This document shows positions 1-64,000 of a DNA stretch of 64,000 nucleotides, piece by piece. Each line of letters begins with the position of its first letter. Position 1 is the stretch's first letter. The stretch is taken from the IMG/VR virus record IMGVR_UViG_3300032770_000012, positions 37,194 through 101,193 of that record; one strand, written 5' to 3'. Below the pieces are notes generated by a model. That model saw only the letters and a list, made by a program, of their open reading frames with translations. It did no database searches and was not told the origin of the DNA. This DNA comes from a virus. The position numbers and the translations under genes are program-made.

Positions 1-785
1 ACGCCAAAGCTTAGCCGCTGGCAGGCGCATTCCAGTCGGTAGAACGGCAGCGGCCAGCGAGCCAGTCTCCTGAACCGGGCCTCGCCCGATACAAACGGCG
101 TTCCCCACAAGACGAGCCTCTCTACTTCAAGCCCCGCCCGATCGGCGATCCGCGTCATCTCCTCGGGTGTTATCAGGTATAAGTGCCCATCGGCGTCAGG
201 TTTAAACTGTATCGCTTTGAGTGCCTCGACGTCTTTCACCTGGGAGTAGGTCGGGAGCCTGGACCTAAAGTACGCCCCATTGGGAGTCGTTAGCAAGATG
301 CGGCCTTCTGGGGTCAGCAAGCGCCGCAAGTGCTGTGCGAAAGCCACCGCATCTGCGACGTGCTCGATGATTTCGCACGCGGTCACTAGATCGAACTTTC
401 CGATGGTCTTCGGTTCCAAATCGAAGACGTTGCCGGGCAGAACCTCAACGAACTTTCCGTTATGGTAGTTGGCAATCGCGGCCCGCAGTGGTTCCGGTCT
501 GAGATCATTTGCTGCGACCCGACTGCCGCTCAACTGAAGGCACGCGCTCAAGGCACCGTCCCCGGCTGCAACCTCCAGCACTCGCTTGGGATTCAACTCC
601 CGTGCCATGTTCAGCGCAAGCAGCGCACGCAGCCGACCATAAGCTGCGTGAGACGGGAGATGACACGTACCGTAGTTCCAGCCGTCTACGTCTCCGGCCT
701 TGAACGATAACGGACGGATTGTCGATAGCCCGGACCGGCACACGTTTTCAAAGAGTTCTCCGGGCGGGAATGGTTTGGCTGTCAT
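1..785 (-). CDS. Class I SAM-dependent methyltransferase (3' end cut by window edge)
   Basis: Reads leftward from ATG at 785 and is still open at base 1, giving 261 visible residues. A glycine-rich motif I (VLEVAAGDGALSA, about residue 75) and a motif IV/post-IV stretch (FDLVTACEIIEH followed by RLLTPEGRILLTTPNG) are those of small-molecule or protein methyltransferases of the Methyltransf_11/UbiG type. The substrate cannot be read. The start overlaps the stop of the upstream gene as ATGA, and a purine-rich AAAGG lies 12 bases upstream, so it is translationally coupled as the last visible gene of a leftward operon. With the FkbM methyltransferase and glycosyltransferases near 31-37 kb it may belong to glycan decoration, but that is inference. 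Confidence 0.85.
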   Translation of the reverse strand, partial: MTAKPFPPGELFENVCRSGLSTIRPLSFKAGDVDGWNYGTCHLPSHAAYGRLRALLALNMARELNPKRVLEVAAGDGALSACLQLSGSRVAANDLRPEPLRAAIANYHNGKFVEVLPGNVFDLEPKTIGKFDLVTACEIIEHVADAVAFAQHLRRLLTPEGRILLTTPNGAYFRSRLPTYSQVKDVEALKAIQFKPDADGHLYLITPEEMTRIADRAGLEVERLVLWGTPFVSGEARFRRLARWPLPFYRLECACQRLSFG

Positions 786-1072
786 TCTGCAAGACCTTTA
801 TCGGGGACCCAGATCGGCCTGATGGGTTCCTCAGTGATACTGGACCAGCGGGAGAACCTTCCCGATTTACCGTCGATAACTCCGAAGATATCGATTTTGT
901 GATCCTGGCAGATCATGATGTGGTCGAATACCTGCCAGCCTTCCGGAAAACTCGGGGACGGGAGAGACATCCCGGCGTAGTAATAACCGAGCGGGATGTC
1001 CCTGGCGGCTCCGCAGACCGAGCAGGTGACCCTACAGATGACATCGCAGGGGAAGTTGATCACGGTGCTCAT
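782..1072 (-). CDS. Hypothetical protein, 96 aa, cysteine/histidine-containing
   Basis: Small leftward gene with ATGA overlaps at both ends (with 1069..1302 upstream and the methyltransferase downstream). The product has an N-terminal CxxC (VTCSVCG, about residues 16-21) and later Cys/His residues, which could bind zinc, and ends in a Trp/Pro-rich tail. I do not recognise the family. Its place in an unbroken chain of overlapping genes is the best support that it is real. Confidence 0.7.
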   Translation of the reverse strand: MSTVINFPCDVICRVTCSVCGAARDIPLGYYYAGMSLPSPSFPEGWQVFDHIMICQDHKIDIFGVIDGKSGRFSRWSSITEEPIRPIWVPDKGLAE

Positions 1073-1302
1073 TGGGTTTTGTCCAGATCTGGACGTAATT
1101 CACAGGCGATTTCCTCGCGCTTTTCTATGGACCGGATAGCGCGCTGCACGGCGTTCAGGAATTCGTCGTAGGGGGCGTAGTATCTTGGCCGTTCAGACTC
1201 TTCGCGCCGGAGGATCTCGCGCCACTGCGCGATGGTGAACTCGGCAGTAACCTTCAGCCGGATGTCGTCGGGATTGGAGCAGGCCACGGTGACGTTAATC
1301 AT
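1069..1302 (-). CDS. Hypothetical protein, 77 aa
   Basis: Small protein with an N-terminal beta-like segment (MINVTVAC) followed by charged helices. Its last codons (PDLDKTQ) are formed by one of the dispersed GTCCAGATCTGGAC palindromes at 1081-1094, so a DNA site and the C-terminus share sequence. It overlaps the next gene by ATGA. No family recognised. Confidence 0.65.
   Translation of the reverse strand: MINVTVACSNPDDIRLKVTAEFTIAQWREILRREESERPRYYAPYDEFLNAVQRAIRSIEKREEIACELRPDLDKTQ
1081..1094. repeat. Dispersed palindrome, GTCCAGATCTGGAC
   Basis: Perfect 14-bp palindrome in the 3' end of 1069..1302. Confidence 0.9.
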
Positions 1303-1363
1303 GGTGAGTAGCCTTGGATTCGGGCGCGTCCCAGGCGAGTTTCAGAGCGGCGGGGTCGGTCAT
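1295..1363 (-). CDS. Possible 22-aa peptide linking two overlapping genes
   Basis: ATG at 1363 overlaps the TGA of the upstream 51-aa gene (ATGA), and its TAA lies just inside the next gene's start at 1302. It fills the only gap in an otherwise continuous chain of overlapping genes, so it may be translated mainly to pass ribosomes along. No conserved features; it may be spurious. Confidence 0.35.
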   Translation of the reverse strand: MTDPAALKLAWDAPESKATHHD

Positions 1364-1515
1364 AAATGCTTTCCCCAGATCATCCAGCCGATCTCAATTC
1401 CGACGACGATCCAAGCCAATGACGCGAACCACCAACTGCTAAGGATGCGCTTCCAGGGGATTCTATGCCGTTGCTTAGACCAGCCTTCAATGTAATCTGG
1501 ATCGTCGCTTTTCAC
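1360..1515 (-). CDS. Small single-pass membrane protein, 51 aa, GTG start
   Basis: Starts at GTG 1515, which overlaps the stop of the upstream gene as GTGA, with AGGGGAG seven bases ahead. The N-terminal half is basic and polar; residues 28-48 (WWFASLAWIVVGIEIGWMIW) form one transmembrane helix. The size and membrane anchor are typical of phage accessory membrane peptides; function unknown. Confidence 0.65.
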   Translation of the reverse strand: MKSDDPDYIEGWSKQRHRIPWKRILSSWWFASLAWIVVGIEIGWMIWGKHL

Positions 1516-1712
1516 TTCGCTCTCCCCTCTCTCCGCGCCTCACGCCTGCGCTTCTTGCCCCACAGGCGCTCCCGGCGCTTCTCCATCTCCTCGGCGGTCG
1601 GCACGCGCTCGGGTCCGCGACGGGTCCGCCAATCGGCAGGAAGGCGATTCTGCGGCGTGTCGCCCCAACCGAGTCTGATCATCTCGTCCAGTTCGTCAGT
1701 ATGGGTCATCAA
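1512..1712 (-). CDS. Small basic hypothetical protein, 66 aa
   Basis: Highly charged protein, Arg/Lys/Glu-rich in the C-terminal half (from EEMEKRRERLWGKKRRR), predicted helical. It overlaps the upstream gene by 17 bases and the next gene by GTGA. Such short basic helical proteins near phage structural or accessory genes have no assigned role. Confidence 0.65.
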   Translation of the reverse strand: MMTHTDELDEMIRLGWGDTPQNRLPADWRTRRGPERVPTAEEMEKRRERLWGKKRRREARREGRAK

Positions 1713-1908
1713 CGTTCTTTCTGAGGCCCGAAGTTTTAATCAACTGATCGTCGATCAGCTGCTGGATTCGTCTCTCGATGTACCACATCGGAACTGCGCC
1801 ATCACGCATTTCGACGAACTCCCCGCGCTTCTCTCCTGGTATCCAGACCCGCTTTTGCATGCCGCGCAGACCGATCAATGTTTCTAATTCTGTGCGCATA
1901 GCCGTCAT
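1696..1908 (-). CDS. Hypothetical protein, 70 aa, first gene of the leftward operon
   Basis: Mostly helical protein with no recognisable domain. The start at 1908 is chosen because of a purine-rich ribosome-binding stretch (GGAAAGGCGGGGGA) directly before it. That leader plus start codon is a 21-bp exact copy of the one before the gene starting at 4996. No strong leftward promoter was seen between 1908 and the transposase promoter. Confidence 0.6.
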   Translation of the reverse strand: MTAMRTELETLIGLRGMQKRVWIPGEKRGEFVEMRDGAVPMWYIERRIQQLIDDQLIKTSGLRKNVDDPY

Positions 1909-1926
1909 TCCCCCGCCTTTCCCGGC
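1906..1926 (-). repeat. 21-bp repeated start-codon leader (copy 1; copy 2 at 4994-5014)
   Basis: The same 21 bases, containing the ATG and a G-rich Shine-Dalgarno stretch, precede two unrelated leftward genes. This looks like a duplicated translation-initiation module rather than a coding repeat. Confidence 0.7.
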
Positions 1927-1955
1927 CCGCCACGCAAATTAGGGCAATAATTAAC

Positions 1956-1984
1956 TTGACAAATCCACGGTTTCGGCATACACT
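1956..1984 (+). promoter_or_regulatory. Sigma-70-like promoter of the transposase
   Basis: TTGACA at 1956-1961, a 17-bp spacer and TACACT at 1979-1984. The ATG of the transposase is at 1990, so transcription should start at or beside the start codon and the mRNA should be leaderless. Confidence 0.7.
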
Positions 1985-1989
1985 GAATC

Positions 1990-2967
1990 ATGGCCAGCGA
2001 ACCGAAAACTCTCCAAGAAGCGCTGATCTACTTCGCCGACCCGAAGAACTGCCGTGAGTACCTTGTCGCGCGGCGCTGGCCGAATGGCGTCACCTGCCCG
2101 CGCTGTGGTAGCGACAAGGTTGCATTCCTTGAAAAGTACAATCGCTGGCAGTGCAGTGCGAAAACTCATAAGGATCGGCAGTTCACTTCCAAAACCGGAA
2201 CGATCTTTGAAGACTCTCCGCTTGGCTTAGACAAATGGCTTGCAGCAATGTGGCTGCTGGTGAACTGCAAGAACGGCATCTCCAGTTACGAAGTGTCGCG
2301 CGATCTGAAAGTCTCGCAGAAATCCGCTTGGCACATGCTGCACAGAATCAGGCTCGCCACGCAGGATAAAGCGACTGGCGGGAAGCTGTCCGGGGAAGTC
2401 GAGATCGATGAGACCTTCATTGGTGGCAAAGCACGGAACATGCATAAGGGGAAACGCGAAGAGAACATCACCGGCACGGGCGGCAAAGACAAGACCGCCG
2501 TCATGGGCATGGTGGAACGCGGCGGCAAGGTTCGTTTGCAGGTAGTGGACAACCGGCGCAAGAAGGAATTGCAGAAGCAAGTTCGCGAACACGTCGAAGC
2601 TGGCGCGGCGATCTTCACTGACGAACTGAAATCCTACGACGGTCTGGAATCCGATTATCAGCACGCCGTCATCAATCACGCCGTTGAATACGCGGACGGC
2701 AACGTCCACACCAACACAATGGAGAACTTTTGGAGTCTCCTGAAGCGCGGATTGCACGGAACCTATATCAGCGTGGAACCGTTCCATCTTTTTCGTTACC
2801 TGGATGAGCAGGCATTCCGCTACAACAACCGCAAGGATAATGAGGGCGAAACGTTGACCGACAGTGACCGCTTTGATTTGGTCGTCCGACAGATCGTAGG
2901 AAAGCGCTTGACTTGGGCCGAAGTCACCGGCAAGGTGAAGGAAATTCCGCCGTCATCCGCTAACTAA
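1990..2967 (+). CDS. IS1595-family (ISXO2-like) transposase
   Basis: 325 aa, full length for the family. The N-terminus holds a zinc ribbon (CPRCGSDKV, about residues 35-43, then a Cys at about 55), followed by a helical DNA-binding region and a DDE-type catalytic core: EIDETFIGG (about residue 138), FTDELKSYDG (about 211) and a C-terminal TMENFWSLLKRG block. The enzyme would cut and join DNA for transposition. I could not find matching terminal inverted repeats or a target duplication within about 80 bp of either end. It may therefore be a decayed element or a transposase kept as a gene. Confidence 0.92.
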   Translation: MASEPKTLQEALIYFADPKNCREYLVARRWPNGVTCPRCGSDKVAFLEKYNRWQCSAKTHKDRQFTSKTGTIFEDSPLGLDKWLAAMWLLVNCKNGISSYEVSRDLKVSQKSAWHMLHRIRLATQDKATGGKLSGEVEIDETFIGGKARNMHKGKREENITGTGGKDKTAVMGMVERGGKVRLQVVDNRRKKELQKQVREHVEAGAAIFTDELKSYDGLESDYQHAVINHAVEYADGNVHTNTMENFWSLLKRGLHGTYISVEPFHLFRYLDEQAFRYNNRKDNEGETLTDSDRFDLVVRQIVGKRLTWAEVTGKVKEIPPSSAN

Positions 2968-3011
2968 GAAGGAATCAAAGCGCCAACAGCGCGGGAAACG
3001 CAAAAGGGTCT

Positions 3012-3046
3012 AGCACTCTCCAAAACGGAGTGCTGTTTTCTTGTTT
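3012..3046 (+). terminator. Rho-independent terminator after the transposase
   Basis: Stem AGCACTC (3012-3018) pairs with GAGTGCT (3028-3034) around a 9-nt loop, followed by a T-rich run (gttttcttgttt). It closes the transposase transcript just before the next promoter. Confidence 0.75.
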
Positions 3047-3072
3047 GACACGATCCATCTCGGTAGTAGAAT
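3045..3072 (+). promoter_or_regulatory. Promoter of the structured RNA and DUF6941-like gene
   Basis: TTGACA at 3045-3050, a 16-bp spacer and TAGAAT at 3067-3072. The predicted start is near 3079, giving a leader of about 150 nt before the ATG at 3229. Confidence 0.65.
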
Positions 3073-3078
3073 GGAGGA

Positions 3079-3190
3079 TAGTCCTTGACTGATTGGGGAC
3101 GCCGTAGAAATTGGCGTCCCGCGCGGTAGGTAAGAAGGGCCTGAACAACCCAATCCTACCGTCCTCCCCCGCAAAAAGTCAAGCAATAAA
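3079..3190 (+). ncRNA. Candidate structured leader RNA (three-way-junction-like)
   Basis: Three stems can form together. CTTGACT (3084-3090) pairs with AGTCAAG (3177-3183) as a closing stem. GGGACGCC (3096-3103) pairs with GGCGTCCC (3113-3120). CGGTAGG (3124-3130) pairs with CCTACCG (3155-3161), with an inner GGG/CCC. It lies between a good promoter and the start of the DUF6941-like gene, so it is either a 5' leader with regulatory structure or a small RNA. I do not recognise it as a known riboswitch class. Confidence 0.5.
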
Positions 3191-3228
3191 ATGGACGAGA
3201 GAACTGTGTCTGAATCGAAGGAGAGCAT

Positions 3229-3636
3229 ATGGCGATCACCCACAAATATACGTTGATCTGCGATGACGTGCGGCAAGAGAACAACGGCAAGCTTATTGTT
3301 ATTGGACTTTATCTACCGGACATCGCAGCTTTTCAAATCCCGGTATTGCTTCCTTCGCTAACGTTCATCCAGGCACTGGAGTCAGACCGTCCAGGCCAAT
3401 GGACGTTCCGTATGAAGTTGACACATCTAGAGTCGGGTCATCAGGTTGCTGAAGCAATGGGAGCAATCAATGTTGCGCAGCCCGGTCTTGCCGTCAGCGT
3501 GGTTAAGTTCGGCAATGTGACGTTTGATCGCCTAGGTACCTACAATATGACGCTGACAATTGAGGAGCACCGAGAGCCGATACTGGTATCGTTCAACGTT
3601 ATCCTCGCCCCTCAGCCACAGCAGCCAAAGCCCTAG
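3229..3636 (+). CDS. DUF6941-like protein
   Basis: 135 aa. The N-terminus (TLICDDVRQENNGKLIVIGLY) and the alternating beta-strand pattern through the protein resemble the DUF6941 family, common in Acidobacteriota and their mobile DNA; the function of that family is unknown. ATG at 3229 has GAAGGAGAG seven bases upstream. It is preceded by a long structured leader and overlaps the stop of the convergent gene 3633..3986 by 4 bp. Confidence 0.6.
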   Translation: MAITHKYTLICDDVRQENNGKLIVIGLYLPDIAAFQIPVLLPSLTFIQALESDRPGQWTFRMKLTHLESGHQVAEAMGAINVAQPGLAVSVVKFGNVTFDRLGTYNMTLTIEEHREPILVSFNVILAPQPQQPKP

Positions 3637-3986
3637 CTAAAACATGGAACTTTTGGATTGGCCCCAACAGAGGTTGTACCCGATGATGTATAGCTGTGGC
3701 CGCCGTTGGACGCCACAAGATCCAGGATCTGCACTGGGTTGGGTTCTGCGTGTTTCTTGCTCAGAAAGGACAGATTCGTTTTTAAAACATCGCATGAGAT
3801 CTTGCCCTGCTCTGCATATAGAAACTGCCACTCGATTTGGTGAGCTAGAGTCTCTGCCTCTTCATCGTTCGATTGGTGGACATCGCGGAGGATCAAGGCG
3901 AACCAGTGGCGGAACGCTTCTGGTGTATCGTCTCCAGCAACGTACCGCGTCAACCGTTCCCTTATTTCATTCGTGAGCATCGCCAT
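3633..3986 (-). CDS. Small helical hypothetical protein, 117 aa
   Basis: Starts at ATG 3986, preceded by GGAGG at good spacing. The first 80 residues (EIRERLTRYVAGDDTPEAF, then a DVHQSNDEEAETLAHQIE helix) resemble small helical proteins often seen in Acidobacteriota genomes, sometimes beside toxin-like genes; the tail is Ser/Gly-rich. Its start lies head to head with the rightward gene at 3985. Function unknown. Confidence 0.6.
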   Translation of the reverse strand: MAMLTNEIRERLTRYVAGDDTPEAFRHWFALILRDVHQSNDEEAETLAHQIEWQFLYAEQGKISCDVLKTNLSFLSKKHAEPNPVQILDLVASNGGHSYTSSGTTSVGANPKVPCFS

Positions 3987-4290
3987 GGCTAGACCTCCAG
4001 ACAAGGTTCAAAGTTTATCAAAGACGGAGATGGAGCACAAGTTCTCAGAAGCGAACGCCTTCCTGGGAAACTGCAAACCACTACCAATCAGGTTCTCTCC
4101 TAATCGTATTGTAGTGCATAAGCGGGAACGAGGATTTAGGTACGTTCGCCTAGATGATCCTAGTGAAACCACTGTCGCTATTGTTTACTTTTACGTAGGC
4201 CCTGACGGAGAAGAGCAAAGAAGCGTCCGCTTGCTCGTGATCGATGATATTACGTACACGCTCGAAGCCATAGAACTGCCGCGCGAATAG
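3985..4290 (+). CDS. Hypothetical protein, about 101 aa
   Basis: Beta-rich protein (HKRERGFRYVRLDD, then TVAIVYFYVGPDG) with no recognised domain. The start is uncertain: ATG 3985 overlaps the start of the divergent leftward gene and has a weak ribosome-binding site, and ATG 4030 is an alternative. If both genes are real they are divergent with overlapping first codons, so each promoter must lie inside the other gene. Confidence 0.5.
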   Translation: MARPPDKVQSLSKTEMEHKFSEANAFLGNCKPLPIRFSPNRIVVHKRERGFRYVRLDDPSETTVAIVYFYVGPDGEEQRSVRLLVIDDITYTLEAIELPRE

Positions 4291-4308
4291 CGTTACCATG
4301 GAAATCGG

Positions 4309-4473
4309 ATGAAACCAGCCCTTCCGCCTATTCAAGTCCCCGGCTCCACGCCCTTCCAGAAGATGGACAACTTATTCCGTGCCGTGATCTCGGTTCCTAA
4401 GACCGAGATCGACCGGCGCGAAAAGGAGTGGAAGCGACGGCGCAGCAAGAAACGGAAGGCAGCGAAACTATAG
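4309..4473 (+). CDS. Small basic hypothetical protein, 54 aa
   Basis: The core (PGSTPFQKMDNLFRAVISVP, then KTEIDRREKEWKRRRSKKRK) matches a type of very small protein often found on Acidobacteriota chromosomes and phages, where a short helix precedes a Lys/Arg-rich tail. ATG at 4309 follows the 3985 gene by 18 bases. Role unknown; DNA or RNA binding is possible from charge alone. Confidence 0.55.
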   Translation: MKPALPPIQVPGSTPFQKMDNLFRAVISVPKTEIDRREKEWKRRRSKKRKAAKL

Positions 4474-4480
4474 CAGCCTT

Positions 4481-4657
4481 ATGGACGAGCACCAGAGGAC
4501 AATGTGGAAGCGGCGTAGCATATTATCCGAGCTTACCTCGTTCGTACTCTACTGTTGCGCCCTGGTCCTGTTTTTCATGCTCATCGCAGGGGCTGCAAAG
4601 GATTGGCGCGCTGGTCTGCAAAAACTCCATAACGGGGCCGCCTTTGGCTCCAAATAA
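4481..4657 (+). CDS. Small single-pass membrane protein, 58 aa
   Basis: A basic N-terminus is followed by one hydrophobic helix (FVLYCCALVLFFMLIAG, about residues 21-37) and a polar C-terminus. It starts 7 bp after the preceding small gene. A 12-bp direct repeat (CTAGCCACAACC at about 4657 and 4675) follows the stop. No family recognised. Confidence 0.5.
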   Translation: MDEHQRTMWKRRSILSELTSFVLYCCALVLFFMLIAGAAKDWRAGLQKLHNGAAFGSK

Positions 4658-4720
4658 CTAGCCACAACCAAATAGCTAGCCACAACCCGGCCTGTCACGC
4701 CGATCCCAGAGTAAGGCCGG

Positions 4721-4996
4721 TCACATGGATTTGTCAACGTAGTTATTGCCCAAATTAGAACAAATCGCGGCTGATAATTTCCAGAGGCCCCACACGATAA
4801 GAACCGCGCCGCAAGCCAGCCCCGCTGGGGTCATGACATTTCCGAAAAGCCACATGATTATAGCGGTCTTGTCGCTATAAGAAAACCTGGCGCTCCACCA
4901 TACTCTATCGGGGACCTTGATCACAACCAGCGACGCCAATCCTGCCATGAGCACGACGAACACTGTTGCCGTGCAAACCGTTTTACGCAGACTCAT
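4721..4996 (-). CDS. Two-helix membrane protein, 91 aa
   Basis: Hydrophobic segments at about residues 8-27 and 60-78 flank a short polar loop. It overlaps the upstream acidic protein gene by ATGA and uses the duplicated 21-bp start leader. Size and topology would fit a holin-like or other small phage membrane protein, but no lysis enzyme is adjacent, so no function is assigned. Confidence 0.6.
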   Translation of the reverse strand: MSLRKTVCTATVFVVLMAGLASLVVIKVPDRVWWSARFSYSDKTAIIMWLFGNVMTPAGLACGAVLIVWGLWKLSAAICSNLGNNYVDKSM

Positions 4997-5247
4997 TCCC
5001 CCGCCTTTCCCGGCTCAGCCATTGGTAATTTCTTTTGCCCCGCTGCTTCGCGTTCTTTCCGCTGATGACGCGCTAGTCTCCGGTTCATTTCCTCGCGGTA
5101 GGGACACTCGAAATCGCAATCCTCAGAACCGGCCATCGAGCATGCCCCGGTCTGATCGGCTCCGCAGTCGAAGTCCCATTCCTCTTCCCAATCGCCCTCA
5201 TCGTACTCGTCGTCATCAAAATACTCTTCCGGCATCGGCTCAGCCAT
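4993..5247 (-). CDS. Acidic cysteine-containing protein, 84 aa
   Basis: The first 30 residues are very acidic (PEEYFDDDEYDEGDWEEEWD). Four to five cysteines in the middle (DCGADQTGACSM, then DCDFECPY) could bind a metal; the C-terminal half is basic. The strong charge split could suit a DNA-mimic or adaptor, but that is speculation. The start overlaps the end of the upstream gene by 8 bp. Confidence 0.6.
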   Translation of the reverse strand: MAEPMPEEYFDDDEYDEGDWEEEWDFDCGADQTGACSMAGSEDCDFECPYREEMNRRLARHQRKEREAAGQKKLPMAEPGKAGE

Positions 5248-6001
5248 TGGAGACCTCCAGTTGGGGCGTCTTGGGTATGGCGCCGAGCCTTACTAACTTT
5301 GCTCGCTCCCATTTGTGTCGTGGGCATCTAGTGCCACTCCAGCGACCGTTCGCTTTGTTTAGAACTTTTATAGCCAACTCCGTGCATCCAGGCTCGCAAC
5401 AAATAATCGCGTTAGTACGTTTTCGTAATGGCTCATTGTTCTCGATCAAAATCTCTCTTACGCGGGAGAGATTGCATCCCAAGGCTGCGGCCACTTTTTG
5501 TAGTGATAAATTTCTTCGGTAGAGTTCAATAACGAGATCTTGATCGATAGTCCTGATTGATTCAGCGAAACAGTCCTTTGAACAAAATCGAACCCGTTTT
5601 GATCTGACACTATTAGCCAACACGAATTGTCGTCCGCACTGTTGGCAAATTTTGGTCCACGCATCTGTCCCGCTAAGAGCCTTTTGCATGGCCGTGTCCA
5701 CCCTGGCGAGAGCGCGGTTATAATCTTCAAGCGAGAGACCCAATTTACTTTGAATCTTCGCATCGGCACGAAACTCGACAAGTTTCATTCTGGCGATGGC
5801 GCGCTCGTTACCGTGTAGGTGGGCTTTTGAGAATAATGCGAACAATCGCTGCCTGCGTGGCGCATCGGCGTTTCGTTTTACAGCATGTCGCTTTGTGTCG
5901 AGCGCCCTTTTAGACCTATAGAGGTCAGGGTTTTGAGCCCGTCTTCGCCGGGCCCCTTCAGCCGCCTTTTGTCTGGCAATGACAGGATCTTTATAGGGCA
6001 C
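5240..6001 (-). CDS. Zinc-finger/HTH DNA-binding protein (HNH-like architecture), GTG start
   Basis: 253 aa. GTG at 6001 is chosen because GGAGG lies 6 bases upstream and the product then begins VPYKDP, a common beginning of phage nuclease-like proteins. Order: basic N-terminal helices (residues 1-90), a zinc knuckle (CQQCGRQF followed by FCSKDC, about 105-135), a helix-turn-helix (LSLQKVAAALGCNLSRVREI, about 150-175) and a second Cys/His cluster (CCEPGCTEL with CPRH). This suits a DNA-binding accessory or homing-type protein, though no clear HNH catalytic motif is visible. It overlaps the upstream gene's stop by 11 bp. Confidence 0.65.
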   Translation of the reverse strand: MPYKDPVIARQKAAEGARRRRAQNPDLYRSKRALDTKRHAVKRNADAPRRQRLFALFSKAHLHGNERAIARMKLVEFRADAKIQSKLGLSLEDYNRALARVDTAMQKALSGTDAWTKICQQCGRQFVLANSVRSKRVRFCSKDCFAESIRTIDQDLVIELYRRNLSLQKVAAALGCNLSRVREILIENNEPLRKRTNAIICCEPGCTELAIKVLNKANGRWSGTRCPRHKWERAKLVRLGAIPKTPQLEVSNG

Positions 6002-6881
6002 CACGCGCCTCCATGGCAGCCACTTCTTGTGCATACAGCGCCCGTAACAAAGCGCCCCCAAAATCTGTGGTGTCGGCGATAGATTCGCGGAGCAACTCCC
6101 CGTCCTCAAATTTTGGTTTGTCAATAGAGATCGGGCCCCATTTAGATTTGAATAAGCGGTAGAAACTGCGAATCCCGGCACCGCGCGCTCTCTCAAGGTC
6201 TTCGGTCGTTATGATTCCTCCAACTAACGCAAGGCACAGATCTTGGCACACATCGCAGCGCACGTCGTAAGGAAGTGACTTAGGCACGAAGTCATTTACC
6301 GCCTTGATAATCGGGTCGTCCGTGTTTCCGAACGGCCAGACTTCTGATAGCGGCTTCCACTCCCATTTCGATCTACCCCGTGGAATATATACGGATCTCC
6401 GCTGTCCGGCAAGCACTCCAGAGAAATGGGATCTTACAAAGGCTTGGCGAGCAGGGCTGTTTTTATATCGTTCCGCGCACCATCCTTTGTGGCCAGAAGG
6501 TTGGCCGCATCCACACAGCGGATTCATGCCAGCAGCTCTGAGTTCGCGCATATATTTCTGCGCCGTTCCTTTTGCTACACCCGCCATCTCAGATGCTTTT
6601 CGTATACTGTGCCCGTCGGTCAGAGCCTGAATCAAGGTTCTTTGTTTTTCGCTTTCAATGACCCGTCCAGTGCGCCCATCGGCGCGCGGTTCAGTCAGGA
6701 TGCGGCGATGGGCAGCGCATCTATATCTCTGCCTGCCGTCGCGACTAAAGCCGAAGCGGAGTGCCTCTATTTTGCAGATCGGACAGATCACTTGCGCTCT
6801 CGAACCTCCATCGAAACCTATAATCAAATTTTCTCGAACAACTCCCGCGAAACCCCATTGCTTTGGATCTCGATCCCCCAA
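5991..6881 (-). CDS. Zinc-ribbon/HTH protein with sigma-like C-terminal region
   Basis: About 296 aa. Order: IS1-like zinc ribbon (CPICKIEALRFGF then YRCAAHRR), an HTH (SIRKASEMAGVAKGTAQKYM, about residue 92), a CGCG/GHKGWC knuckle, and a C-terminal helical region (VRCDVCQDLCLALVGG) that recalls region 2 of sigma-like phage proteins. The start is uncertain: TTG at 6881 is in frame with no ATG available; an ATG 26 bp upstream is in another frame. An inverted repeat sits upstream at 6948-6969. Likely a transcription regulator of the leftward operon 6881-4721. Confidence 0.6.
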   Translation of the reverse strand: MGDRDPKQWGFAGVVRENLIIGFDGGSRAQVICPICKIEALRFGFSRDGRQRYRCAAHRRILTEPRADGRTGRVIESEKQRTLIQALTDGHSIRKASEMAGVAKGTAQKYMRELRAAGMNPLCGCGQPSGHKGWCAERYKNSPARQAFVRSHFSGVLAGQRRSVYIPRGRSKWEWKPLSEVWPFGNTDDPIIKAVNDFVPKSLPYDVRCDVCQDLCLALVGGIITTEDLERARGAGIRSFYRLFKSKWGPISIDKPKFEDGELLRESIADTTDFGGALLRALYAQEVAAMEARGAL

Positions 6882-6947
6882 CTTTCTCGAACTTCCAAAT
6901 TCATAACCCCTTTGTTTCCGTCTCCGATCCTTGTAAGTGGTAGACTA

Positions 6948-6969
6948 CAATTGATCCGACAGTCAATTG
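6948..6969. promoter_or_regulatory. Operator-like inverted repeat upstream of the zinc-ribbon/HTH gene
   Basis: CAATTGA (6948-6954) and TCAATTG (6963-6969) are perfect arms separated by 8 bp, about 70 bp upstream of the leftward gene. A TTGACT-like element overlaps it on the minus strand. It could be the binding site of the 5991..6881 product or the neighbouring RHH protein. Confidence 0.45.
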
Positions 6970-7041
6970 ATTATCCGCCTATCCTGTTGATATAACATCA
7001 CTTCCTTCTGAAAATCCCCGAGGTTATTACGAGAAATCCGT
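6970..7041. other. Short intergenic stretch between leftward gene sets
   Basis: AT-rich, without a gene. Nothing more can be assigned than possible promoter elements for the leftward gene ending at 5991. Confidence 0.3.
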
Positions 7042-7284
7042 TCATGCTGGATAGTTCCTTAGCTCTGCCGCATCTTCAGCAAGGTTCAACTTTCGAGCGC
7101 TCGCGACCATAGCTCCGTCCCAGACGCCCTGTAGGTAAGCCGATGCAGACAGATTGGTCAAATCCACTGTCCCTAGCGATGCGAGATTTGCGGCAAACTT
7201 CACGAAGGGCTCCATGCGCCGCACAGCAAAAGCGTAGTGCTCGTGCGGAACTTCGATACGCTCAATGGGTAATCTCTGTTTCAT
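7042..7284 (-). CDS. Hypothetical protein, 80 aa
   Basis: Starts at ATG 7284 inside the end of the preceding gene (23-bp overlap). Mixed helix/strand protein (VPHEHYAFAVRRMEPFVKF, then SAYLQGVWDGAMVASARKL). No recognised family. It is the last gene of the RHH-led operon 8180-7042. Confidence 0.6.
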   Translation of the reverse strand: MKQRLPIERIEVPHEHYAFAVRRMEPFVKFAANLASLGTVDLTNLSASAYLQGVWDGAMVASARKLNLAEDAAELRNYPA

Positions 7285-7483
7285 TTTTTTCGATCCGCGA
7301 GGCGGCCTCATGCAATGTCGTGAACGTATGATCCTGTCCCGGTCTGTAGTGCCCGGCCCATCGCTCCGCCCGTAAACAGAACCTGCCGTCCTCGATGTAG
7401 AAGCATGGCGGTCCACCGTTTTGACGAACCTGCTCCCAATCGGCAACCGCGCACGCCTCTAGAAACTCCTCTCTCTTGCTCAC
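7262..7483 (-). CDS. Hypothetical protein, 73 aa, GTG start
   Basis: GTG at 7483 overlaps the stop of the upstream gene as GTGA and is preceded by GAGGGG at 7 bases. The product has the feel of a small phage protein with a central CFYIEDGRFCLR beta segment and an HTFTTLHEAASRIE helix. The tight coupling to the 7480 stop matters because that upstream gene carries an in-frame TAG. Confidence 0.65.
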   Translation of the reverse strand: MSKREEFLEACAVADWEQVRQNGGPPCFYIEDGRFCLRAERWAGHYRPGQDHTFTTLHEAASRIEKNETEITH

Positions 7484-7671
7484 TGCTTCACCCCTCCCGG
7501 CTCGTCGGCCCAGTGCGTAGGCTCGTAATACACGTACATGCTCTTGTCTGGAAAGAACCAGAGCCGACCGAACCGCACGAGCGGCTGGACGTTTCGCTCT
7601 CCATGCTAATCGTGAATCTTGGTGAGCACCTCGACATTCTCGGGCGCGGTGGCAATTGGTTGCCAGTTCAT
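7480..7671 (-). CDS. DUF551-like protein with an in-frame amber codon
   Basis: ATG at 7671 overlaps the RHH gene stop (ATGA). The frame opens NWQPIATAPENVEVLTKIHD, hits TAG at 7606-7608, then continues in the same frame as HGERNVQPLVRFGRLWFF and MYVYYEPTHWADEPG to a TGA at 7480 that overlaps the next gene's GTG. The opening WQPIATAP and the closing THW block are the two ends of the short DUF551-type phage proteins, so the TAG splits one gene. Either a nonsense mutation or readthrough is possible. TAG ends many other genes here, so general reassignment is ruled out. Confidence 0.6.
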
Positions 7672-8180
7672 TGGGCGTTTTGCTCCCTGAGCCATCGCTG
7701 CCAAGCTGCATCGCCCGGCTTTGCGCCTTCCGGTGGACCGCCAGGGCCCTTGGCCGGAGCGCGCTTCTTAACCGCAGGCGGATTCTCCACCGGGACCATG
7801 TTGCGCACCCGTGGCGGACTCACGGAGCGCTCAATGTTCTCGGCTATACCGGCCTGAATGCGCTCGATCTCAGGAGTTGGATCGGGCGGAAGCGCCTCTG
7901 GATTCGGATTCGCTTTCCTCGATCGCCTGTGCGGCGCTGGATCGTCATGACTACCCTCGGCAGCGCCCAAAAGAGCCCTGGGACTTCCCGTAGCCAACGC
8001 GAGAGGCTCTACAAACTCCGCCGTTAGAACCTCAGTCTTTGTAGCCAGCGAATCAAGCGCATCCTCCACTGCCACCCGGCACCAATCCGATATCGTCCGC
8101 CGCCCTCTACGCGCAGCCGCATTGATCCGCCCGTATACCTCAGGCTCTACCATGATCTTAATCTGGTTCGTTCTGGGCAT
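7668..8180 (-). CDS. Ribbon-helix-helix regulator with long tail, 170 aa
   Basis: Starts at ATG 8180. Residues 5-50 (IKIMVEPEVYGRINAAARR, GRRTISDWCRVAVEDAL) form a beta strand and two helices like Arc/MetJ-type repressors. The rest is Pro/Ala-rich and probably disordered, ending with a Trp-containing helix. A strong promoter with an inverted repeat over its -10 region lies just upstream, which fits autorepression. It is the first gene of a four-gene leftward operon and is divergent from the serine recombinase. Confidence 0.7.
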   Translation of the reverse strand: MPRTNQIKIMVEPEVYGRINAAARRGRRTISDWCRVAVEDALDSLATKTEVLTAEFVEPLALATGSPRALLGAAEGSHDDPAPHRRSRKANPNPEALPPDPTPEIERIQAGIAENIERSVSPPRVRNMVPVENPPAVKKRAPAKGPGGPPEGAKPGDAAWQRWLREQNAQ

Positions 8181-8206
8181 GATTGTTACCTTTAGTACCG
8201 ATTGGT

Positions 8207-8249
8207 TACTAGCTGTGACTAGTATGGACCGATCGGGACAGAGTGTCAA
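8207..8249 (-). promoter_or_regulatory. Leftward promoter with RHH operator
   Basis: On the minus strand TTGACA (8249-8244), 17-bp spacer, CATACT (8226-8221). TACTAG (8207-8212) and CTAGTA (8219-8224) form a perfect inverted repeat covering the -10 box and the start site, a classic repressor site; the RHH protein it drives is the likely binder. Confidence 0.65.
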
Positions 8250-8444
8250 TATTTGTTACTTATTTTTTGTTGGGGGTGGGAGGTTAGGCCGCGCCGGGCG
8301 CGGCCATGGGTGGGCCCTAAACCTCTGTGCCTCTGTCTGGCTACCGGAGAATCGCCCGAGCGCTCGCGAAACGTAACAAAAAGGGTTCCAGATTGAGGAT
8401 AAGTAAGTCACCTGTTATCAACGAAAGAATCGTGTCGATGGCTA
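8250..8444. other. Intergenic region between RHH operon and recombinase
   Basis: About 195 bp without a gene. It contains a strong GC hairpin, GGCCGCG (8287-8293) with CGCGGCC (8299-8305), without a T-run. It could hold the recombinase's attachment or resolution site, but no crossover core can be identified from one sequence. Confidence 0.4.
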
Positions 8445-8473
8445 TTAACAATATGGTCCCTTTGTGTTACACT
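8445..8473 (+). promoter_or_regulatory. Promoter of the serine recombinase
   Basis: TTAACA at 8445-8450, 17-bp spacer, TACACT at 8468-8473, 25 bp before the ATG. Confidence 0.6.
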
Positions 8474-8498
8474 GGCGAGCGAAAGGGGACAAACGACT

Positions 8499-9122
8499 AT
8501 GAAAGTCGCCATATATGCCCGCGTGTCCAGGGACGATAAGGACAAGGACGGGAAACAAGTACAACATCTTGAGAATCAATTACTTGCACTGAGGGAGTTC
8601 TGTCTAATGCGGGATTGGACCATCGTACACGAGTACACTGATATGGTCTCCGGAAAGTCCGGCGAGCGAGAGCAGCTAAAGGCAATGCTTACAGCGGCAT
8701 CGCGGCATAGGTTCAATGCTCTGCTGGTCTGGTCTCTTGATCGCCTGACACGCGAGGGAATTGGTCCAACGTTCGATTACATCAGGCGATTACAGGACTA
8801 CGGTGTAGACTTTATCTCATACAAAGAAGAGCACTTCCGTACTACTGGCGCAACCGGAAAGCTAATGCTAGCCATCGCTGCGTGGATTGCAGAGCAGGAG
8901 CGTCAGCGTCTTTCCGAGCGTACTAAGGCGGGTCTTGAAAGGGTCCGGCGGGCAGGTACAGTCCTAGGTCGTCCGCGATCCGTGGATATCGTCAAGGATG
9001 GAGCGTTGATACGTTCTCGCCGGGCGGGTGGTGATAGTATCTCATCTATTGCCAATGAATTAGGGGTATCTGGAATGACTATCAGGCGATACTTGGGGGG
9101 TTCCAGGTCGGTCTCAGACTAG
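8499..9122 (+). CDS. Serine recombinase (resolvase/invertase type)
   Basis: 207 aa, usual length for resolvases. The catalytic domain covers about residues 1-140: YARVSRDDKD holds the nucleophilic serine, and LLVWSLDRLTREG and a long E-helix follow. The C-terminus has a helix-turn-helix (SISSIANELGVSGMTIRRYL, about 182-201) with the usual LGRPRS linker. It would cut and rejoin DNA at short sites for inversion, resolution or integration. It lacks the large C-terminal domain of serine integrases, so resolution or inversion is likelier than phage integration. Divergent from the RHH operon. Confidence 0.92.
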   Translation: MKVAIYARVSRDDKDKDGKQVQHLENQLLALREFCLMRDWTIVHEYTDMVSGKSGEREQLKAMLTAASRHRFNALLVWSLDRLTREGIGPTFDYIRRLQDYGVDFISYKEEHFRTTGATGKLMLAIAAWIAEQERQRLSERTKAGLERVRRAGTVLGRPRSVDIVKDGALIRSRRAGGDSISSIANELGVSGMTIRRYLGGSRSVSD

Positions 9123-9186
9123 TTCTTCTCTCTGATCGTCTTAGTATGCTCTCTACGGTGTTGATTATAGGCGTAATATAGTCTTG

Positions 9187-9234
9187 CTAGGATGCAAGAA
9201 AAACCTTGCAAACATCGGGATACTTGTTTACACT
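9187..9234 (+). promoter_or_regulatory. Early-type promoter with upstream CTAGGATGCAAG motif
   Basis: Motif at 9187-9198, TTGCAA at 9206-9211, 17-bp spacer, TACACT at 9229-9234. The block from GATGCAAGAAAAAC to the -10 box is nearly repeated before the gene at 12483, so both promoters probably share a regulator. Confidence 0.65.
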
Positions 9235-9255
9235 TATCTCTAGGAGACGGCTTCA

Positions 9256-9648
9256 ATGAGTTCAATCGATCTGGAAACCTTTGGGCAAGCTTACATCGGA
9301 TGTGCTTTGTGGGCATCCACTACCGAAAACGGCGAACCGCTGGACAGTGAACATGATTCAGGCGATATCGCGCCAGAAACCAAAGCTCAAATGCTGGCTG
9401 ACTGTGCCGACTTTCAAACCGCTAATACTGAACTACTTAGCCAGTGGTATGAGCAGTGCGGCGAATCAACAGAACGCGCTGGACATGACTTCTGGCTGAC
9501 CCGCAACCGCCATGGCGCTGGCTTCTGGGACCGATGGGCCAGCGGTACGCCCCAGGCTAAGATCGGCCAGCAATTGACCGATGCCGCACACGCCTACGGC
9601 TCCTATGATCTCTACATCGGAGACGATGGACTGATATACGGCCAGTAG
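9256..9648 (+). CDS. Conserved phage hypothetical protein, 130 aa
   Basis: The C-terminal half (AGHDFWLTRNRHGAGFWDR, then AYGSYDLYIGDDGLIY) is a widespread signature of small phage proteins of unknown function. It begins the rightward early operon, with GGAGACGG ahead of the ATG. Its stop codon is the first base pair of a two-stem hairpin. Confidence 0.7.
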   Translation: MSSIDLETFGQAYIGCALWASTTENGEPLDSEHDSGDIAPETKAQMLADCADFQTANTELLSQWYEQCGESTERAGHDFWLTRNRHGAGFWDRWASGTPQAKIGQQLTDAAHAYGSYDLYIGDDGLIYGQ

Positions 9649-9692
9649 CTCGCGTCCGCAGGGATTCTTACAAGTCCCTGCCATGAGAGCTA
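9646..9692 (+). promoter_or_regulatory. Stop-anchored two-stem hairpin 1
   Basis: TAGCTC (9646-9651, starting in the TAG stop) pairs with GAGCTA (9687-9692). GCGTCCG and CCATGA form the internal loop; CAGGGA (9659-9664) pairs with TCCCTG (9675-9680). Element 3 at 10865 has the same loop sequences but different stems. There is no T-run, so an RNase III-type processing site or stability element is more likely than a terminator. Confidence 0.6.
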
Positions 9693-9716
9693 TTTAGCCT
9701 CAATTAAGGAGACGAA

Positions 9717-10226
9717 ATGACACTTTCAGAACTTCCAGCCGGTTTGACCGCAAGCCATACCAGTATGGCGATTATCGCGCGTACTAAAGATGCCATATTT
9801 GTACGCCTTCCCGAGTTCTTGCAGCGCTCCTGCGATGGTTGCTCATGCGACTATTGCAAGGCCCATCCGGATAAAACGCCTGCGTGGGATACCTTAGTCG
9901 TTCCTATTCGCTGCGATCCGCGCAAGGCCGACTTCACCTATACCGTGCATATGCCGGACCCGCAAACCTTTAAGGCTTACATGGCCAGCAAGAAGGCCGC
10001 TAAAACCGTTACCGATTCCGACGCTCCAACTGGGAAGGCCACTGCGTTCACCGCTCATGATGCCGATGGGAAAGCTTACCGCTGGACATTCTGGCGCGAC
10101 GGTGATTACTGGATGTTGCGCGATTACACCGGCTATCTTCGCACGTTGGAGCATACCTGGATCGACTCAGTACCGCGAATCAAGTCTATCCTTGAAGGCC
10201 ACGGAATGACCGCTGATATCAGCTAG
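9717..10226 (+). CDS. Hypothetical phage protein, 169 aa
   Basis: Has a Cys-rich patch (CDGCSCDYCKAHPD, about residues 40-53) that may bind zinc, and a C-terminal WTFWRDGDYWMLRDYTGYL segment. ATG is preceded by AAGGAGACGA. Expressed in the rightward early operon between hairpin elements 1 and 2. Family not recognised. Confidence 0.65.
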   Translation: MTLSELPAGLTASHTSMAIIARTKDAIFVRLPEFLQRSCDGCSCDYCKAHPDKTPAWDTLVVPIRCDPRKADFTYTVHMPDPQTFKAYMASKKAAKTVTDSDAPTGKATAFTAHDADGKAYRWTFWRDGDYWMLRDYTGYLRTLEHTWIDSVPRIKSILEGHGMTADIS

Positions 10227-10280
10227 GTGAGTGACGCGCGCTAACCCACGCTACAGCGCAGGGTTAGTGGGATTCATTCC
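10224..10280 (+). promoter_or_regulatory. Stop-anchored two-stem hairpin 2
   Basis: Begins in the TAG stop. GGTGAGTGA (10226-10234) can pair with TCATTCC (10274-10280) with a one-base bulge and wobble; CTAACCC (10241-10247) pairs with GGGTTAG (10261-10267). Same layout as element 1. Confidence 0.45.
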
Positions 10281-10297
10281 CAGAAAGAGGCAACACA

Positions 10298-10867
10298 ATG
10301 GCACGCTACCAAAAACAGCGAATCAATTATCCCATCGGTTCAATTAGCTCTGGAACCATGAATCCAGACGACTTGATTCCAACGTTTTGCAGTGAGTTGG
10401 AGTCTTTAGCCAAACAATCGGGCATCGTTCCGGCGAGACAGCGCAAGGCGCATTTAAAACTGGTTCGCGATATTACAAGCCGGATGGATGGCGAGAGCTA
10501 TCACGACTCCAAGATGACTTTCGCCGGGCTTAGCGGTGAAGAGTCCTTTGCCGATGACGATCTGGACGCGCTATTCGACGCACTCGGCGAGTATGCCGGT
10601 CCTTACTTCTATTTCGGTGCGCATCCTGGAGATGGTGCGGACTACGGGTTCTGGCTTAGTGAATCGTGGGATGAGGACTTCTATGACGCACCATGTTGGG
10701 GGCTCGAAAAGTCGCGTAAACAGCAGCCGTCATCAATCAAGGTAGAAGACTTGCCCGACGTTCCTTCATGGTTCCGTGGTGAAGTGGCAGTCGTCAACGA
10801 TCACGGCAACGTAACGCTTTACCGCAAGACTTCCCGTGCGCTCCATGAGATCTGGTCCATTGTCTAG
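10298..10867 (+). CDS. Hypothetical phage protein, 189 aa
   Basis: Acidic protein with YFYFGAHPGDGADYGFWLS and FRGEVAVVNDHGNVTLY segments, the latter typical of small phage proteins that end in a beta-rich block. GAGGCAACACA precedes ATG 10298. Part of the early operon; its stop starts hairpin element 3. Function unknown. Confidence 0.65.
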   Translation: MARYQKQRINYPIGSISSGTMNPDDLIPTFCSELESLAKQSGIVPARQRKAHLKLVRDITSRMDGESYHDSKMTFAGLSGEESFADDDLDALFDALGEYAGPYFYFGAHPGDGADYGFWLSESWDEDFYDAPCWGLEKSRKQQPSSIKVEDLPDVPSWFRGEVAVVNDHGNVTLYRKTSRALHEIWSIV

Positions 10868-10914
10868 TGGCCTGCGTCCGAGCGCTCTTTAGGAGCGCTC
10901 CATGAAGGCCATTA
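10865..10914 (+). promoter_or_regulatory. Stop-anchored two-stem hairpin 3
   Basis: A 9-bp outer stem, TAGTGGCCT (10865-10873) with AGGCCATTA (10906-10914), includes the stop codon. The inner stem AGCGCTC (10881-10887) pairs with GAGCGCT (10893-10899). GCGTCCG and CCATGA are identical to the loop strands of element 1 although both stems differ. Confidence 0.65.
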
Positions 10915-10948
10915 GCTTTCAATTCAACACTATCAGGAGAACTTTACT

Positions 10949-11053
10949 ATGCTCGAAAACCCGATGTACCTGTCCAATCCTTCAGAACCGGAACACTTTG
11001 ACGAAGCACAAGTCTGGAAAGCGCAACATGAGCGATCTGTCGATTTAAAATAG
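10949..11053 (+). CDS. Short peptide gene, 34 aa
   Basis: ATG 10949 has AGGAGA nine bases upstream. The product is polar and acidic (NPSEPEHFDEAQVWKAQHER). It sits between element 3 and the next genes in the early operon. No homology can be judged at this length. Confidence 0.45.
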   Translation: MLENPMYLSNPSEPEHFDEAQVWKAQHERSVDLK

Positions 11054-11091
11054 ACCGTGAGACTTGCCGGGCGCACACTTGAGGAAAAACC

Positions 11092-11121
11092 ATGCAAACT
11101 AAAGGTTTAGAGCGCGAGTGA
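11092..11121 (+). CDS. 9-aa mini-ORF, partial copy of the next gene's start
   Basis: Encodes MQTKGLERE after GAGGAAAAACC. The 11192 gene begins with the similar MKTQALDLH after TTTAAAAACC. It looks like a duplicated gene start cut short by a TGA, and that TGA begins hairpin element 4. It may be a leader peptide or debris. Confidence 0.4.
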   Translation: MQTKGLERE

Positions 11122-11169
11122 TCTGTATCATACGGCATTCTGAGGAGTGCCGTATCAGGAGATTCACTC
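11116..11169 (+). promoter_or_regulatory. Stop-anchored two-stem hairpin 4
   Basis: GAGTGA (11116-11121, containing the mini-ORF TGA) pairs with TCACTC (11164-11169). ATACGGCA (11130-11137) pairs with TGCCGTAT (11148-11155). Internal loop strands are 8 nt each. Confidence 0.6.
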
Positions 11170-11191
11170 CATAGGAGACGATTTAAAAACC

Positions 11192-11512
11192 ATGAAAACA
11201 CAAGCTTTAGACTTGCATACTGAGATTCGATCCAACGGTAGCAAGTGGTACGGCGAAGAGCCGGACAACATCGAAACCCTGCTAGGAGTCCTCGCCGAGT
11301 GCAAGCTCGATGAGCGACACTTTGACGGGTTCATTCATCATGACGCGGGCTACCGTGAAGTGTATTTTTTCGGCAATTTTGAAGACGTTTCGCACGTCTT
11401 CAGTATCCATAGCAACGATCCGGCTGTAGTCGCTCCATTGACTAAGGCTATCGTGTCTAACATCTTGCGCCAGCATCCACGCATCAATGCGCGCATTCGG
11501 AGGGACTTCTAG
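11192..11512 (+). CDS. Hypothetical phage protein, 106 aa
   Basis: Contains HDAGYREVYFFGNFEDVSHVF and a C-terminal helix (LTKAIVSNILRQHPRINARI). Start at ATG 11192 with GGAGACGA upstream. Followed two bases later by the 11515 gene. Not recognised. Confidence 0.6.
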   Translation: MKTQALDLHTEIRSNGSKWYGEEPDNIETLLGVLAECKLDERHFDGFIHHDAGYREVYFFGNFEDVSHVFSIHSNDPAVVAPLTKAIVSNILRQHPRINARIRRDF

Positions 11513-11514
11513 CC

Positions 11515-11709
11515 ATGATTACAACCGAATTGACCGCGCGCCAGCAGGCTATCATCGGCCTGCTGTGGGACTCCATGAAACGCGATCCAGAACACAAGGA
11601 CCGCGTGCGTACCTCATGGGGGACTAAGACTAAGCTGGGACTCGCCTTATGCGTTGAGCGCATTTTCGAAGAACACCCAGCCGGGAAGGAGTCACAAGCC
11701 AATGGCTAA
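11515..11709 (+). CDS. Small helical phage protein, 64 aa
   Basis: Predicted all-helical (TARQQAIIGLLWDSMKRDPE, then TKTKLGLALCVERIFEEH). The start follows the 11512 stop closely and the 3' end overlaps the next gene by 8 bp, so it is translated in the same operon. Function unknown. Confidence 0.6.
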   Translation: MITTELTARQQAIIGLLWDSMKRDPEHKDRVRTSWGTKTKLGLALCVERIFEEHPAGKESQANG

Positions 11710-12043
11710 GACAATTACGCGTGACTTCGCGCCAGCAGACCGCTATCTCTACGACTTCAGGTATTGCACCGTGGCGAACGGCTGGGCGCAAGTGGACACT
11801 TCCCAAGACGCGAGCTACTTCGGCCAATGGGTTAACCCTGTCAAACGTCAAGTCTTCGCTTATGTTGAGGGAGACTTGATTCTAACCCATGTAGACACGG
11901 ATTCCGAGCTACAGGCCGAATTCGCTGAAATGAAACGCTGGAATGAACAGCAAGGCCATAGATTCCTCGGAATCGATCCGGGATTCAGCGAGTCCCTGAA
12001 GGCTTCGCTAATCTCCGCTGGCCTGCAAGAATACTTGCACTAA
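11702..12043 (+). CDS. Hypothetical phage protein, 113 aa
   Basis: ATG 11702 has GGAAGGAG upstream. Beta-rich N-terminal half (DRYLYDFRYCTVANGWAQVD, QVFAYVEGDLIL) followed by helices. Last gene before the strong terminator at 12057. Confidence 0.6.
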   Translation: MAKTITRDFAPADRYLYDFRYCTVANGWAQVDTSQDASYFGQWVNPVKRQVFAYVEGDLILTHVDTDSELQAEFAEMKRWNEQQGHRFLGIDPGFSESLKASLISAGLQEYLH

Positions 12044-12056
12044 CCGAGACTAGCGC

Positions 12057-12098
12057 GCCCGGTATCTCTTGCGCAAGAGGAATACCGGGCATTTTTTT
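12057..12098 (+). terminator. Strong Rho-independent terminator
   Basis: GCCCGGTAT (12057-12065) pairs with ATACCGGGC (12082-12090), extended inward by CTCTTGC/GCAAGAG, followed by ATTTTTTTG. It closes the early operon. Confidence 0.9.
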
Positions 12099-12433
12099 GT
12101 TCGGGCACCTCCGACATGGCGCGCTCCTCTCCGCGCGTTCCTGGCCAGCGCCAGCGCGCGCAGTGAGCCTTTTAATCGCTGCGCGCGCCCGAGGTTCCAC
12201 GTGACACCTTGGCCGGTTTGTCCAGACTGGACGATTTTTTTTGCGCTCGCTCGGCGAGCTTGCCCAATTATCCGAAATCCCATGATGGTTCAAAAAAAAT
12301 CAACGGACTACGGAAGTTTAGAGCACTCCACCGCGCGGGGATTGCTTTCCAGAAAAATTGCCGCGACTAAGGTTTAGACTTCATACCGTTGAAAACATTA
12401 GATCCCAATGATTAGAGCGATGCAAGAAAAACA
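12099..12433. other. Noncoding regulatory gap
   Basis: About 335 bp of GC-rich then AT-rich sequence with no convincing gene. It contains a dispersed palindrome GTCCAGACTGGAC (12220-12232) followed by an eight-base T-run, a GCTCG/CGAGC hairpin (about 12246-12260) and a GATGCAAG motif at 12419-12426 leading into the next promoter. Confidence 0.5.
12220..12232. repeat. Dispersed palindrome, GTCCAGACTGGAC
   Basis: 13-bp form, in the noncoding gap before the 12434 promoter, followed by a T-run. Confidence 0.9.
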
Positions 12434-12463
12434 TTGACAAGTGCGCTGATAGTTGTTTACAGT
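12434..12463 (+). promoter_or_regulatory. Promoter duplicated from 9187-9234
   Basis: TTGACA (12434-12439), 18-bp spacer, TACAGT (12458-12463), with GATGCAAGAAAAAC just upstream. Drives the 12483 operon that includes the MoxR and metallopeptidase genes. Confidence 0.7.
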
Positions 12464-12482
12464 TATTTTAAAGAGAGACGAC

Positions 12483-12761
12483 ATGGCCCATAACATCGAC
12501 TACGTTGAGACTCATCGCGAGGAGTGGTTTGAAATCCAGGTATCGCGCGCCGGTACTCACGATTGGAACGCGACCGGCGAGCAAGCCGACACGTTGGCCG
12601 GGATCTTGGATAAACTCTCCAAACAGGACCCGCGCGGACAGAACGCTTTTGAATACCGGGCGGTTCTCAAGACATTGACGGAGCGAGTAGTTACGCTCAC
12701 TCAGATACCGCCCGCTGCACCACAGAAAGGAGGCCCTATAGAGAACAAATCAGTAGTCTAA
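12483..12761 (+). CDS. Hypothetical phage protein, 92 aa
   Basis: ATG 12483 has GAGAGACGAC upstream. Begins with a beta segment (EEWFEIQVSRAGTHDWNATG) then helices. First gene of the MoxR/DUF3150/metallopeptidase operon; function unknown. Confidence 0.6.
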   Translation: MAHNIDYVETHREEWFEIQVSRAGTHDWNATGEQADTLAGILDKLSKQDPRGQNAFEYRAVLKTLTERVVTLTQIPPAAPQKGGPIENKSVV

Positions 12762-12807
12762 GCGCGCGCCTAGAGCACTTGGGGTGCTCTGGCTCGCGGG
12801 CGTTTAG
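12758..12807 (+). promoter_or_regulatory. Stop-anchored two-stem hairpin 5
   Basis: CTAAGCGC (12758-12765, containing the TAA stop) pairs with GCGTTTAG (12800-12807); AGAGCAC (12772-12778) pairs with GTGCTCT (12784-12790). Confidence 0.6.
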
Positions 12808-12828
12808 GCCCAACAAAGGAGACGACTT

Positions 12829-13038
12829 ATGCATAGAACGTTTTGCATTGAACGCATTCAAACCGGGGAGCGCGGTATTCAGTACTGGCTTTCCTACGAT
12901 GACGAGATTTACACGCTCGCCGAAGGCAATGAGCGTATGCGTTTTCTCATTCAGAATCAGCCGGATTGCGACTTTAGGCTGATTGAGATTTTGAGTCACA
13001 GCGTAGACTTGCGGCAAGCGCACGGGGGTTCCCGATGA
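12829..13038 (+). CDS. Hypothetical phage protein, 69 aa
   Basis: ATG 12829 with AAGGAGACGA upstream. Short beta-rich protein (RGIQYWLSYDDEIYTLAEG). It overlaps the MoxR-type gene by ATGA (13035-13038), so the two are coupled. Confidence 0.6.
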   Translation: MHRTFCIERIQTGERGIQYWLSYDDEIYTLAEGNERMRFLIQNQPDCDFRLIEILSHSVDLRQAHGGSR

Positions 13039-14033
13039 CGCCAGCTTGCCCGGTTAAACCATCCGAACTCGTGCGCGCCTTAACGCTGCTCTATGAGGCC
13101 CGCCATCCGGCGCATGTCTGGGGAAGCCCAGGGACGGGGAAGTCCAGCGTTATGGCGCAAGTCGCTGACTCGCTTGGCATTCAGCTTATCGACGTGCGCG
13201 CCGTCCTGCTCGATCCGGTGGACTTGCGGGGACTGCCGCATATCAACGGCGGCGGGCGCTCGCATTGGGCCATCCCTGACTTTCTGCCGCGCGAGGGCGC
13301 TGGCATTCTGTTTTTCGATGAGGCCAACCGAAGCGCGCCATTGGTCCAGAACGGATTGCTTCAGATCACGCTCGACCGTCGCTTGGGCGAATACCGGCTA
13401 CCTGACGGTTGGTGTTGCATGCTGGCCGGTAACCGCGAGTCGGACGGCGGCGGCGTCACAAAGCTCAATTCGGCGCTGTCTAGCAGGTTGACTCACCTAG
13501 ACTTACAGGTCGATATGGACGATTGGTGCAAGTGGGCGCTGAGCGCCGATGTTGAGCCGCCCGTGGTAGCGTTCCTGCGATTCAGGCCGGAACTGCTGGA
13601 CAAGTTCGACCGCACCGCTCGCGCCTATCCTAATCCGCGCTCCTGGAGCTTTGTTTCCCGGATCGTGGCGAGCCATCCGGACGCTACCGTCGAGCACGCG
13701 CTATTTGCGGGCACGGTCGGCGAAGGTGCTGCTACCGAGTTCTCAGCCTTCATGCGGCTTTATCGGACCTTGCCAGACATGGATGCCATCATCGCGAAAC
13801 CGGACAAAGCGCCGGTACCGGATCGCCCGGAAACACTGTTTGCTGTAGCGTCCGCGCTGGCGCGCAAAGCTAACGTCCAAAACTGGGCGCGCATCCTGAC
13901 CTATGCCGAACGACTGCCGGAGGAATTTTCCATCTACATGGTGAAAGATTCCGTCATGATCCACCGCGAATTGAACGAAACAAAGGAGTTGACTAAGTAC
14001 CTGATCGCTCACAGCGACGTTGCCTTGGCGTGA
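13035..14033 (+). CDS. MoxR-type AAA+ ATPase
   Basis: 332 aa. Walker A GSPGTGKSS at about residues 31-39, Walker B ILFFDEAN at about 92-99, sensor-like AGNRESDGG at about 131, and an arginine-finger candidate in ALSSRLTHL. MoxR ATPases act as chaperones that remodel or activate a partner VWA protein. The partner here is the metallopeptidase/VWA protein at 15200, with a DUF3150-like gene between them, an arrangement known from other phages and mobile elements. Cytoplasmic, ATP-dependent. Confidence 0.88.
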   Translation: MTPACPVKPSELVRALTLLYEARHPAHVWGSPGTGKSSVMAQVADSLGIQLIDVRAVLLDPVDLRGLPHINGGGRSHWAIPDFLPREGAGILFFDEANRSAPLVQNGLLQITLDRRLGEYRLPDGWCCMLAGNRESDGGGVTKLNSALSSRLTHLDLQVDMDDWCKWALSADVEPPVVAFLRFRPELLDKFDRTARAYPNPRSWSFVSRIVASHPDATVEHALFAGTVGEGAATEFSAFMRLYRTLPDMDAIIAKPDKAPVPDRPETLFAVASALARKANVQNWARILTYAERLPEEFSIYMVKDSVMIHRELNETKELTKYLIAHSDVALA

Positions 14034-14082
14034 GTGCCCGCTTGCAGCGGATTCCACGGAGTCCGCTGCCGGGGGACGCATT
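14033..14082 (+). promoter_or_regulatory. Stop-anchored two-stem hairpin 6
   Basis: AGTGC (14033-14037, from the TGA stop) pairs with GCATT (14078-14082) including a wobble; GCAGCGGA (14044-14051) pairs with TCCGCTGC (14062-14069). Confidence 0.5.
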
Positions 14083-14101
14083 CCCCATACAGGAGACGAA
14101 C

Positions 14102-14949
14102 ATGGACAGTATTACTTCGAAAGCAATGCTCACATCGCTGAGCATCCGCGCTTGGACGGCGGTGAGGCATGACCGCAAGGTCAGTGCCGAAGTAGCGGCG
14201 GCGCATAACTCGGACGTTCACTTTGGACGTTACAATAAATCGCTGGTCGCGGCCAGCGCCCTGGAACAACTGAAAAAAATAGGCAGTGCCGCACGCTTAG
14301 AGCACTACCATCGCACGCTCCCCTGGTCAGAGGACGGCTACCGGATTTTGTCGAGCGCCGGGTATTTCCCCGCACTCAGTACGAGGCGGCAGTCCAAGAC
14401 TTTTGTTCGGCTTATCCGCAGTACGTGGCGGATGCCAAGCAATCCCTTAACGGTCTGTTCAACGAAGCCGAGTATCCCAAGGCCCACGAGATCGAGCGGA
14501 AATTCGGCTTTGAAATCACCGTGCGCCCGGTTCCCGATGCCGGGGACTTCCGCGTCGATCTGTCAGCGGATGAAACCAACCGCATTCGGCAAGAGATTGA
14601 GCTATCGGTCGAGAACACCGTGAAGGCCGCGATGCAAGACGCCTTTATCCGGCTCAGGGATGTGGTGGGCCATATGGCCGAAAGATTGACGCTCTATACC
14701 GAAGCGCCTAACGGCAAAGTGGTTAACCCATTCCGCGATACCGTTGTAACCAACATCACGGATTTGCTGGACGTCCTGCCGTCGCTCAACTTGACTGGCT
14801 CGCCAGAGCTTGACGCATTTGCCGATGAAGTGCGGTCCAAGCTGGCGAACTTCAGCCCCGACCAACTGCGCAATTCCGCCGTCATCCGCAATTCGACCAA
14901 AGAAGCCGCTGCCGAGATCCTCAAGAAAATGGAGGACTTCCTGAAATGA
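14102..14949 (+). CDS. DUF3150-like protein split by a -1 frameshift
   Basis: The first frame runs from ATG 14102 (MDSITSKAMLTSLSIRAW) to about 14371. The family-like sequence then continues in the -1 frame (RTQYEAAVQDFCSAYPQYVA, later VPDAGDFRVDL) to 14949. The switch falls exactly at T TTC CCC (14365-14371), a canonical -1 slippery heptamer, but loss of one C from a C5 run would look the same. The intact product would be about 282 aa of mostly helical sequence. DUF3150 genes sit beside MoxR and metallopeptidase/VWA genes, as here. Confidence 0.7.
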
Positions 14950-15203
14950 ACGAGGCTTTCACGCACGCTCGTAAGGGCGACAAATTCTTTAAGTTCGTCT
15001 GGCTTTCGAATCTTGGCACGGAATATTCCAGCGGTCGCGACGTGGCTGAGGCCTTCGGAAGCGCCGGTTACAGTGCTGGAGCGCTAGCGGCTTTGGATTA
15101 TCACGCCGAAGTTTTCCCCTGTAAAGACTGCGATTTTATTGGGGATTCCAAGGCCGATCTGACAAAGCACAAGCGCTCTTGTGGAAAGAAGGTATCAGCA
15201 TGA
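14946..15203 (+). CDS. Small protein with C-terminal C2H2-like zinc finger, 85 aa
   Basis: Overlaps its neighbours as ATGA on both sides. The C-terminus has CKDCDFIGDSKADLTKHKRS followed by Cys, spaced like a C2H2/C2HC finger; the N-terminal part (KFFKFVWLSNLGTEY) is of unknown fold. It lies between the DUF3150-like and metallopeptidase genes and may be an adaptor of that system. Confidence 0.6.
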   Translation: MNEAFTHARKGDKFFKFVWLSNLGTEYSSGRDVAEAFGSAGYSAGALAALDYHAEVFPCKDCDFIGDSKADLTKHKRSCGKKVSA

Positions 15204-17179
15204 CCAAATCACTCCCGATGGATGCTGCCAAGCTGATGAGCCGGGCGCGCACTAAGCTGATGCTCAACCATCCGTGGTTCGGTTCGCTCGCCATGCGCCT
15301 GAGAATGCAGGAGCGCTCCGACATCCCCACTATGGCGACCGACGGAACGTATCTGTTTTATAATCCTACGTTTACGGCGTCATTGAGTGAAGCGGAGCGC
15401 TTAGGCGTGGTTGCACATGAGGTAATGCACGCCTGTTTGGGTCATGTATTTCGTCGCCAAAACCGTGACCCGTATAGGTTTAACGTTTCCTGCGATCTGG
15501 CGATTAACCCGATACTGATCGAGGCGGGCCTGACTTTGCCCAAGGGCGTGCTGATAGACGACAAGTTTAAAGGCATGTCTGCTGAGGCGATATACGCCCG
15601 CCTTCCTATCAACCAGCAGGGGGGCGCTGGTAAGGGATCACCGCAATCCGGGGGCGCTCCTAGCGCCCCTAATGGCCGAAGATCGATGGGGAATTGTCCG
15701 ACTGGCGAGTTTTGGGACTCACCTTCTATCGGATCTTGTCCAGATCCGGACGCCATGACGGAGCAAGACTGGCGCATTGCGGCTGAGCAGGCTTGCCAGA
15801 TAGCCCGTAAAGCCGGTAAACTGCCAGCGAGTCTTGACAGGGCGGTCGAGCAGGGCCGAAAGAGTCGCACGGACTGGCGGGCGCTCTTGCGTGAGTTCAT
15901 ACAATCCACCACGCCGAGCGATTATTGCGTCGGGCCGGAAACGATGGTCCTACGAGCAGATCTCACATGGGCACGCGCTGACGAGATCAAGATCGGCGAT
16001 GAACTAATCGGGGTCGATGAACACCCCGCTCGCTCCGTTGACACCAATGTGTATGGGCGGAGACGCGTCCGCGTTTCAGTGGTTGAGTCCGCCCATACCT
16101 TCAATTCCACTAGACTCGCGGTGACTACGGATCGGGGGACAACGATTGTCACCCCCGACCATCGCTTTCTCTGTTTCAAGTCTGGCGGCAAACTCCATTG
16201 GAAGTACGCAAAGAATCTCCGCCAAAATGATCAAATCAAAATGCTTCTACAACCATGGACCGAGGATTTATCTGACTCATGGCTAGCCGGGATGCTTGAT
16301 GGTGAAGGAACATTGACAGCCAATCCGGCGACATCGCCCCGTTCCGGCCTGAACCTCCGCATTAGCCAAGCAGAAGGCCCCGTGCTTGACCGCGCTGTCT
16401 CTGAGTTTGCTAACTTTTCATCAGTTGCGAAACGGATAAAGATATGCAAACCGCCTAGACATCTCGGCTCTCAAGTGATCGGAGAAGTGATAGTCTGTCG
16501 TGTGGCAGATGTTCTCCGTATTATCGGCCAGCACCGACCGACTCGATTGCTGCCAAAAATGCTCGATATGATACGGCGTGGTTATTTTTCTCTGCCTCGC
16601 TTGGACAGGGCCACTGTGCGTAGTGTCACTCTTTGTAAACCTGGATCAGTTGTTGCCATTCAGACCACTACACGCACGCTCATAACTGACGGCCTAATCA
16701 GCCACAACTGTTGGTGCGCCCCCAGCAGGCGCTACATTTCGCAGGGTTTGTACCTTCCGGGGATCGTTAAGGAAGGCATGGGGCCTATTGTGGTGGCGAT
16801 CGATACCAGCGGGTCAATCACGCGCCGGATGCTCAACGTGTTCGCCGCCGAGCTATCGGAGATCCTGACAGAGTGCCGCCCGGAATCGGTGGAGGTCATC
16901 TATTGCGATGCGGCGGTCCAATCCACGGAGACATTCACGCCCGATGATGGCTTGGTAGAACTCAAGGCCAAGGGCGGCGGCGGCACGGCATTCCGGCCCG
17001 TTTTTGAATGGGTTGCGGACCATAACTTAGAGCCCGTCGCGATGGTGTATGCTACGGACCTGGAGAGCTTTGACGCGCCCGACGATCCGGGAAGTTATCC
17101 GGTTCTGTGGCTGACGCCGGAGGACGTATCGCGGGGCGTCCCATTTGGCCGTCATGTGCCGGTGGACGTGGAGGATTGA
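15200..17179 (+). CDS. DUF2201-type metallopeptidase/VWA protein containing an intein
   Basis: 659 aa, 398 after intein removal. The N-terminal domain has a zinc-metallopeptidase motif HEVMHACLGH (residues 73-82). The C-terminal VWA-like domain has the MIDAS-type VVAIDTSGS. The intein (residues 243-503) splits the conserved SDY-W-P-RR region: the exteins join as SDY|CWCAPSRRY. ATG 15200 overlaps the upstream stop (ATGA). Such proteins are partners of MoxR ATPases; the role in phage biology is unknown. A GTCCAGATCCGGAC palindrome at 15738 encodes part of an internal linker. Confidence 0.88.
   Translation: MTKSLPMDAAKLMSRARTKLMLNHPWFGSLAMRLRMQERSDIPTMATDGTYLFYNPTFTASLSEAERLGVVAHEVMHACLGHVFRRQNRDPYRFNVSCDLAINPILIEAGLTLPKGVLIDDKFKGMSAEAIYARLPINQQGGAGKGSPQSGGAPSAPNGRRSMGNCPTGEFWDSPSIGSCPDPDAMTEQDWRIAAEQACQIARKAGKLPASLDRAVEQGRKSRTDWRALLREFIQSTTPSDYCVGPETMVLRADLTWARADEIKIGDELIGVDEHPARSVDTNVYGRRRVRVSVVESAHTFNSTRLAVTTDRGTTIVTPDHRFLCFKSGGKLHWKYAKNLRQNDQIKMLLQPWTEDLSDSWLAGMLDGEGTLTANPATSPRSGLNLRISQAEGPVLDRAVSEFANFSSVAKRIKICKPPRHLGSQVIGEVIVCRVADVLRIIGQHRPTRLLPKMLDMIRRGYFSLPRLDRATVRSVTLCKPGSVVAIQTTTRTLITDGLISHNCWCAPSRRYISQGLYLPGIVKEGMGPIVVAIDTSGSITRRMLNVFAAELSEILTECRPESVEVIYCDAAVQSTETFTPDDGLVELKAKGGGGTAFRPVFEWVADHNLEPVAMVYATDLESFDAPDDPGSYPVLWLTPEDVSRGVPFGRHVPVDVED
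15738..15751. repeat. Dispersed palindrome, GTCCAGATCCGGAC
   Basis: 14-bp form with one mismatch, inside the metallopeptidase gene. Confidence 0.85.
15926..16708 (+). other. Intein with LAGLIDADG-type endonuclease domain
   Basis: 261 aa, starting at Cys243 (CVGPETMVLRADLTWARADE) and ending SHN before a +1 Cys. Block B (TTDRGTTIVTPDHRF) and a DOD motif (WLAGMLDGEGTL, about intein residue 117) are visible. The splice-junction residues (Cys1, His-Asn end, Cys+1) are intact, so splicing should be active. The endonuclease part shows only one clear LAGLIDADG motif. Confidence 0.9.
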
Positions 17180-17523
17180 TTGACGCGGTTCGTTGTGATC
17201 TCGGAAGGTGTTACGTTTCGCGTAGATCGTGTATGGACGCAGATTGGCGAGGTTTATATTTTGTCAAGCGCAAACTGGGGCGCGCCGAGCGGGAGGCGCT
17301 CCCGAAGGTCCGCAACATCTACGACGGCAAACAGGTAACGGTAGAGGACTTACGTGGAATCCCCGCCGATGACGCCAGGGAACTCGCTATGAGGATCATG
17401 GTGTTCGGAGCGGAGATCCATATCGGCATCGATCTCAGCGTCCTGAACAACTACACTCAGAGATACTCAAAGGCAATGGATACGATCTACAAGACCTCTC
17501 CGTTGTACAAGCTGAAGTCATGA
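17180..17523 (+). CDS. Paralog family member 1, apparently frameshifted
   Basis: TTG 17180 follows GGAGG (17170-17174) at 5 bases and opens TRFVVISEGVTFRVDRVW and IGEVYILSSANWG. The frame then closes early, while a -1 frame continues ALPKVRNIYDGKQVTVEDLR to the stop at 17523 that overlaps the next paralog as ATGA. One missing G in the GGGG run near 17276 would join the two. The C-terminal block VTVEDLRGIPADDARELAMR is the family signature shared with five neighbours and the gene at 22871. Function unknown. Confidence 0.55.
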
Positions 17524-17867
17524 TTATCGCGATGCAGAAGCGCGCCGGATTCGCTACCTACGGGGATAGCATTACAAACGCACTGTCCGATCAGACCTAT
17601 ACCGGCAGCAACTCTCGCGGGCCGTCCTGGGCGTACTTCGTTGTGACGGAGGAAAAGGACCCTGAGCGGATCTCGTGGCGCTGGCGCGCACATCAGCCGG
17701 AAGTTATGGTTTTCGAGGGATTTATTCCGAAACTGGAGCAACTCTGGGACGGCAAGGCCGTTACCATCGAGGACTTGCGCGCCGTCGAGTCGGGAGACAA
17801 AGAGGCGGCGGCGTTGGCGCTCCGCATCATGCTGCTCGGAAACGGACGCGACTCGCCACCATTTTAA
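17520..17867 (+). CDS. Paralog family member 2, 115 aa
   Basis: Starts ATG 17520 in an ATGA overlap. Beta-rich N-terminal half (WAYFVVTEEKDPERISWRWR), then the family C-terminus (VTIEDLRAVESGD, ALALRIMLLG). The last helix is the most conserved part of all members. Followed by the HNH gene that breaks the array. Confidence 0.65.
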   Translation: MIIAMQKRAGFATYGDSITNALSDQTYTGSNSRGPSWAYFVVTEEKDPERISWRWRAHQPEVMVFEGFIPKLEQLWDGKAVTIEDLRAVESGDKEAAALALRIMLLGNGRDSPPF

Positions 17868-17903
17868 TCCGTTTTGACCTCCATTCTGATATACTGGTCG
17901 GAC

Positions 17904-18341
17904 ATGAAAATATGCTTTAAGTGTCATTCACTCAAACCTTTGGATGACTTCTATGAACATCCCAAGATGAAGGATGGTCATCTAGGAAAATGCAAGCAGT
18001 GCGCAAAGGATGATTCGAATGCAAGGCGCGCTGAAAAACTTGAATCTGTCAGAGCTTACGACAGAGAGCGCGCACAGAATCCTGCCAGAAAAGCGGCGGT
18101 ACGTCGCTATGTGAGGGCGCGAAACTTGCGCTATCCGCAGAAACGAAAAGCTAGAATCGCTGTCGGCAACGCTATACGGGACGGATTATTGGTCAAGCTG
18201 CCATGCGTTCGGTGCGGCGACGAAAACGTGGAAGCCCATCACCATGATTACTCAAAGCCTCTGGAGGTGATTTGGCTGTGCTACCTACATCATAGAGAAA
18301 TCCACGCAGAGATAAAACAACAGGCAATTTCAATGGTTTAG
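17904..18341 (+). CDS. HNH-type/zinc-finger homing-like protein
   Basis: 145 aa from ATG 17904. N-terminal zinc knuckle (CFKCHSLKPLDDFYEH, then CKQCAKD) and a C-terminal CVRCGDENVEAHHHDYSKP plus CYLHHREIHAE, a zinc/HNH-like fold frequent in phage homing proteins. It separates two members of the paralog array. A TATACT box sits 8 bp before the ATG, so it may have its own near-leaderless promoter. Confidence 0.7.
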   Translation: MKICFKCHSLKPLDDFYEHPKMKDGHLGKCKQCAKDDSNARRAEKLESVRAYDRERAQNPARKAAVRRYVRARNLRYPQKRKARIAVGNAIRDGLLVKLPCVRCGDENVEAHHHDYSKPLEVIWLCYLHHREIHAEIKQQAISMV

Positions 18342-18344
18342 AGC

Positions 18345-18587
18345 ATGGGAATCTACGCAAAGAGCGGCAAGTACATGGATGTATATCGGGCTGAATTCTT
18401 CTCCGGTCACTGGCGCTGGCGCTGGCTGACAATCAGAAAACGCCAATCAACTTATTGCCTTAAAGCTAAAGTGGTTCATGGTGTCTATTCCGCCGCTTTT
18501 GTCACGGTCGAGCATCTCGCGCAATTCCCGCAAACTGATGAGGTTAAAGCGCTGTCCATGCGTATCCTGATGGGGATCGGACAATGA
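18345..18587 (+). CDS. Paralog family member 3, 80 aa
   Basis: Short version of the family: beta segment (MDVYRAEFFSGHWRWRWLTI) then VTVEHLAQFPQTDEVKALSM and RILMGIG. It overlaps the next member by ATGA. Confidence 0.65.
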   Translation: MGIYAKSGKYMDVYRAEFFSGHWRWRWLTIRKRQSTYCLKAKVVHGVYSAAFVTVEHLAQFPQTDEVKALSMRILMGIGQ

Positions 18588-18982
18588 AACTGCCGAAATT
18601 ATACTGCCGGTCCGATGCCGGTCGAGTCTTTATGCTGGATTTGCGATACACCTACAATTTACACATTGAGTGGCGGCGGCATGGGGGGATCTTATTCCAA
18701 TCCGAGAGCCAACTACCATTTACTCCGGCTGCCGCCGTTTTAGTATGGTCTCCATTTTTGCTGCGCATTGAGGAAACCAAAACTATTGGAATCACACCGT
18801 TTATACGCATGCTTGAGGAAACCAAAACTATTGGAATCACACCGTTTATACGCATGCAAGACAGAGGAGAGCCGAATCCGGCAAATTCTGTTCTGTTCAG
18901 AATAGAGGACTTGAAGCACTTCCCGCAAACCGATGAACTGAAGGAATTTGCCATGCGGCTGACGTTGGGGTTGCCGGAATGA
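18584..18982 (+). CDS. Paralog family member 4, 132 aa, with internal duplication
   Basis: Begins LPKLYCRSDAGRVFMLDLRY like member 6. It carries an exact 45-bp tandem duplication giving EETKTIGITPFIRM twice, then RIEDLKHFPQTDELKEFAMR and LTLGLPE. ATGA overlaps on both sides. Confidence 0.7.
   Translation: MKLPKLYCRSDAGRVFMLDLRYTYNLHIEWRRHGGILFQSESQLPFTPAAAVLVWSPFLLRIEETKTIGITPFIRMLEETKTIGITPFIRMQDRGEPNPANSVLFRIEDLKHFPQTDELKEFAMRLTLGLPE
18768..18857 (+). repeat. Perfect 45-bp tandem duplication (two copies)
   Basis: Copies at 18768-18812 and 18813-18857 are identical over 45 bases, an exact 15-codon in-frame repeat inside paralog 4. The lack of divergence suggests a recent event. Confidence 0.95.
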
Positions 18983-19245
18983 TATTGTGCCGGGACGCAA
19001 GCGGGGTAATTGTGCGCTTGTTTTCGGAGGAGGGGTTCTATTGGTGGGAGGCAGCATGGCTGGCGGCGGTCTGGTGTTCTCCGGAGGAAGCAATCCCTAT
19101 GGTAGAACAGATCTCTGTTCCGGACGATTGGCGTGGTCTTATGCGGTTTCCTGTCAAACTAGAACACTTAGAAACTTTAGAGCAGACCGACGAACTCAGG
19201 GAGGTCGCCATGCGGATCATGCTCGGGATCGGAGCGCCGGAATGA
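18979..19245 (+). CDS. Paralog family member 5, 88 aa
   Basis: N-terminal GVIVRLFSEEGFYWWEAAW strands, then the signature VKLEHLETLEQTDELREVAM and RIMLGIG. Overlaps both neighbours by ATGA. Confidence 0.65.
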   Translation: MILCRDASGVIVRLFSEEGFYWWEAAWLAAVWCSPEEAIPMVEQISVPDDWRGLMRFPVKLEHLETLEQTDELREVAMRIMLGIGAPE

Positions 19246-19541
19246 TGGATCTGCCGAAGTTATTCACGCGGGGCGGGGCGAACGGACCGTATTGGCAGCT
19301 TCAACGACTGGTACTGGATGCTCCAGACCGGCCCGTCCGCTTCGTCTTTCAATGGGCCAATGTGCAGCACGAATACTTCCGAACTGAAATTCTCAAGGGG
19401 GCCGCTGTTTCCCAAATGCTGATGCAGCGGTTGCCCAATAGGATTCACAACCCGTTCCGGCTGGAAGATCTGAAGGGCTTCCCTCAGACCAACGAAATTC
19501 GGGAATTCGCCATGCGAATTGCGCTCGGTTTGGAACCGTAG
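19242..19541 (+). CDS. Paralog family member 6, 99 aa
   Basis: DLPKLFTRGGANGPYWQLQR start, similar to member 4, and the signature RLEDLKGFPQTNEIREFAMR with ALGLEP at the end. It ends the array. Confidence 0.65.
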   Translation: MMDLPKLFTRGGANGPYWQLQRLVLDAPDRPVRFVFQWANVQHEYFRTEILKGAAVSQMLMQRLPNRIHNPFRLEDLKGFPQTNEIREFAMRIALGLEP

Positions 19542-19693
19542 CATTCTCGCCCTTTGACGGCCAAAATTCACGCCGATTTGTTGGGCACTTTTGGTCAAAA
19601 CTAGGGTTTCGATGCGTCCAAGGGGCCAGAAACGTGCCGAAAATTTGACTTCTTTGTTCTGGCGATGCTAGGCTTTGCCTAGCACCCAAAAAA
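19542..19693. other. Intergenic stretch with two inverted repeats
   Basis: An imperfect inverted repeat (TTTGA..CCAAAA with TTTTGG..TCAAA, about 19554-19600) and a short hairpin TGCTAGGC/GCCTAGCA (19666-19684) immediately before the HNH gene. The second could cover or replace a ribosome-binding site, since no Shine-Dalgarno is seen there. Confidence 0.45.
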
Positions 19694-20275
19694 ATGAATC
19701 TGGCAAAAAGAGAGCGGACGAAACTTGGACGACTTCTCCTCGAAATTCAAGTAAGACAATGGGAAGAGGAAAAGCGCCTGTTCAAAAAGCCCGTCGAATA
19801 TCACGGTCTCAGCGGGACTCCAGAATATAGATCCTGGAGCGCAATGATTTCAAGATGTCTCAACCCTAGAAACGATTCGTTTGACAACTACGGCGGTCGC
19901 GGTATCAAGGTGTGTTATCGATGGAGAGAATCCTTCGTTGCTTTCTACAAGGATATGGGTCCGAAACCAAGGCGCGGCCTGTCAATCGATCGCATTGACA
20001 ACAATGGTAACTACGAGCCCGGAAATTGTCGTTGGGCTGGTACTTTTGAACAATCTCGCAATATGAGGAAGAACATTCTTATTGAGCACGATGGTCGCAC
20101 GCACATCATCAGCGATTGGGCTGTTTTAAGCGGGATACCATTGAGTTTACTGAGCTACCGTCTCAAGCGTGGTTGGTCTTTTGATCGAGCTATTTCTACT
20201 CCGGTAGCCAAGTCTGTTCCGCGCCAGCGCCCTTCGCTTCAGTTGGACCCGGTGTGCGGTCCGATGACCGCTTAA
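19694..20275 (+). CDS. HNH-type homing endonuclease-like protein
   Basis: 193 aa. YHGLSGTPEYRSWSAMISRC, a YGGRGIKVCYRW block and the LSIDRIDNNGNYEPGNCRW motif are the signature of a very common phage HNH/homing protein family. The C-terminus has a winged-helix or NUMOD-like DNA-binding part (TIISDWAVLSG). It overlaps the convergent HTH gene by about 80 bp, which suggests recent arrival. Confidence 0.8.
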   Translation: MNLAKRERTKLGRLLLEIQVRQWEEEKRLFKKPVEYHGLSGTPEYRSWSAMISRCLNPRNDSFDNYGGRGIKVCYRWRESFVAFYKDMGPKPRRGLSIDRIDNNGNYEPGNCRWAGTFEQSRNMRKNILIEHDGRTHIISDWAVLSGIPLSLLSYRLKRGWSFDRAISTPVAKSVPRQRPSLQLDPVCGPMTA

Positions 20276-20687
20276 CCGAGCCCTTCGTGTCCAGACTGGA
20301 CGGATCGAAGTAATCGGCTAGTTTGGGGGCCTTCTTACGGACCTTCTTGGACAGCATTTCCTCGCGGACTTTCTGGGTTCGTGCGATCATCTGGTCGGGC
20401 GGCAACTCCATGAAGGCTTCCATCAGGTAGTTGACCCGCTCCATGACGTAGACTAGATACTCGACCGACTCGGACAGCCAGCGTAGGCTTTGTTCGGTGC
20501 GGTGGGGTACCAGCACATGGGCGGCGACCTGCTTAACGTATTGCGGATGGCAACCTACAGCCTTAGCGATCTCTTCGTTCTTGACGCCCTTGTCCAGCAT
20601 ATCCCTAATCGCGGCGGCTCTGGACTCGTACTGACCCCATGGCTTCTTGCGGTTCCTGGGTGTTTTTTCTTGCATCCTAGCGGACAT
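20196..20687 (-). CDS. HTH protein, 163 aa, divergent from the RecT operon
   Basis: Starts at ATG 20687 (MSARMQEK; ATG 20675 also possible). HTH at about residues 24-50 (DKGVKNEEIAKAVGCHPQYV), then a long helical region and a Lys-rich, probably disordered tail. Its first codons coincide with one copy of the CTAGGATGCAAG motif on the minus strand. Divergence from the recombination promoter suggests it could regulate that operon and itself. Confidence 0.7.
   Translation of the reverse strand: MSARMQEKTPRNRKKPWGQYESRAAAIRDMLDKGVKNEEIAKAVGCHPQYVKQVAAHVLVPHRTEQSLRWLSESVEYLVYVMERVNYLMEAFMELPPDQMIARTQKVREEMLSKKVRKKAPKLADYFDPSSLDTKGSVKRSSDRTPGPTEAKGAGAEQTWLPE
20289..20301. repeat. Dispersed palindrome, GTCCAGACTGGAC
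   Basis: 13-bp form within the HTH gene, 13 bp after the HNH stop. Confidence 0.9.
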
Positions 20688-20740
20688 TCTACCACGGTTC
20701 ACTATTCTTGTTGACAACAATTACAGGATGCAAGTAAAAT
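20669..20740 (+). promoter_or_regulatory. RecT-operon promoter with TTGTTGACAACAA and paired GATGCAAG motifs
   Basis: TTGTTGACAACAA (20708-20720) contains the -35 TTGACA; an 18-bp spacer holds GGATGCAAG (20726-20734); -10 is TAAAAT (20735-20740). An inverted CTAGGATGCAAG copy lies at 20669-20680. Nearly the same promoter occurs at 43802-43834. Confidence 0.75.
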
Positions 20741-20762
20741 GCAGATGGAGACGACGTAACGC

Positions 20763-20966
20763 ATGACCCCTACAAAGAGCGTAATGCTGCGAGCGTTACT
20801 GGCGCAAATCTCTTACCGGCTGGCCGACACCTATCAGATCAGTTCCGGTTTAGGCGGGCGATCAGTGGACATCAACGAACTGGCGAGCACAATCCAGGAA
20901 TCGGCGGAGACGTTCGAGAAAGATAATCGCGGACAGTTTGAATTCAAGGCGGCTCCCCGTGCTTGA
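20763..20966 (+). CDS. Small helical protein, 67 aa
   Basis: First gene of the recombination operon, with TGGAGACGAC upstream. Mostly helical (KSVMLRALLAQISYRLADTY, then NELASTIQESAETFEK). Function unknown. Confidence 0.6.
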   Translation: MTPTKSVMLRALLAQISYRLADTYQISSGLGGRSVDINELASTIQESAETFEKDNRGQFEFKAAPRA

Positions 20967-21105
20967 CGCGCTGGTCCCCATGCCGCCGTCACTCGCCGAT
21001 CCCGATGCGCTTTGTAAGTGCGGCAATCGGGCCGGGGACCATGTTATATCCGGCCATTGCGCATGGTGCGGATGCACCGGATTTGTACCTGCGGAGGCCG
21101 CATGA
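20959..21105 (+). CDS. Small zinc-finger-like protein, 48 aa, GTG start
   Basis: GTG 20959 overlaps the preceding stop. CKCGNRAGDHVISGHCAWCG provides CxC and CxxC ligands of a probable zinc knuckle. Its TGA overlaps the next ATG. Too short for further assignment. Confidence 0.55.
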   Translation: MLDALVPMPPSLADPDALCKCGNRAGDHVISGHCAWCGCTGFVPAEAA

Positions 21106-21281
21106 GCTTGGGCGATAAGATTGTCGATCATCCGAGTTTCGGAATGGTTGGAGCGAGTCATGTTAGCTCTACCGGCACAAAGGCCGAACAGGTCAAGACG
21201 ATTTTCGTAGAGCCTTACATTGCGCATACACGCGCCCTGAAACTAATCGAAAACAAGGAAGCAAAGACATGCCAGATATAA
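21102..21281 (+). CDS. Hypothetical protein, 59 aa
   Basis: ATGA overlap with the previous gene; overlaps the RecT-like gene start by 13 bp. Compact beta-rich start (GDKIVDHPSFGMVGASHVSS) and a basic helix. Not recognised. Confidence 0.55.
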   Translation: MSLGDKIVDHPSFGMVGASHVSSTGTKAEQVKTIFVEPYIAHTRALKLIENKEAKTCQI

Positions 21282-22867
21282 CGGTGCGGCAACCGCAGCA
21301 ACAGATTACCGTGGAGCGGGGAAAAGATATGTTTCCCGACGACGCCGAGCTTTCCAAGATGTGGGACATGGCGCGCGCCTTTTCAACCACGAATCTTGTG
21401 AGGCGGCATCTTCAGAACAATGCGCCTGCGATCTTTTACAGCCTGAACATCGGGAAAGAACTCGGTATCCACTGGAGCCATAGCCTGCGCAGTCTGTACA
21501 TTACAGACAAGGGTGAGGTCGGCGTAGAAGGTAACATCATCGGATCTTTGCTTTGGTCCAAAGGATTCAAGATCACAATCAACGAATCCACCGATAAGCG
21601 CGCCGAAGTAACGATCACGCGGCCCAATGACGGTGGCTCCCATACCGATTCATTCACCATCGAGGAAGCGGCCAAAGCTGGTCTTACACGCCGCTGGAAC
21701 CGGGATAAGCAGGAATACGTTGACGACTTCTCTTGGAAAGCGTACCCCAAGGACAAGCTCTATTGGCGCGCCCTGATGCGAACCGCCCGGCGTGTCGCCG
21801 TCGATGTGATGTACGGACTTTATCTTGACGATGAACTTCGCGAGTCCGAGCGCGCCGAACGTGATGCGGCGCTAGCGTCTGGAAACGGAATGCCGTCCGA
21901 TTCGCAGTCGGAACAACTCGAAGCAGCCAACCAGTATTACGTCGGGAAGAAACAGCCATCCGTGGAAGCCGAAGCCGAGGCCCATATTGTTTCAGCCGAG
22001 CCCGCGCCGCCCGCTGGTTCCAATGCCGAATTTTCGCAAGCCGCCAAGGAACGTGCGGCTGCTAACAAGAAACCGGAAGCGCCTGCTACAACTGCGTCGT
22101 CTCCTGATAGTGGTTCGCAGGCCGCTCCGGTCGATCCGGGGAAGGGTCCTGGCGGGCTAACCGGGACGCAGTCACCTTCCCCGGAATCAGAACCTTCTAA
22201 GCCCGCCGCCGATCAGGGCATGGCTGCGGCTGTGAAGGCCAAGATTTTGGAGTTGACCGACAAATGGCCCACGCTATCGCCCGAAGTCGCTAAGCAGAAA
22301 CTTCAGCAGGCCGTGAAGGGATGGCACGGAGTCAACCGGCTTCCTACCGACCCCAAGGCGTATCTGTCTCCGCTTGCCGCCATTGAGTGCGCCATGAAGT
22401 TCGAAGGCGGCGTGATCGATCAACTACTGAAGCGGGAACCTGCGCAGTTTGGCAAAGCAGCCAAGACCGCTTTCGATCAGGTCAATGCGAAGATGGCCGA
22501 CTGGAAATGGCCGGGTCCGGTGCGGGCGCTGGCACTGGAGGTTTGGTACCTCCGCATGAGCCCGCTGGAGAGCGATGAGTTTATTGATTGGATTCAGAAT
22601 ACCCTTGAGATCTCCGGTCTGCCCGAGAAGGATTTGGCACCGTTCTTTGAGTGCGCCCTGATTTCCCGCCAATGTTTCCGGCTGGTGTTGCTATCGCGCA
22701 AGCTGAATCTGCCCGTCTCGGAGTTAGCAGGATCTTTCTTGCGGGATCAGCCGCATGAGGAGCGCGCTCTTACCAACTGGCTGGACGGTCTGGAAAAGCA
22801 GGACACCATCAAGACCGAGGATGACGCTCCTACCGATTCCCCGCAAGAAGCGCTGCCCTGGGAGTGA
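21269..22867 (+). CDS. RecT-like single-strand annealing protein
   Basis: 532 aa. Residues about 25-200 follow the RecT pattern: an N-terminal helix, YSLNIGKELGIHWSHSLRSL, YITDKGEVGVEGNIIGSLLW, FTIEEAAKAGLTRR, and YPKDKLYWRALMRTARRVAV. A Pro/Ala/Ser-rich linker (about 225-320) joins a second helical domain ending in an acidic tail (EALPWE), similar to the SSB-like acidic tips that recruit replication proteins. It anneals complementary ssDNA during recombination. The PD-(D/E)XK nuclease at 24247 would supply the resection. Confidence 0.8.
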   Translation: MPDITVRQPQQQITVERGKDMFPDDAELSKMWDMARAFSTTNLVRRHLQNNAPAIFYSLNIGKELGIHWSHSLRSLYITDKGEVGVEGNIIGSLLWSKGFKITINESTDKRAEVTITRPNDGGSHTDSFTIEEAAKAGLTRRWNRDKQEYVDDFSWKAYPKDKLYWRALMRTARRVAVDVMYGLYLDDELRESERAERDAALASGNGMPSDSQSEQLEAANQYYVGKKQPSVEAEAEAHIVSAEPAPPAGSNAEFSQAAKERAAANKKPEAPATTASSPDSGSQAAPVDPGKGPGGLTGTQSPSPESEPSKPAADQGMAAAVKAKILELTDKWPTLSPEVAKQKLQQAVKGWHGVNRLPTDPKAYLSPLAAIECAMKFEGGVIDQLLKREPAQFGKAAKTAFDQVNAKMADWKWPGPVRALALEVWYLRMSPLESDEFIDWIQNTLEISGLPEKDLAPFFECALISRQCFRLVLLSRKLNLPVSELAGSFLRDQPHEERALTNWLDGLEKQDTIKTEDDAPTDSPQEALPWE

Positions 22868-22870
22868 TCG

Positions 22871-23281
22871 GTGCCAATCCTTTGCTCGTCCTTCATCAAG
22901 TACGCATGGGACTCTCGCCCTGGGTCAGGTCATTATACTGCGTTCCAGCTTGAGGCCGTATTCGATCCCAAACGGAGCGTCTGGTTGTGGCAAGAGGTCC
23001 GGGAGCACACACAGACTCAGATCAAAGACCCGGATAAGCTTTCTGCTGTCTGTTCGAGTTTGGGTCCGCTGATCTTGGATGTTCATCCCTTACAGCCGGT
23101 GAAACCCGAGCAGTTAGAGTTTCTTGGCAGCGATGAGGCCCGAGAACTCGCCATGCGTATCCTGATGGGGATCGGACCTAAAACCGAACCGGAGAAAGAT
23201 TGGTGGGATCGTCCAGATCTGGACAGCCGCACGCAGCGGCTGAAGCTGGCGAATCATCCTCGATTCAAGGTGAACGCATGA
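22871..23281 (+). CDS. Paralog family member 7, 136 aa, GTG start
   Basis: Beta-rich N-terminal region (TAFQLEAVFDPKRSVWLWQE) and the family C-terminal block (VKPEQLEFLGSDEARELAMR, ILMGIG), then an extra basic tail partly encoded by a GTCCAGATCTGGAC palindrome (23211-23224). It lies 3.3 kb from the tandem array, after the RecT-like gene. Confidence 0.65.
   Translation: MPILCSSFIKYAWDSRPGSGHYTAFQLEAVFDPKRSVWLWQEVREHTQTQIKDPDKLSAVCSSLGPLILDVHPLQPVKPEQLEFLGSDEARELAMRILMGIGPKTEPEKDWWDRPDLDSRTQRLKLANHPRFKVNA
23211..23224. repeat. Dispersed palindrome, GTCCAGATCTGGAC
   Basis: Perfect 14-bp form near the 3' end of paralog member 7. Confidence 0.9.
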
Positions 23282-23454
23282 AACCGCTGGTCCTTTTGGC
23301 GCTCCTTGCTTTCTCCGCCTGTCCCGGTTCGGTGCCATGTCCGATTGACGGCCTGAGTTCTACCTGGACCGGCAGGAGTCATTACGTCGATGGCGTCATG
23401 ATCGGCGCTTACCGCTGCCCGCGAGGGCACACGTTTGAGGTTGCATGCCCGTGA
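23278..23454 (+). CDS. Small putative lipoprotein, 58 aa
   Basis: Signal-peptide-like start (KPLVLLALLAFSAC) with a lipobox-type FSAC at residues 12-15, so Cys15 may be lipidated after export. The mature part has four more cysteines. ATGA overlap with the upstream gene. A spanin-type lipoprotein is imaginable next to the 2-TM gene, but the position in a recombination operon argues against a lysis role. Confidence 0.5.
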   Translation: MKPLVLLALLAFSACPGSVPCPIDGLSSTWTGRSHYVDGVMIGAYRCPRGHTFEVACP

Positions 23455-23618
23455 AGAGGATCATTCGGGACATAGCGCTCGTTATCGCTTCAGTAGAGAT
23501 TTTGGTTTTGGTGTGCTTCAGCATCTTCCCGTCTCCTCTACCGGAATACGCAGTTTTGTCGGTTGGGTTTATCGGCGTGATAGCGGCTATTTTGGCTGGT
23601 AGCGGGAGGCACGAATGA
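23445..23618 (+). CDS. Two-helix membrane peptide, 57 aa
   Basis: Hydrophobic segments at about residues 8-27 and 34-52 separated by a Pro-rich turn. Overlaps the lipoprotein gene by 10 bp. Topology recalls small holins or membrane anchors; no further evidence. A 12-codon ORF (23615-23650) links it to the next gene. Confidence 0.5.
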   Translation: MPVKRIIRDIALVIASVEILVLVCFSIFPSPLPEYAVLSVGFIGVIAAILAGSGRHE

Positions 23619-23642
23619 CTTTTGAGCAGCGCAGGGGAGACA

Positions 23643-23882
23643 ATGGCTGACACTTTCCCGATGGTCAATGTGTCATCGAGCAACATCCAGGCGGTCGGCT
23701 GGCAGGCCGAACGCGAGGGCGATGATGTCGGCACTCTGCGAGTAGCCTTTCGCAATGGCGCGGTGTTCGATTACTCGGATGTGCCGGGCGTGATTTACCA
23801 ACAACTGCTGGAATCCCCGAGCGTTGGCAGCTACTTTCACGGCAATATCAAATCGCATTACAACAGCACCAAGGTATCCTGA
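23643..23882 (+). CDS. KTSC-domain protein, 79 aa
   Basis: MVNVSSSNIQAVGWQAE, RVAFRNGAVFDYSDVPGVIY, and SVGSYFHGNIKSHY match the KTSC fold (named from the lysyl-tRNA synthetase C-terminus), widespread in phages and thought to bind nucleic acid. GGGGAGACA precedes the ATG. The TGA overlaps the PilZ gene start. Confidence 0.85.
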   Translation: MADTFPMVNVSSSNIQAVGWQAEREGDDVGTLRVAFRNGAVFDYSDVPGVIYQQLLESPSVGSYFHGNIKSHYNSTKVS

Positions 23883-24250
23883 TGGCCCGCGATCTACTGT
23901 GCCAGAAATGCGCTCCGTTGGCTATCGAGAGGCGTTCGAAGATCCGCTTTCCGCTAGAAATGCGGTTGTCCTATAGCGCTATCCGAAGACATTCTGGATT
24001 CGGGAAAACAGTTGACGTGTCCAGTGCTGGAATGCTCCTCGAACTGGATGGCTTTGTTCCTGCCGGTACGAAGTTGCACCTCCTGCTAGAATGGCCCTGC
24101 CTGTTGGATTGGAGCGTCCCCATGAGCATGACGGTTGAGACGAGGGTCGTCCGCTGTATCGGGAACCGTGCGGCAGTACGGCTGCTTTCTTATGAGTTCA
24201 AGACTCGCAGGGGCCCGCTCCTCGCGCGAGAGAGAGCGATAGCCTCATGA
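23882..24250 (+). CDS. PilZ-domain protein
   Basis: 122 aa. An RxxxR-type motif (ERRSKIRFPL, about residues 17-26) and DVSSAGMLLELDG (about 48-60, the D/N-x-S-x-x-G motif) are the two c-di-GMP-binding signatures of PilZ. The LEWPCLLDWSVPMSMTVETR and VVRC blocks complete the beta-barrel, in a form common in Acidobacteriota. A phage-borne PilZ could read or titrate host cyclic di-GMP. It sits in the recombination operon between KTSC and nuclease genes. Confidence 0.75.
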   Translation: MARDLLCQKCAPLAIERRSKIRFPLEMRLSYSAIRRHSGFGKTVDVSSAGMLLELDGFVPAGTKLHLLLEWPCLLDWSVPMSMTVETRVVRCIGNRAAVRLLSYEFKTRRGPLLARERAIAS

Positions 24251-24867
24251 TCGAATTCGACCCGGTTCGTCACGAGTACTTCTTGGATGACCGCCAGCTT
24301 TCCTCATTAAGCGAAGTGCGCCGGGCGGCTGGACTGGATGAATTCTTCAATATCGACCAGCAGTATCGGGATCGCGGCAATGCGGTTCACTACGCGACAA
24401 CTCTAATCGATCAGGGCGAGTATGATCCCGATACGACGCATCCCGAGGTCCATCGGTTTGCTTCCGGTTATCTGGCGTTCAAGCGCGAGCACCGGTTTGA
24501 GATTGAGGGTTCCGAGGAGATAGTGTGGTGCCCCTCCATGGGGGTTGCCGGGCGGTTGGACCGGCGCATCGTCATGACAGGGGAGCGGATCATCCTGGAT
24601 TTCAAAAGCGGTTCTCTACCGGCGCTGGTCGGCATCCAACTTAACGGCTACAAGTACTTGCTGGCATCCTCGCATTCGATCAAGGCCGATAAAGTGCGCT
24701 GCCTGTTGCTGCCGGGGGATGGCTCTTACCGGCTCGTGAGCCATGTCACGCTGGGAGGAAAGTCCGTCTCGCTCGATGACCCAATGTGGCTCCAGGCTTT
24801 TTTTGCGGCAACCAAATTGTACGGCCTTCGTAAGCAGGCCGGTCTGATCGGGAACGGAGCGCGATGA
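24247..24867 (+). CDS. PD-(D/E)XK nuclease (RecB/Cas4-like)
   Basis: 206 aa. DRGNAVHYATTLIDQG supplies the N-terminal His motif; GVAGRLDRRIVMTGERIIL and DFKSGS give the core Asp...D-x-K residues (about residues 99-122); GIQLNGYKYLL is the QxxxY helix of RecB-type exonucleases. It likely resects DNA ends for the RecT-like protein 1.4 kb upstream. ATGA overlaps with PilZ before and the zinc ribbon after. Confidence 0.8.
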   Translation: MIEFDPVRHEYFLDDRQLSSLSEVRRAAGLDEFFNIDQQYRDRGNAVHYATTLIDQGEYDPDTTHPEVHRFASGYLAFKREHRFEIEGSEEIVWCPSMGVAGRLDRRIVMTGERIILDFKSGSLPALVGIQLNGYKYLLASSHSIKADKVRCLLLPGDGSYRLVSHVTLGGKSVSLDDPMWLQAFFAATKLYGLRKQAGLIGNGAR

Positions 24868-25040
24868 CCTGCCAGCGCTGTGGCTCGACCCGCGTATTGA
24901 ACGTGAGGTTTGAGCATCGGATCGCAGGTAGCTCTCTTGCGCAGCATTGTCTTGACTGCGATACGGTTTACAACGAACGCACCTGGAAGGAAGGAAATCA
25001 GTGGCATCCAGTAAAGAACTCATTGGAACTTTCACCATAG
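24864..25040 (+). CDS. Zinc-ribbon protein, 58 aa
   Basis: CQRCGSTRVLN and CLDCDTVYNERTW give a CxxC...CxxC zinc ribbon. It overlaps the nuclease stop (ATGA), and its 3' end overlaps the next gene by 40 bp, where the GTG start lies. Possible accessory of the nuclease. Confidence 0.6.
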   Translation: MTCQRCGSTRVLNVRFEHRIAGSSLAQHCLDCDTVYNERTWKEGNQWHPVKNSLELSP

Positions 25041-25747
25041 ACCTGACCAAATCCTCATCGTCCATTACGGTGGACTTGGCGAGCACAGAACTGGCTAGCC
25101 GGGAACTTCAGGTCAATAGCGAGCAGGCGTTTGAAAATGCGGCGGCGCTGGTCGCCGTCTGCGCGAAGCGGGCCGAACAGGTCGCATCATTCTGGGAACA
25201 CGACAGAGATTTGGCGCACCAACTGCACCGCAGCATCACCGGAAAGATCTCCGCCCTACAGGCTCCTTGGATCAAGATTCGGGCCAGCCTTGAGGCCAAG
25301 ATGAAGGCGTGGCGTACCGCCCAGGAGCGCGAGCGCCAGAAGCGCGAGCAGGAGGAGCGCCAGCGTGCCGACGAGGAGCGCCGCAAGGTCGAGGAGCAAG
25401 CCCGAGCGCTCAAGATGGCCGGTGAGTACGGATTGGCTAAACAGGTCGTCCAGGAGGCCGAGACCGCCATTGCGCCGAGTTCGGTCCAGCCGTTTGCGCC
25501 CAAGTCTGAATCGGTCACCGAAAAGTGGCCCTGGATCGGCGAAGTCAACGATCTCATGGCGCTCATCAAGGCGATTGCCGAGGGCACGGTTCCGTTAGAA
25601 TATGAAATCAAGGGCGAGATGCGACCCCTGCTCAACGTCGATCAGAATGTGTTGAACCATCTGGCGCGGACCAGACAGGGCGATTTCTCTATCCCTGGAT
25701 GCAGCGCCAAGCAGGATCTTAGATTCTCCCGAAAGGCCGGAGTATGA
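25001..25747 (+). CDS. Coiled-coil phage protein, GTG start
   Basis: 248 aa, GTG 25001 with GGAAGGAA upstream. A long charged coiled coil spans about residues 85-150 (RTAQERERQKREQEERQRAD). The C-terminal third (AIAEGTVPLEYEIKGEMRPL) resembles coiled-coil proteins often encoded beside RecT-type genes in phages; role unknown. Confidence 0.65.
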   Translation: MASSKELIGTFTIDLTKSSSSITVDLASTELASRELQVNSEQAFENAAALVAVCAKRAEQVASFWEHDRDLAHQLHRSITGKISALQAPWIKIRASLEAKMKAWRTAQERERQKREQEERQRADEERRKVEEQARALKMAGEYGLAKQVVQEAETAIAPSSVQPFAPKSESVTEKWPWIGEVNDLMALIKAIAEGTVPLEYEIKGEMRPLLNVDQNVLNHLARTRQGDFSIPGCSAKQDLRFSRKAGV

Positions 25748-25935
25748 GCGAGCCAACATACAGGGACCTCTTTGACAAATACGGCAGTGAAGCGGCCATG
25801 GTTGACGCGTACTTGGATCACAGGATGACCGACGAAGAAGAAACGAGTGTACGTTTGCGTATGGGCACAGCATTCAACACGGCGGTTCTTCGTGCCGTTT
25901 GTGATCGATTGACCGCAAGCAAGGCCGATGCCTAG
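25744..25935 (+). CDS. Small helical protein, 63 aa
   Basis: ATGA overlap with the coiled-coil gene. All-helical, acidic (YRDLFDKYGSEAAMVDAYLD, RMTDEEETSVRLRMGTAF). Not recognised. Confidence 0.6.
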   Translation: MSEPTYRDLFDKYGSEAAMVDAYLDHRMTDEEETSVRLRMGTAFNTAVLRAVCDRLTASKADA

Positions 25936-25978
25936 TCTTAGTCGGTCGAGTCCATTCCGTTTGTCTCCTCGGTAGACT

Positions 25979-28822
25979 ATGGCGGACTATCTTAGACCCT
26001 ACCAGCGCCGCGAACTCATCAAGGCGTACCGATCCTGGAAAGCGGGCTGCACGCGGCAACTATGGTGTCTTCCAACGGGGGCGGGGAAAACTTTATGTGC
26101 CGCGATCATCCCGCAGTGGAAGATTCTGGGAGAAAAGGGCCAATTGTGGTTCCTGGTCCACCTGGACGAACTTGTAGGCCAAGCGGAGCGCACCTTTAAA
26201 CGGATCAACCCAACGCTGCGCGTCGGAATCGAAAAAGCCGAGCAATACGCAAGTCCAGATCTGGATATTGTCATCGCGTCTATACCGAGCGTGGAGCGTA
26301 ATGACTGCGAGCGCATCCGGCGCTTTGATCGCCGCCGCATCCGAGCCGTCGTATGCGACGAAGCTCATCACCTAGTCAGCAATCAGCACCGTGCCGTCGT
26401 GACGGCCTTAGGGGTCATGAAGGGCGATCCCGATGCCGATCCTTCCCGTTTGTTCGCGGGCATCACAGCGACGCCCCTGAGGAGTTCCGGGGAGGGCCTA
26501 GAGGCATTCTTTGACGAGATCACGATCTCGGTCGGGATGCGCGAACTGATGACAACTGGCCCAGAGATCAACGGCTCGATCTATCCCTGGTTGGCGGACG
26601 CTGTTGCTTACCAGATCAACACGGACATCGATCTCGATCAGGTCAAGATTCGGGCGGGCGACTTCATGCCGAAGGATCTTGGCCGTCTCATCAATACGCC
26701 GGAGCGCAATGCTTTGGTTGTGCGCAAATACCAGGAATTCGGATTGGGTTTGCCGGGATTGGCTTTTACTTGCAGCATCGAGCATTCGCATGATCTGGCG
26801 AGTGCCTTCAATACCGAGGGTCTCCCTGCCGTCGCCGTCAGCGGCAACACCTCTCGGCGCGAGCGCGACTCGATCATCGCCCGGTACAACACTGGCGAGA
26901 TAAAGGTGCTCACCAGTTGCTCTGTATTCGTGGAGGGATTCGATCTGCCGAGAGCTACCGTGAATGTACTGGCAAAACCGACAAGGAGTAACTTGCTTTA
27001 TTGTCTTGATGGGGAAACCGAGATCTTGTCTTCCGAAGGATGGAAAACGATTGGCAATATTATTCCTGGAGATATCGTATGCGCTGTTGAGCCTGAGGAT
27101 CTTAGGGCCCAATGGGTCCCCGCCGATTCAGTAATCGAACGGATAGTTTGTCCAGAGGAGAAAATGGCGAGCCTTGTGAGCGCCCGCATGAATTTTCGGG
27201 TTTCCGATAAACATCGCATGTTGTGTTTTGATCGGCATGGGAATCATCCAGATTTCGTACTCGCAGAACAACTTGCAGTTTGCTCGCATTCTTATAAACT
27301 TCCGGTTGCCGCCATCTCTTCTTTCCCGGACGCTCCGTTGACCGATGACGAACTGCGGCTCATCGGATGGTTCTTGACCGATGGATGTCACAACCGGAAG
27401 AATAATGCCATCAACATCTGTCAATCGATCACTCATCCTGAATATATAACAGAGATCAGGTCAATCCTCGACTCCTGCCGGATTCGATACGGAGAAGCCA
27501 AGCGAACGGGTTCCAATTTTGGGTCCAAATATGCGGACCGCATTGTCTTTTACTTCAGCAAAGGAGACCCGCGCAAAATCTCTGAGCGTAACAAGCGTGG
27601 ATGGTCCTATTTATCCGCGTACCTAGACAAATCCTTTACTGATTCACTGATGGCCGTATCTGACAGACAGCTTGGAGTGATGCTTGAGGCTATGAACAAA
27701 GGCAACGGTTCTAAGTGCCAAAAGATTACTTGGACGCGGCGCAGCTACGACATTTGTTTTGGCAACAAGAGGTTGGCCGAGCGCATTCAAATCGCCTGCA
27801 TAACGCATGGATTCGCTTGCAATCTGTCGATTATTCCCGCTTCCGAAAAGCGCAAGAGCGAATTTTACATGCTCCATATCAAAAAGAGGGCCTTTAGTAT
27901 CGTTGGTGGCACAACCCTATCACATGATCGACCAACGCTTGCGTTGGCGGACCCAAAACCTTCAGAACGAGTTTGGTGCGTCTCCAATCGAATCGGCACT
28001 ATTGTGACCCGCAGGAAAGGCAAGGTCTGTATTGTCGGTAACTGCCAAATGCTCGGACGTACCTTTCGGCCTTACCCGGCACCGGAAGACTACTTACGCA
28101 TGGTCGCGGCTGGTCAGCGGCCCGATTACATCAAGCCTCATGCGATCATCCTGGATTTTGCCGACAACTGCGGTCGCCACGCCGGGGCCTTAATGCAACT
28201 TCCAACGCTCTACGGCCTGCGCCCGGACTTCAACATGCGCGGCAAGAGCGTCACCGAGGTCGTGGAGGAAATCGAGCAGTTGCTTGAAGTCCAGCCCGCC
28301 ATCGATCTTCAGCACTGCCGGTCGATCGAGGATGTCCGCTCCCAGGTCGATTCGGTCGATCTGTTTGCCGTGCCGGTGATCCCGGAGAAGATCCGCAAGC
28401 TGGCAAAGTTTCACTGGTTCCAGCTTTGGAGTGATTCCTATCAGTTGCGAACTTTGGTCGGAACTGTCGAAATTCGTCAGAACTTGCTTGGGGCCTACGA
28501 GATCTACGTATCGAGGAACGGGCAGCGCGTCTTACGTAACAGCCTCAGCGATCTGCGCGAGGCCGTTCAATTCGGAGAGAGTCTCGTACCGCCCGAGGAG
28601 CGGACATTGCATCGTAAGTCGGCCAAGTGGTTGTCAAAAGAGCCGACGTTCGCCCAATGCGATCTCTTGAGGAATAAAGATAACCGTTTCCGCGCTCGTT
28701 TTGAATCCAGCAAAGAACTCTTCCGACACGTTATGTGCGAATTTCGAAACGGAAACAAAAGCTATTCTCGTGGTGGAATTTCCAGGGCCATAGATCGGAT
28801 GAGGCTTTCCGGCTTGAAATAG
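25979..28822 (+). CDS. SF2 DEAD/DEAH-box helicase containing an intein
   Basis: 947 aa, 600 after splicing. Motif I LPTGAGKT (about residues 29-36), motif II CDEAHH (about 125), motif III ITATPL (about 163), motif V VFVEGFDLPRA and motif VI QMLGRTFRP. The intein sits between Tyr341 and Gln689-containing motif VI, right at the catalytic site. The helicase would unwind DNA or RNA in the recombination operon. Its last 20 residues (YSRGGISRAIDRM) recur, diverged, at 30187-30258 beyond the next cassette. Confidence 0.9.
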   Translation: MADYLRPYQRRELIKAYRSWKAGCTRQLWCLPTGAGKTLCAAIIPQWKILGEKGQLWFLVHLDELVGQAERTFKRINPTLRVGIEKAEQYASPDLDIVIASIPSVERNDCERIRRFDRRRIRAVVCDEAHHLVSNQHRAVVTALGVMKGDPDADPSRLFAGITATPLRSSGEGLEAFFDEITISVGMRELMTTGPEINGSIYPWLADAVAYQINTDIDLDQVKIRAGDFMPKDLGRLINTPERNALVVRKYQEFGLGLPGLAFTCSIEHSHDLASAFNTEGLPAVAVSGNTSRRERDSIIARYNTGEIKVLTSCSVFVEGFDLPRATVNVLAKPTRSNLLYCLDGETEILSSEGWKTIGNIIPGDIVCAVEPEDLRAQWVPADSVIERIVCPEEKMASLVSARMNFRVSDKHRMLCFDRHGNHPDFVLAEQLAVCSHSYKLPVAAISSFPDAPLTDDELRLIGWFLTDGCHNRKNNAINICQSITHPEYITEIRSILDSCRIRYGEAKRTGSNFGSKYADRIVFYFSKGDPRKISERNKRGWSYLSAYLDKSFTDSLMAVSDRQLGVMLEAMNKGNGSKCQKITWTRRSYDICFGNKRLAERIQIACITHGFACNLSIIPASEKRKSEFYMLHIKKRAFSIVGGTTLSHDRPTLALADPKPSERVWCVSNRIGTIVTRRKGKVCIVGNCQMLGRTFRPYPAPEDYLRMVAAGQRPDYIKPHAIILDFADNCGRHAGALMQLPTLYGLRPDFNMRGKSVTEVVEEIEQLLEVQPAIDLQHCRSIEDVRSQVDSVDLFAVPVIPEKIRKLAKFHWFQLWSDSYQLRTLVGTVEIRQNLLGAYEIYVSRNGQRVLRNSLSDLREAVQFGESLVPPEERTLHRKSAKWLSKEPTFAQCDLLRNKDNRFRARFESSKELFRHVMCEFRNGNKSYSRGGISRAIDRMRLSGLK
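26253..26266. repeat. Dispersed palindrome, GTCCAGATCTGGAT
   Basis: One mismatch, inside the helicase gene. Confidence 0.75.
27002..28042 (+). other. Intein in helicase motif VI
   Basis: 347 aa from Cys342 (CLDGETEILSSEGWKTIGNI) to Asn688 before Cys+1. Block B (ARMNFRVSDKHRML) and two LAGLIDADG-like motifs (RLIGWFLTDGC and LGVMLEAMNKG) are visible. The C-terminal end is IVGN: Gly replaces the usual penultimate His, a known but less common variant that needs a compensated splicing mechanism. Confidence 0.88.
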
Positions 28823-29071
28823 GAGCGAACTCCTCGTCCGCTCCTCAATTGGGCCGTACCGATCCATACCGCACCATTGCCGGGCGATCCTTATCCAGCC
28901 AAGCCGGATCAAGCCCGACCAAGCCATTACCACCCCCTGCCGAGCCGGGCCTGACGCCGCCCCTGCACGCCGAACCCCGACCAGCACGACCGTACCGCAG
29001 CCAACAACGCCAGCGCCTTGCCTGTCCTGATCGTGCCTTGCCACTCCCGAACGAACCACGGTTTATCCCGT
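28823..29071 (-). repeat. G-rich GGN(2-4) array, left arm of cassette (G strand = minus)
   Basis: About 240 bp with no gene in which CC doublets recur every 4-6 bases on the plus strand, meaning GG doublets on the minus strand. It lies just 3' of the leftward gene 29072..29689, so it would be its G-rich 3' UTR. A mirror array lies at 29930-30186. Confidence 0.7.
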
Positions 29072-29689
29072 TTACTCTACGACAAATTTGACTACCTGAA
29101 ATCTCCCAAAGCTGGGCCGGAAATCTCCGACGCCGACCAGACGTCCAGCGGATTGGAATACCTCGTTCAACAACTGATCCGAGATGTACTCCGGTAGTAC
29201 GCACTCTAGTCTGACCTTGATCCTCCAGCCAATCTGCATTGCTGGCCTGCTCCGCGTGATCGCGGACTTTTGAATCACTACTCGCCTACGGTCTAGGTAG
29301 TCCCAGTCCTTGACGCCCAACGAGCAGTACTCGTCCAGCGCGATGATGCCAGCCTTGAAGATGTCCATGGCGGACTTGCGCGGAGACCTCGGGTCCTGCT
29401 TGAATTTGGCGGCACCGATGATGGACATTCTGAAATACTCGCTCGGGATCGCCAGATTTCCTTTGGAATCGCGGTAGACGTAACTCTCGGTGTCGTCGGT
29501 CTTCTTGGCCTTGCTGCCTTTGGAGGCTCTGGCTTTTTCCTCCACTCCTTCCACGCTCCATCGATGGAACAGGAATGGGCTGGTCCCAACAATTTCGGCC
29601 TGGACCACATAGGGTTCGCTGAATGAAATGATCTTGCCGCCATCATTGCTGACAGGGGCCAAAACGGTGGCCTGATTTGATTTTGCCAT
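29072..29689 (-). CDS. Conserved phage protein, 205 aa
   Basis: EPYVVQAEIVGTSPFLFHRW start, IPSEYFRMSIIGAAKFKQ middle and GVGDFRPSFGRFQVVKF end. This pattern recurs in phage genomes near recombination genes, but I know no proven function. The alternating strands recall RNA- or ssDNA-binding folds; this is speculation. It is expressed leftward from the divergent promoter at 29709-29737 and ends in the G-rich array. Confidence 0.65.
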   Translation of the reverse strand: MAKSNQATVLAPVSNDGGKIISFSEPYVVQAEIVGTSPFLFHRWSVEGVEEKARASKGSKAKKTDDTESYVYRDSKGNLAIPSEYFRMSIIGAAKFKQDPRSPRKSAMDIFKAGIIALDEYCSLGVKDWDYLDRRRVVIQKSAITRSRPAMQIGWRIKVRLECVLPEYISDQLLNEVFQSAGRLVGVGDFRPSFGRFQVVKFVVE

Positions 29690-29708
29690 GTTTATACCTC
29701 GTATACCG

Positions 29709-29751
29709 ATACTACTTTAGTCTTGCAGTATAGTCAAGACTTGATATACTG
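29709..29751. promoter_or_regulatory. Divergent promoters with shared palindromic operator
   Basis: Leftward: TTGACT (29737-29732), 17 bp, TAGTAT (29714-29709). Rightward: TTGCAG (29723-29728), 16 bp, TATACT (29745-29750), only 6 bp before the ATG at 29757. CAGTATA (29726-29732), TCAAG, CTTGA and TATACTG (29745-29751) form a nearly perfect palindrome over both promoters, which fits control by the RHH protein. Confidence 0.7.
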
Positions 29752-29756
29752 TTCAC

Positions 29757-29918
29757 ATGAAAGATTCGGATCGAGAGTTTTTGCACTTTCTGATACCAAA
29801 AAGGCTCCTCGAACGGATCGAGGAGTTTCGGTTTAAGAATCGTTTCCCATCAAGAGCGAGAGCGATCACTTGGCTCTTAGACTGGGCTCTATCCAACAAT
29901 CCTAAACCCGAACAGTGA
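29757..29918 (+). CDS. Arc-like ribbon-helix-helix protein, 53 aa
   Basis: FLHFLIPKRLLERIEEFRFK then SRARAITWLLDWALSN gives the strand-helix-helix order of small DNA-binding repressors. It should be translated from a leaderless mRNA, and likely represses the divergent promoter pair through the palindrome at 29726-29751. It is followed by the second G-rich array. Confidence 0.7.
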   Translation: MKDSDREFLHFLIPKRLLERIEEFRFKNRFPSRARAITWLLDWALSNNPKPEQ

Positions 29919-29929
29919 TTGATTTCGTG

Positions 29930-30186
29930 GACCGCCGAGGTTTACAGCGCTGCGGCAGTGCGGGGCGTAGGTTAGGCCGTCCATGGTACGTAAACGGCAT
30001 GGTCGTCTGATGCGAGGTCTGGCGGGGCGGTCTGAGATTAGGTTCGTTGCGGTCGTGCGTGGAAATCAGCGGTAAGGCGGGCAGATGTTGGGTACGCTAA
30101 GGCAAGGCTCTGTATGGCCCGGTATTGTTCGCAATGGTTATCCGGGGAATGGCAGACATAGGCTGTGTTAGCAGTGGCATGGAAAG
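29930..30186 (+). repeat. G-rich GGN(2-4) array, right arm of cassette (G strand = plus)
   Basis: About 255 bp without a gene, with GG doublets every few bases on the plus strand, i.e. in the 3' UTR of the rightward RHH gene. Same texture as 28823-29071 but in inverted orientation. Confidence 0.7.
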
Positions 30187-30258
30187 GTCTATCGTAACTA
30201 CTCGCGCGGCGGGATATCACGCGCCATTGATAGAATCAAGTTGGCGAAGGAAGGCTAG
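30187..30258 (+). pseudogene. Remnant copy of the helicase 3' end
   Basis: In frame, VYRNYSRGGISRAIDRIKLA then KEG and TAG. It aligns with the helicase end FRNGNKSYSRGGISRAIDRM (28740-28822) but differs at many bases. The next gene starts one base after this TAG with AAGGAAGG as ribosome-binding site, so this was probably the original helicase end, displaced when the cassette arrived with its own copy. Confidence 0.7.
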
Positions 30259-30459
30259 ATGATCCGCCACTTTCTCGCTCAAAACTCGTGCTACCGTCGC
30301 TGGAGCGGAGGAATCTGGTTCTACGTCAATCCAGAACCATTCCCCTATATGTTCTTCTGGCAAAGAGAGAAACCGAGCCACATCGAGCGTCTAATCGAAG
30401 TCGAAGCCGATGGCGTGGATATAACCTGGATTTACAAGGGAGTGATTCCGCAGGACTAA
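30259..30459 (+). CDS. Hypothetical protein, 66 aa
   Basis: ATG directly follows the TAG of the helicase-end remnant. Aromatic-rich (RRWSGGIWFYVNPEPFPYMF), beta-rich. Formerly coupled to the helicase, it may now depend on readthrough from the cassette. Convergent with 30456..30668. Confidence 0.55.
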   Translation: MIRHFLAQNSCYRRWSGGIWFYVNPEPFPYMFFWQREKPSHIERLIEVEADGVDITWIYKGVIPQD

Positions 30460-30668
30460 CTGCGGGTCTTCTTCCGCCCTTTCCGGCGCTCCGCGATGGT
30501 CCTCATTGCCTTCGCGAAGGCCGCCCTCTTTGCTTCCTTGCCGCCCTTGGCTAAACCGCGTTTGATCTTTGATGGAGTCGCGGCCCCGAATTTACCCTCG
30601 GTCCCGCGCCGTTTCATAGAAGCCTTAGCCCGCTTTAGAAAATAACCGCTCTTCTCTCTTTTTGCCAT
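30456..30668 (-). CDS. Small Lys/Arg-rich phage protein, 70 aa
   Basis: KSGYFLKRAKASMKRRGTEG, KFGAATPSKIKRGLAKGGKE and AAFAKAMRTIAERRKG form a pattern seen in many phage genomes (basic, DNA-binding-like, function unknown). Start at 30668 lies inside the end of the HNH gene (44-bp overlap). Confidence 0.65.
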   Translation of the reverse strand: MAKREKSGYFLKRAKASMKRRGTEGKFGAATPSKIKRGLAKGGKEAKRAAFAKAMRTIAERRKGRKKTRS

Positions 30669-31404
30669 CTGTCCTACCTCCTTGTGTCCTACCGAACCAA
30701 GCCGACATGCATCTCTTAGAGCAAAAATCAGCGAATCCTTTATGCTTTGATCGCTTCGCCATGAATGTTACGCCGCATTCAAAACATTGCATAATACTGC
30801 GCGCTTTAATGCCTTTGGCCTTTCCGCTGCACTTTTTCGAACAGTGCATTTGCGCCCTTTTTGGGGCCATGAATTCGCGGTTGCATATTGGACAGAGTTT
30901 TGGAAATTTAGGCTTTCTGTGCGCCCTGAGCAGGTACCCCACCTTTGGATGTTCCAAGACATGGCAATCAACGCAGAGCAGTTCGCCGTTACTAATATCG
31001 AACCTTAGTTCGGGGTGAAACGCCCACGGCTGCTTATGGTGGGCATGCATTTCGATATCGGATCGACCGCATCGAACGCACTCACGGTCTCGCTCCGTAA
31101 CCGCTCGCACCCACCGTTTGTATTCCGCCGTGTGACCAGTAGGACGATTAGTTGAACGTTTACGGCTAGCGTACATGCAAGCACGGGAACAGAACTGCTT
31201 TCTTTCTTGACCCTTCGTGTAGACCTTGATCTTTCCACACTGTTGGCATCTTAAGAACGTTATCGTAACCGTGCGTTTTTTGTGTTTGCTTGAACACTTC
31301 CGCGAACAGAACCGGGCACCATCAGCAATTGCGGACGGGTACCGCACAACTGTTGTGCCACAAGCGTCACATTGGATCGCTACGGCTTTTCCGCCCTTTG
31401 CCAT
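30625..31404 (-). CDS. HNH endonuclease with multiple zinc knuckles
   Basis: 259 aa. Two N-terminal zinc fingers (CDACGTTV..FCSRKC; CQQCGKI..FCSRAC), an HNH core YKRWVRAVTERDRECVRCGR, HAHHKQPW and LLCVDCH (about residues 95-150), and further C-terminal fingers (CPICNREF..CSKKC; CFECGVTF..FCSKRC). Probably a nicking or homing nuclease. Confidence 0.85.
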   Translation of the reverse strand: MAKGGKAVAIQCDACGTTVVRYPSAIADGARFCSRKCSSKHKKRTVTITFLRCQQCGKIKVYTKGQERKQFCSRACMYASRKRSTNRPTGHTAEYKRWVRAVTERDRECVRCGRSDIEMHAHHKQPWAFHPELRFDISNGELLCVDCHVLEHPKVGYLLRAHRKPKFPKLCPICNREFMAPKRAQMHCSKKCSGKAKGIKARSIMQCFECGVTFMAKRSKHKGFADFCSKRCMSAWFGRTQGGRTDGKKREERLFSKAG

Positions 31405-31432
31405 GTGGTGCTCCTGCGCAATACTACGGGAT

Positions 31433-32296
31433 TCAGCCGAGACTTGGCAATAGGTAGGAGTTGGCCCAACTCTGCACGCCGTCCTTGAACGCGATCCGGC
31501 CCCACGGGGTATCGGCGGTCGTTCCGATGGAGTAGTCGGCTCTCAGGCTCCAGCCGTGCGCTATCAATAGGCCGCGCAGCGCCGCCTCTATCTCAACGGA
31601 ATGGGTCGCAATGTGCATTCTGCGAACCTTGCTGTTGATGGCCGCGATTGAGTCCCGGATCGCGTCGAATTCCAAGCCCTGAATGTCGCAATCGATCAGG
31701 TCCACATGGTCTACGCCAGCGATCGCATCGGCAATGCTGATGGTCCGCACCATGATCGAGCCTTTCCCCTCTAAGTGCTTGCGCACCGGCAGGCCGCAGT
31801 AGTATCCACCGTCATCCCCGGTCGCACGATCCGTGTTTACGCTCTGGCCGTACCATTCGTCCGGAGTGAATCCTTTGAATTGAACGTAGAACTGCACGAC
31901 GTTGCCGGTGGCATCGGTGACCGCCCTTTGGATCAACGTGTGCTTCTTGGGCATGATGTTGTTGTCCAGAAGATGCTCATTGAGCCACGCATAATGCTGC
32001 GGCTCGGCCTCCACGCAGATCAAATGATAGGGCACCTGGCGCTGTTCGCACGCCTTAGCCGCACGTACCGCCCACCTTCCGTAGCCAGCGCCCAGTTCGG
32101 CGATGACGTAGCGCTCCTTTGCTGCGTCAACCGATTCCAGTAAGTCCAGCCATTCAAGATATTCTTCATCGACCGCAGGGTATTGGTCAAAGAGCAATTC
32201 TCTCCGGATGCGGCTTCCCACAAAGCTATCGGCTTGGAATCCAGGCGGACAGCATGTCGAGATCGGACGGAAGCGCGAGAACACCGAATGATGCAC
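31433..32296 (-). CDS. FkbM-family SAM methyltransferase
   Basis: 287 aa, start GTG at 32296. Motif I VIAELGAGYGRWAVRAAK (about residues 66-83), acidic loop CVEAEPQHYAWLNEHL, motif IV DLIDCDIQGLEFDAI (about 200-214). FkbM enzymes methylate sugar or polyketide hydroxyls, fitting the neighbouring glycosyltransferase. It follows the glycosyltransferase gene by 4 bp. Confidence 0.82.
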   Translation of the reverse strand: MHHSVFSRFRPISTCCPPGFQADSFVGSRIRRELLFDQYPAVDEEYLEWLDLLESVDAAKERYVIAELGAGYGRWAVRAAKACEQRQVPYHLICVEAEPQHYAWLNEHLLDNNIMPKKHTLIQRAVTDATGNVVQFYVQFKGFTPDEWYGQSVNTDRATGDDGGYYCGLPVRKHLEGKGSIMVRTISIADAIAGVDHVDLIDCDIQGLEFDAIRDSIAAINSKVRRMHIATHSVEIEAALRGLLIAHGWSLRADYSIGTTADTPWGRIAFKDGVQSWANSYLLPSLG

Positions 32297-32299
32297 CGG

Positions 32300-32998
32300 T
32301 CAATCCCTGAATCCGTTTGCTTCCCGCTTCTCAAGTAGCGCCGCCCCTACGTTGTATGCCTCGACGCGATGCTGAGAGTTGTACACATCGTCCCATGCGG
32401 CGGTGCCGTACTCCGGATGAAAGTGCTGGAAGAAAAGATCCTGCGCTTGTATCAGCAGTCCCGGCTGTTCGCGGTCGAGCTTTTGCGTCAGCAGGGTGAA
32501 ATCGTTGTCGGCTAGCATCCCGATATAACCAGGGTGAAACAACCCCGCATAGTTATGCTCTCGAATCAATCGATGGAAATAAGGCCGGGTCACGATGTTG
32601 AAGAACATGAGAGGGTCCGGTCCATCGCCCGCCGTGCGTACCCAGACGGCGTGCTCAGCCGTCACGTCGGGGATTCGATCTAAAAGTTCGGTGTCCCAGG
32701 CTTGGCAGGGATGCCAATCGTCGGCTAGTGATATCAACACGTCTCCGCTAGCGGACATCGCCGCGCAGTTCCAGGGCTCAGCCGCTCCTGGCAGGCTAGC
32801 CGTGTTGCGCACAATGCGGGAACGGGAGAATACCGGCCAACCTTCAATCCGATCCCGATCCCCTGGGTCCAAGCATAGGACGTGCTCAATGTTTTCTGGA
32901 TGGCATGCTCGATCGAGCCATGCTTCTGCGGCAGACCTCCACCAATGCTCCGTGGTCGGGGCAAGGCGCTTAGAGGCGTGACAGAGTGAAAACGTCAT
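32300..32998 (-). CDS. GT-A-like glycosyltransferase
   Basis: 232 aa. A HVLCLDPGDRDRI strand then WNCAAMSASGDVLISLADDW (about residues 77-96) hold the acidic residues where GT-A enzymes bind metal and sugar nucleotide. FHPGYIGMLADNDFTLL resembles the catalytic-base region. It is shorter than typical GT2 enzymes but seems complete. Likely acts with the FkbM methyltransferase in glycan decoration. Confidence 0.65.
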   Translation of the reverse strand: MTFSLCHASKRLAPTTEHWWRSAAEAWLDRACHPENIEHVLCLDPGDRDRIEGWPVFSRSRIVRNTASLPGAAEPWNCAAMSASGDVLISLADDWHPCQAWDTELLDRIPDVTAEHAVWVRTAGDGPDPLMFFNIVTRPYFHRLIREHNYAGLFHPGYIGMLADNDFTLLTQKLDREQPGLLIQAQDLFFQHFHPEYGTAAWDDVYNSQHRVEAYNVGAALLEKREANGFRD

Positions 32999-33044
32999 AT
33001 GTAACCGTTATCCGTGCCGTGTGTCTGACAAAGGGGAGGGGTTT

Positions 33045-33134
33045 ATGGATCTCGTGACGCTCATCATCATTCTGATCCTGTTCCTTCTAAAAGTCACCGG
33101 GCTGTACGTGCCGGGACCGTTGAAGATCGGATAG
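33045..33134 (+). CDS. Tiny rightward membrane peptide, 29 aa
   Basis: ATG 33045 has GGGGAGGGG three bases upstream, an unusually strong ribosome-binding site. The product is almost one hydrophobic helix (DLVTLIIILILFLLKVTGLY). It runs against the leftward genes and overlaps the end of 33094..33318. Confidence 0.4.
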   Translation: MDLVTLIIILILFLLKVTGLYVPGPLKIG

Positions 33135-33318
33135 AGCCGATCTTCGCCGCTATCCAGCGGAATGGCGCGGCCAGCATGCGGAACAGCATTTCGGAGCGGT
33201 CCTGACAGGAACATGTCCGGACGGTATCCGGAATAGCTCCGTCGTCGCGATACTTCGCCCAAATCGGGGCGCTGCACTTCGGGCAGGTCGATACCAGAAA
33301 CCAAGCGTATTGCATCAA
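33094..33318 (-). CDS. Zinc-ribbon hypothetical protein, 74 aa
   Basis: CPKCSAPIWAKYRDDGAIPD followed by CSC provides the cysteines of a small zinc ribbon. ATGA overlap with the upstream gene at 33315-33318. Role unknown. Confidence 0.55.
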   Translation of the reverse strand: MMQYAWFLVSTCPKCSAPIWAKYRDDGAIPDTVRTCSCQDRSEMLFRMLAAPFRWIAAKIGSIRSSTVPARTAR

Positions 33319-33509
33319 CCCTCCTTTGGCTCGCGTTCAGCCGGATTGTCCAGATCTGGACATTCCGGTTCTTCGATCAGGGCCTGTCGCTCAGCGTTGC
33401 TACCAGGAATGGTCCTCAGCAGGTGCAGTGTTGCTCTCCTGAGGATGTCCAGTTCGCTATGTTCGTCTTGTTCAGTCTTTTCGGCGAACCAGTGCTTTCT
33501 TCTTCCCAA
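33315..33509 (-). CDS. Hypothetical protein, 64 aa
   Basis: Helical (HSELDILRRATLHLLRTIPG) with an acidic tail whose CPDLDNP is encoded by the palindrome at 33348-33361. Overlaps the next gene by ATGA. Confidence 0.55.
   Translation of the reverse strand: MGRRKHWFAEKTEQDEHSELDILRRATLHLLRTIPGSNAERQALIEEPECPDLDNPAEREPKEG
33348..33361. repeat. Dispersed palindrome, GTCCAGATCTGGAC
   Basis: Perfect, near the 3' end of 33315..33509. Confidence 0.9.
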
Positions 33510-33521
33510 TGGTGCTCTCCG

Positions 33522-33929
33522 TTATGGCTTATGGGTTCCTTCAACACCGCGCGCCATGCGCTTCTTGGTGCGATCCTGGAGCGCTGCCAAGCCAGCTTTG
33601 AAGTGCTCCAGCGCGATCTGGTTTTCTTCGCAGGCGAACGGTCCGGACTGGAACGATTCCAGCCGGTCAATGATGATCGCGGCTAATGCCTCCTGGGTCA
33701 CTCCATTCACGGATGCCTCTAGGATCGGGCCATTCTGGAACCAGATTGGGATTCTCTTCTTGGCGATGAATTCCTGCCGAAATCCTGGTTGCGGCGGAAC
33801 CGGCTTCGGCTCCCACGATATTTCATAGGCGTGATTTGCGCCGCCTGCGCCCGGTTCATCGAGGACATCAATCTTTAGTTGATGGTTGGCGGCATCGCCT
33901 TCCACGGTATGACTGGTTATGGTTCTCAT
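33522..33929 (-). CDS. Acb2/Tad1-like hairpin family protein (tentative)
   Basis: 135 aa. The central and C-terminal pattern IWFQNGPILEASVNGVTQEA, LAAIIIDRLESFQSGPFACE, AGLAALQDRTKKRMARGVEG belongs to a family found in very many phages. Its helical-hairpin core resembles the domain described in the anti-CBASS/anti-Thoeris sponges Acb2 and Tad1, which sequester nucleotide signals. Family membership is clear; the sponge function for this member is inference. Position beside the protease-like gene gives no further clue. Confidence 0.5.
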   Translation of the reverse strand: MRTITSHTVEGDAANHQLKIDVLDEPGAGGANHAYEISWEPKPVPPQPGFRQEFIAKKRIPIWFQNGPILEASVNGVTQEALAAIIIDRLESFQSGPFACEENQIALEHFKAGLAALQDRTKKRMARGVEGTHKP

Positions 33930-33938
33930 GGTTGCTCC

Positions 33939-34763
33939 TTATGCCAGCGCTTGCAGATCAGCGGTCAATTGAATCCAATTGAACCCATTTGGGGCCTTTT
34001 TGGTTGCTTTATCGACCGAATCCGGAGACAGCAGTGTGTATAGCTCACCGCCCTCGGATGGCGAAAGATAGCGCGGGAACGTCTCCCAAGTCATCGTCCC
34101 CTTAAGCCCCCACGTTCCGATCTGGACTCCGATGGAATCGAATCCAAAGCCGCAAACGTTATGCCCGTTGTCCGGATCTGGACTCCCTGCCACGTCCCAG
34201 ACGAAACCGGAGGCCGATGGAAATGGGGAGATCCAATCATCCGGCAACTCCAGGCCGATGTCCAGGTTCTCAAATAGCCACAGCGCCGTCTTCATCTCCT
34301 CGATGTTGTTCGGGTCCACCGACACCCATCCAGAGATTCTGTGCTTGGCGGGCAAAGCATGGTGGGGCATGAACCCGTGCGAGTGCTGGAAGGCCAGACT
34401 CGTTTGCATGTCGCACCCATTGTCGGTCGATGGATCTCCGGGAACGTAGCCGCCGATCATGGAGTAGAGATTAACGATCTGTCCATCGGTGAATTCAATC
34501 GGGGCACTCCCGGCATTACCGGTGAACACTCCGACCAGATGTGCTTGGGCCGCAATGACGCAATCTCCGACCGAGTCGTTCATGTAGACTTTTTTCAGCG
34601 CTGGCATGGCGGCGGCGGAATAGTCCACTGAAGCGGGCGGAGCGGGCAAGCTGCGCAACAAGTAGTTCTTCAGCCTCAGAGAAGGGAAGCGAACGGCTGG
34701 CCTCTTTCGGCCAAAGCACACAGTTTGTTTTGTGGTCGGATGCACGATCCGCTTGACTGGCAT
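33939..34763 (-). CDS. Papain-like cysteine-protease-fold protein
   Basis: 274 aa from ATG 34763. NDSVGDCVIAAQAHLVGVFT (candidate catalytic Cys, about residue 66), a DPSTDNGCDM turn, and NGHNVCGFGFDSIGVQIGTW (candidate His and Asn/Asp, about residues 198-215) follow the order of C39/papain-like folds. The family occurs in phages and soil bacteria; the substrate is unknown. A GTCCGGATCTGGAC palindrome (34170) lies just before the His motif. Confidence 0.55.
   Translation of the reverse strand: MPVKRIVHPTTKQTVCFGRKRPAVRFPSLRLKNYLLRSLPAPPASVDYSAAAMPALKKVYMNDSVGDCVIAAQAHLVGVFTGNAGSAPIEFTDGQIVNLYSMIGGYVPGDPSTDNGCDMQTSLAFQHSHGFMPHHALPAKHRISGWVSVDPNNIEEMKTALWLFENLDIGLELPDDWISPFPSASGFVWDVAGSPDPDNGHNVCGFGFDSIGVQIGTWGLKGTMTWETFPRYLSPSEGGELYTLLSPDSVDKATKKAPNGFNWIQLTADLQALA
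34170..34183. repeat. Dispersed palindrome, GTCCGGATCTGGAC
   Basis: One mismatch, inside the protease-like gene; a related half site lies at 34114-34127. Confidence 0.75.
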
Positions 34764-34777
34764 TTTATTCCTCCCCT

Positions 34778-35359
34778 TCAGATACCGTCTCCGGCACCCT
34801 GCAACTCGCGGGCGGCTTGATCGATCGCAAGATCTCCAGAATACCGGCGAACAGAAACCTTTTCGCGGATGTAGTCCAGAATCTTTTGCATGCTCTCCTC
34901 GGGCGTCTCCCGACCGGCCATGCACTCGACTTCGGGATGAAGCGGGGGCTCGTAAGGATCAGACACGCCGGTAAAGGCCGGTATCTCTCCGGCGCGCGCC
35001 TTGGCGTACATGCCCTTCACATCCCGGCGCTCGCAAATTTCAAGCGGCGTGTTTACGTAGACCTCCACGAACCGCACGTCCTGTTTGCGAATCTCATCGC
35101 GAATCGCCCGATACGGCGAGATCGCCGCGACGATTGCGATAATCCCATGACACGACAGAGATTCGGCCATTATTCCGAGCCGCCGTATGTTTTCGTCGCG
35201 CTCGGCCCGCGTGAACCCCAGTTCCGGCCACAGACGGGCGCGTATTTCGTCGCCATCCAGCAACTCGGCGGCGCATCCATCTTGCCTCAGTTGAGACAAT
35301 AATGCCCTGCCGATGGTTGTTTTTCCGGAGCATGGCAATCCCGTCAAAAACACAATCAC
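34778..35359 (-). CDS. cysC: Adenylylsulfate (APS) kinase
   Basis: 193 aa, family length. Walker A GLPCSGKTTIGRALL at the N-terminus, DGDEIRARLWPELGFTRAER (APS-binding region), RRDVKGMYAKARAGEIPAFT and GVSDPYEPPLHPEV are diagnostic. It phosphorylates APS to PAPS, the sulfate donor for sulfotransferases. Its TGA and ATG overlap with the 35356 gene, and 230 bp upstream lies a glycosyltransferase-sulfotransferase that could use the PAPS. A phage-encoded PAPS supply is unusual. Confidence 0.92.
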   Translation of the reverse strand: MIVFLTGLPCSGKTTIGRALLSQLRQDGCAAELLDGDEIRARLWPELGFTRAERDENIRRLGIMAESLSCHGIIAIVAAISPYRAIRDEIRKQDVRFVEVYVNTPLEICERRDVKGMYAKARAGEIPAFTGVSDPYEPPLHPEVECMAGRETPEESMQKILDYIREKVSVRRYSGDLAIDQAARELQGAGDGI

Positions 35360-35559
35360 TTACCGCCCTCCTCTGAGTGCATCAAGGTCACTCGCGATAC
35401 CGGAACTCGGACCATGTTGCCGTGTTCCGTCCTGACCTCCAGCATCAATTCCTGCTCAATTACTTCTCCGGTCAGCGCTGGATGATCCTCGTGTCGTTCG
35501 ATCAACACCCGCTTGCCAACGTAATTACGCCGCATTCTCCGTTTGAATTGTTTTGCCAT
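35356..35559 (-). CDS. Small basic SH3-like protein, 67 aa
   Basis: Basic start (KQFKRRMRRNYVGKRVLIER) and a beta pattern (TGEVIEQELMLEVRTEHGNM) compatible with a small barrel. Lies between the sulfotransferase fusion and cysC with an ATGA overlap to cysC. Function unknown. Confidence 0.6.
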   Translation of the reverse strand: MAKQFKRRMRRNYVGKRVLIERHEDHPALTGEVIEQELMLEVRTEHGNMVRVPVSRVTLMHSEEGGK

Positions 35560-35587
35560 TTAGTCCGCCTTTCTAAACCTTCGTTTT

Positions 35588-36976
35588 TCACATTGAACTC
35601 CAGAAGTCGCCGCCCTCCACCTTGCCCTTGGTGGGATTCCTAATCGGGTAAGGAGCATCAGGTGCGGGAACTCCTAGAAATCCGCACAATTCGGTCCAGC
35701 CGGTAGATGCGTCCATATCCATCACCAACAGATCTCGCGGGCGATCTCTGAAATATTCTTTGACTTCCGCGTTGTGGCGTCTATAACGCGCCAGGAATAT
35801 TCGCGGGGAAAAATCCTTTTGGCCATACAACGCTGTATGAATCCGATTGGTGAACGGATAAATATCCCAGAGTTTGCGCGTGGGGTTGTGCTTATAGCTC
35901 CACAGTCCCTCCACGCTTTTGAGCCAATCACGCTCGTTCCGTATGGTCAGAATGAACTTCGATCCGGGATAAGCCCGGTCCAGTTTCCTGTAAAGCAGCG
36001 GAATCGGAAGATCGGACAGCGCATACCACTGCTCCAATGTTTTGGAGCGACCGAGAGCATTCATTTCCTGCCAGATCAACGGGGATTCTCCATTTCCCCA
36101 ATGAAAGCTGTCGAATCCCAGGAGTTGCAACGCTGCGTGGAGAGAACTGGTAGCCGTTTTGTGCATACCAATACCGAATATTCGCGTCGGAATGGGCTTG
36201 AGTTCAATGGGCGTCGATTCGAAATTGCGGTATACAACACCTACTCCGAATTTTCCGTAATTTACGACGGTTTCTGTCCTGGATTCAATGGCTCTCCACT
36301 CCTGGTTATTTTCGTACTGTCTGGCGTGCGGATACTCTTTGAAGCGCACTTCTGCGCTGTGCGGAATAGCATTCAGGTACCGGTTTTCAATGTGCCGCAT
36401 CGAGTAGCCCATGCGCCTGAGGCGATTTATCATGTCGATGTCTTCGCCGTGCCAAGTATCAAAGCTCTCGTCATATCCACCGGCCTTTATGAAGGCGCTG
36501 GACCAGACGGCTAAACGCCCGGCATATCCGCGCTGCGGGCGCTCGGGGCCATGCGGAAGGCTCTTGATGAGCGGGAAGTCCGGACAGAGGAAGATGCCCG
36601 GTACCATTCCTGGTTCCTGGAATTTTTCGGCCACGAATTGGGCGAAGTTCGGTCCTGTGAAGTTGTCGGCGTCCAGCGTGACCAGGATTTGCGCTCCCTC
36701 CAGTATGCCGCAACGGGCGGCTGTATTTTTCGCATGCGAGACGTGAAAGGGGCCTTCAGTAGGGTGAGAGTAGACGACCAGACGGCCAGCCGAGATTGCA
36801 TCGGGGTGTTTGGATCGCAGGCAGTCCAGCAGGCCATCCTTGTCACCGTAGTCCAGAACCACAAATTTGAGGTTCGGGTAGTCGGAGTTGTCGGCTAGGT
36901 TGCGTGGCAGGGTTTGCTCAAGGTGCTGCATCCGGCCCTTGCATGTCGTCGCGAACGCTATGCGCGGAGTACTCAT
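35588..36976 (-). CDS. Glycosyltransferase 2 - sulfotransferase fusion
   Basis: 462 aa from ATG 36976 (ATGA overlap with the GIY-YIG gene). Residues 1-240 are a GT2/GT-A domain: FATTCKGRMQHLEQTLP, ILVTLDADNF (DxD), and WHGEDIDMINRLRR (catalytic base). Residues about 260-460 are a sulfotransferase: GIGMHKTATSSLHAALQLLG is the PAPS 5'-phosphosulfate loop and FILTIRNERDWLKSV the 3'-phosphate-binding strand. One protein would add a sugar and sulfate it, or act on two sites of one glycan, with PAPS from the adjacent cysC. Confidence 0.82.
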   Translation of the reverse strand: MSTPRIAFATTCKGRMQHLEQTLPRNLADNSDYPNLKFVVLDYGDKDGLLDCLRSKHPDAISAGRLVVYSHPTEGPFHVSHAKNTAARCGILEGAQILVTLDADNFTGPNFAQFVAEKFQEPGMVPGIFLCPDFPLIKSLPHGPERPQRGYAGRLAVWSSAFIKAGGYDESFDTWHGEDIDMINRLRRMGYSMRHIENRYLNAIPHSAEVRFKEYPHARQYENNQEWRAIESRTETVVNYGKFGVGVVYRNFESTPIELKPIPTRIFGIGMHKTATSSLHAALQLLGFDSFHWGNGESPLIWQEMNALGRSKTLEQWYALSDLPIPLLYRKLDRAYPGSKFILTIRNERDWLKSVEGLWSYKHNPTRKLWDIYPFTNRIHTALYGQKDFSPRIFLARYRRHNAEVKEYFRDRPRDLLVMDMDASTGWTELCGFLGVPAPDAPYPIRNPTKGKVEGGDFWSSM

Positions 36977-37503
36977 TGAAGCCATTCTGGAACAACTTCG
37001 CGGCTAACAAGTTCCGGGTAAGAAGAATTTTTTATGACAGACTCGATTACAAAATCCCGCATCGCCATGCCGCGCTTGGCGGCTTGATATTTGATGGACC
37101 ATAAGAAATCTTCGGAAACACGCACGGCCAGAATCGAATCCCCAATACCCCTAGCGGAGCGTAGCCTTTCGCCTTCATTAGCGGGCAGGCGGTCCAGGTA
37201 CTTCTCCGACGGACTTTGATTGTTACGCTTTAGACGGTTCGCGAGCGGCCTATAAATATTCATGGCCGTTAACTCGGCCTTTAGGGCTTCGCGGCTATCA
37301 GCGTACCATCCGAGTATCGTGACATAACAAACGCATTCGCGCACCGTGCGCCACCAAGTCGCGTTCCTCCCGCCACTAGACATGGCGCGCAAAATGCTCC
37401 CTTTGCCGATATAAACGAACCCAAGCTCCTCGCAAACATGTGCGTAGACGCAATAGTTTGCCCAAGGCGGGGCATGGAAGGATCTTTTGGATGCTCGGGC
37501 CAT
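36973..37503 (-). CDS. GIY-YIG endonuclease with C-terminal RHH-like part
   Basis: 176 aa. YCVYAHVCEELGFVYIGKGS gives the GIY-YIG strands; WWRTVRECV, VTILGWYADSREALKAELTA supply the catalytic Arg region and Glu. The C-terminal SILAVRVSEDFLWSIKYQAA looks like a ribbon-helix-helix DNA-binding part. Probably a homing-type nuclease. Confidence 0.75.
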   Translation of the reverse strand: MARASKRSFHAPPWANYCVYAHVCEELGFVYIGKGSILRAMSSGGRNATWWRTVRECVCYVTILGWYADSREALKAELTAMNIYRPLANRLKRNNQSPSEKYLDRLPANEGERLRSARGIGDSILAVRVSEDFLWSIKYQAAKRGMAMRDFVIESVIKNSSYPELVSREVVPEWLQ

Positions 37504-37505
37504 CC

Positions 37506-37700
37506 TCAGTACTCTCCTTGGCTGTTCTTAAGAATTGATTCAACCACCCATTCTCTGGCAGTCATATCGCGCTTGGCCGATTCGATCTTGACGATTTGGA
37601 GTAGAGCAGAACGAACGCCAGCGATCGCCAGCGTGCGCCTGCCTTTATCTTCCTGCTCAAGCAGAAACTTGTGAACTTCGGACCTAGTGGGATTTTCCAC
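37506..37700 (-). CDS. RHH-like small regulator, 64 aa, GTG start
   Basis: Start GTG 37700. Helical with an arrangement (TLAIAGVRSALLQIVKIESA, MTAREWVVESILKN) close to the C-terminal part of the GIY-YIG protein next door, so the two may be related. The promoter upstream carries a perfect inverted repeat, consistent with autoregulation. Confidence 0.6.
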   Translation of the reverse strand: MENPTRSEVHKFLLEQEDKGRRTLAIAGVRSALLQIVKIESAKRDMTAREWVVESILKNSQGEY

Positions 37701-37712
37701 GTCGGAAGCACG

Positions 37713-37744
37713 AGTCTAACGCCGCCGTTGACTAAAGTCAACGG
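37713..37744 (-). promoter_or_regulatory. Leftward promoter with perfect inverted repeat
   Basis: TTGACT (37741-37736), 17 bp, TAGACT (37718-37713). CCGTTGAC (37725-37732) and GTCAACGG (37737-37744) are 8-bp arms around 4 bp, overlapping the -35. The predicted transcript starts about 6 nt before the GTG. Confidence 0.7.
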
Positions 37745-37892
37745 TCTATTGTCTGTCACGAAAGTGAAATTATTTCTCCTTTCTTTTCAGTGACGATTTC
37801 CGGCTAAGTTATTGATCCATTCCAGAACCGCTATCACCGGACCCAATGTTCATCGCATTGCAAGTGCCAGCTTTTGGCCGATAAGTCTTTTA

Positions 37893-37991
37893 CTTGCATC
37901 CTAGCGGAGAGTAACTATCCGTGTTTTCATGGACCTGTCCGTATAATAGAGCAGGAGATGACACAGCTTTATGACAACACTAGGATGCAAG
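37893..37991 (+). promoter_or_regulatory. Rightward control region with inverted CTAGGATGCAAG pair
   Basis: The motif lies on the minus strand at 37893-37904 and on the plus strand at 37980-37991, flanking a TATAAT box at 37942-37947. No good -35 is seen, so the promoter may need an activator. Confidence 0.5.
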
Positions 37992-38195
37992 ATAAAGAGG
38001 CAACTGCCGAGGCCGATCGACCGGCGAGACTGGGTTATAGAACTCGATCCGATCGGCATTGCCTTCCGGCGCAAGGGCAGCCCCAGGCGGTTCCTGATCG
38101 GATGGGACTCGGTCTGGAACCGCGCCATGGAGATCGCTGCCGAGCAGCTTCGCAAGGAGCGAGCCGCCGCGCGCAAGGCACGGAGGTCCAGATGA
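37971..38195 (+). CDS. Small basic protein, 74 aa
   Basis: DWVIELDPIGIAFRRKGSPR, RFLIGWDSVWNRAMEIAAEQ: strands then a basic helix. ATG 37971 is preferred over 37957, whose frame lacks this pattern, though AGGAG fits neither perfectly. Coupled by ATGA to the next gene. Confidence 0.5.
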   Translation: MTTLGCKIKRQLPRPIDRRDWVIELDPIGIAFRRKGSPRRFLIGWDSVWNRAMEIAAEQLRKERAAARKARRSR

Positions 38196-38782
38196 TCAGA
38201 CTGTACAACCATACGCGGTACTCGGACTCCTTGCTGCGAGAGATCTTTAACTTTGCGGCGCGATGCGCAGGAGTGTCCGGAGACGTGCCGGTAAAGATCA
38301 ACTATTGCAGGCGACGGCTATGCGGCGCGGGCTATGCTTATCGGAACTATCCGTACCGCAAGACGCTGATCGGCAGGCCCAGCACAAGTCGCGACAAGCG
38401 CTTGCTTAAATGCCCTGTCGGTTGGATCGAGATGCGTCTTCCGTGCGTTCTTGTGGATGCTTGGCACAAAGCCAACAATACTAGTCTATCCGATCCGGAC
38501 AAGAATGCGTTGGTCGCCGCCGAATGGTTCGTGGATGTGGCGATTCACGAGATGGCGCATATCCGGCAGTTTCGGGAAGGGACGAAGCCTGTCGGCTATT
38601 ATGGCAAGCGGGTAGCGGGCGGGACGCGCCGCGACCGGCATGACTCTCGACCCTGCGAGGTTGACGCCGAGAATACCGTGGATGCCGTTCGGGATAATCG
38701 CTCACGCGATCGGCGCCGTCAGGAGTTGGCCCTTAAGCTAGCCTTGGAGTTGCTGGCGGCTGATGTTGGTACTACTTCCTAG
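38192..38782 (+). CDS. HExxH zinc metallopeptidase-like protein
   Basis: 196 aa from ATG 38192. A Cys/Arg-rich N-terminal region, then FVDVAIHEMAHIRQFREG (about residues 113-130) with the zinc-binding HEMAH. The SRPCEVDAENTVDAV stretch supplies a candidate third ligand (Glu/Asp). It resembles small SprT/minigluzincin-type phage proteins. Ends before a Rho-independent terminator. Confidence 0.65.
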   Translation: MIRLYNHTRYSDSLLREIFNFAARCAGVSGDVPVKINYCRRRLCGAGYAYRNYPYRKTLIGRPSTSRDKRLLKCPVGWIEMRLPCVLVDAWHKANNTSLSDPDKNALVAAEWFVDVAIHEMAHIRQFREGTKPVGYYGKRVAGGTRRDRHDSRPCEVDAENTVDAVRDNRSRDRRRQELALKLALELLAADVGTTS

Positions 38783-38856
38783 TTGACACAGCGGCGGTTT
38801 TCGGGCAATCTGGAGTTGCCGACCGCTCTAACAAGCACCAAGTTCCGATGAGAACA

Positions 38857-38893
38857 CGCCCGGTCAACCAAAGGCCGGGCGTTGGTGTTTTTG
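38857..38893 (+). terminator. Rho-independent terminator
   Basis: CGCCCGG (38857-38863) with CCGGGCG (38875-38881), then a T-rich tail (ttggtgttttt). Separates the metallopeptidase gene from the replication operon. Confidence 0.75.
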
Positions 38894-38912
38894 GGCGCGT
38901 AAAATTTTATTA

Positions 38913-39003
38913 TTGACACGTTTCAGCGAGCGGGGGTAGACTGTTTTCCGTAGCTAATTTCATCTCTCTGTTTTGTTAGAGGGTTGGCAAACCAACAAAA
39001 CAG
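38913..39003 (+). promoter_or_regulatory. Replication-operon promoter and leader hairpin
   Basis: TTGACA (38913-38918), 18 bp, TAGACT (38937-38942). The leader then folds CTGTTTTGTT (38968-38977) onto AACAAAACAG (38994-39003) with an inner GGTT/AACC, a 10-bp stem ending 7 nt before the GGAGGAG ribosome-binding site at 39011. Confidence 0.7.
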
Positions 39004-39024
39004 ACCGGTCGGAGGAGTGTCTCT

Positions 39025-40251
39025 ATGGCACATGTCGGGGAGCGGTATTGTTCTCAAGAACTTCAGGGGTTCACTCCTATTCCAGATTGGATCTCTCGAA
39101 TACCAGAGGAGCGTCTGTGCTGGAACGAGAAAGCACTTCTGGCTAGGTTGCAGCGTTACGGTCAGGCGACTGGAGAAATTTTCCCGGCCATAGAGTCCTT
39201 GGCTCGTGAACTCGGGTTGAGCCAACGTACGATCTGGAGATACCTCGGGTCGCTCAAGGGCAAGAAATTCATTGAGCGCGAAAGGTGCCAGAATTCTCCA
39301 AGCCGTTTCTTCCTTGTCCGAACCTCGGAAACTCCTGAAAACACAGAAACCGCCAACCCTGGCGGTTCTGGTTTGGCAACTGCCAACCCTGGCGGTTCGG
39401 AACTGCCAACCGTGGCGGTTGCTACCATTAGTAGTGAAGATACAAGCCTAAAAGAGAATACCCCCTATAAGCCCCCCTCCCAGAAAATTCAGAATCAAAA
39501 CCTAATACCGGGAGAAGCAAACGCCTCTGGAGAGGAAGTGTGTAATGTGCTCAACAGGACTCCCCGCATCAAGCGTCTGAACAAAGCTGAGCGCACAGCC
39601 GTAGTTGAGCGGGCTTCAGCCGTTCTCATTCCGGTTTCTGACTGGGAGCGCCACGCGACGGCGTATGCACTCTCCGATTTCGCCCGCGAGCATGACTGGA
39701 AAATCCATTTTTTCTTGAAAAACCCGACATCCTGGGTCCCATCTTACGAGCCTTCCCCTCAGCAAACCCCCAATCCCGCTGTTGCGCCCGCCCCAAGGCT
39801 GCCGGATTCACCGGAGCCCCAAGCATCGCCCAGTCATCTCCCGGCTCAGGTGACCGTGCCAATTGGCGAGAGCGGGTTGCCGGTGCCGGTCGAGATGTGG
39901 AATCGATTGGTTCCGTCCGGGGTTAAAATCACGTTCTGGGAATTCTCCAACGGCAACCATGCCGCCCTGAAAGCCGCGTGGTCGAACGAGCGGTACCGGT
40001 CGAACTTTGAGACGATGTGCGTGAAAGCCGAGCCGATTATCAAGGCCCTGGGACCCGAAGTCTGGTGGTTAAATTTCTTCTGGCTTCTCAGGCCGGACAA
40101 CTGGCAAAAGCTGCTATCCGGAGTCATGGACGGTATGCCGAAGAAGAATCGCCAGCAAGCGCCAGCCAGACTATCGCGAGAGGCCGAGGGTCTAGCGGCG
40201 ACCGAGCGCGCCAAAAAACTAGTGGAGGAGCAATTCAGTGGAAGCAAGTAA
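39025..40251 (+). CDS. Replication initiator-like protein with embedded iterons
   Basis: 408 aa. N-terminal winged-helix/HTH (residues about 40-95: LARELGLSQRTIWRYLGSLK), a Pro/Ser-rich linker, and a C-terminal helical region (YRSNFETMCVKAEPIIKALG, WWLNFFWLLRPDNWQKLL) like phage replisome-organiser or DnaD-type proteins. The linker DNA at 39348-39420 holds three iteron-like repeats, as in lambda O. It leads an operon that includes DnaB at 41526, which it probably recruits. Confidence 0.7.
   Translation: MAHVGERYCSQELQGFTPIPDWISRIPEERLCWNEKALLARLQRYGQATGEIFPAIESLARELGLSQRTIWRYLGSLKGKKFIERERCQNSPSRFFLVRTSETPENTETANPGGSGLATANPGGSELPTVAVATISSEDTSLKENTPYKPPSQKIQNQNLIPGEANASGEEVCNVLNRTPRIKRLNKAERTAVVERASAVLIPVSDWERHATAYALSDFAREHDWKIHFFLKNPTSWVPSYEPSPQQTPNPAVAPAPRLPDSPEPQASPSHLPAQVTVPIGESGLPVPVEMWNRLVPSGVKITFWEFSNGNHAALKAAWSNERYRSNFETMCVKAEPIIKALGPEVWWLNFFWLLRPDNWQKLLSGVMDGMPKKNRQQAPARLSREAEGLAATERAKKLVEEQFSGSK
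39348..39420 (+). repeat. Candidate replication origin: three dyad iterons
   Basis: GCCAACCCTGGCGGTT at 39352-39367 and 39382-39397, and GCCAACCGTGGCGGTT at 39405-39420. The first copy is a perfect inverted repeat AACCGCCA/TGGCGGTT. AT-rich sequence follows (39425-39470). In protein the repeats give TANPGGSG, TANPGGSE and TVAV. Confidence 0.65.
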
Positions 40252-40627
40252 AGAAAATATCGGCATGTTGCTTGACCGCCTCAGTATGCTGGCGGCTTTG
40301 CCGAATTACCCCAAGGACGAGAGGATTCTAGCGGACATCGCCCGCCGTATGTGCAAGTTTCTGCACAACCGCGACCGCAACGAAGTCGTCCGCGAATTTC
40401 GTCACAAAGAGGGCCTGGATGTTTTTCCGGAATTGCGGATACCCGAGATTGAAGGCCCCGGACCGAACGACATCGATCAGTTTTTCGACATACTCAGCGA
40501 GACGTGCGAGTTTTTTCCGCCACTCATCAAAATGCGCGAACTTCACGAACGGGTCTGTCGGAATGCCGATGGAGTGACAGCCGGGGAACTGCTCTCCAGA
40601 TACCACTCGGTGAGCGAAGGCGAATAA
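40238..40627 (+). CDS. Hypothetical protein of the replication operon, 129 aa, GTG start
   Basis: GTG 40238 lies inside the end of the initiator gene with GGAG upstream. All-helical (LLDRLSMLAALPNYPKDERI, ILADIARRMCKFLHNRDRNE). A helicase-loader-type role is possible from position, without motif evidence (no Walker A). Confidence 0.6.
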   Translation: MEASKENIGMLLDRLSMLAALPNYPKDERILADIARRMCKFLHNRDRNEVVREFRHKEGLDVFPELRIPEIEGPGPNDIDQFFDILSETCEFFPPLIKMRELHERVCRNADGVTAGELLSRYHSVSEGE

Positions 40628-40630
40628 ACC

Positions 40631-40954
40631 ATGGCGTCCAGATCTGGATTTTCGCTACAAGCGTTCGCCGAGCGTCCGGTGACCCTATCCATCCTTCGGG
40701 ACAACGGCGGTCTTTCTGGGCGATGTTATTGCTGCCGGGCAGCAGGTTTAAGCGGCAAGCGCGACGGCTTTCCGTGCGGTTGCAACCATGCACCGGACGG
40801 GGATTGTCCGGTATGCCGCAAATGTTCGGTCCATTGCCACTGCCGGAAGGCGGACATCCTGGAGCGGCTTCGGCGGGCCGTGCGGGACGGAAGATCCGGC
40901 ATGGAGAGCAGATTGAGGCAGCACCTGGAGCGCCGGGGAGGACACAGGCAATGA
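40631..40954 (+). CDS. Cysteine-rich protein, 107 aa
   Basis: Codons 2-6 (ASRSG) are encoded by a GTCCAGATCTGGAT site. The middle has about ten Cys/His residues (RCYCCRAAGL, CGCNHAPDGDCPVCRKCSVH, CHCRKAD), a zinc-binding cluster resembling RING/TRASH-like knuckles. ATGA overlap with the next gene. Confidence 0.6.
   Translation: MASRSGFSLQAFAERPVTLSILRDNGGLSGRCYCCRAAGLSGKRDGFPCGCNHAPDGDCPVCRKCSVHCHCRKADILERLRRAVRDGRSGMESRLRQHLERRGGHRQ
40636..40649. repeat. Dispersed palindrome, GTCCAGATCTGGAT
   Basis: Covers codons 2-6 of the Cys-rich gene. Confidence 0.75.
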
Positions 40955-41241
40955 AGATCAAGGCCGTAACGAAGTTTCAAGCCACATCGGGGAATACGTG
41001 CCTGGTGGGCGTATTCCAAGCTGCCGTGAATCACAAGACCGGACAGTACCGCATGACGCTGGTGGTCGAATGGGAGCACCAATCGAGTCCGCAGGACGAC
41101 AAGGAATTCGAGGTGTGGTGGCAACAGGCGACACATTGCAACGTGGAGGCCAACGTGAAGGCAAGCGGTTTGAGAGAGGTTTCCCAGATCGCTTCGCAAT
41201 TCGCGCTGACCGGCAGGGCGTCGAACCCGAAGATGAACTGA
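40951..41241 (+). CDS. Hypothetical protein, 96 aa
   Basis: Beta-rich N-terminal half (NHKTGQYRMTLVVEWEHQSS) and a C-terminal helix. Coupled by ATGA. Not recognised. Confidence 0.55.
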   Translation: MKIKAVTKFQATSGNTCLVGVFQAAVNHKTGQYRMTLVVEWEHQSSPQDDKEFEVWWQQATHCNVEANVKASGLREVSQIASQFALTGRASNPKMN

Positions 41242-41242
41242 C

Positions 41243-41404
41243 ATGACTGACCTGAACAGAATCCGAGAACTCTACCGGGATGGCGCATCCCTGGGTGATT
41301 TGATGCGCGACTACGGGCCGGACCAAGTTGAGCGGGCCCTGGGCGCAAAGACCATTGAGGACCAGATCGCGATACCGGATGATGAGGTAGACATCGATGG
41401 ATAA
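41243..41404 (+). CDS. Small helical protein, 53 aa
   Basis: LNRIRELYRDGASLGDLMRD resembles a short HTH-like segment; the tail is acidic. Overlaps the following gene by 8 bp. Confidence 0.5.
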   Translation: MTDLNRIRELYRDGASLGDLMRDYGPDQVERALGAKTIEDQIAIPDDEVDIDG

Positions 41405-41516
41405 TAACGATCTTGCCGGGCGTGAGGCGAATCCGGATCTGTCACCAGGGGCGATTGACAGACGCCCGACCGGAGGAAGTACCGCGCCCGGCAAAGGGGC
41501 CGCAAAGGCCAGATAG
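41397..41516 (+). CDS. Short peptide, 39 aa
   Basis: Gly/Ala/Pro-rich, probably disordered; it may serve mainly to couple translation into dnaB, which starts 9 bp later. Confidence 0.4.
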   Translation: MDNNDLAGREANPDLSPGAIDRRPTGGSTAPGKGAAKAR

Positions 41517-41525
41517 CCCCTTGCG

Positions 41526-42920
41526 ATGGCCTCTAGGAAACGTGATGAATTCAGCGCCGCTACCGCGCCTGTCGATCTCGCTCTTGATCGAGGCTGGCCC
41601 CAAAACCACGATGCCGAGCGCTACGTTTTAGGCGCAATCCTGATGGACGAGCAGAACTACTCCCAAGTCGCAAGCGCGCTGAAGCCTCAGGCTTTCAGTC
41701 TTGAATCTCATCGCCGCATCTTTCTGCGCATGGGGGAGCTTTACGAACGCCGCGAGAAGATCGACCGCGTCACGCTCGCCAACGAACTGAAGCGGAAAGG
41801 CCAGCTTGAATCGGTTGGCGGGGTGACGTATATCGTTTCTCTGGACGATGGCTTGCCGGTTCTATCGAATCTCGACGCCTATATCCGGATCGTGAAAGAG
41901 AAGGCCGAACTCCGATTGGTCATTATGACGGCGCAGAAGTCGATCGATCGGGCGCTCACCGATAGCGAATCGGCCAAGGACATCTGGGAGTCGGCCCGCG
42001 AGGAATTGCAGGACCTGGGTAGCAACGGGGACTCTTCCGGGCTGAGTTCCCCATCGGCCATTGTGGAAGACTTCGCGGGCGGAGTGAACGTTTTCCTCGA
42101 TCCCATCAAGCGGCCAGCGGGAGTAAAAACCGGGTTTACCAAGTTCGATGAGATGACGGGCGGGCTGCGAGGGGGAGAACTGATTATTGTAGGCGCAAGG
42201 CCGGGACACGGAAAAACCGCCTTTTGTTGCAACATCGCCACGCACATATCCATTGGATCGCAGGGATTGGCTACAGCCATCTTTTCTTTAGAAATGAGCA
42301 AGCCATCTCTCCTGGATCGAATGGTATGCGCGGTCGCCAGGGTAGATAGCCAAAAGTTTCGGGCTGGATATTTGAGCAAGGATGAACGGGCGCGTCTGAT
42401 GAAGGCGCTGGCCCAATTATCACAATCCCCTCTTTTCATAGACGATAACTCCTCTACCTCTTTGGCTTATTTGGAATCTCGTGTTCGCAAATTGCAACGC
42501 GAGAAACCTATAGGACTCGTTGCGGTCGATTACCTGCAATTGATGAGCGTGCCGGGAAGATTCGAAACCCGAACGCTTCAGGTTGGGCATTTGACTCGCG
42601 GCCTCAAGTTGCTGGCTAAAGAATTGAACCTGCCGTTCATGGTGTTGAGCCAACTTGGTAGATCCGCCGAAAAGCGAGGAATAAAAGAAAGGCCGGTCCT
42701 TTCCGATCTCAGAGAGTCGGGCTCTCAAGAAGCCGACGCGGACGTGGTTGTCCTGCTTTTCAGGGAAGAACTTTACAAGCCCTCCGATGAAAATCGCGGC
42801 CTTGCTGAGATAGGACTTGTCAAGCAACGATCCGGGCCAACCGGCTGGTGGAAGATGACGTTTCTGGCTAATATCACCCAATTTGGAGATTACGCTAGGT
42901 ATGATGAGCCCCCTCAGTAA
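41526..42920 (+). CDS. dnaB: DnaB-type replicative helicase
   Basis: 464 aa. N-terminal DnaB domain (DAERYVLGAILMDEQNYSQV, about 27-46), RecA-like core with Walker A GARPGHGKTAF (about 222), FSLEMSK, Walker B VAVDYLQLM and LSDLRESGSQEADADVVVLL with DnaB motif H4-like loop. It unwinds the phage fork as a hexamer; loading is probably by the initiator at 39025. Confidence 0.95.
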   Translation: MASRKRDEFSAATAPVDLALDRGWPQNHDAERYVLGAILMDEQNYSQVASALKPQAFSLESHRRIFLRMGELYERREKIDRVTLANELKRKGQLESVGGVTYIVSLDDGLPVLSNLDAYIRIVKEKAELRLVIMTAQKSIDRALTDSESAKDIWESAREELQDLGSNGDSSGLSSPSAIVEDFAGGVNVFLDPIKRPAGVKTGFTKFDEMTGGLRGGELIIVGARPGHGKTAFCCNIATHISIGSQGLATAIFSLEMSKPSLLDRMVCAVARVDSQKFRAGYLSKDERARLMKALAQLSQSPLFIDDNSSTSLAYLESRVRKLQREKPIGLVAVDYLQLMSVPGRFETRTLQVGHLTRGLKLLAKELNLPFMVLSQLGRSAEKRGIKERPVLSDLRESGSQEADADVVVLLFREELYKPSDENRGLAEIGLVKQRSGPTGWWKMTFLANITQFGDYARYDEPPQ

Positions 42921-43365
42921 GACGGTCGCATACGCGGTTCGACGGGATCGGGAAATGCAGGCGGTAGCCCGCGAGGAGCGCCAGTCCAGGTCGCGCCGGA
43001 ACGCCACGCCGGATCAAGATCTCTGGAAGATCCTGGAGACGCTCAGGACCGACCTGAATAGCGCCATCGATCGTGCCCTGGCATCCATAGCCAGGGAAAG
43101 AAGCAAACGCACCGCAATCCCCGGTCACGTCATGGACCTTATTGTGGCGGCTGCGGGCCTGGAGCGCGTACCGGTCGAGCTTGTCATTCAGCCACGCGGC
43201 AGAGGACGCAATTACGATCCGGTTGTACAGGCCCGCCGAAGGGTAGCCATGGCCCTGCGAGCGAAGGGGTTGTCCTATCCGCTCATCGGGAGCTATCTGA
43301 ATGTGCATCACAGCAGTGTTATGCACTTGTGCAAGGAGACGAAATGTCCAGATCTGGACAAATGA
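42901..43365 (+). CDS. DnaA domain IV-like DNA-binding protein
   Basis: About 154 aa, overlapping the end of dnaB by 20 bp (ATG 42901 or 42904). The C-terminal part VQARRRVAMALRAKGLSYPL then IGSYLNVHHSSVMHLC follows the DnaA signature helices, without an ATPase domain. It may bind DnaA-box-like sites. Its last codons (CPDLDK) are encoded by the palindrome at 43346. Confidence 0.7.
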   Translation: MMSPLSKTVAYAVRRDREMQAVAREERQSRSRRNATPDQDLWKILETLRTDLNSAIDRALASIARERSKRTAIPGHVMDLIVAAAGLERVPVELVIQPRGRGRNYDPVVQARRRVAMALRAKGLSYPLIGSYLNVHHSSVMHLCKETKCPDLDK

Positions 43366-43676
43366 TCGACATTGCCTGCAAGGACGGAATCGAGCGCACT
43401 AGGGCTCGGGTAGTCGGGAATCTAGCGGTACACTCCTCGATTTCGCGAGATGACTCGTGCTCTATAACGCACGTACCAACCGGCCTGCGGATCGCTAAGG
43501 CCAAGGATATCTCGGAGGCTGACTATATCCTGATACGGCTCTCCGCGTTGGACTGGGGATTTAAGGACCCTACCCTCTGTCCGCATGAAACCAAGGCCGA
43601 GGTTAGCCGGATACTAGGGGCCACCTTCATGCCGACTGCGCGGATTCTCGAATGGAGAAGACTGCATGCACGATAG
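43344..43676 (+). CDS. Hypothetical protein, 110 aa
   Basis: ATG 43344 with AAGGAGACGA upstream; codons 2-5 (SRSG) are formed by a perfect GTCCAGATCTGGAC site. Core: HSSISRDDSCSITHVPTGLR, AKDISEADYILIRLSALDWG. Function unknown; it overlaps both neighbours. Confidence 0.6.
   Translation: MSRSGQMIDIACKDGIERTRARVVGNLAVHSSISRDDSCSITHVPTGLRIAKAKDISEADYILIRLSALDWGFKDPTLCPHETKAEVSRILGATFMPTARILEWRRLHAR
43346..43359. repeat. Dispersed palindrome, GTCCAGATCTGGAC
   Basis: Perfect; overlaps the end of 42901..43365 and codons 1-6 of 43344..43676. Confidence 0.9.
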
Positions 43677-43860
43677 ACCTGACACACGCACCATCAAGGG
43701 TGGGCTCGTTGAAGGTGAGGGCGTGATTCGTACCGACTGGGGACTGGCTACAGTCCGATGCGCTTACGAAATGGAGCGCGAGGATCATCCGCCAGTGATT
43801 TTTGTTGACAACAATCCTGCGATGCAAGTAAAATCACGGACGGAGATGGATAGACCATGA
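43666..43860 (+). CDS. Hypothetical protein, 64 aa
   Basis: Overlaps the upstream gene by 11 bp and the next by ATGA. Its last 20 codons run through the duplicated promoter at 43802-43834, so coding and promoter sequence share this stretch. Confidence 0.5.
   Translation: MHDRPDTRTIKGGLVEGEGVIRTDWGLATVRCAYEMEREDHPPVIFVDNNPAMQVKSRTEMDRP
43802..43834 (+). promoter_or_regulatory. Internal promoter nearly identical to the RecT-operon promoter
   Basis: TTGTTGACAACAA (43802-43814), -35 TTGACA (43805-43810), GATGCAAG in the 18-bp spacer, -10 TAAAAT (43829-43834). Confidence 0.75.
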
Positions 43861-44741
43861 GCGACGAATCCACAGGCAAACAACTCATGAAAGACGGTGT
43901 TTGGCAGGTCCCTACCAACGAGCGTCCTGCCGGTTGGGAAACCATGGGCGGTCGAGAGCCGATTGCGGCATCCACCGAGGTAGTCGTTCATCAAGCTCAG
44001 GAAGTGACCCACGTCAACGCCGAGCGGATCGAGGATCTCCCGAAGATCCAGGGTACACTGATCGACTGGGTTCGCGAGAAGATCGAGCGCACCAAGGCTG
44101 AAGCGAAAGAACTTTGGGAAGCCTATCAGCACGCTCTAGCGAGAAAGTGGAAGGCCGGAACGCTCAAGAAGCACTGGAATCTGGCGGTAGGCAGGGCCGA
44201 GTATTACGAGAAGACCCTGGAGGCTCTTGAGGCGGGGTACTGTCTGTTCCCGGCGCTCCAGTGCGAGATCTTCGCGGTACGGACGGAACGCGATACGCCG
44301 ACCTACCGACATAGTTGGTTTCGATGGAATTACCACCCAGATTGGGAAGAACAGGCCGAGTTGCTTCCGACCGGAACGGGTGAATACGTTAATCCGGTTC
44401 CGCCCAAATATAGCTACGAGGATGAGCGCCAAGAGGGACAGGCAAAAGTGACCGGGCGTTCCTACAGCACTCTCTCGGAATTTGACAAGATTGCCTTCCC
44501 GTTTTCCATGTCCAAGGCGCACATCATGGATGCCGTGGGGAAAGCCATGGCCCTGAAGATCTTCGATGAGATCGGGATCATCGGGGATAAGGTGGTCAAC
44601 CGCACCAACGCCAAGCGCCGTGCCGACCCGATCATCGTTGGCCGGATTATCCATCCGAAACGCGAGGGGTTGGCTAATGGCCGGGAGAGGGCGCTGAACT
44701 TTCTGATCTCGTGGCATATAGACACTAAGGACCTGGAATAG
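43857..44741 (+). CDS. Hypothetical protein, 294 aa
   Basis: Helical N-terminal half (a charged coiled coil about 65-125), then FRWNYHPDWEEQAELLPTGT and a C-terminal block with VNRTNAKRRADPIIVGRIIH and LNFLISWHIDTKDLE. First gene after the duplicated promoter. No family recognised. Confidence 0.6.
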   Translation: MSDESTGKQLMKDGVWQVPTNERPAGWETMGGREPIAASTEVVVHQAQEVTHVNAERIEDLPKIQGTLIDWVREKIERTKAEAKELWEAYQHALARKWKAGTLKKHWNLAVGRAEYYEKTLEALEAGYCLFPALQCEIFAVRTERDTPTYRHSWFRWNYHPDWEEQAELLPTGTGEYVNPVPPKYSYEDERQEGQAKVTGRSYSTLSEFDKIAFPFSMSKAHIMDAVGKAMALKIFDEIGIIGDKVVNRTNAKRRADPIIVGRIIHPKREGLANGRERALNFLISWHIDTKDLE

Positions 44742-45446
44742 ATGGCTGAAAAAATCCTCAAGTTCAAACCCGACGAAGAAAAGCTACTCCAAACCCTGGT
44801 GCTCTCAGACTCCTCGCGGATCTCAGAAGTCATCCCTAAGACCATAACGGCGGAGGAACTTCACGAGAACCTGACGGTGTGCTGCCGTGCGCTCGGCAGG
44901 CTGGACCGGGCCAGCAATGTCCTGAAGCCCCTGATTGGCCGGATGCTCCTGATCGTCAAGGAGACCGAGGCGCACAAGGACATGGGGTACGCGACCTATA
45001 GCGCGTTCATCGAGGAAGAAGTTTGCGGAAAACTCGGATTGTCTCGCAGCAATCTGTACGAAGCCAGAAAGATCATCTCGGCGTTTCCCTCTCTAAGCCT
45101 GGAGCGATACGAGAAAGTCGGCCCGACCAAACTCCTGATCGCCGCTAAATTCAGCCGCCAGAGTGATACCAGTTCGACCAAATTGCTGGACAAGGCTGAA
45201 TCCATGCCGGTCAAGGAATTCCGCCAGTACGCCGCCGAACAGGGAGCCGTGGAGCCCGGCGACACGCAGGGCGGGACCATTGTGATCCAGACCAGTCTTG
45301 CGATCGCCCGGCGCTGGAAGGAATTCATCGAGAACCCCGCAGTGATCGACTACTGCGAATCTTCCAATGCCGGTTGCATCCTGGAGTGCATGTTGGATGA
45401 ATGCTCGGTGGAATTTGAGCGGGGTGTGGCGACAGGGAAGAAATAG
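44742..45446 (+). CDS. Helical DNA-binding-like protein, 234 aa
   Basis: Contains a long helix and an HTH-like AFIEEEVCGKLGLSRSNLYE region (about residues 88-107), as in phage proteins that carry a DUF3102/KorB-like middle. Starts at the base after the upstream stop. Function uncertain. Confidence 0.55.
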   Translation: MAEKILKFKPDEEKLLQTLVLSDSSRISEVIPKTITAEELHENLTVCCRALGRLDRASNVLKPLIGRMLLIVKETEAHKDMGYATYSAFIEEEVCGKLGLSRSNLYEARKIISAFPSLSLERYEKVGPTKLLIAAKFSRQSDTSSTKLLDKAESMPVKEFRQYAAEQGAVEPGDTQGGTIVIQTSLAIARRWKEFIENPAVIDYCESSNAGCILECMLDECSVEFERGVATGKK

Positions 45447-45450
45447 CCCG

Positions 45451-45813
45451 ATGGCGATGACCCTTCGTTCGGTCGAGAAGATTACCGGACTGGAAGTCAG
45501 GCGGCTTCCCGGCGCAGGAATGCCACTGTTCGGAGCGTACAACTCAGAAGGGTCTGCCGTTACGGTTCGATCTGGGAGAACCGAGAAAGAGGCCCTGCGG
45601 GAACTGGTCAGCGCCGTGTACAAGATCAACCGCGAAGAGGCCATGATTCGCGCAAAATTTAAATGCGAGAACTGTGGATCGCGCAAAGACCTGGAAGCGC
45701 ATCACAAGAAGTTCCGTTCGCACGGCAGGAACGACCGCGTAGAAAATCTTGAGGTGGTATGTCGTCTATGCCATGAGATTAAGCACGGTGTGGGGGGTTC
45801 GAGCCTTGGGTAA
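45451..45813 (+). CDS. HNH endonuclease, 120 aa
   Basis: CENCGSRKDLEAHHKKFRSH, DRVENLEVVCRLCHEIKHG: complete HNH motif with its two zinc CxxC pairs at the C-terminus. N-terminal half is beta-rich. Likely a homing-type or nicking nuclease within the replication operon. Confidence 0.8.
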   Translation: MAMTLRSVEKITGLEVRRLPGAGMPLFGAYNSEGSAVTVRSGRTEKEALRELVSAVYKINREEAMIRAKFKCENCGSRKDLEAHHKKFRSHGRNDRVENLEVVCRLCHEIKHGVGGSSLG

Positions 45814-46537
45814 GCCATGGACGCAAGACGAGATCGATATCCTCAGAAGATACTTAGAGGAGACTCCTTCTCGGCAAAGAGACCCTCGCGTCATCGCGGA
45901 GAAGCTTGGAAGGACGTATGTCTCCGTTACCTTAAAGGCTAATCGGCATTTAGGACTCCGGTTCTCTCAGTTCTCGCCTGAAGAATTAGAACAGATCAGA
46001 TCTTATTACCAAACAACTCCGGTCAGGCAGTTCAATCTATCCGAGATAGCCTCGCGTATCGGCAGGCCTCGAACTAGTGTGTCGGTTATCGCCCATAAAT
46101 TAGGCCTGTCGGATCTAAAGAGACCCAAAAGAATCGTGAGACATGGAGAGCAGCATCCTGGGTGGAAGGGGGACTCTGCTACTTGTCCGGCAGCGGGGCA
46201 TAGGCGCGCTCGGGTGTTGTATCCAGATTTGGGACCTTGTGAACGCTGCAAATTGAAGCCAGCCGTCGAGCGCCATCACGTTGACGGAAATACCCTAAAC
46301 AACGCCCCGAACAACATTCAAAAACTATGTCGCCGATGCCACATGATCGTTGACGGGAGGCTGGTTAAGTTTTCCTGTCGTGAAGATGCATTAGCGTCCA
46401 GAATTTCATGGCAAACTGTCAGGGATATACGGGCTTCTATGTTGCCTCGGAGCCAATTGGCGAAGAATCACGGGGTATCTAAAACCACAATTTCTCGCAT
46501 CAAAAATAACGAGATATGGAAGGAAGCTCCCGTCTGA
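45806..46537 (+). CDS. Myb-like HTH plus HNH-like homing protein
   Basis: About 243 aa, TTG 45806 (overlapping the HNH gene's end) after GGGGGG. Two N-terminal Myb/SANT-like repeats (PWTQDEIDILRRYLEETPSR, FSPEELEQIRSYYQTTP), a CERCKLKPAVERHHVDGNTL then LCRRCHMIVDG HNH-like core, and a C-terminal HTH (SQLAKNHGVSKTTISRI). Typical order for phage-group homing nucleases. Confidence 0.75.
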   Translation: MGKPWTQDEIDILRRYLEETPSRQRDPRVIAEKLGRTYVSVTLKANRHLGLRFSQFSPEELEQIRSYYQTTPVRQFNLSEIASRIGRPRTSVSVIAHKLGLSDLKRPKRIVRHGEQHPGWKGDSATCPAAGHRRARVLYPDLGPCERCKLKPAVERHHVDGNTLNNAPNNIQKLCRRCHMIVDGRLVKFSCREDALASRISWQTVRDIRASMLPRSQLAKNHGVSKTTISRIKNNEIWKEAPV

Positions 46538-46540
46538 TTT

Positions 46541-46553
46541 ATCCAGACTGGAC
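46541..46553. repeat. Dispersed palindrome, ATCCAGACTGGAC
   Basis: 13-bp form with one mismatch, between genes, 6 bp before ATG 46560. Confidence 0.8.
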
Positions 46554-46559
46554 AAACCA

Positions 46560-47042
46560 ATGCCGCATCGCGTGATACCGATTGACAAATACGTTCCAGG
46601 GGATGGCGCTGTAGGGGCCGTGCATCCTCCAGGAAAGCTCTTTACGGGCAGCTTCTTTGGCCGCCATGCCTGGTCAAACAGCCACATTGTGCTGACAGGA
46701 CCAAAGCCGCTCGACCTTGAGGCCGAACCGATCCTGCCGGAAAAGTGGCTGCACGCTCTCTCGCTAGCGACGGTTGGAGACAACCCGAAAGAACAGGCGA
46801 CCCCGATCTGTGTTCACAACGCCTACGTATGGTTCGCCGAGGGATGCGTCATTGCGGTGGCCTACTACGATGCCGCCGTGACGCGCTGGCCGAACTGCAC
46901 ATTCCACTGGGACGGAAAGACCGCTGGAGTCTGGATTAGGCATCAGGGCCAACCGGCAGGCATCATCATGAGGATCAGGATTAAGGACGACGATTGGCCG
47001 GGTTGCGTTAAGGCGCTGCTACCGGCAAAGGGGCCCGCATGA
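46560..47042 (+). CDS. Hypothetical protein, 160 aa
   Basis: ATG 46560 lies 6 bp after a palindrome variant ATCCAGACTGGAC (46541-46553), which occupies the usual ribosome-binding region. Beta-rich (FTGSFFGRHAWSNSHIVLTG, HNAYVWFAEGCVIAVAYYDA). Not recognised. Confidence 0.55.
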   Translation: MPHRVIPIDKYVPGDGAVGAVHPPGKLFTGSFFGRHAWSNSHIVLTGPKPLDLEAEPILPEKWLHALSLATVGDNPKEQATPICVHNAYVWFAEGCVIAVAYYDAAVTRWPNCTFHWDGKTAGVWIRHQGQPAGIIMRIRIKDDDWPGCVKALLPAKGPA

Positions 47043-47263
47043 TGACATTGATTCTGTATTCCTTCATAGCGATCGGATCGCTGGCTGCGCTGGTCGGCGC
47101 ATGGAGGCTGTGGATTGCCGGGAATGAACCTAGGCGCACAACCTACAAGCTACGCGAATTGATCGGGCAGGAGCCGCTGGAGGCCAAGGCGCACGCGAGA
47201 CTACTCGATGACTCGCATGTCGTTGTTCTGCCGCGATCCATCAGGAAGGCCAAGAAACGCTGA
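47039..47263 (+). CDS. Small membrane protein, 74 aa
   Basis: One N-terminal transmembrane helix (LILYSFIAIGSLAALVGAWR) and a basic cytoplasmic-looking tail. ATGA overlap with the upstream gene. Function unknown. Confidence 0.6.
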   Translation: MMTLILYSFIAIGSLAALVGAWRLWIAGNEPRRTTYKLRELIGQEPLEAKAHARLLDDSHVVVLPRSIRKAKKR

Positions 47264-47288
47264 AGGGCGACCGCTGGAGATGGTGCCG

Positions 47289-47741
47289 ATGGCCGAATTC
47301 TCTTTCCCGCTCTTGGGTAAAATTCCAGCAAAGAAGAACCGGTACCGTCCCAAGCGCAAAGGATTCTACAAAGATAGAACCTTGCAGCTTGAGTTGGATC
47401 GGCTAGGCCAGCAAATTCCAGCCGAAGTCAGAGATCTAGGACTGATCCATCCCTCAATCTGTCTGCAATTCTACAAACCTCGCAATGCTGGCAGATTCGA
47501 CAAGGACAATGCGGACGTGACGATCATGGATCTACTGGTCCAGTACGGGGTATTACCGGATGATTCTACGAAATGGGCAGACGGAACGAAGACTGTCCTG
47601 CCATCCATCCCGTCCGACGAATGGAAGACGGTCATCACACTAGTGGAATCCGAGCACGGACGTTTAGGCAAGGCCGAAATGGAGCGCAGGCGATTCGAAC
47701 AGATGAAGAGGACGGCGAAACGCAAGCGGTCAGCGCGTTAG
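47289..47741 (+). CDS. rusA: RusA-like Holliday junction resolvase
   Basis: 150 aa from ATG 47289 (47280 also possible). LGKIPAKKNRYRPKRKGFYK (basic DNA-binding start), GRFDKDNADVTIMDLLVQYG and VLPDDSTKWADGTK carry the conserved aspartates that bind the catalytic metal. It would resolve recombination junctions at the end of replication. Last gene of the rightward operon. Confidence 0.88.
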   Translation: MAEFSFPLLGKIPAKKNRYRPKRKGFYKDRTLQLELDRLGQQIPAEVRDLGLIHPSICLQFYKPRNAGRFDKDNADVTIMDLLVQYGVLPDDSTKWADGTKTVLPSIPSDEWKTVITLVESEHGRLGKAEMERRRFEQMKRTAKRKRSAR

Positions 47742-47909
47742 AGAGCGCTTCTTTTTGCGCTTGCTGTCCGTCTCCGGCAACCTTCCAAGTTTTCTACCGT
47801 GGGCTTCCTGGATGGCTTCCTTAGCGGCTTTGCGGGTCTTCGGGTTGGGATCGTTCTTAGCGGCCCACCGTGCCCATCGGTTCTGGCGCTTCGACTTAAT
47901 AACTGGCAT
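47730..47909 (-). CDS. Small basic phage protein, 59 aa
   Basis: PVIKSKRQNRWARWAAKNDP, AAKEAIQEAHGRKLGRLPET: pattern of a small Lys/Arg-rich protein common in phage genomes, often with the KSGYFL type seen at 30456. Last gene of the leftward virion operon. Confidence 0.6.
   Translation of the reverse strand: MPVIKSKRQNRWARWAAKNDPNPKTRKAAKEAIQEAHGRKLGRLPETDSKRKKKRSLTR
47732..47756 (+). terminator. Possible terminator of the replication operon
   Basis: AGCGC (47732-47736) and GCGCT (47745-47749) followed by TTCTTTTTG. Short stem, so weak; it lies in the overlap with the convergent gene 47730..47909. Confidence 0.4.
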
Positions 47910-47913
47910 GAAG

Positions 47914-48258
47914 TCACCTCTGCGTGAACATTCTGATGTTGCTGTGCCGGTAGTGAGAAACCGGGCCGTTAGGGGCCGGATCGAACTTCCGGTCTGGATT
48001 GGCATAGGCCGTCAGACTCTTCATCCACCTCACCATGCCGATACCAGAGGGAACGATCTGGAGCATCCTGGTGCCGCTTTTAGCGATCAACAGAGCGATA
48101 TCCGATATTTGGCTCTCCAGAACTTCATTGTTCGCCACGTTGACCTCATCGATTACGCTGAGATCCTGGCGGAGCATCTTGATGACGATCGGAAACGATT
48201 TGTGCCGGGTGGCCTGCGCACAGATGGAGCGTAGCGCATTCGTCGCCGCTGTCGTCAT
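47914..48258 (-). CDS. Hypothetical protein, 114 aa
   Basis: From ATG 48258 (ATGA overlap with the upstream gene). Helical (SFPIVIKMLRQDLSVIDEVN, ESQISDIALLIAKSGTRMLQ), with a polar tail. Probably virion-associated from position only. Confidence 0.55.
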   Translation of the reverse strand: MTTAATNALRSICAQATRHKSFPIVIKMLRQDLSVIDEVNVANNEVLESQISDIALLIAKSGTRMLQIVPSGIGMVRWMKSLTAYANPDRKFDPAPNGPVSHYRHSNIRMFTQR

Positions 48259-49610
48259 GGGCGAACCTCCGGGGCTTTTACGGATGAGCGCCACAACTTC
48301 AGCATCCTCTCGATGGATTGCTTGCCGCGTTCATCATCGTAGTAAGGCCGGTAGCTCTTTCCGCCAGATTTAGCAGCCTCTTTGAGCCATTCGTTCTTTT
48401 GCGCGATCGAAGCCTTCTCGAATTGCTCTGGCGTCACACCTTTTGATTTCAGGTGCGCAATGATGGATTGATCCTTGGCGGTCGCGGCCACGTCCAATTG
48501 ACCGGCACGCTGAGCGGCCCACTCCGATAGTTCCTTAGACGAGCTGGGCTCGGGTACCTTGCTTGCAGGAACGCTTTTCTCCGTTGCGGCAGTTCCCCCT
48601 TCTGACAGCGGGCGCATTTGGGATGCCGTGCGGCTGGTGGACCCTTTTGGCGCGGCTGGAGCCGGTGGAGGCGGCTCGGGCTTGGGCGCTGGCGGGGGAA
48701 CGGTTGATGCTGAGCGCGGCGGCGGGGGCGGCGGAGGCGGAGGTTCTGGTCTTGGGCTAGGCGGGGGAACGGTTGATGCTGAGCGCGGTGGTGGTGCCGG
48801 TGGTGCTGGCTCTGGCTTGGGTATTGGCGCGGGCCGAATACTCGGCGACATGGGGGCAGGCTGCGGTTTGGCGGCTGCGGTTTGGCGCGGCGCTTTTAAT
48901 TGAGCCTGGAGTTCCTTGATCGCGGCGACGCGATCCCCGGCAGTAGATGGCGCTTTGCCATGAGTTTCCTCGAATAGCTTGAAGGCTAATTCGTCACGCC
49001 CTGATTTGGGAACTCCCTCCAGGGCTTCTCCAAATTGACCCCGCAGATGGTCTAGGACCTCCAGGGCCGTACCGCCTCCCGGCATCCTGCGGATTAGGAA
49101 TCTGGCTACGGCGTTCATCTTCGGCAGTTTGCTTACGACCGCCCTGGAAGCATCCGCAGCTTCTGTCGCTACTTTTCCACCCCGCTCCATGAGGCCACCG
49201 ATACCAGCTACCGCTCTGCCAGCGTAGGGCGCTCCAGACATGAACACGTCGTAGGCGGGACCAGTGTCTATATCGGAAACCGGGGCCTCGGGATGCTCTC
49301 GGTTATACTGCTCTACCATTGGGCTGGGTCCTGTCAGAGCCTTTCGGACGGTCTCCGCTCCGCGCTCGACGTACCCAATCGGCTCTGGCGTCATACGAAC
49401 GCTTGGGCGTGTCCCTCCGCGAGGCAGCGGACCAGACCAACCTGGAGCAATATCTTCTCGAACCATGGGCTGCACATCTACGAACTGAGCGTACTGCGGG
49501 TACTTGGCCTTGACCATACGACCAAGATCCACGTTCGAGATTCCTTCGTATGCTTTTGGGTATTTCTCTTTAACGAGTTTTCCCAAATCTTCGATGGTCT
49601 GTTGCGCCAT
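48255..49610 (-). CDS. Proline-rich virion-associated protein, 451 aa
   Basis: Helical N-terminal region (DLGKLVKEKYPKAYEGISNV, twice a similar K-x-K-Y-P unit), a central Pro/Ala-rich linker with two near-identical blocks (PPPRSASTVPPPSPRPEPPP and a second copy), and a C-terminal helical part. The K-x-K-YP motif is typical of phage internal/injection proteins. Located between structural genes. Confidence 0.6.
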   Translation of the reverse strand: MAQQTIEDLGKLVKEKYPKAYEGISNVDLGRMVKAKYPQYAQFVDVQPMVREDIAPGWSGPLPRGGTRPSVRMTPEPIGYVERGAETVRKALTGPSPMVEQYNREHPEAPVSDIDTGPAYDVFMSGAPYAGRAVAGIGGLMERGGKVATEAADASRAVVSKLPKMNAVARFLIRRMPGGGTALEVLDHLRGQFGEALEGVPKSGRDELAFKLFEETHGKAPSTAGDRVAAIKELQAQLKAPRQTAAAKPQPAPMSPSIRPAPIPKPEPAPPAPPPRSASTVPPPSPRPEPPPPPPPPPRSASTVPPPAPKPEPPPPAPAAPKGSTSRTASQMRPLSEGGTAATEKSVPASKVPEPSSSKELSEWAAQRAGQLDVAATAKDQSIIAHLKSKGVTPEQFEKASIAQKNEWLKEAAKSGGKSYRPYYDDERGKQSIERMLKLWRSSVKAPEVRP

Positions 49611-51883
49611 TACTGTTTCTTTAGCACTCCAAGCGGATCGTTTGTGTCGCCAGCGCCTGCCCCCCTGACGGCCTTGCCGATCGGGGATTCCTGCATTTCC
49701 TGAATGATCCCTTTAATGGAGTCCTTGAAGCCCTGTTGTTCCAGCTTCGCTTCGACGGCGATCTGATCCACCATGGCCTTGACATCGCTCATCTTGGCTT
49801 CGCTGTTCATGAGCCGATCCACGTCCTGCTGGACGGTGACCGGCAGCATGGCTCTCGACAGACCGCCACCCGCCGTGACGGTGCTGTATTGACGACGCAG
49901 GGCGTTCCAGGCAAGCCAGTATTTGCGCAAATTCGGGTCCCCAATGGTCTGGGCCGTAAGTTCTCGGAATGGCCGGTTCAGCAGTTGCATACCGGTATCG
50001 CTGATCTTGGCTCCGGTGTCGATAACCTGCTCGCCATCGAGCGTGATGATCTTGTTCAGCCGGTCGGTCGCTACATACCGCTCCATGGTGTCGGCGATGC
50101 CCTTCGCCATGCCCTTGTTGGTAATCAACGCTCCTTGCAAGCTGATCGGGTCCAGGCCGGTCAATTCGGCCAGTTTCTTCAGTCCGATCTGGACACCGGC
50201 CTGAGCCGCCTTGCCGCTTTGCGGGATAGTTCCCGATAGAGCCGAAAGTGCCTGATTGATATTGGCGGCATCCATGCTACTGATCGGCGGTTTGGGGCTC
50301 CCCGGAGGGCGCTTCTCCGGCTTCTCCTCGCCCCTGACGGAGGGAGCCTGCGGCTTTCCTCCGCCCGCTTCCGTTCCGATTCCTGGGATATTCAGGCCCG
50401 GCCCGATTCCGATCCGACCTCCAGATAGCGCCTCATCAAGTAACGCTTGTTGCTGGATGCGCCCAAGATGAATGTTTTCCCGTTCCGTGACGGCTTGACC
50501 GGCTAGTTCACGCGCCTCAAGGTCGGTTTTACCCATCTTCTTGAAAGCATAGTAGTAAGCCTGCACCATGCCGTATAGGCGCTGTTGCGTCGGGGTTGCA
50601 ACTCCTTTGGTCCCGTCTGGCATCAAATTGCCGCTGATGTCGGTGTAGCCTTTCTCTCCAGGACTCACATAAGCCTGTTCGGGCTCCTCGGCTCCGGGGC
50701 GTTGGACCCAGACCAGTTTCTTACCGGCTAACGATTGAGCCTCGGTGACTTCTCCGGAAACCCGCTGCTTGGTCTGTGGATTCCAGTATCCATCGGCCTT
50801 GCCAGCGCCGGTAATCAGAATCAGATCCGGAGCGGGTTTGCCATCAACGAGCGGCTTCTTAACCAGCACGCCCTTTGCCCCGCTTTGCGGCAATCCGATA
50901 TAGCGCTGTGCCGTGTCGTACAGCGCCGCTTCATTAGGCTGTCCAGATCCGGACGTGGCCTCTGGACGCACGGCGGGCGGCAATTGGGGTTCTCGGACCG
51001 GTGGAGGCGCGGCGGCAGCGCCAGCGGTCTGCGGTGCCTCGCCGCGTACCTGCGGTACACCGGTCTGCGCTTGCTCTGGAGGGCGAACGGCTGGTGGAGC
51101 GCCAAGTCCAAGTTCTCCGCCTAGTCGCATTCGTTCGGATTCGGAGCTTCCGGCTGCTGGGCGCACATCGAACGGTCCGAGCACGCCCTGAATGGCCGTT
51201 TGATAGCCCTTGGGATCGTATTGCTGAAGGATCTTTTCGGCCTGCTGGAATTTCGGGTTGGCCGCGATCTCTTGCTGGAAGGGTTGCCGTCCAGTCTGTT
51301 TGGTTGTTTCCTGGACCGCCTCCTGCATTAGTTGGTTTGCCCGGTTGGTCCAATTGGACTTCTGAGCCTCCGGGGCCTTACCGGCCTTCTCGCCGGTCGT
51401 CATCAGGTCGATCAGAGTGTCCTTACTGATCGCCTCACCCTTCAGTGGTCCGCCGATCATTCCCTCAAGGATCTGACTGAAGGCATGGCCTACCGGGTTG
51501 GACTGCTGGCCCTTCTTGCCCTTGCCGCCACCATCCTGAAGGTTCTCAAGGACCGATCCGGCAGCGATCTTGGCGAACTTGTTTGTGATGTCCGACTTGA
51601 ACTCGTCAGTCTTGGTGGGATCTTTAACTTGGGCGTCAACCCACTGCGCAACCCGAGATAGCGTGGAGACCTTCTCGGCCTCGCGCCGCTGGTAAGCCGC
51701 CAGCCTGCCCTGTTGGAGTCCAGAGAGGAACTTAGCGGCCAGTCCGCTAATGATTCCTAGCCTGCGCTCGTATCCGGTGAAGCCTTGATTTTGCGCCTGT
51801 TGTGCCGATTGGCTGACTTGCGGCGTAATGGCTGGAGTGAACGGCCCTTCGGTCGGAGCAAACGGATTGGGTTGAGAGGCCAC
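49610..51883 (-). CDS. Large virion/internal protein, 757 aa
   Basis: Helical N-terminus (RRLGIISGLAAKFLSGLQQG), Pro/Gln-rich middle, a conserved-looking AQRYIGLPQSGAKGVLVKKP module, and a long helical C-terminal domain (YWLAWNALRRQYSTVTAGGG). This order resembles ejected internal proteins of podovirus-like phages. No catalytic motif (no transglycosylase or protease signature) was found. Confidence 0.6.
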   Translation of the reverse strand: MASQPNPFAPTEGPFTPAITPQVSQSAQQAQNQGFTGYERRLGIISGLAAKFLSGLQQGRLAAYQRREAEKVSTLSRVAQWVDAQVKDPTKTDEFKSDITNKFAKIAAGSVLENLQDGGGKGKKGQQSNPVGHAFSQILEGMIGGPLKGEAISKDTLIDLMTTGEKAGKAPEAQKSNWTNRANQLMQEAVQETTKQTGRQPFQQEIAANPKFQQAEKILQQYDPKGYQTAIQGVLGPFDVRPAAGSSESERMRLGGELGLGAPPAVRPPEQAQTGVPQVRGEAPQTAGAAAAPPPVREPQLPPAVRPEATSGSGQPNEAALYDTAQRYIGLPQSGAKGVLVKKPLVDGKPAPDLILITGAGKADGYWNPQTKQRVSGEVTEAQSLAGKKLVWVQRPGAEEPEQAYVSPGEKGYTDISGNLMPDGTKGVATPTQQRLYGMVQAYYYAFKKMGKTDLEARELAGQAVTERENIHLGRIQQQALLDEALSGGRIGIGPGLNIPGIGTEAGGGKPQAPSVRGEEKPEKRPPGSPKPPISSMDAANINQALSALSGTIPQSGKAAQAGVQIGLKKLAELTGLDPISLQGALITNKGMAKGIADTMERYVATDRLNKIITLDGEQVIDTGAKISDTGMQLLNRPFRELTAQTIGDPNLRKYWLAWNALRRQYSTVTAGGGLSRAMLPVTVQQDVDRLMNSEAKMSDVKAMVDQIAVEAKLEQQGFKDSIKGIIQEMQESPIGKAVRGAGAGDTNDPLGVLKKQ
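50941..50954. repeat. Dispersed palindrome, GTCCAGATCCGGAC
   Basis: Inside the 757-aa virion gene. Confidence 0.85.
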
Positions 51884-52225
51884 TCAGTCGCCTTTGTATG
51901 ATGAGCGTTGTAGGGAGTCCTCGAATTGCTGCCGAAGAGTGTCCAGCGCTTTTGACACGGAATCAACCTGCGACTCAAGTTTTGCGGCATGAACAGAGCC
52001 GTGCTGCTCCAGATTTTCGATCCGCCTGCCGTATTCTTCGGTCTTGACTTCTGACCGAACAGAACGCTCCGTGTTGGCGTTTAACTGGGTCTGCATCGCG
52101 GTCAGGGCTTGCATGGCATTCTTGGCCGCTTCTGACATGGTCCGAATCCCCCAGAATCCGACGACCACGATCGCCATCAGGTTGATGGCCGGAATGTATC
52201 CAATCCAGTTCTTCAGATCGTCCAT
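51884..52225 (-). CDS. Membrane-anchored coiled-coil protein, 113 aa (holin-like?)
   Basis: One N-terminal transmembrane helix (INLMAIVVVGFWGIRTM, about residues 14-30) and a long coiled coil. One-helix holins or tail-associated membrane proteins can look like this. No endolysin is adjacent in the window. Confidence 0.5.
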   Translation of the reverse strand: MDDLKNWIGYIPAINLMAIVVVGFWGIRTMSEAAKNAMQALTAMQTQLNANTERSVRSEVKTEEYGRRIENLEQHGSVHAAKLESQVDSVSKALDTLRQQFEDSLQRSSYKGD

Positions 52226-52231
52226 GGAGCT

Positions 52232-52789
52232 TTATTTTTTGATGGCTGCGCCAATGCCACCTGCGGCGGCTCCGGCGAGAGTACCGAGAAAATCCAAGGT
52301 GCTGCTTTTTCCGGCACCCTGCATGTTTGCGAGCGCCTGATTGGACGACGACGCCCCGGTCAACCCCGAGAGCGCAGCGCCGGTCTCCTGAAGGCTGAAT
52401 GATCCCAGGCCCGCCCCGATATTCGCCAGCTTGTCGAGCGCCCCGGTAAACGTGGTGTTCTTCAGATTCGCGACCGAACTCTGCGTGTTCTGTTCCAGGT
52501 TGGACAATGCCAGATCGCGGGCCGCGCCGGGAGAAGTGGTATCCAGGATTTGCTCTTTGGCGGTAGTCGCGCCAGAAGTAACATTTGATACAAGTGGAGC
52601 GAGAGCGGTCATCAAGCTCGTGCGATCACCCGAAGTAACGCCTGTCAGAAAGTTGATGGCTGGCGCTTCAAGTTTATTTCTGCGAGCAACGTCAGCTTCT
52701 GATTGCGCTTCCTGGGCTTTAGAAATGTCAAGTTGCTGAGAAGTTATCGCCGCCTGTTGGTTCTGAGTAGATTGCGATGGCCCGCCCAC
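52232..52789 (-). CDS. Virion internal protein, 185 aa
   Basis: Gln/Ser/Ala-rich helical N-terminus (AQEAQSEADVARRNKLEAP) and a Gly/Ala-rich hydrophobic C-terminus (LGTLAGAAAGGIGAAIKK), as in small internal/ejection proteins of T7-like and P22-like phages. Six bases upstream of the 51884 gene in the operon. Confidence 0.55.
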   Translation of the reverse strand: MGGPSQSTQNQQAAITSQQLDISKAQEAQSEADVARRNKLEAPAINFLTGVTSGDRTSLMTALAPLVSNVTSGATTAKEQILDTTSPGAARDLALSNLEQNTQSSVANLKNTTFTGALDKLANIGAGLGSFSLQETGAALSGLTGASSSNQALANMQGAGKSSTLDFLGTLAGAAAGGIGAAIKK

Positions 52790-52792
52790 GAT

Positions 52793-53386
52793 TTACACCG
52801 CGCCTTCTTGTCCCGTTGATGGTCTCGATTCAAACCACTGATCCTTGGTCAGATAACCCAACTGAGCCTCCGCTGGCTCGCCTTTCCAGGTTGTGAAGAA
52901 CGGAACCGTACCAACGACCGTAAAGCCAACTTTTCGGTAAAATAGGCAGGCCACATGGTTAACCACAGGCGTGGTCCCGAAGACGGCCACTAAGCCAAGA
53001 TTCTGAAACCCCCAATCAAGGCAGAGATTAGAGAACTCCTCTGGCATTCCCCCAACCCACGCTTCCTGGAGGAAGACCATGCCGACTTCACTGACCCACT
53101 GATCTTTACCGACCTGTCTCCGATTGCAGGACCAAGCCAGTCCCGCCACGCTCGCCATCGTTCCCTGATCGGACTCGATCCCGCAGACAAAGAAGCAGTT
53201 TTTATCCTGGTCATGGTTCAATGCCAGCAGAGTTTGGAGGTCCATCGGACCGGCGTGCCATACGACCTCATCCAACTTTTCGGTGCGGAGCAAGATCCAG
53301 GCTCGCGCCAGCAAATCGTCGCTCGGTCGCGCGATGATATGCAGCCGCACGCCTTTGTCGTTGATCTGGACCGACGTTTGGGCCAT
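52793..53386 (-). CDS. GNAT-like N-acetyltransferase fold protein
   Basis: 197 aa. The QWVSEVGMVFLQEAWVGGMP strand-loop and NHVACLFYRKVGFTVVGTVP block follow the acetyl-CoA-binding core of GNAT enzymes. Such genes occur next to virion genes in several podovirus-like phages. First gene of the leftward virion operon; promoter at 53401-53429 gives an almost leaderless start. Confidence 0.65.
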   Translation of the reverse strand: MAQTSVQINDKGVRLHIIARPSDDLLARAWILLRTEKLDEVVWHAGPMDLQTLLALNHDQDKNCFFVCGIESDQGTMASVAGLAWSCNRRQVGKDQWVSEVGMVFLQEAWVGGMPEEFSNLCLDWGFQNLGLVAVFGTTPVVNHVACLFYRKVGFTVVGTVPFFTTWKGEPAEAQLGYLTKDQWFESRPSTGQEGAV

Positions 53387-53400
53387 TGGCGTTTTGTTTT

Positions 53401-53429
53401 AGTCTACTCCTCAGTGCGGCACCGGTAAA
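53401..53429 (-). promoter_or_regulatory. Leftward promoter of the virion operon
   Basis: TTTACC (53429-53424), 17 bp, TAGACT (53406-53401); the ATG is at 53386. Confidence 0.5.
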
Positions 53430-53455
53430 GGGCTATATACTTGTAAACAATAATC

Positions 53456-53484
53456 TTGACTTTGGGACCGGCAGAGCCTACGAT
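53456..53484 (+). promoter_or_regulatory. Promoter of the rightward moron
   Basis: TTGACT (53456-53461), 17 bp, TACGAT (53479-53484). The ATG at 53501 with AAAGG follows by 16 bp. Confidence 0.6.
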
Positions 53485-53500
53485 TGATTTATCGCAAAGG

Positions 53501-54049
53501 ATGGACGGCCTTAATCTGATCGTGACGAAGCGGACGGACCCATATCTCCTCGGCTCTTTGCGCCGTCACTATTCGCAACCGGATGGATTTGTTGGGCGGA
53601 ACATTTGCTACGCGGTCATTTTCGACTGGATCTACTACGGCCACATCGTTGGTGGATCGGCCACTAAGCATCTCCCTGCCCGCAATGAGTTCTTCGGCAC
53701 GGAAGACCTGAATAGCATTGTCAACAATGGTTTTTTTCACATCGAGAAGCACAATGGAACCTACCCGGCCCGGAACTTCGCACAAAAAGTGTTGAAACGC
53801 TGGCGCGAACAGATCCGAGAAGATTGGTTAAGGAAGTACGGGGATTCAATCGTTGGCTTTGAGAGCCTTGTGGAACTTCCAAGGACCGGTGAAGTTTACC
53901 GGCGCGACGGCTGGGCATTGATCGGGGAGACCAAGGGCTTCACTTGCAAGCGCGTTGCCGGGAAGGGCAGCGATACCTGGACTGGTAAACGGGTATGGAA
54001 CACTACTGATCTCCGTCCCAAGCACGTATTTGCAAGATTATTAGACTAG
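53501..54049 (+). CDS. Conserved phage protein, 182 aa, moron-like
   Basis: Blocks RNICYAVIFDWIYYGHIVGG, ARNEFFG, IVNNGFFHIEKHNGTYPARN, VLKRWREQIREDWLRKYGDS, GFESLVELPRTGEVYRRDGW and ALIGETKGFTCKR. This layout recalls acyltransferase-fold phage proteins and the DUF4338/DruA-type region, but I cannot place it securely. It faces against the virion operon and has its own promoter, the marks of a moron. Start 53501 is used because the earlier ATG overlaps the -35 box. Confidence 0.6.
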   Translation: MDGLNLIVTKRTDPYLLGSLRRHYSQPDGFVGRNICYAVIFDWIYYGHIVGGSATKHLPARNEFFGTEDLNSIVNNGFFHIEKHNGTYPARNFAQKVLKRWREQIREDWLRKYGDSIVGFESLVELPRTGEVYRRDGWALIGETKGFTCKRVAGKGSDTWTGKRVWNTTDLRPKHVFARLLD

Positions 54050-54058
54050 GAGAATAAC

Positions 54059-54409
54059 ATGGCAAAGACGCTCTCCCTCACCGTCCAACAGCGCGTGAAT
54101 CTATGCAACATATTCGAGGTCAGGCCGACCCGGAACGTTGGCGAATACCGGACGTTCAACAAGATTCTGACCAAGTTGGAGCTATCCAAGGAAGAGACCG
54201 AGCACGCCGGGATCACGGAGTTTCATGTCGGCGATCCGAACGGAGTATCGTTTATCAACAAGAAGTGGAAGGACAACTTTTCGACCGACATTTCGTTCGA
54301 AGACGCCGAGCACGATGCCATCAAGAGCGTGTTGGCAGGCCCGGTAGAGGGGCTGAATTTGACCAGCCGGATATGGCTGAATCCATTGTTGGATCAATTG
54401 GGATTATAA
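54059..54409 (+). CDS. Hypothetical moron protein, 116 aa
   Basis: GGAG before ATG 54059. Mostly helical (NVGEYRTFNKILTKLELSKE, ISFEDAEHDAIKSVLAGPVE); resembles small phage proteins of unknown function. Follows the 53501 gene in the same transcript. Confidence 0.6.
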   Translation: MAKTLSLTVQQRVNLCNIFEVRPTRNVGEYRTFNKILTKLELSKEETEHAGITEFHVGDPNGVSFINKKWKDNFSTDISFEDAEHDAIKSVLAGPVEGLNLTSRIWLNPLLDQLGL

Positions 54410-54491
54410 GGCACTAAGAGTTATCAAACCGCCGTGTCATGTATTGTTAGGCGATTAACTTGGAATCATGTTCTTGAGAATCAGATACTTA

Positions 54492-57400
54492 TCAGGAAAT
54501 TCCAACCACGCAACCGCCCGCGATTTCGATGTTGTGATAGGTGACGGCTCCTATGGTGAACCCCGTGGCCCAATTCAGCATGTAAGGCCCTAAGGCCCCG
54601 GTATATTGAATGCCCCCAACGAACGGATTGAAGTCAGCCGCTGTGACTCCGTAACTCGGACAGTAGACGCCTTCTCCGACAAACCTGTGGTTATTGTCTA
54701 TCACGACCGTGCCGTTCGAAGTGAGATCGTTCACGTTCGCTCCCGATCCACCGGAACCCGCAGAATTTTCCCTGACCGCCAACCCGCCCGCCGTCGAGAT
54801 GGCGTTGAAGGCGGTGGAGAAGCAGTAGATGGCTCCGCTCGAACCAGATCCCAGTACCACGTTGGTCGGTAGCGAAATAGTGACGCCTCCGGTCGCGGCT
54901 GAAACGGTGACCTGATTGGTCGTTCCCGCAAGTGAAGTGACTCCGGCATTCGTCACCGTCACGCTCGCCCCACCGGCTGCTACCGTGATGCCGGTTCCGG
55001 CTGCAATACTGACCGCACCGGTCAGGCCATTGAGCGAAGTAACCCCGCCGCTTAAAGCGGCAAGATTCACGGTAGACCACGCGCTCGTACTCGGATTGTA
55101 GTACCACCACGTAGAGCCGCTGTTGTGCGCAAAGGCCGCATAACCGGCTCCTGGAGGATTGGGTGAACTGGAGAGAGTTTTCGAATACAACGCTTGATCG
55201 ACGGTTACCCCAAGCCCCAAATGCGCTCCTCCTGCCAGGGCCTTGAAGGTATCAAAGGCGCTACCGGCAGAATAATAGCCGACTGTCGCGCTGACAAACC
55301 CGGTCATTTGTAGAACCGCGCCCGATGAATCGTCCACCGTTGCGTTTATTAGTACATGCCCTAGTCCGGTAATTCGAACATGCTCCAGAACGCTCGTGCT
55401 CCCAGCGGCAGTTGTGTAGAACGATAGGTAAGTCTCAGCGCTTATGGATGTCCAGTTTGATCCCGCTATCAAAGCGAATTGACCGCCGAATGCCTTGGCG
55501 GACCCGGCCCATCCGAAACCGCGAAAAGACATTAGGCTGTCTCCGGCGACTGTCGATGAGGGGCTTATAGCGCTGCCGCGATAGGAGTAGCCATCGAGCA
55601 GTGTCCCAATATTAAAGCCGCTTCCGGAGTACGAGAATCCCCTAAAATTGGCGTAGGTGTTGGCAACTCCAGCATTGCTGACTACGTCCAGCACCGCCAC
55701 GGCGCTGCTTTCTATCACCGCCGCCGATGCAGACGCCCCTTTTACGTGAAAGGTTTTATTGGTGTAATCCCAATAAAAATTCGCATCTGCCCCGAATGCG
55801 CCCGCATGATTGTATTGAATCTGTTGATCGGAACCGGCGACGGCTACCGATCCCAGGAGGTCCACGTAGGCCGCGCCGTTCTGAGAAATTCTGACCTTAT
55901 GGCTGGTCGAGTCCATATAGAGGCGGGTTTGTCCGGACGCAGACAATGCCGGGGCCGCTTCCTGCACCAAGAACCACGAATCGGTCGCTATCAGTAGCGC
56001 CGCCGTGACGCCTCCGGAAGGGGCCTGGATCGCATTCTGATTCGTGTTGTTGGTTAGGAACCCGCCATCGGACTGAATATAGGCGGTGTGCGGGGAGTTG
56101 GAATCCGTCACGAGCAGCGCCGCGTAAGCAGCCACTCCGGTCTTGCCCTTAACCGTGAGAGCTTGGCCGGTGTAATCCCAGGTCAGGTTGCCATCGGCCC
56201 CGAAAGATGACGATGAATTGTACTGCAACATTGTGTCGGAACCGGCGACGCTGCTTGCGCCGAAGAGATCCCGATAGGCCGCGCCGTCCATCGACACCTT
56301 GACAGAGTGGCTGGTCGAATCCATATAGAAGCGGCTCTGCCCGGAAGCGGACAGCGCCGGGGCGCTTTCGGCCACCAGGAATAATGAGTCGCTAGCGATC
56401 AGCCATCGCGCCGTGACCCCTCCGGCCTTGGCCTGGATGACATCCGTATTGTTGTATGGGGCGCTGGCTGTATTGGGCACAGCGAAGCCGCCAGCCGCCA
56501 TGATGAAGGCATTGGTTTGGAGCCCGTATGTGCTGTTGGGCGTTACGGTGGAATTCGTGGCCGAAGCCCACAACAAAACATCGTTAGCCCCGAACGATCC
56601 GAGTCCATTCAGCGGTGCGGGGAAATTAGCGTATCCCAAAACCTCAAAGTCGATGTACCCGCCAGTGCTGCTATACGGCACGATGGCATGACCGGCCAAA
56701 TACGCACCCGCTCCCTGCGCGCCGCCGTTGATGGACTGCCAGGAATTGAAGTTGGAGAGAAGCCCGCCGTCGAATCGCGCGTAGGCCGTGTGCGGAGTAT
56801 TTAGATCGGTGACCACAAAGGCGGCGTAACTCGAAGCGCCGGTCTTGCCTCGAATGCTCATGACCTGATTGGTATAGTCCCAGAGCAGGTTGCCGTCTCC
56901 GCCAAATGCCGAAGAATTGTTGTACTGGATGCTCTCGTCGCCTCCCCCCGGACTTCCGCCGCCTCCGGCCCCGATTGTGTTCCAGACTCGAAGTCCGCCT
57001 GATGTGGAGTAGGAAATCTCAAACACCCCGCCACTCCCGACACCGCCCGTCCTGCGGTACCGGATCAGGCCGTAACTGTCATTGAGACTGTTCGCCTCGG
57101 TGTCGTAAAAAGACGTGCTGGCGTTGTACATCCCGTAGACCGAGTAGCCGTCCACAATGGTCTTGCCGACATAGAGATAGTCCACCAACGAACCGAAGGT
57201 GCTGCGGCTGGCCGTTACCAACGCCCCGGTGTTGGCTGCGCCGTTCTGCGATACATTCAGAATGCCGGTGTCCCCCAGTTGCATGAGCAGGGTAGCTACG
57301 TTGGTAGCGAGATTCTGGCTATAAACCTTCCATGCTCCTTGCGTGCTGACGCCTTCGCGCTGAACGATATTACGGGCCAAGTTCGCCTGCGGCGTGCTGG

Positions 57401-59195
57401 ATAGGCCGCTATTGGTGTGGAACAGGTAGGAACTGTTTGACCCACCGGCCAATCCCCCGGAACTCGGCAGAAATTCTCCCAGGTTTGAGCCAAGGATTCG
57501 ATTATTGTAAACGTAGTTCGGACCGTCCACCGTGCCGTAGGTATCCACTTCGGCCACGCAGTACTGGACCCCGGCGCAATCGTAATTGATGGTGTTGCCG
57601 GTGATGACGTTCAGCTTGTTGTGCCGTGGTGGGCTCACGTAGGGCGACCCGGTACTGGCCGAGGTCCCTAGCAAAACCGGAACCCCGATCGCCGTTGCCC
57701 CCAGACTCGAATTGCCGGGATGCCAGATGCTGTTTCCGGTGACCAAATCGTTCTGCGCGTTGAACAGGTTCACCGCCATGTTACCCATGTTCTGTACGGT
57801 GTTTCCGATAATAGTTACACGCTGCCCGCCTCGCGGATCGTAGGTCGCGTTAGTCTGAATCCCGGTGGTGATATTTTGGGCCGCGCCGGGCGAGTATCCG
57901 TAATTGGCGATTTGGTCGGTCACATACAGTGGGTCGGTGTTCCAGGAGATCATCATGCTGTTATTGCTGACTTCTCCGCTTGTGAAGCCGTCTAGATCGA
58001 TACACTCGCCATTGACGTTCAACATGGCGTTGCCGGAATATTTCCCGTTCTGGCAATATCCCGAGGTATCGATCGCCACCGCGTTCTGTCCTGGATAATA
58101 GGCCGGGGAGCCCGCAACGTACCCGATCCGATAGTAGTAGTTGTTGTTGACGGTGAAGTTTTGCACATCACCCATCTCGGTTCCGTCGCGCCCGACATCG
58201 GAGAACAGGCTACCGAACACCGAGAAATTCTGGTGCAGGTTGGCAGTCGTGTACGTGTAACTCCAGACACAATTCCCGGTGATGTTCTTGAAGGTGCAGT
58301 TGCTGACGACCAACCCCTGTACTTGCGTTGCGGCGTAGACCTGAGAGTTATAGCCGTAGGGATTTGTTCCGTCTCCTCCGCCCGCCGCAAAGATTCCTCC
58401 GACCCAGGAACCAACGCCGTGATAAGTGTGCCCCCCGGTGGTGCCGCCATAGACCAGCGCGATATTGTTCTGGAATATGCAGGACAGCACGTTCATCCCG
58501 ACCAAATTCTGCATTCTGGAATCGAGCAGAAGCGCGTAGCCGCCACAATCCTGCACGATCACGTTATACAGGTAGAATGTTGACGCTCCGTTCGACACCC
58601 AAATCATCGAGTTATTCGTTAGAGTCGGGTGCATCGGATCGCCCGCCATGGTGCCGAATAAAACAGAGAAGTCGAGTTCGGTCGATGACGTGATGCTGCC
58701 TTCCAGCAATAGGGACTGGATTGAGTTATTGTTGGCCGTGACCTGAACCACCCCGCTGGCAAATGTGCTTGCGGCGTTTACCTGAAAGATTGTTCCCGGA
58801 CCGTCTCCGAATAGCAGAATATTCGGTTTGTTCATCAGGATCGCGCCGTTGATCTGCCACGCCCCAGCCTTGCAGTGAATGGCCGCTCCTGCTGTGGGGG
58901 CGGACTGGATGGCGGCATTGATACAAACGTCGCTCAGTCCTCCGCCGCCGCAAAACTGGCTGGCCTCGATGATTGTGCTGAAATTGCTGGGACTCGGCGG
59001 GGTCGGCGTCGGTCCTGCGCCACTGCTGACCGATGGGGTCGTTACGGCAGTCATCGCCGCCGTGGTGGTCTTCAGCCCTTTTTGTGCCGCAAGAATCTGC
59101 GCGGCCAACATGCCAAAGTTCTTATTTAGCCGCGTCAGCTTAGGATCGGAGAGATCTGCGGGGCTGATGTCCAGAATTTGAGCTTGCGTGCCCAT
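54492..59195 (-). CDS. Tail spike/fibre with beta-helix domain, 1567 aa
   Basis: A helical N-terminal region (residues 1-60), a Pro/Thr linker, then a right-handed beta-helix at about residues 75-620 with many NNS/GN repeats (VTANNNSIQSLLLEG, TIIGNTVQNMGNMAVNLFNA) as in depolymerase-type spikes. The C-terminal half has modules starting SIQYNNSSAFGGDGN (about residue 750), MLQYNSSSSFGADGN (about 980) and QIQYNHAGAFGADAN (about 1115), each followed by a WDYT strand. It ends in Gly/Ser/Val repeats. Likely binds or cleaves a host surface polysaccharide. Confidence 0.8.
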   Translation of the reverse strand: MGTQAQILDISPADLSDPKLTRLNKNFGMLAAQILAAQKGLKTTTAAMTAVTTPSVSSGAGPTPTPPSPSNFSTIIEASQFCGGGGLSDVCINAAIQSAPTAGAAIHCKAGAWQINGAILMNKPNILLFGDGPGTIFQVNAASTFASGVVQVTANNNSIQSLLLEGSITSSTELDFSVLFGTMAGDPMHPTLTNNSMIWVSNGASTFYLYNVIVQDCGGYALLLDSRMQNLVGMNVLSCIFQNNIALVYGGTTGGHTYHGVGSWVGGIFAAGGGDGTNPYGYNSQVYAATQVQGLVVSNCTFKNITGNCVWSYTYTTANLHQNFSVFGSLFSDVGRDGTEMGDVQNFTVNNNYYYRIGYVAGSPAYYPGQNAVAIDTSGYCQNGKYSGNAMLNVNGECIDLDGFTSGEVSNNSMMISWNTDPLYVTDQIANYGYSPGAAQNITTGIQTNATYDPRGGQRVTIIGNTVQNMGNMAVNLFNAQNDLVTGNSIWHPGNSSLGATAIGVPVLLGTSASTGSPYVSPPRHNKLNVITGNTINYDCAGVQYCVAEVDTYGTVDGPNYVYNNRILGSNLGEFLPSSGGLAGGSNSSYLFHTNSGLSSTPQANLARNIVQREGVSTQGAWKVYSQNLATNVATLLMQLGDTGILNVSQNGAANTGALVTASRSTFGSLVDYLYVGKTIVDGYSVYGMYNASTSFYDTEANSLNDSYGLIRYRRTGGVGSGGVFEISYSTSGGLRVWNTIGAGGGGSPGGGDESIQYNNSSAFGGDGNLLWDYTNQVMSIRGKTGASSYAAFVVTDLNTPHTAYARFDGGLLSNFNSWQSINGGAQGAGAYLAGHAIVPYSSTGGYIDFEVLGYANFPAPLNGLGSFGANDVLLWASATNSTVTPNSTYGLQTNAFIMAAGGFAVPNTASAPYNNTDVIQAKAGGVTARWLIASDSLFLVAESAPALSASGQSRFYMDSTSHSVKVSMDGAAYRDLFGASSVAGSDTMLQYNSSSSFGADGNLTWDYTGQALTVKGKTGVAAYAALLVTDSNSPHTAYIQSDGGFLTNNTNQNAIQAPSGGVTAALLIATDSWFLVQEAAPALSASGQTRLYMDSTSHKVRISQNGAAYVDLLGSVAVAGSDQQIQYNHAGAFGADANFYWDYTNKTFHVKGASASAAVIESSAVAVLDVVSNAGVANTYANFRGFSYSGSGFNIGTLLDGYSYRGSAISPSSTVAGDSLMSFRGFGWAGSAKAFGGQFALIAGSNWTSISAETYLSFYTTAAGSTSVLEHVRITGLGHVLINATVDDSSGAVLQMTGFVSATVGYYSAGSAFDTFKALAGGAHLGLGVTVDQALYSKTLSSSPNPPGAGYAAFAHNSGSTWWYYNPSTSAWSTVNLAALSGGVTSLNGLTGAVSIAAGTGITVAAGGASVTVTNAGVTSLAGTTNQVTVSAATGGVTISLPTNVVLGSGSSGAIYCFSTAFNAISTAGGLAVRENSAGSGGSGANVNDLTSNGTVVIDNNHRFVGEGVYCPSYGVTAADFNPFVGGIQYTGALGPYMLNWATGFTIGAVTYHNIEIAGGCVVGIS

Positions 59196-59203
59196 GTCTG
59201 AGG

Positions 59204-62200
59204 CTAGGCTACACCTTTGGGAGAAAGTGCTTCCCAGATCATATGCTGGTCGTAGTCTCCCCGCTGGTTCCCGCTCATCAGTAGCGATTCAATGCGCGAT
59301 CCGTCTCCGTAGATCTTGAACGGGGCGCTTGAATTAACAGCCGCGATGGTGAACCGGAAGCGCTTGGACTTATTGAGCACGGAGCCCACTGCCTTAGGCA
59401 GAAAGAACCGTTCCGTGTCTCGATAGCTATGGGCGGCGAGCGTTGTCTGGTAGAACTGCGTGTTGCCGGATACGTAAATGGTGAGAGTGATTCCGCCAGT
59501 GCATAGGTATTCCACCCAGATTTGCTTGATGAATCTGAAGCCCACCGATCCCAGGACCAACTCGGAGGAATCCCACCAGGTTAGATACTCCGGCTCTCTC
59601 CAAGCGTCCCACTTTACGTCGAAGACCTGGGCCTTGCCGCCAGTTCCGGGAGTGTAAACCAGATTGAACATCTTGCCAAGCTGGTTGGGGTTTACAGTGA
59701 GGATTCGGACTCGGTCCGTGCTGGTCGTATTCACTGTGAAGTTCTGAACTGTGGTGCCGTCCACTCCGAGCGCCACGTTGCAATTTACGCCCCCGGTATC
59801 AATCGTGAGCGTGATTGCCCGCAATACCTTTTCGGCGCTCCATCCCAGATTGCTCCAGTCCGTGAACAGGCTGATGTCTGGTGGATACTTGATGAAATCA
59901 AAGTGGTACTTCCAACTCTTGAGCGTTCCTGGGTTCGTCCCTCTCGCCTGGACCCGGACCATCTTAACTACCTGCCCATCCGCGATAGCGAACGGCTGCT
60001 TGGATCTTCCGGTTCCCGTCAAGGTGACAGTGAATGCCGGGGTCGTAACGGAAGTCCCGTTGAAGCCGCTGATTGTGTCCACATCGACCACCAACGCGCC
60101 GCCAGCATGGTCGTACTCCATGGATAGTTCGGTCAACTTCTTGTCGTAAGGGTAGCCCAGATCGTCCCAGTCGCTCGTATGACTGACAGCGCCTTTGTCG
60201 GCTGGCTGCACGACATAATTCAGCGACCATAGCTGGAACATCGCCCCGCTCGTAAGCGGGGTTGTCAGTAAGATCCTGAATTTCTTTCCAACGATCGGAG
60301 AGTTGAGCGTGTAGGTGAATTTCCTCGTGCTCAACGTGGTATTGACCGTGATGGTTTCCTGGGTGGTCCCATCGGCTTGGATCTGGACCGATACGTTGAA
60401 CCCGTTCGTGTTCACGTCGAATACGATCTGCTGGAGATACTTGTCATAGGCGTAATCGACATCGGTGTATTCGGTGAAGTACACCACGTCCGGGGGATAC
60501 TTTTCGAATGGCTCGAAAACCGGCGATCCAAAGATCTCAAAGTCCGCGCTTGCAACGTTAGGTCTGAGGCGGACTGCCTTTACGACTAGGCCGTCGATTA
60601 GCGGATAGACCTGCTTGCTTCGTCCAGATCCGGACAGACTAAAGGTTTGGACGCCAAACGTGGCGTTCGCTCCTCCAACGCCGTACAGAATATCGAGCGA
60701 GAGCGTGATGGTTTGACCCTTTGCATCGTACTCCAGCGTCATCGTGAACAGGTGCTTGTCGTAGGGATGCCCGAGGAACATCCAGTCGGTTATCTGGCCG
60801 CGCTGAATATCCGCGAGTGGATTGTATCGAAATTCGACACCATGCAGGATCAACGCGGCGGTTGCCGATCCGGTAAAACGCAGGGCTATAGCCTTAGCTT
60901 CTTTGCCCCAACTCTGAGACAACGTTTGTTGCAACGGAAGCGGGACCCATCTCCGGCCTGCCGCTGGAGCGATGGTGAACGTATCGGTCGAATCTCCCGT
61001 ACTCGAATAGTCGTAGTAAAGCTGAACTGTGATATTGTCACTCGGGTTCTCTACTTCGAGGGCAATGTCAGTAAACTCCTTGATTGTCGTTCTGGATTCA
61101 GGCGCATAAAAGCCGGTGAAGGCCGCGAAGCTGATGGCCGTCCCGCTTGTCGGGGTAGACACCCAGGATTCGGTCGTACCTTGTTCGAACTGCTCCAGAT
61201 ACGCCGAGCCTGGGCCGTTGTCGAACACCGCTCCTATCAATCTCCCGGTGTCTTTCTCGCTCAAAAATGAAAGCATTACGCTACCGAACTGCACCGCGCA
61301 TGGCTCCCAACGCTTGTAGACCAAGTGGTAACGCAGTATGTGATTTCCGGCGCTGGTGTCGCTGTAGATGAAATAGACGTAGGAATCATGGCTGACCAGT
61401 TTGGCTGGAGCCTGACCTGGCACGCCTTCCAGAGTCGCGTAATTCAGCGGAGCCAAACTCCCAACCTGCTGGCCGTTGAATACCCAATCGATGGCCTCGG
61501 TCATTTTGATGCTCTCGCCGCCCGACCACGCATAAATTCCGTCGTAGGACAGGTACCAGATCGAGTCGCCAACCCGCGTCCATAGGTGCTTAGCCACCAT
61601 GCCGCGATTTACAGGAGCTTCTTGTATGTTCCAGATCGCTCCGTTCCACAGTTGGAACGTATAAATCTTATAGAGGCACAGGACGACTATTTCCCCGCGA
61701 TGCTCCACCAATCCGGTGATCGGATTGTCCGGGGTTGTGATGTTCACGATATGAGCGTTGCCGTCTTCTAGATCGACTGGCGGATAGGCGTTGACCTGAG
61801 CACTCTTGCTCTGGTAGATTTTGTGCGGGTTATTAGGGTCCCCGGCCAGAATCAGCGTGTCGCCAGCCTTGCACAGAATGTCGCAGGTGGCGTACATGTA
61901 GTCGGAGTTCAGGTTCTCTCCCGGAGAGTGAATCCTTTGCAGATAGATCGTAATTTGTGTTGCGGTCACCGACAAAATGATGCAATCTTCGTCGTTAACA
62001 CCGTTCCCGATATGAATATTCCCGCCTGGGCTCAACGCCGTTCTCAAATCGCTTATTCCGGAACTGGCTGGCGCGAACGTTGTCAATCCGGTCTGCGCTG
62101 GCATACCGCTTGGAGTGAGCGCGGCGAATACGATGTCGGATGGGACGGGCGCAAAATTGTCTAATACCAACTGATCGTTCCCTGCTATCGCATCGTCTGG

Positions 62201-63850
62201 TTGATTATCCACGAAGTCCACCGGCAAAGGAGTGCCGCTCGAAACCCCTGGATTGCTTGTATACCCGACGAAGCGGTATAGCGCGTCCGCAAATGTTCCG
62301 CCCGCCCGATAAATGGCAATTGAGCCGAACCCCTGCAAGTCTGGGTTTCCGGTAATCCCGGCATAATCGGTGCCCCAACAGCGAACGTTGATGGCCTGCA
62401 CCTGAACGTCTATCCAGTTCTCCGGGACCAGCGATGTGGAAGGATTACCGATCTCTCCAGTTACCGGATTCCTGTAAACGTACCGGTACCTGTAAGGCGC
62501 GGCGGTTGGCTGAGTGATCGAATCCGGTCCCTGACCGCCCCTCGCATAGATCGCTCCGACTTCTACCTGATATGTTGGCCCTCCGGCTACTTGGTTGGTG
62601 ATGACGTAGATCTCAACCATGCTGACGTTCTTCCAGGAGAACGCCCCTTGCCCGGCCTGCCCTACAGCAAGAAACGTGTTCTTTGGGATGTCGTACTCAT
62701 ACCAGGTCGGGGTTTCGGTCACAGGCGGAACTTCGATTGGCTGCACCTCGATATAGGTCTGGTCTCCTTTGGCTGCAAAATCCTGAGCGCTTTGGGCTGC
62801 GATCGCCGCTGCCGCCGCATTTGCCGCCTGCTCGGCTGCGATGTAGCTCGCGCTAACCGGCATGGCGATGGCCTTCTCGTAATAGTCGGAACCAGATCCA
62901 TTCACATAGACCCTAACGCGGATCTCGGAGGTATAGGCGATGCTTCCGATCCACAGGCCAACGTGAACAATGTCGGCGCTGCTATAGCCAGTCGCCGGAG
63001 TCCCGCTAAAAGACCAATCGAGCGAAGCGCTGTAGTCCGCTTTGTAAGCGTTCCCGTCCGCTGTAATCTGAGTGACCGGAGAACCCCCGGCGTCTTCGTT
63101 GACAAGCGTATAGAACGAATCGATAGCCCCGGAGGGAGTGCTGGCGCAGATGGCGAAGAACGTTGTGCTGGTAACGGACTGGACCAGAACAAAGGTCGGA
63201 CTCCCGCCAATGGTCATCCGAACATACATCCCGGCTAGGATGTTCGACATGTCGGACGGCGTGATCTGGTAGTAGTTGCCGGATACGAGCGTGGCCGATG
63301 TAACCGTAACGCCGGTCAAACGATTGGTCCCGCCCGATTGATCCGCCATTACGCTAAGGCTTGGAGAGCCGAATCCCAGGACAGCGGGGAGCGCGGGAGG
63401 ATAGATGCCCCACGGATGCGCAATCGAAGACGCCCCGTCGTCCTTCAGCATGATGTCGGGTGTGGCGAAGTAGAAGTAGGGTTTGCCGGAACTCGTTGCC
63501 GAATATGCCTGGCCTTCCCATCGCTTGCCCGATATTGGGTAACCAGTGGTGATGTCGGTGTAGCTGGAGTATGGCCCTGTGACCCGCGTAATCGAAGCTC
63601 CCTGCCCGATGTACCTCAGGTCCGCCGAATCCGCCCCGCCGAGGGCCATTTTGTACATCGTGTGCAGACCGGCATCGAGGTTTCCGCTGGCTGTATCCAG
63701 CCGCTTAGAGCCAAAGCGGACTTGAATATTGCCCTGCTGGATGCTGGTGACATTCAAGGCTTCTTGAAGTTGTCCGGGCTGAAGACTGCCTGGATCAATT
63801 TTTGTAAAAACGCCCTGAAAATCGAAGGGGAAGGCAAGGCGCTTCGGCAT
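59204..63850 (-). CDS. Large tail protein (tail-tube/stabilisation type), 1548 aa
   Basis: LPFDFQGVFTKI-like start, then DPGSLQPGQLQEALNVTSIQ and NIQVRFGSKRLDT, an opening shared with phage tail stabilisation proteins. A beta-propeller-like middle (VVLCLYKIYTFQLWNG, GDSIWYLSYDGIYAWSG) is followed by four beta-sandwich units spaced about 102 residues apart, at about 1020, 1123, 1225 and 1328 (WMFLGHPYDK, YTDVDYAYDK, WDDLGYPYDK, WSNLGWSAEK). Probably a tail hub or fibre scaffold that carries the spike at 54492. Confidence 0.75.
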   Translation of the reverse strand: MPKRLAFPFDFQGVFTKIDPGSLQPGQLQEALNVTSIQQGNIQVRFGSKRLDTASGNLDAGLHTMYKMALGGADSADLRYIGQGASITRVTGPYSSYTDITTGYPISGKRWEGQAYSATSSGKPYFYFATPDIMLKDDGASSIAHPWGIYPPALPAVLGFGSPSLSVMADQSGGTNRLTGVTVTSATLVSGNYYQITPSDMSNILAGMYVRMTIGGSPTFVLVQSVTSTTFFAICASTPSGAIDSFYTLVNEDAGGSPVTQITADGNAYKADYSASLDWSFSGTPATGYSSADIVHVGLWIGSIAYTSEIRVRVYVNGSGSDYYEKAIAMPVSASYIAAEQAANAAAAAIAAQSAQDFAAKGDQTYIEVQPIEVPPVTETPTWYEYDIPKNTFLAVGQAGQGAFSWKNVSMVEIYVITNQVAGGPTYQVEVGAIYARGGQGPDSITQPTAAPYRYRYVYRNPVTGEIGNPSTSLVPENWIDVQVQAINVRCWGTDYAGITGNPDLQGFGSIAIYRAGGTFADALYRFVGYTSNPGVSSGTPLPVDFVDNQPDDAIAGNDQLVLDNFAPVPSDIVFAALTPSGMPAQTGLTTFAPASSGISDLRTALSPGGNIHIGNGVNDEDCIILSVTATQITIYLQRIHSPGENLNSDYMYATCDILCKAGDTLILAGDPNNPHKIYQSKSAQVNAYPPVDLEDGNAHIVNITTPDNPITGLVEHRGEIVVLCLYKIYTFQLWNGAIWNIQEAPVNRGMVAKHLWTRVGDSIWYLSYDGIYAWSGGESIKMTEAIDWVFNGQQVGSLAPLNYATLEGVPGQAPAKLVSHDSYVYFIYSDTSAGNHILRYHLVYKRWEPCAVQFGSVMLSFLSEKDTGRLIGAVFDNGPGSAYLEQFEQGTTESWVSTPTSGTAISFAAFTGFYAPESRTTIKEFTDIALEVENPSDNITVQLYYDYSSTGDSTDTFTIAPAAGRRWVPLPLQQTLSQSWGKEAKAIALRFTGSATAALILHGVEFRYNPLADIQRGQITDWMFLGHPYDKHLFTMTLEYDAKGQTITLSLDILYGVGGANATFGVQTFSLSGSGRSKQVYPLIDGLVVKAVRLRPNVASADFEIFGSPVFEPFEKYPPDVVYFTEYTDVDYAYDKYLQQIVFDVNTNGFNVSVQIQADGTTQETITVNTTLSTRKFTYTLNSPIVGKKFRILLTTPLTSGAMFQLWSLNYVVQPADKGAVSHTSDWDDLGYPYDKKLTELSMEYDHAGGALVVDVDTISGFNGTSVTTPAFTVTLTGTGRSKQPFAIADGQVVKMVRVQARGTNPGTLKSWKYHFDFIKYPPDISLFTDWSNLGWSAEKVLRAITLTIDTGGVNCNVALGVDGTTVQNFTVNTTSTDRVRILTVNPNQLGKMFNLVYTPGTGGKAQVFDVKWDAWREPEYLTWWDSSELVLGSVGFRFIKQIWVEYLCTGGITLTIYVSGNTQFYQTTLAAHSYRDTERFFLPKAVGSVLNKSKRFRFTIAAVNSSAPFKIYGDGSRIESLLMSGNQRGDYDQHMIWEALSPKGVA
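60622..60635. repeat. Dispersed palindrome, GTCCAGATCCGGAC
   Basis: Inside the 1548-aa tail gene. Confidence 0.85.
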
Positions 63851-63881
63851 GCCTTCTAGTAAACGACAGGTTCTAGCGTTT

Positions 63882-63894
63882 GTCCAGACTGGAC
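63882..63894. repeat. Dispersed palindrome, GTCCAGACTGGAC
   Basis: 13-bp form in the 51-bp gap between the tail gene and the partial gene at the right edge. Confidence 0.9.
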
Positions 63895-63901
63895 TGGAGT
63901 G

Positions 63902-64000
63902 TTATGACTTAGCGTAGTTAGGAAAGAGTCCCCGCATCGCAACACCAGCTTCTCTACGATACATAAAACCAATTACATCACGCTTCTGTTCGAAGGTGAA
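63902..64000 (-). CDS. C-terminal end of an unknown gene (cut by window edge)
   Basis: Open from base 64000 to TAA at 63902-63904, 32 residues (FTFEQKRDVIGFMYRREAGV, AMRGLFPNYAKS). Too short to identify. A palindrome GTCCAGACTGGAC lies just downstream. Confidence 0.45.
   Translation of the reverse strand, partial: FTFEQKRDVIGFMYRREAGVAMRGLFPNYAKS

What the first reader, a model, noticed from the sequence alone, without database searches (positions are those of the whole stretch)
28823..30258. Symmetric cassette: two divergent genes, each with a G-rich 3' array, inserted at a helicase 3' end that it replaced
The helicase ends with YSRGGISRAIDRM and a few residues at 28822. After a 1.36-kb cassette, 30187-30258 encodes YSRGGISRAIDRI and a TAG in frame, with the next gene's ribosome-binding site built into it. 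So the cassette seems to have landed in the helicase gene, bringing a diverged copy of its last codons and leaving the old end behind. The cassette has a shared operator in the middle, a leftward conserved phage gene and a rightward RHH gene. Each gene is followed by about 250 bp of noncoding sequence in which GG recurs every 4-6 bases of the sense strand. Gene-end replacement is known for integrative elements; a symmetric RHH cassette with sense G-rich 3' arrays is not one I know.
Basis: partly seen in the sequence, partly recalled or inferred. Interest (0 to 1): 0.87.

Follow-up and report, generated by a model that had tools for sequence, protein, structure and literature searches.

The report
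Phage RNA-guided VIPR interference cassette
This phage carries a VIPR system, a recently described relative of CRISPR in which a small RAMP protein uses RNAs made of GGYNN repeats to find DNA, here with two guide arrays pointing in opposite directions and placed where the end of a neighbouring helicase gene has been duplicated.

Summary
The leftward "conserved phage gene" (29072-29689, -) is a Vipr protein: its profile finds the solved SUSP1 Vipr (PDB 36pp, E 8.9e-10), it shares phrog_4652 with SUSP1 Vipr, and its predicted fold matches Csm3/Cas7 RAMPs. The two "G-rich arrays" are runs of GGYNN pentamers (about 41 units at 28853-29060, -; about 52 at 29926-30188, +). They are the two best-scoring such tracts in the 101-kb phage contig, and 0 of 1000 shuffles reach either. 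All 41 Vipr relatives examined have a sense GGYNN array beside the gene. This is the anatomy of VIPR (PMC13142463, 2026): a RAMP protein plus vrRNAs whose NN pairs are read with a one-base skip to bind DNA and silence competitors.

Uncommon here: a second array on the opposite strand behind a divergent ribbon-helix-helix gene (absent from the other 41 loci), long tail-less arrays, loose GGY. The helicase-end duplication is real (12/12 residues; 2/12 wobble bases shared); codon usage suggests the right copy is the native stump, but no cassette-free allele was found. No target was found; guide expression is untested. Verdict: new member of a known kind, unusual layout.

The parts
29072..29689 (-). 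vipr gene, 205 aa (RAMP-family RNA-binding protein)
   Evidence: hmmsearch against PDB 36pp 'SUSP1 Vipr protein' E 8.9e-10; hhalign to SUSP1/LESphi2 Vipr 98.9%, E 2.1e-17; phrog_4652 as for SUSP1 Vipr; AlphaFold model matches Csm3/Cas7; invariant GxGDxRPxxGR motif
28853..29060 (-). left guide array, about 41 GGYNN units with two one-base slips, sense 3' of vipr
   Evidence: Viterbi parse; score 68.5, 0/1000 shuffles, rank 1 of the contig
29926..30188 (+). right guide array, about 52 pentamer units (55% GG, 47% GGY), sense 3' of the RHH gene, opposite strand to vipr
   Evidence: Viterbi parse; score 43.1, 0/1000 shuffles, rank 2 of the contig
29757..29918 (+). small ribbon-helix-helix regulator gene, 53 aa, divergent from vipr; probable accessory gene
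   Evidence: phrog_4738 transcriptional repressor E 8e-6; no Pfam hit; fold search weak, includes the NikR RHH domain at E 2.6; RHH genes recur next to vipr in L005, L126, L123 and L003
29690..29756 (.). shared divergent promoter/operator region; inverted repeats at 29719-29751
28821..28845 (-). hairpin directly after the left array; possible vrRNA tail or terminator
   Evidence: 10-bp stem; z -3.2 for 28800-28860 minus strand, 0 of 200 shuffles fold as well
25979..28822 (+). SF2 (RadD/ResIII-type) helicase gene; its 3' end carries the left YSRGGISRAIDR copy at 28763-28798; intein inside
   Evidence: phrog_16 E 2.7e-58, ResIII; left copy atypical codon usage
30187..30258 (+). orphan second copy of the helicase 3' end (YSRGGISRAIDRIKLAKEG*, homology from 30199); likely the native stump, kept with the RBS of the next gene
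30259..30459 (+). 66-aa gene that the native helicase stop would have abutted (TAGATG)
   Evidence: sequence; no family, no match in phage records

Best explanation
A phage-borne VIPR system. The Vipr protein coats vrRNAs processed from two GGYNN arrays, one in the 3' part of the vipr transcript and one in the 3' part of the divergent RHH transcript. The GGY triplets hold the RNA on Vipr, and the NN pairs read double-stranded DNA as NN-x-NN-x (one-base skip), so that the complex sits on genes of competing phages or satellites and blocks their transcription. The RHH protein probably represses both divergent promoters through the central palindromes, so effector and guides are switched on together. 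The cassette probably reached this phage as a unit with a donor's helicase 3' end, leaving the recipient's helicase end behind as an untranslated stump. Shown here: Vipr homology, arrays, operator repeats, duplicated end. Taken from PMC13142463: guide use, skip rule, repression. Inferred: RHH role, one transcript per array, the insertion history.
For: Protein: PDB 36pp SUSP1 Vipr E 8.9e-10, hhalign 98.9%, shared phrog_4652, Csm3/Cas7 fold. Arrays: top two tracts of the contig, strand-specific, period 5. Context: all 41 relatives examined carry a sense GGYNN array beside vipr, some with discrete vrRNAs and a repeated tail (L128). No array segment of 8 units matches its own phage under the one-base skip beyond 14/16, as expected for guides aimed elsewhere. 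Published mechanism. Stump.
Against: No natural target found in IMG/VR with four guide seeds. Right array is loose (47% GGY) and could be decaying. Arrays are far longer than the 9-16 units published for single vrRNAs, and no clear tail follows the right one. No vap1 (phrog_5926) homologue beside it. The subfamily is far from the experimentally studied type II SUSP1, so the skip rule is carried over, not shown.
Confidence: 0.9

Rival explanations
1. The arrays are DNA-level binding sites (iterons or a centromere-like array) for the RHH protein, as in omega/ParR partition or repressor systems.
For: An RHH gene lies next to the arrays; RHH proteins can bind repeated sites (general knowledge).
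Against: 41 of 41 relatives of the other gene (Vipr) have the array, while RHH genes were recognised beside only a few. Units are 5 bp with two free bases and strand-asymmetric; the palindromes lie in the promoter instead.
Confidence: 0.04
2. The arrays are G-quadruplex or other structural elements acting on transcription or replication.
For: GG every 5 bases permits two-tetrad motifs: 32 overlapping G2 motifs in the left array.
Against: No G3 motif in either array and only 2 G2 motifs in the right one; the third position is held as pyrimidine; tight link to a RAMP gene.
Confidence: 0.02
3. The VIPR core is real but the right array is a decaying remnant and the RHH gene an unrelated neighbour, so the 'symmetric cassette' is an accident.
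For: 47% GGY in the right array against 55-85% in most relatives; no other locus has an opposite-strand array beside vipr.
Against: About 38 units in the right array stay in one phase without a slip; departures are mostly TGY/GCN/TCN rather than G-to-A decay; L003 is just as loose (37%) over 83 units; divergent RHH genes recur.
Confidence: 0.25
4. The helicase-end repeat is not an insertion scar but a coincidence of a shared short motif or a local duplication.
For: Only 12-13 residues are shared; flanking residues differ.
Against: 12/12 residues identical in frame, ending at a stop that abuts the next start codon, with 10 of 12 wobble bases different: two long-separated coding copies, not a recent duplication.
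Confidence: 0.12

Closest known systems
VIPR systems (Viral Interference Programmable Repeat), type II of Escherichia phage SUSP1 (PMC13142463; PDB 36pp)
   Same: Vipr RAMP homologue with the same invariant residues; adjacent GGY/NN tandem repeats; small phage-borne locus; DNA-binding-type companion gene
   Different: 26-28% identity to the type II Viprs compared here; two arrays of 41 and 52 units on opposite strands without clear tails, against discrete tailed vrRNAs of 9-16 units; RHH gene instead of vap1; looser GGY
VIPR-like loci of this subfamily in IMG/VR and GTDB genomes (L002, L003, L005, L126, L128 and others)
   Same: 48-66% identical Vipr in most, sense GGYNN array alongside in all
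   Different: None of the 41 has an opposite-strand array beside vipr; the nearest (L002, L003) have one sense array of 59 and 83 units
Class 1 CRISPR Cas7/Csm3 RAMPs
   Same: Predicted fold (Foldseek E 3e-4 to 1e-2) and RNA-binding role
   Different: No CRISPR array, no other cas genes
Gene-end replacement by integrative elements and homing-type exchange
   Same: A gene's 3' end is supplied by the insert and the old end remains outside
   Different: No integrase in the cassette; att-like repeats not established; the two ends are only 67% identical over 36 bases

Membership tests
VIPR system | Vipr protein, a minimal RAMP homologue | tested here: met
VIPR system | Tandem repeats of conserved GGY alternating with variable NN next to vipr | tested here: met
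   GGY 55% (left) and 47% (right), weaker than in most relatives
VIPR system | Encoded mainly by phages or proviruses, minimal locus | tested here: met
   IMG/VR virus contig of 101 kb with replication and recombination genes
VIPR system | Vipr-accessory (vap) gene | tested here: inconclusive
   no vap1 (phrog_5926) alongside; a divergent RHH gene is the candidate; definitions of vap2-6 are in a supplement that could not be read
VIPR system | Structured 3' tail after the repeat tract | tested here: inconclusive
   hairpin after the left array (z -3.2), none beyond chance after the right
VIPR system | vrRNA transcribed and bound by Vipr | not testable with these tools
   needs small-RNA sequencing and pull-down
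VIPR system | NN bases match foreign DNA under the one-base-skip rule | tested here: inconclusive
   no self-match; no target in IMG/VR for four seeds
CRISPR-Cas class 1 | CRISPR repeats and spacers plus several cas genes | tested here: not met
   arrays are 5-base units; neighbours are RHH, helicase and HNH genes
Integrative element with gene-end replacement | Integrase or recombinase inside the element | tested here: not met
   only vipr and RHH lie between the two helicase ends
Integrative element with gene-end replacement | Empty site in a relative | tested here: inconclusive
   no related helicase found

The most novel reading that the evidence does not exclude
A VIPR variant with two opposed, separately promoted guide arrays under one RHH switch, in which the RHH transcript carries its own guide set; and VIPR cassettes spread between phages by replacing the end of a conserved recombination gene, perhaps helped by the neighbouring HNH endonuclease gene or the helicase intein.
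Probability: 0.25. Interest if true: 0.72.

Novelty: new member of a known kind. Interest (0 to 1): 0.62.

Why it matters
VIPR was described only in 2026 and is proposed to precede CRISPR. This locus shows the system in a diverged Vipr subfamily with a regulatory layout, two opposed arrays behind one palindromic operator, that is not in the main text of that paper. The helicase stump gives a concrete, testable clue to how such cassettes enter phage genomes. It also gives phrog_4652, listed as unknown function, a likely role.

Tried and rejected
Target search: one 20-base skip-rule pattern gave 0 hits in IMG/VR; three 16-base seeds gave 49, 23 and 18 hits whose flanking units match no better than chance. 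The arrays match nothing in the own contig convincingly (best 14/16 over 8 units, 17/20 over 10). Guides of L128 (Alicyclobacillus, same subfamily) matched nothing in 41 genomes of its family at up to 3 mismatches, so the skip rule was not confirmed for this subfamily. Helicase relatives: none by C-terminal or N-terminal patterns, by YSRGGISRAID codons, or in the other VIPR phages. Apparent opposite-strand arrays in L131 and L134 lie in overlapping coding frames. Rfam found no known RNA in the cassette and no ribozyme in relatives. RHH fold prediction from one sequence was indecisive. A general screen for duplicated gene ends at other VIPR loci gave mostly low-complexity noise and its output was cut, so it is not conclusive. 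Host inference from DnaB and ATPase genes gave only distant, mixed matches.

Full report
What is there. The window is part of a 101,193-base IMG/VR virus contig. The reported genes, coordinates and repeats check out. GG doublets recur at exactly 5 bases in both tracts. A pentamer parser finds a left array at 28853-29060 on the minus strand and a right array at 29926-30188 on the plus strand. They are the best two such tracts in the whole contig, with scores 68.5 and 43.1 against 14.2 for the next, and none of 1000 dinucleotide shuffles of either comes near. The opposite strands score at chance.

What the leftward gene is. Pfam and NCBIfam know nothing of it. PHROG 4652 ('unknown function') matches at 4e-20. 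Thirteen relatives in IMG/VR nearly all showed GGYNN tracts beside the gene. A literature search with these features led to PMC13142463, which describes VIPR: a RAMP-family Vipr protein with vrRNAs of alternating GGY and NN, where the NN pairs recognise double-stranded DNA with one skipped base per unit and repress competing phages. Membership was then tested. A profile of the window protein and its relatives finds PDB chain 36pp_D, 'SUSP1 Vipr protein', at E 8.9e-10. Profile comparison with the Vipr of SUSP1 and its homologue in LESphi2 gives 98.9% over 162 columns. The SUSP1 Vipr gene itself matches phrog_4652 at E 1e-96. The AlphaFold model (mean pLDDT 70, so moderate) finds Csm3 and other Cas7-type RAMPs as the leading PDB matches.

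Array and gene go together. In 41 loci with a related vipr (12 from IMG/VR, two phage records, 27 from GTDB genomes), every one has a GGYNN tract next to the gene on its sense strand (L003 is looser and appears). They are not all independent: several Phycisphaerales rows and the L009/L112/L113 group are near-identical. L128 shows discrete vrRNA-like units of 13-16 repeats followed by a repeated tail; the nearest relatives of the window, L002 and L003, have long arrays of 59 and 83 units.

What is unusual. In the window the second array lies on the opposite strand, downstream of a divergent 53-aa RHH gene. None of the 41 relatives has this; two apparent cases are GG-rich coding frames. RHH genes do recur beside vipr: divergent in L005, L126 and L123, co-directional in L003. 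The window's own RHH call rests on phrog_4738 (E 8e-6) and sequence pattern, since Pfam gives nothing and the fold search is weak. The 67 bp between the divergent starts hold two perfect 7-bp inverted repeats over the promoter-like elements, which suits an RHH repressor acting on both units. That is inference.

The helicase end. YSRGGISRAIDR occurs at the end of the helicase and again at 30199-30234, in frame to a TAG that abuts the ATG of the next gene. All 12 residues agree, while 10 of 12 wobble bases differ. So the two copies most likely diverged as coding sequence before they came together; this is not a fresh duplication. The right copy has the codon usage of the rest of the helicase (mean log score 0.106, equal to the helicase mean), and the left copy is in the lowest 2.4% of helicase windows, with usage falling off over roughly the last 130 codons. 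The samples are small (18-19 codons). The simplest history is that the cassette arrived with a donor's helicase end and left the native end behind, kept because it holds the ribosome-binding site of the next gene. No related helicase, with or without the cassette, was found, so this stays a hypothesis. An intein in the helicase and an HNH gene at 30625-31404 are possible agents of such an exchange, without direct evidence.

Targets. The NN bases of both arrays were decoded under the one-base skip. The own contig has no convincing match. Four seeds found no convincing target in IMG/VR. Guides of L128 found none in 41 genomes of its family. The skip rule for this subfamily is therefore carried over from SUSP1 and not shown here.

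Judgement. The cassette is a VIPR system (confidence 0.9). The remaining novelty is the opposed two-array layout and the possible gene-end replacement. The supplement of the VIPR paper, with the seven types and vap2-6, could not be read, so a layout like this one may already be listed there.

Noticed in passing
27002-28042: Probable intein in the helicase, inserted at motif VI (LLY^C...GN^CQMLGRTFRP), about 347 aa, lower GC than its host gene; a LAGLIDADG-like stretch is only weakly recognised (E 0.21).
   Followed up: partly
30625-31404: Free-standing HNH endonuclease gene (phrog_1271, E 5e-28) about 370 bp beyond the helicase stump; could have driven homing-type exchange of the region.
   Followed up: no
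21269-28822: Recombination module: RecT-like annealing protein (21269-22867), two exonuclease-like genes (24247-24867, 25001-25747) and the helicase precede the VIPR cassette. Several relatives have an ATPase-like gene directly downstream of vipr (for example L009, L011, L012, L013; seen in the translated sequence only).
   Followed up: partly
L115-L122, L124, L125, L136: Closely related vipr loci, mostly with three or more array tracts each, recur in many Phycisphaerales/Planctomycetota genomes, two of them in one genome (BQMO01).
   Followed up: no
L128:3602-4750: Alicyclobacillus fructus locus with at least three discrete vrRNA-like units sharing a tail (GCTTCnCCGG...AAAACAGCCGG); a good set for defining the tail structure of this subfamily.
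   Followed up: partly
48646-48891: GG-rich pentamer-like stretch opposite a large minus-strand gene; scores 13.6 and looks like codon repetition, not a guide array.
   Followed up: partly
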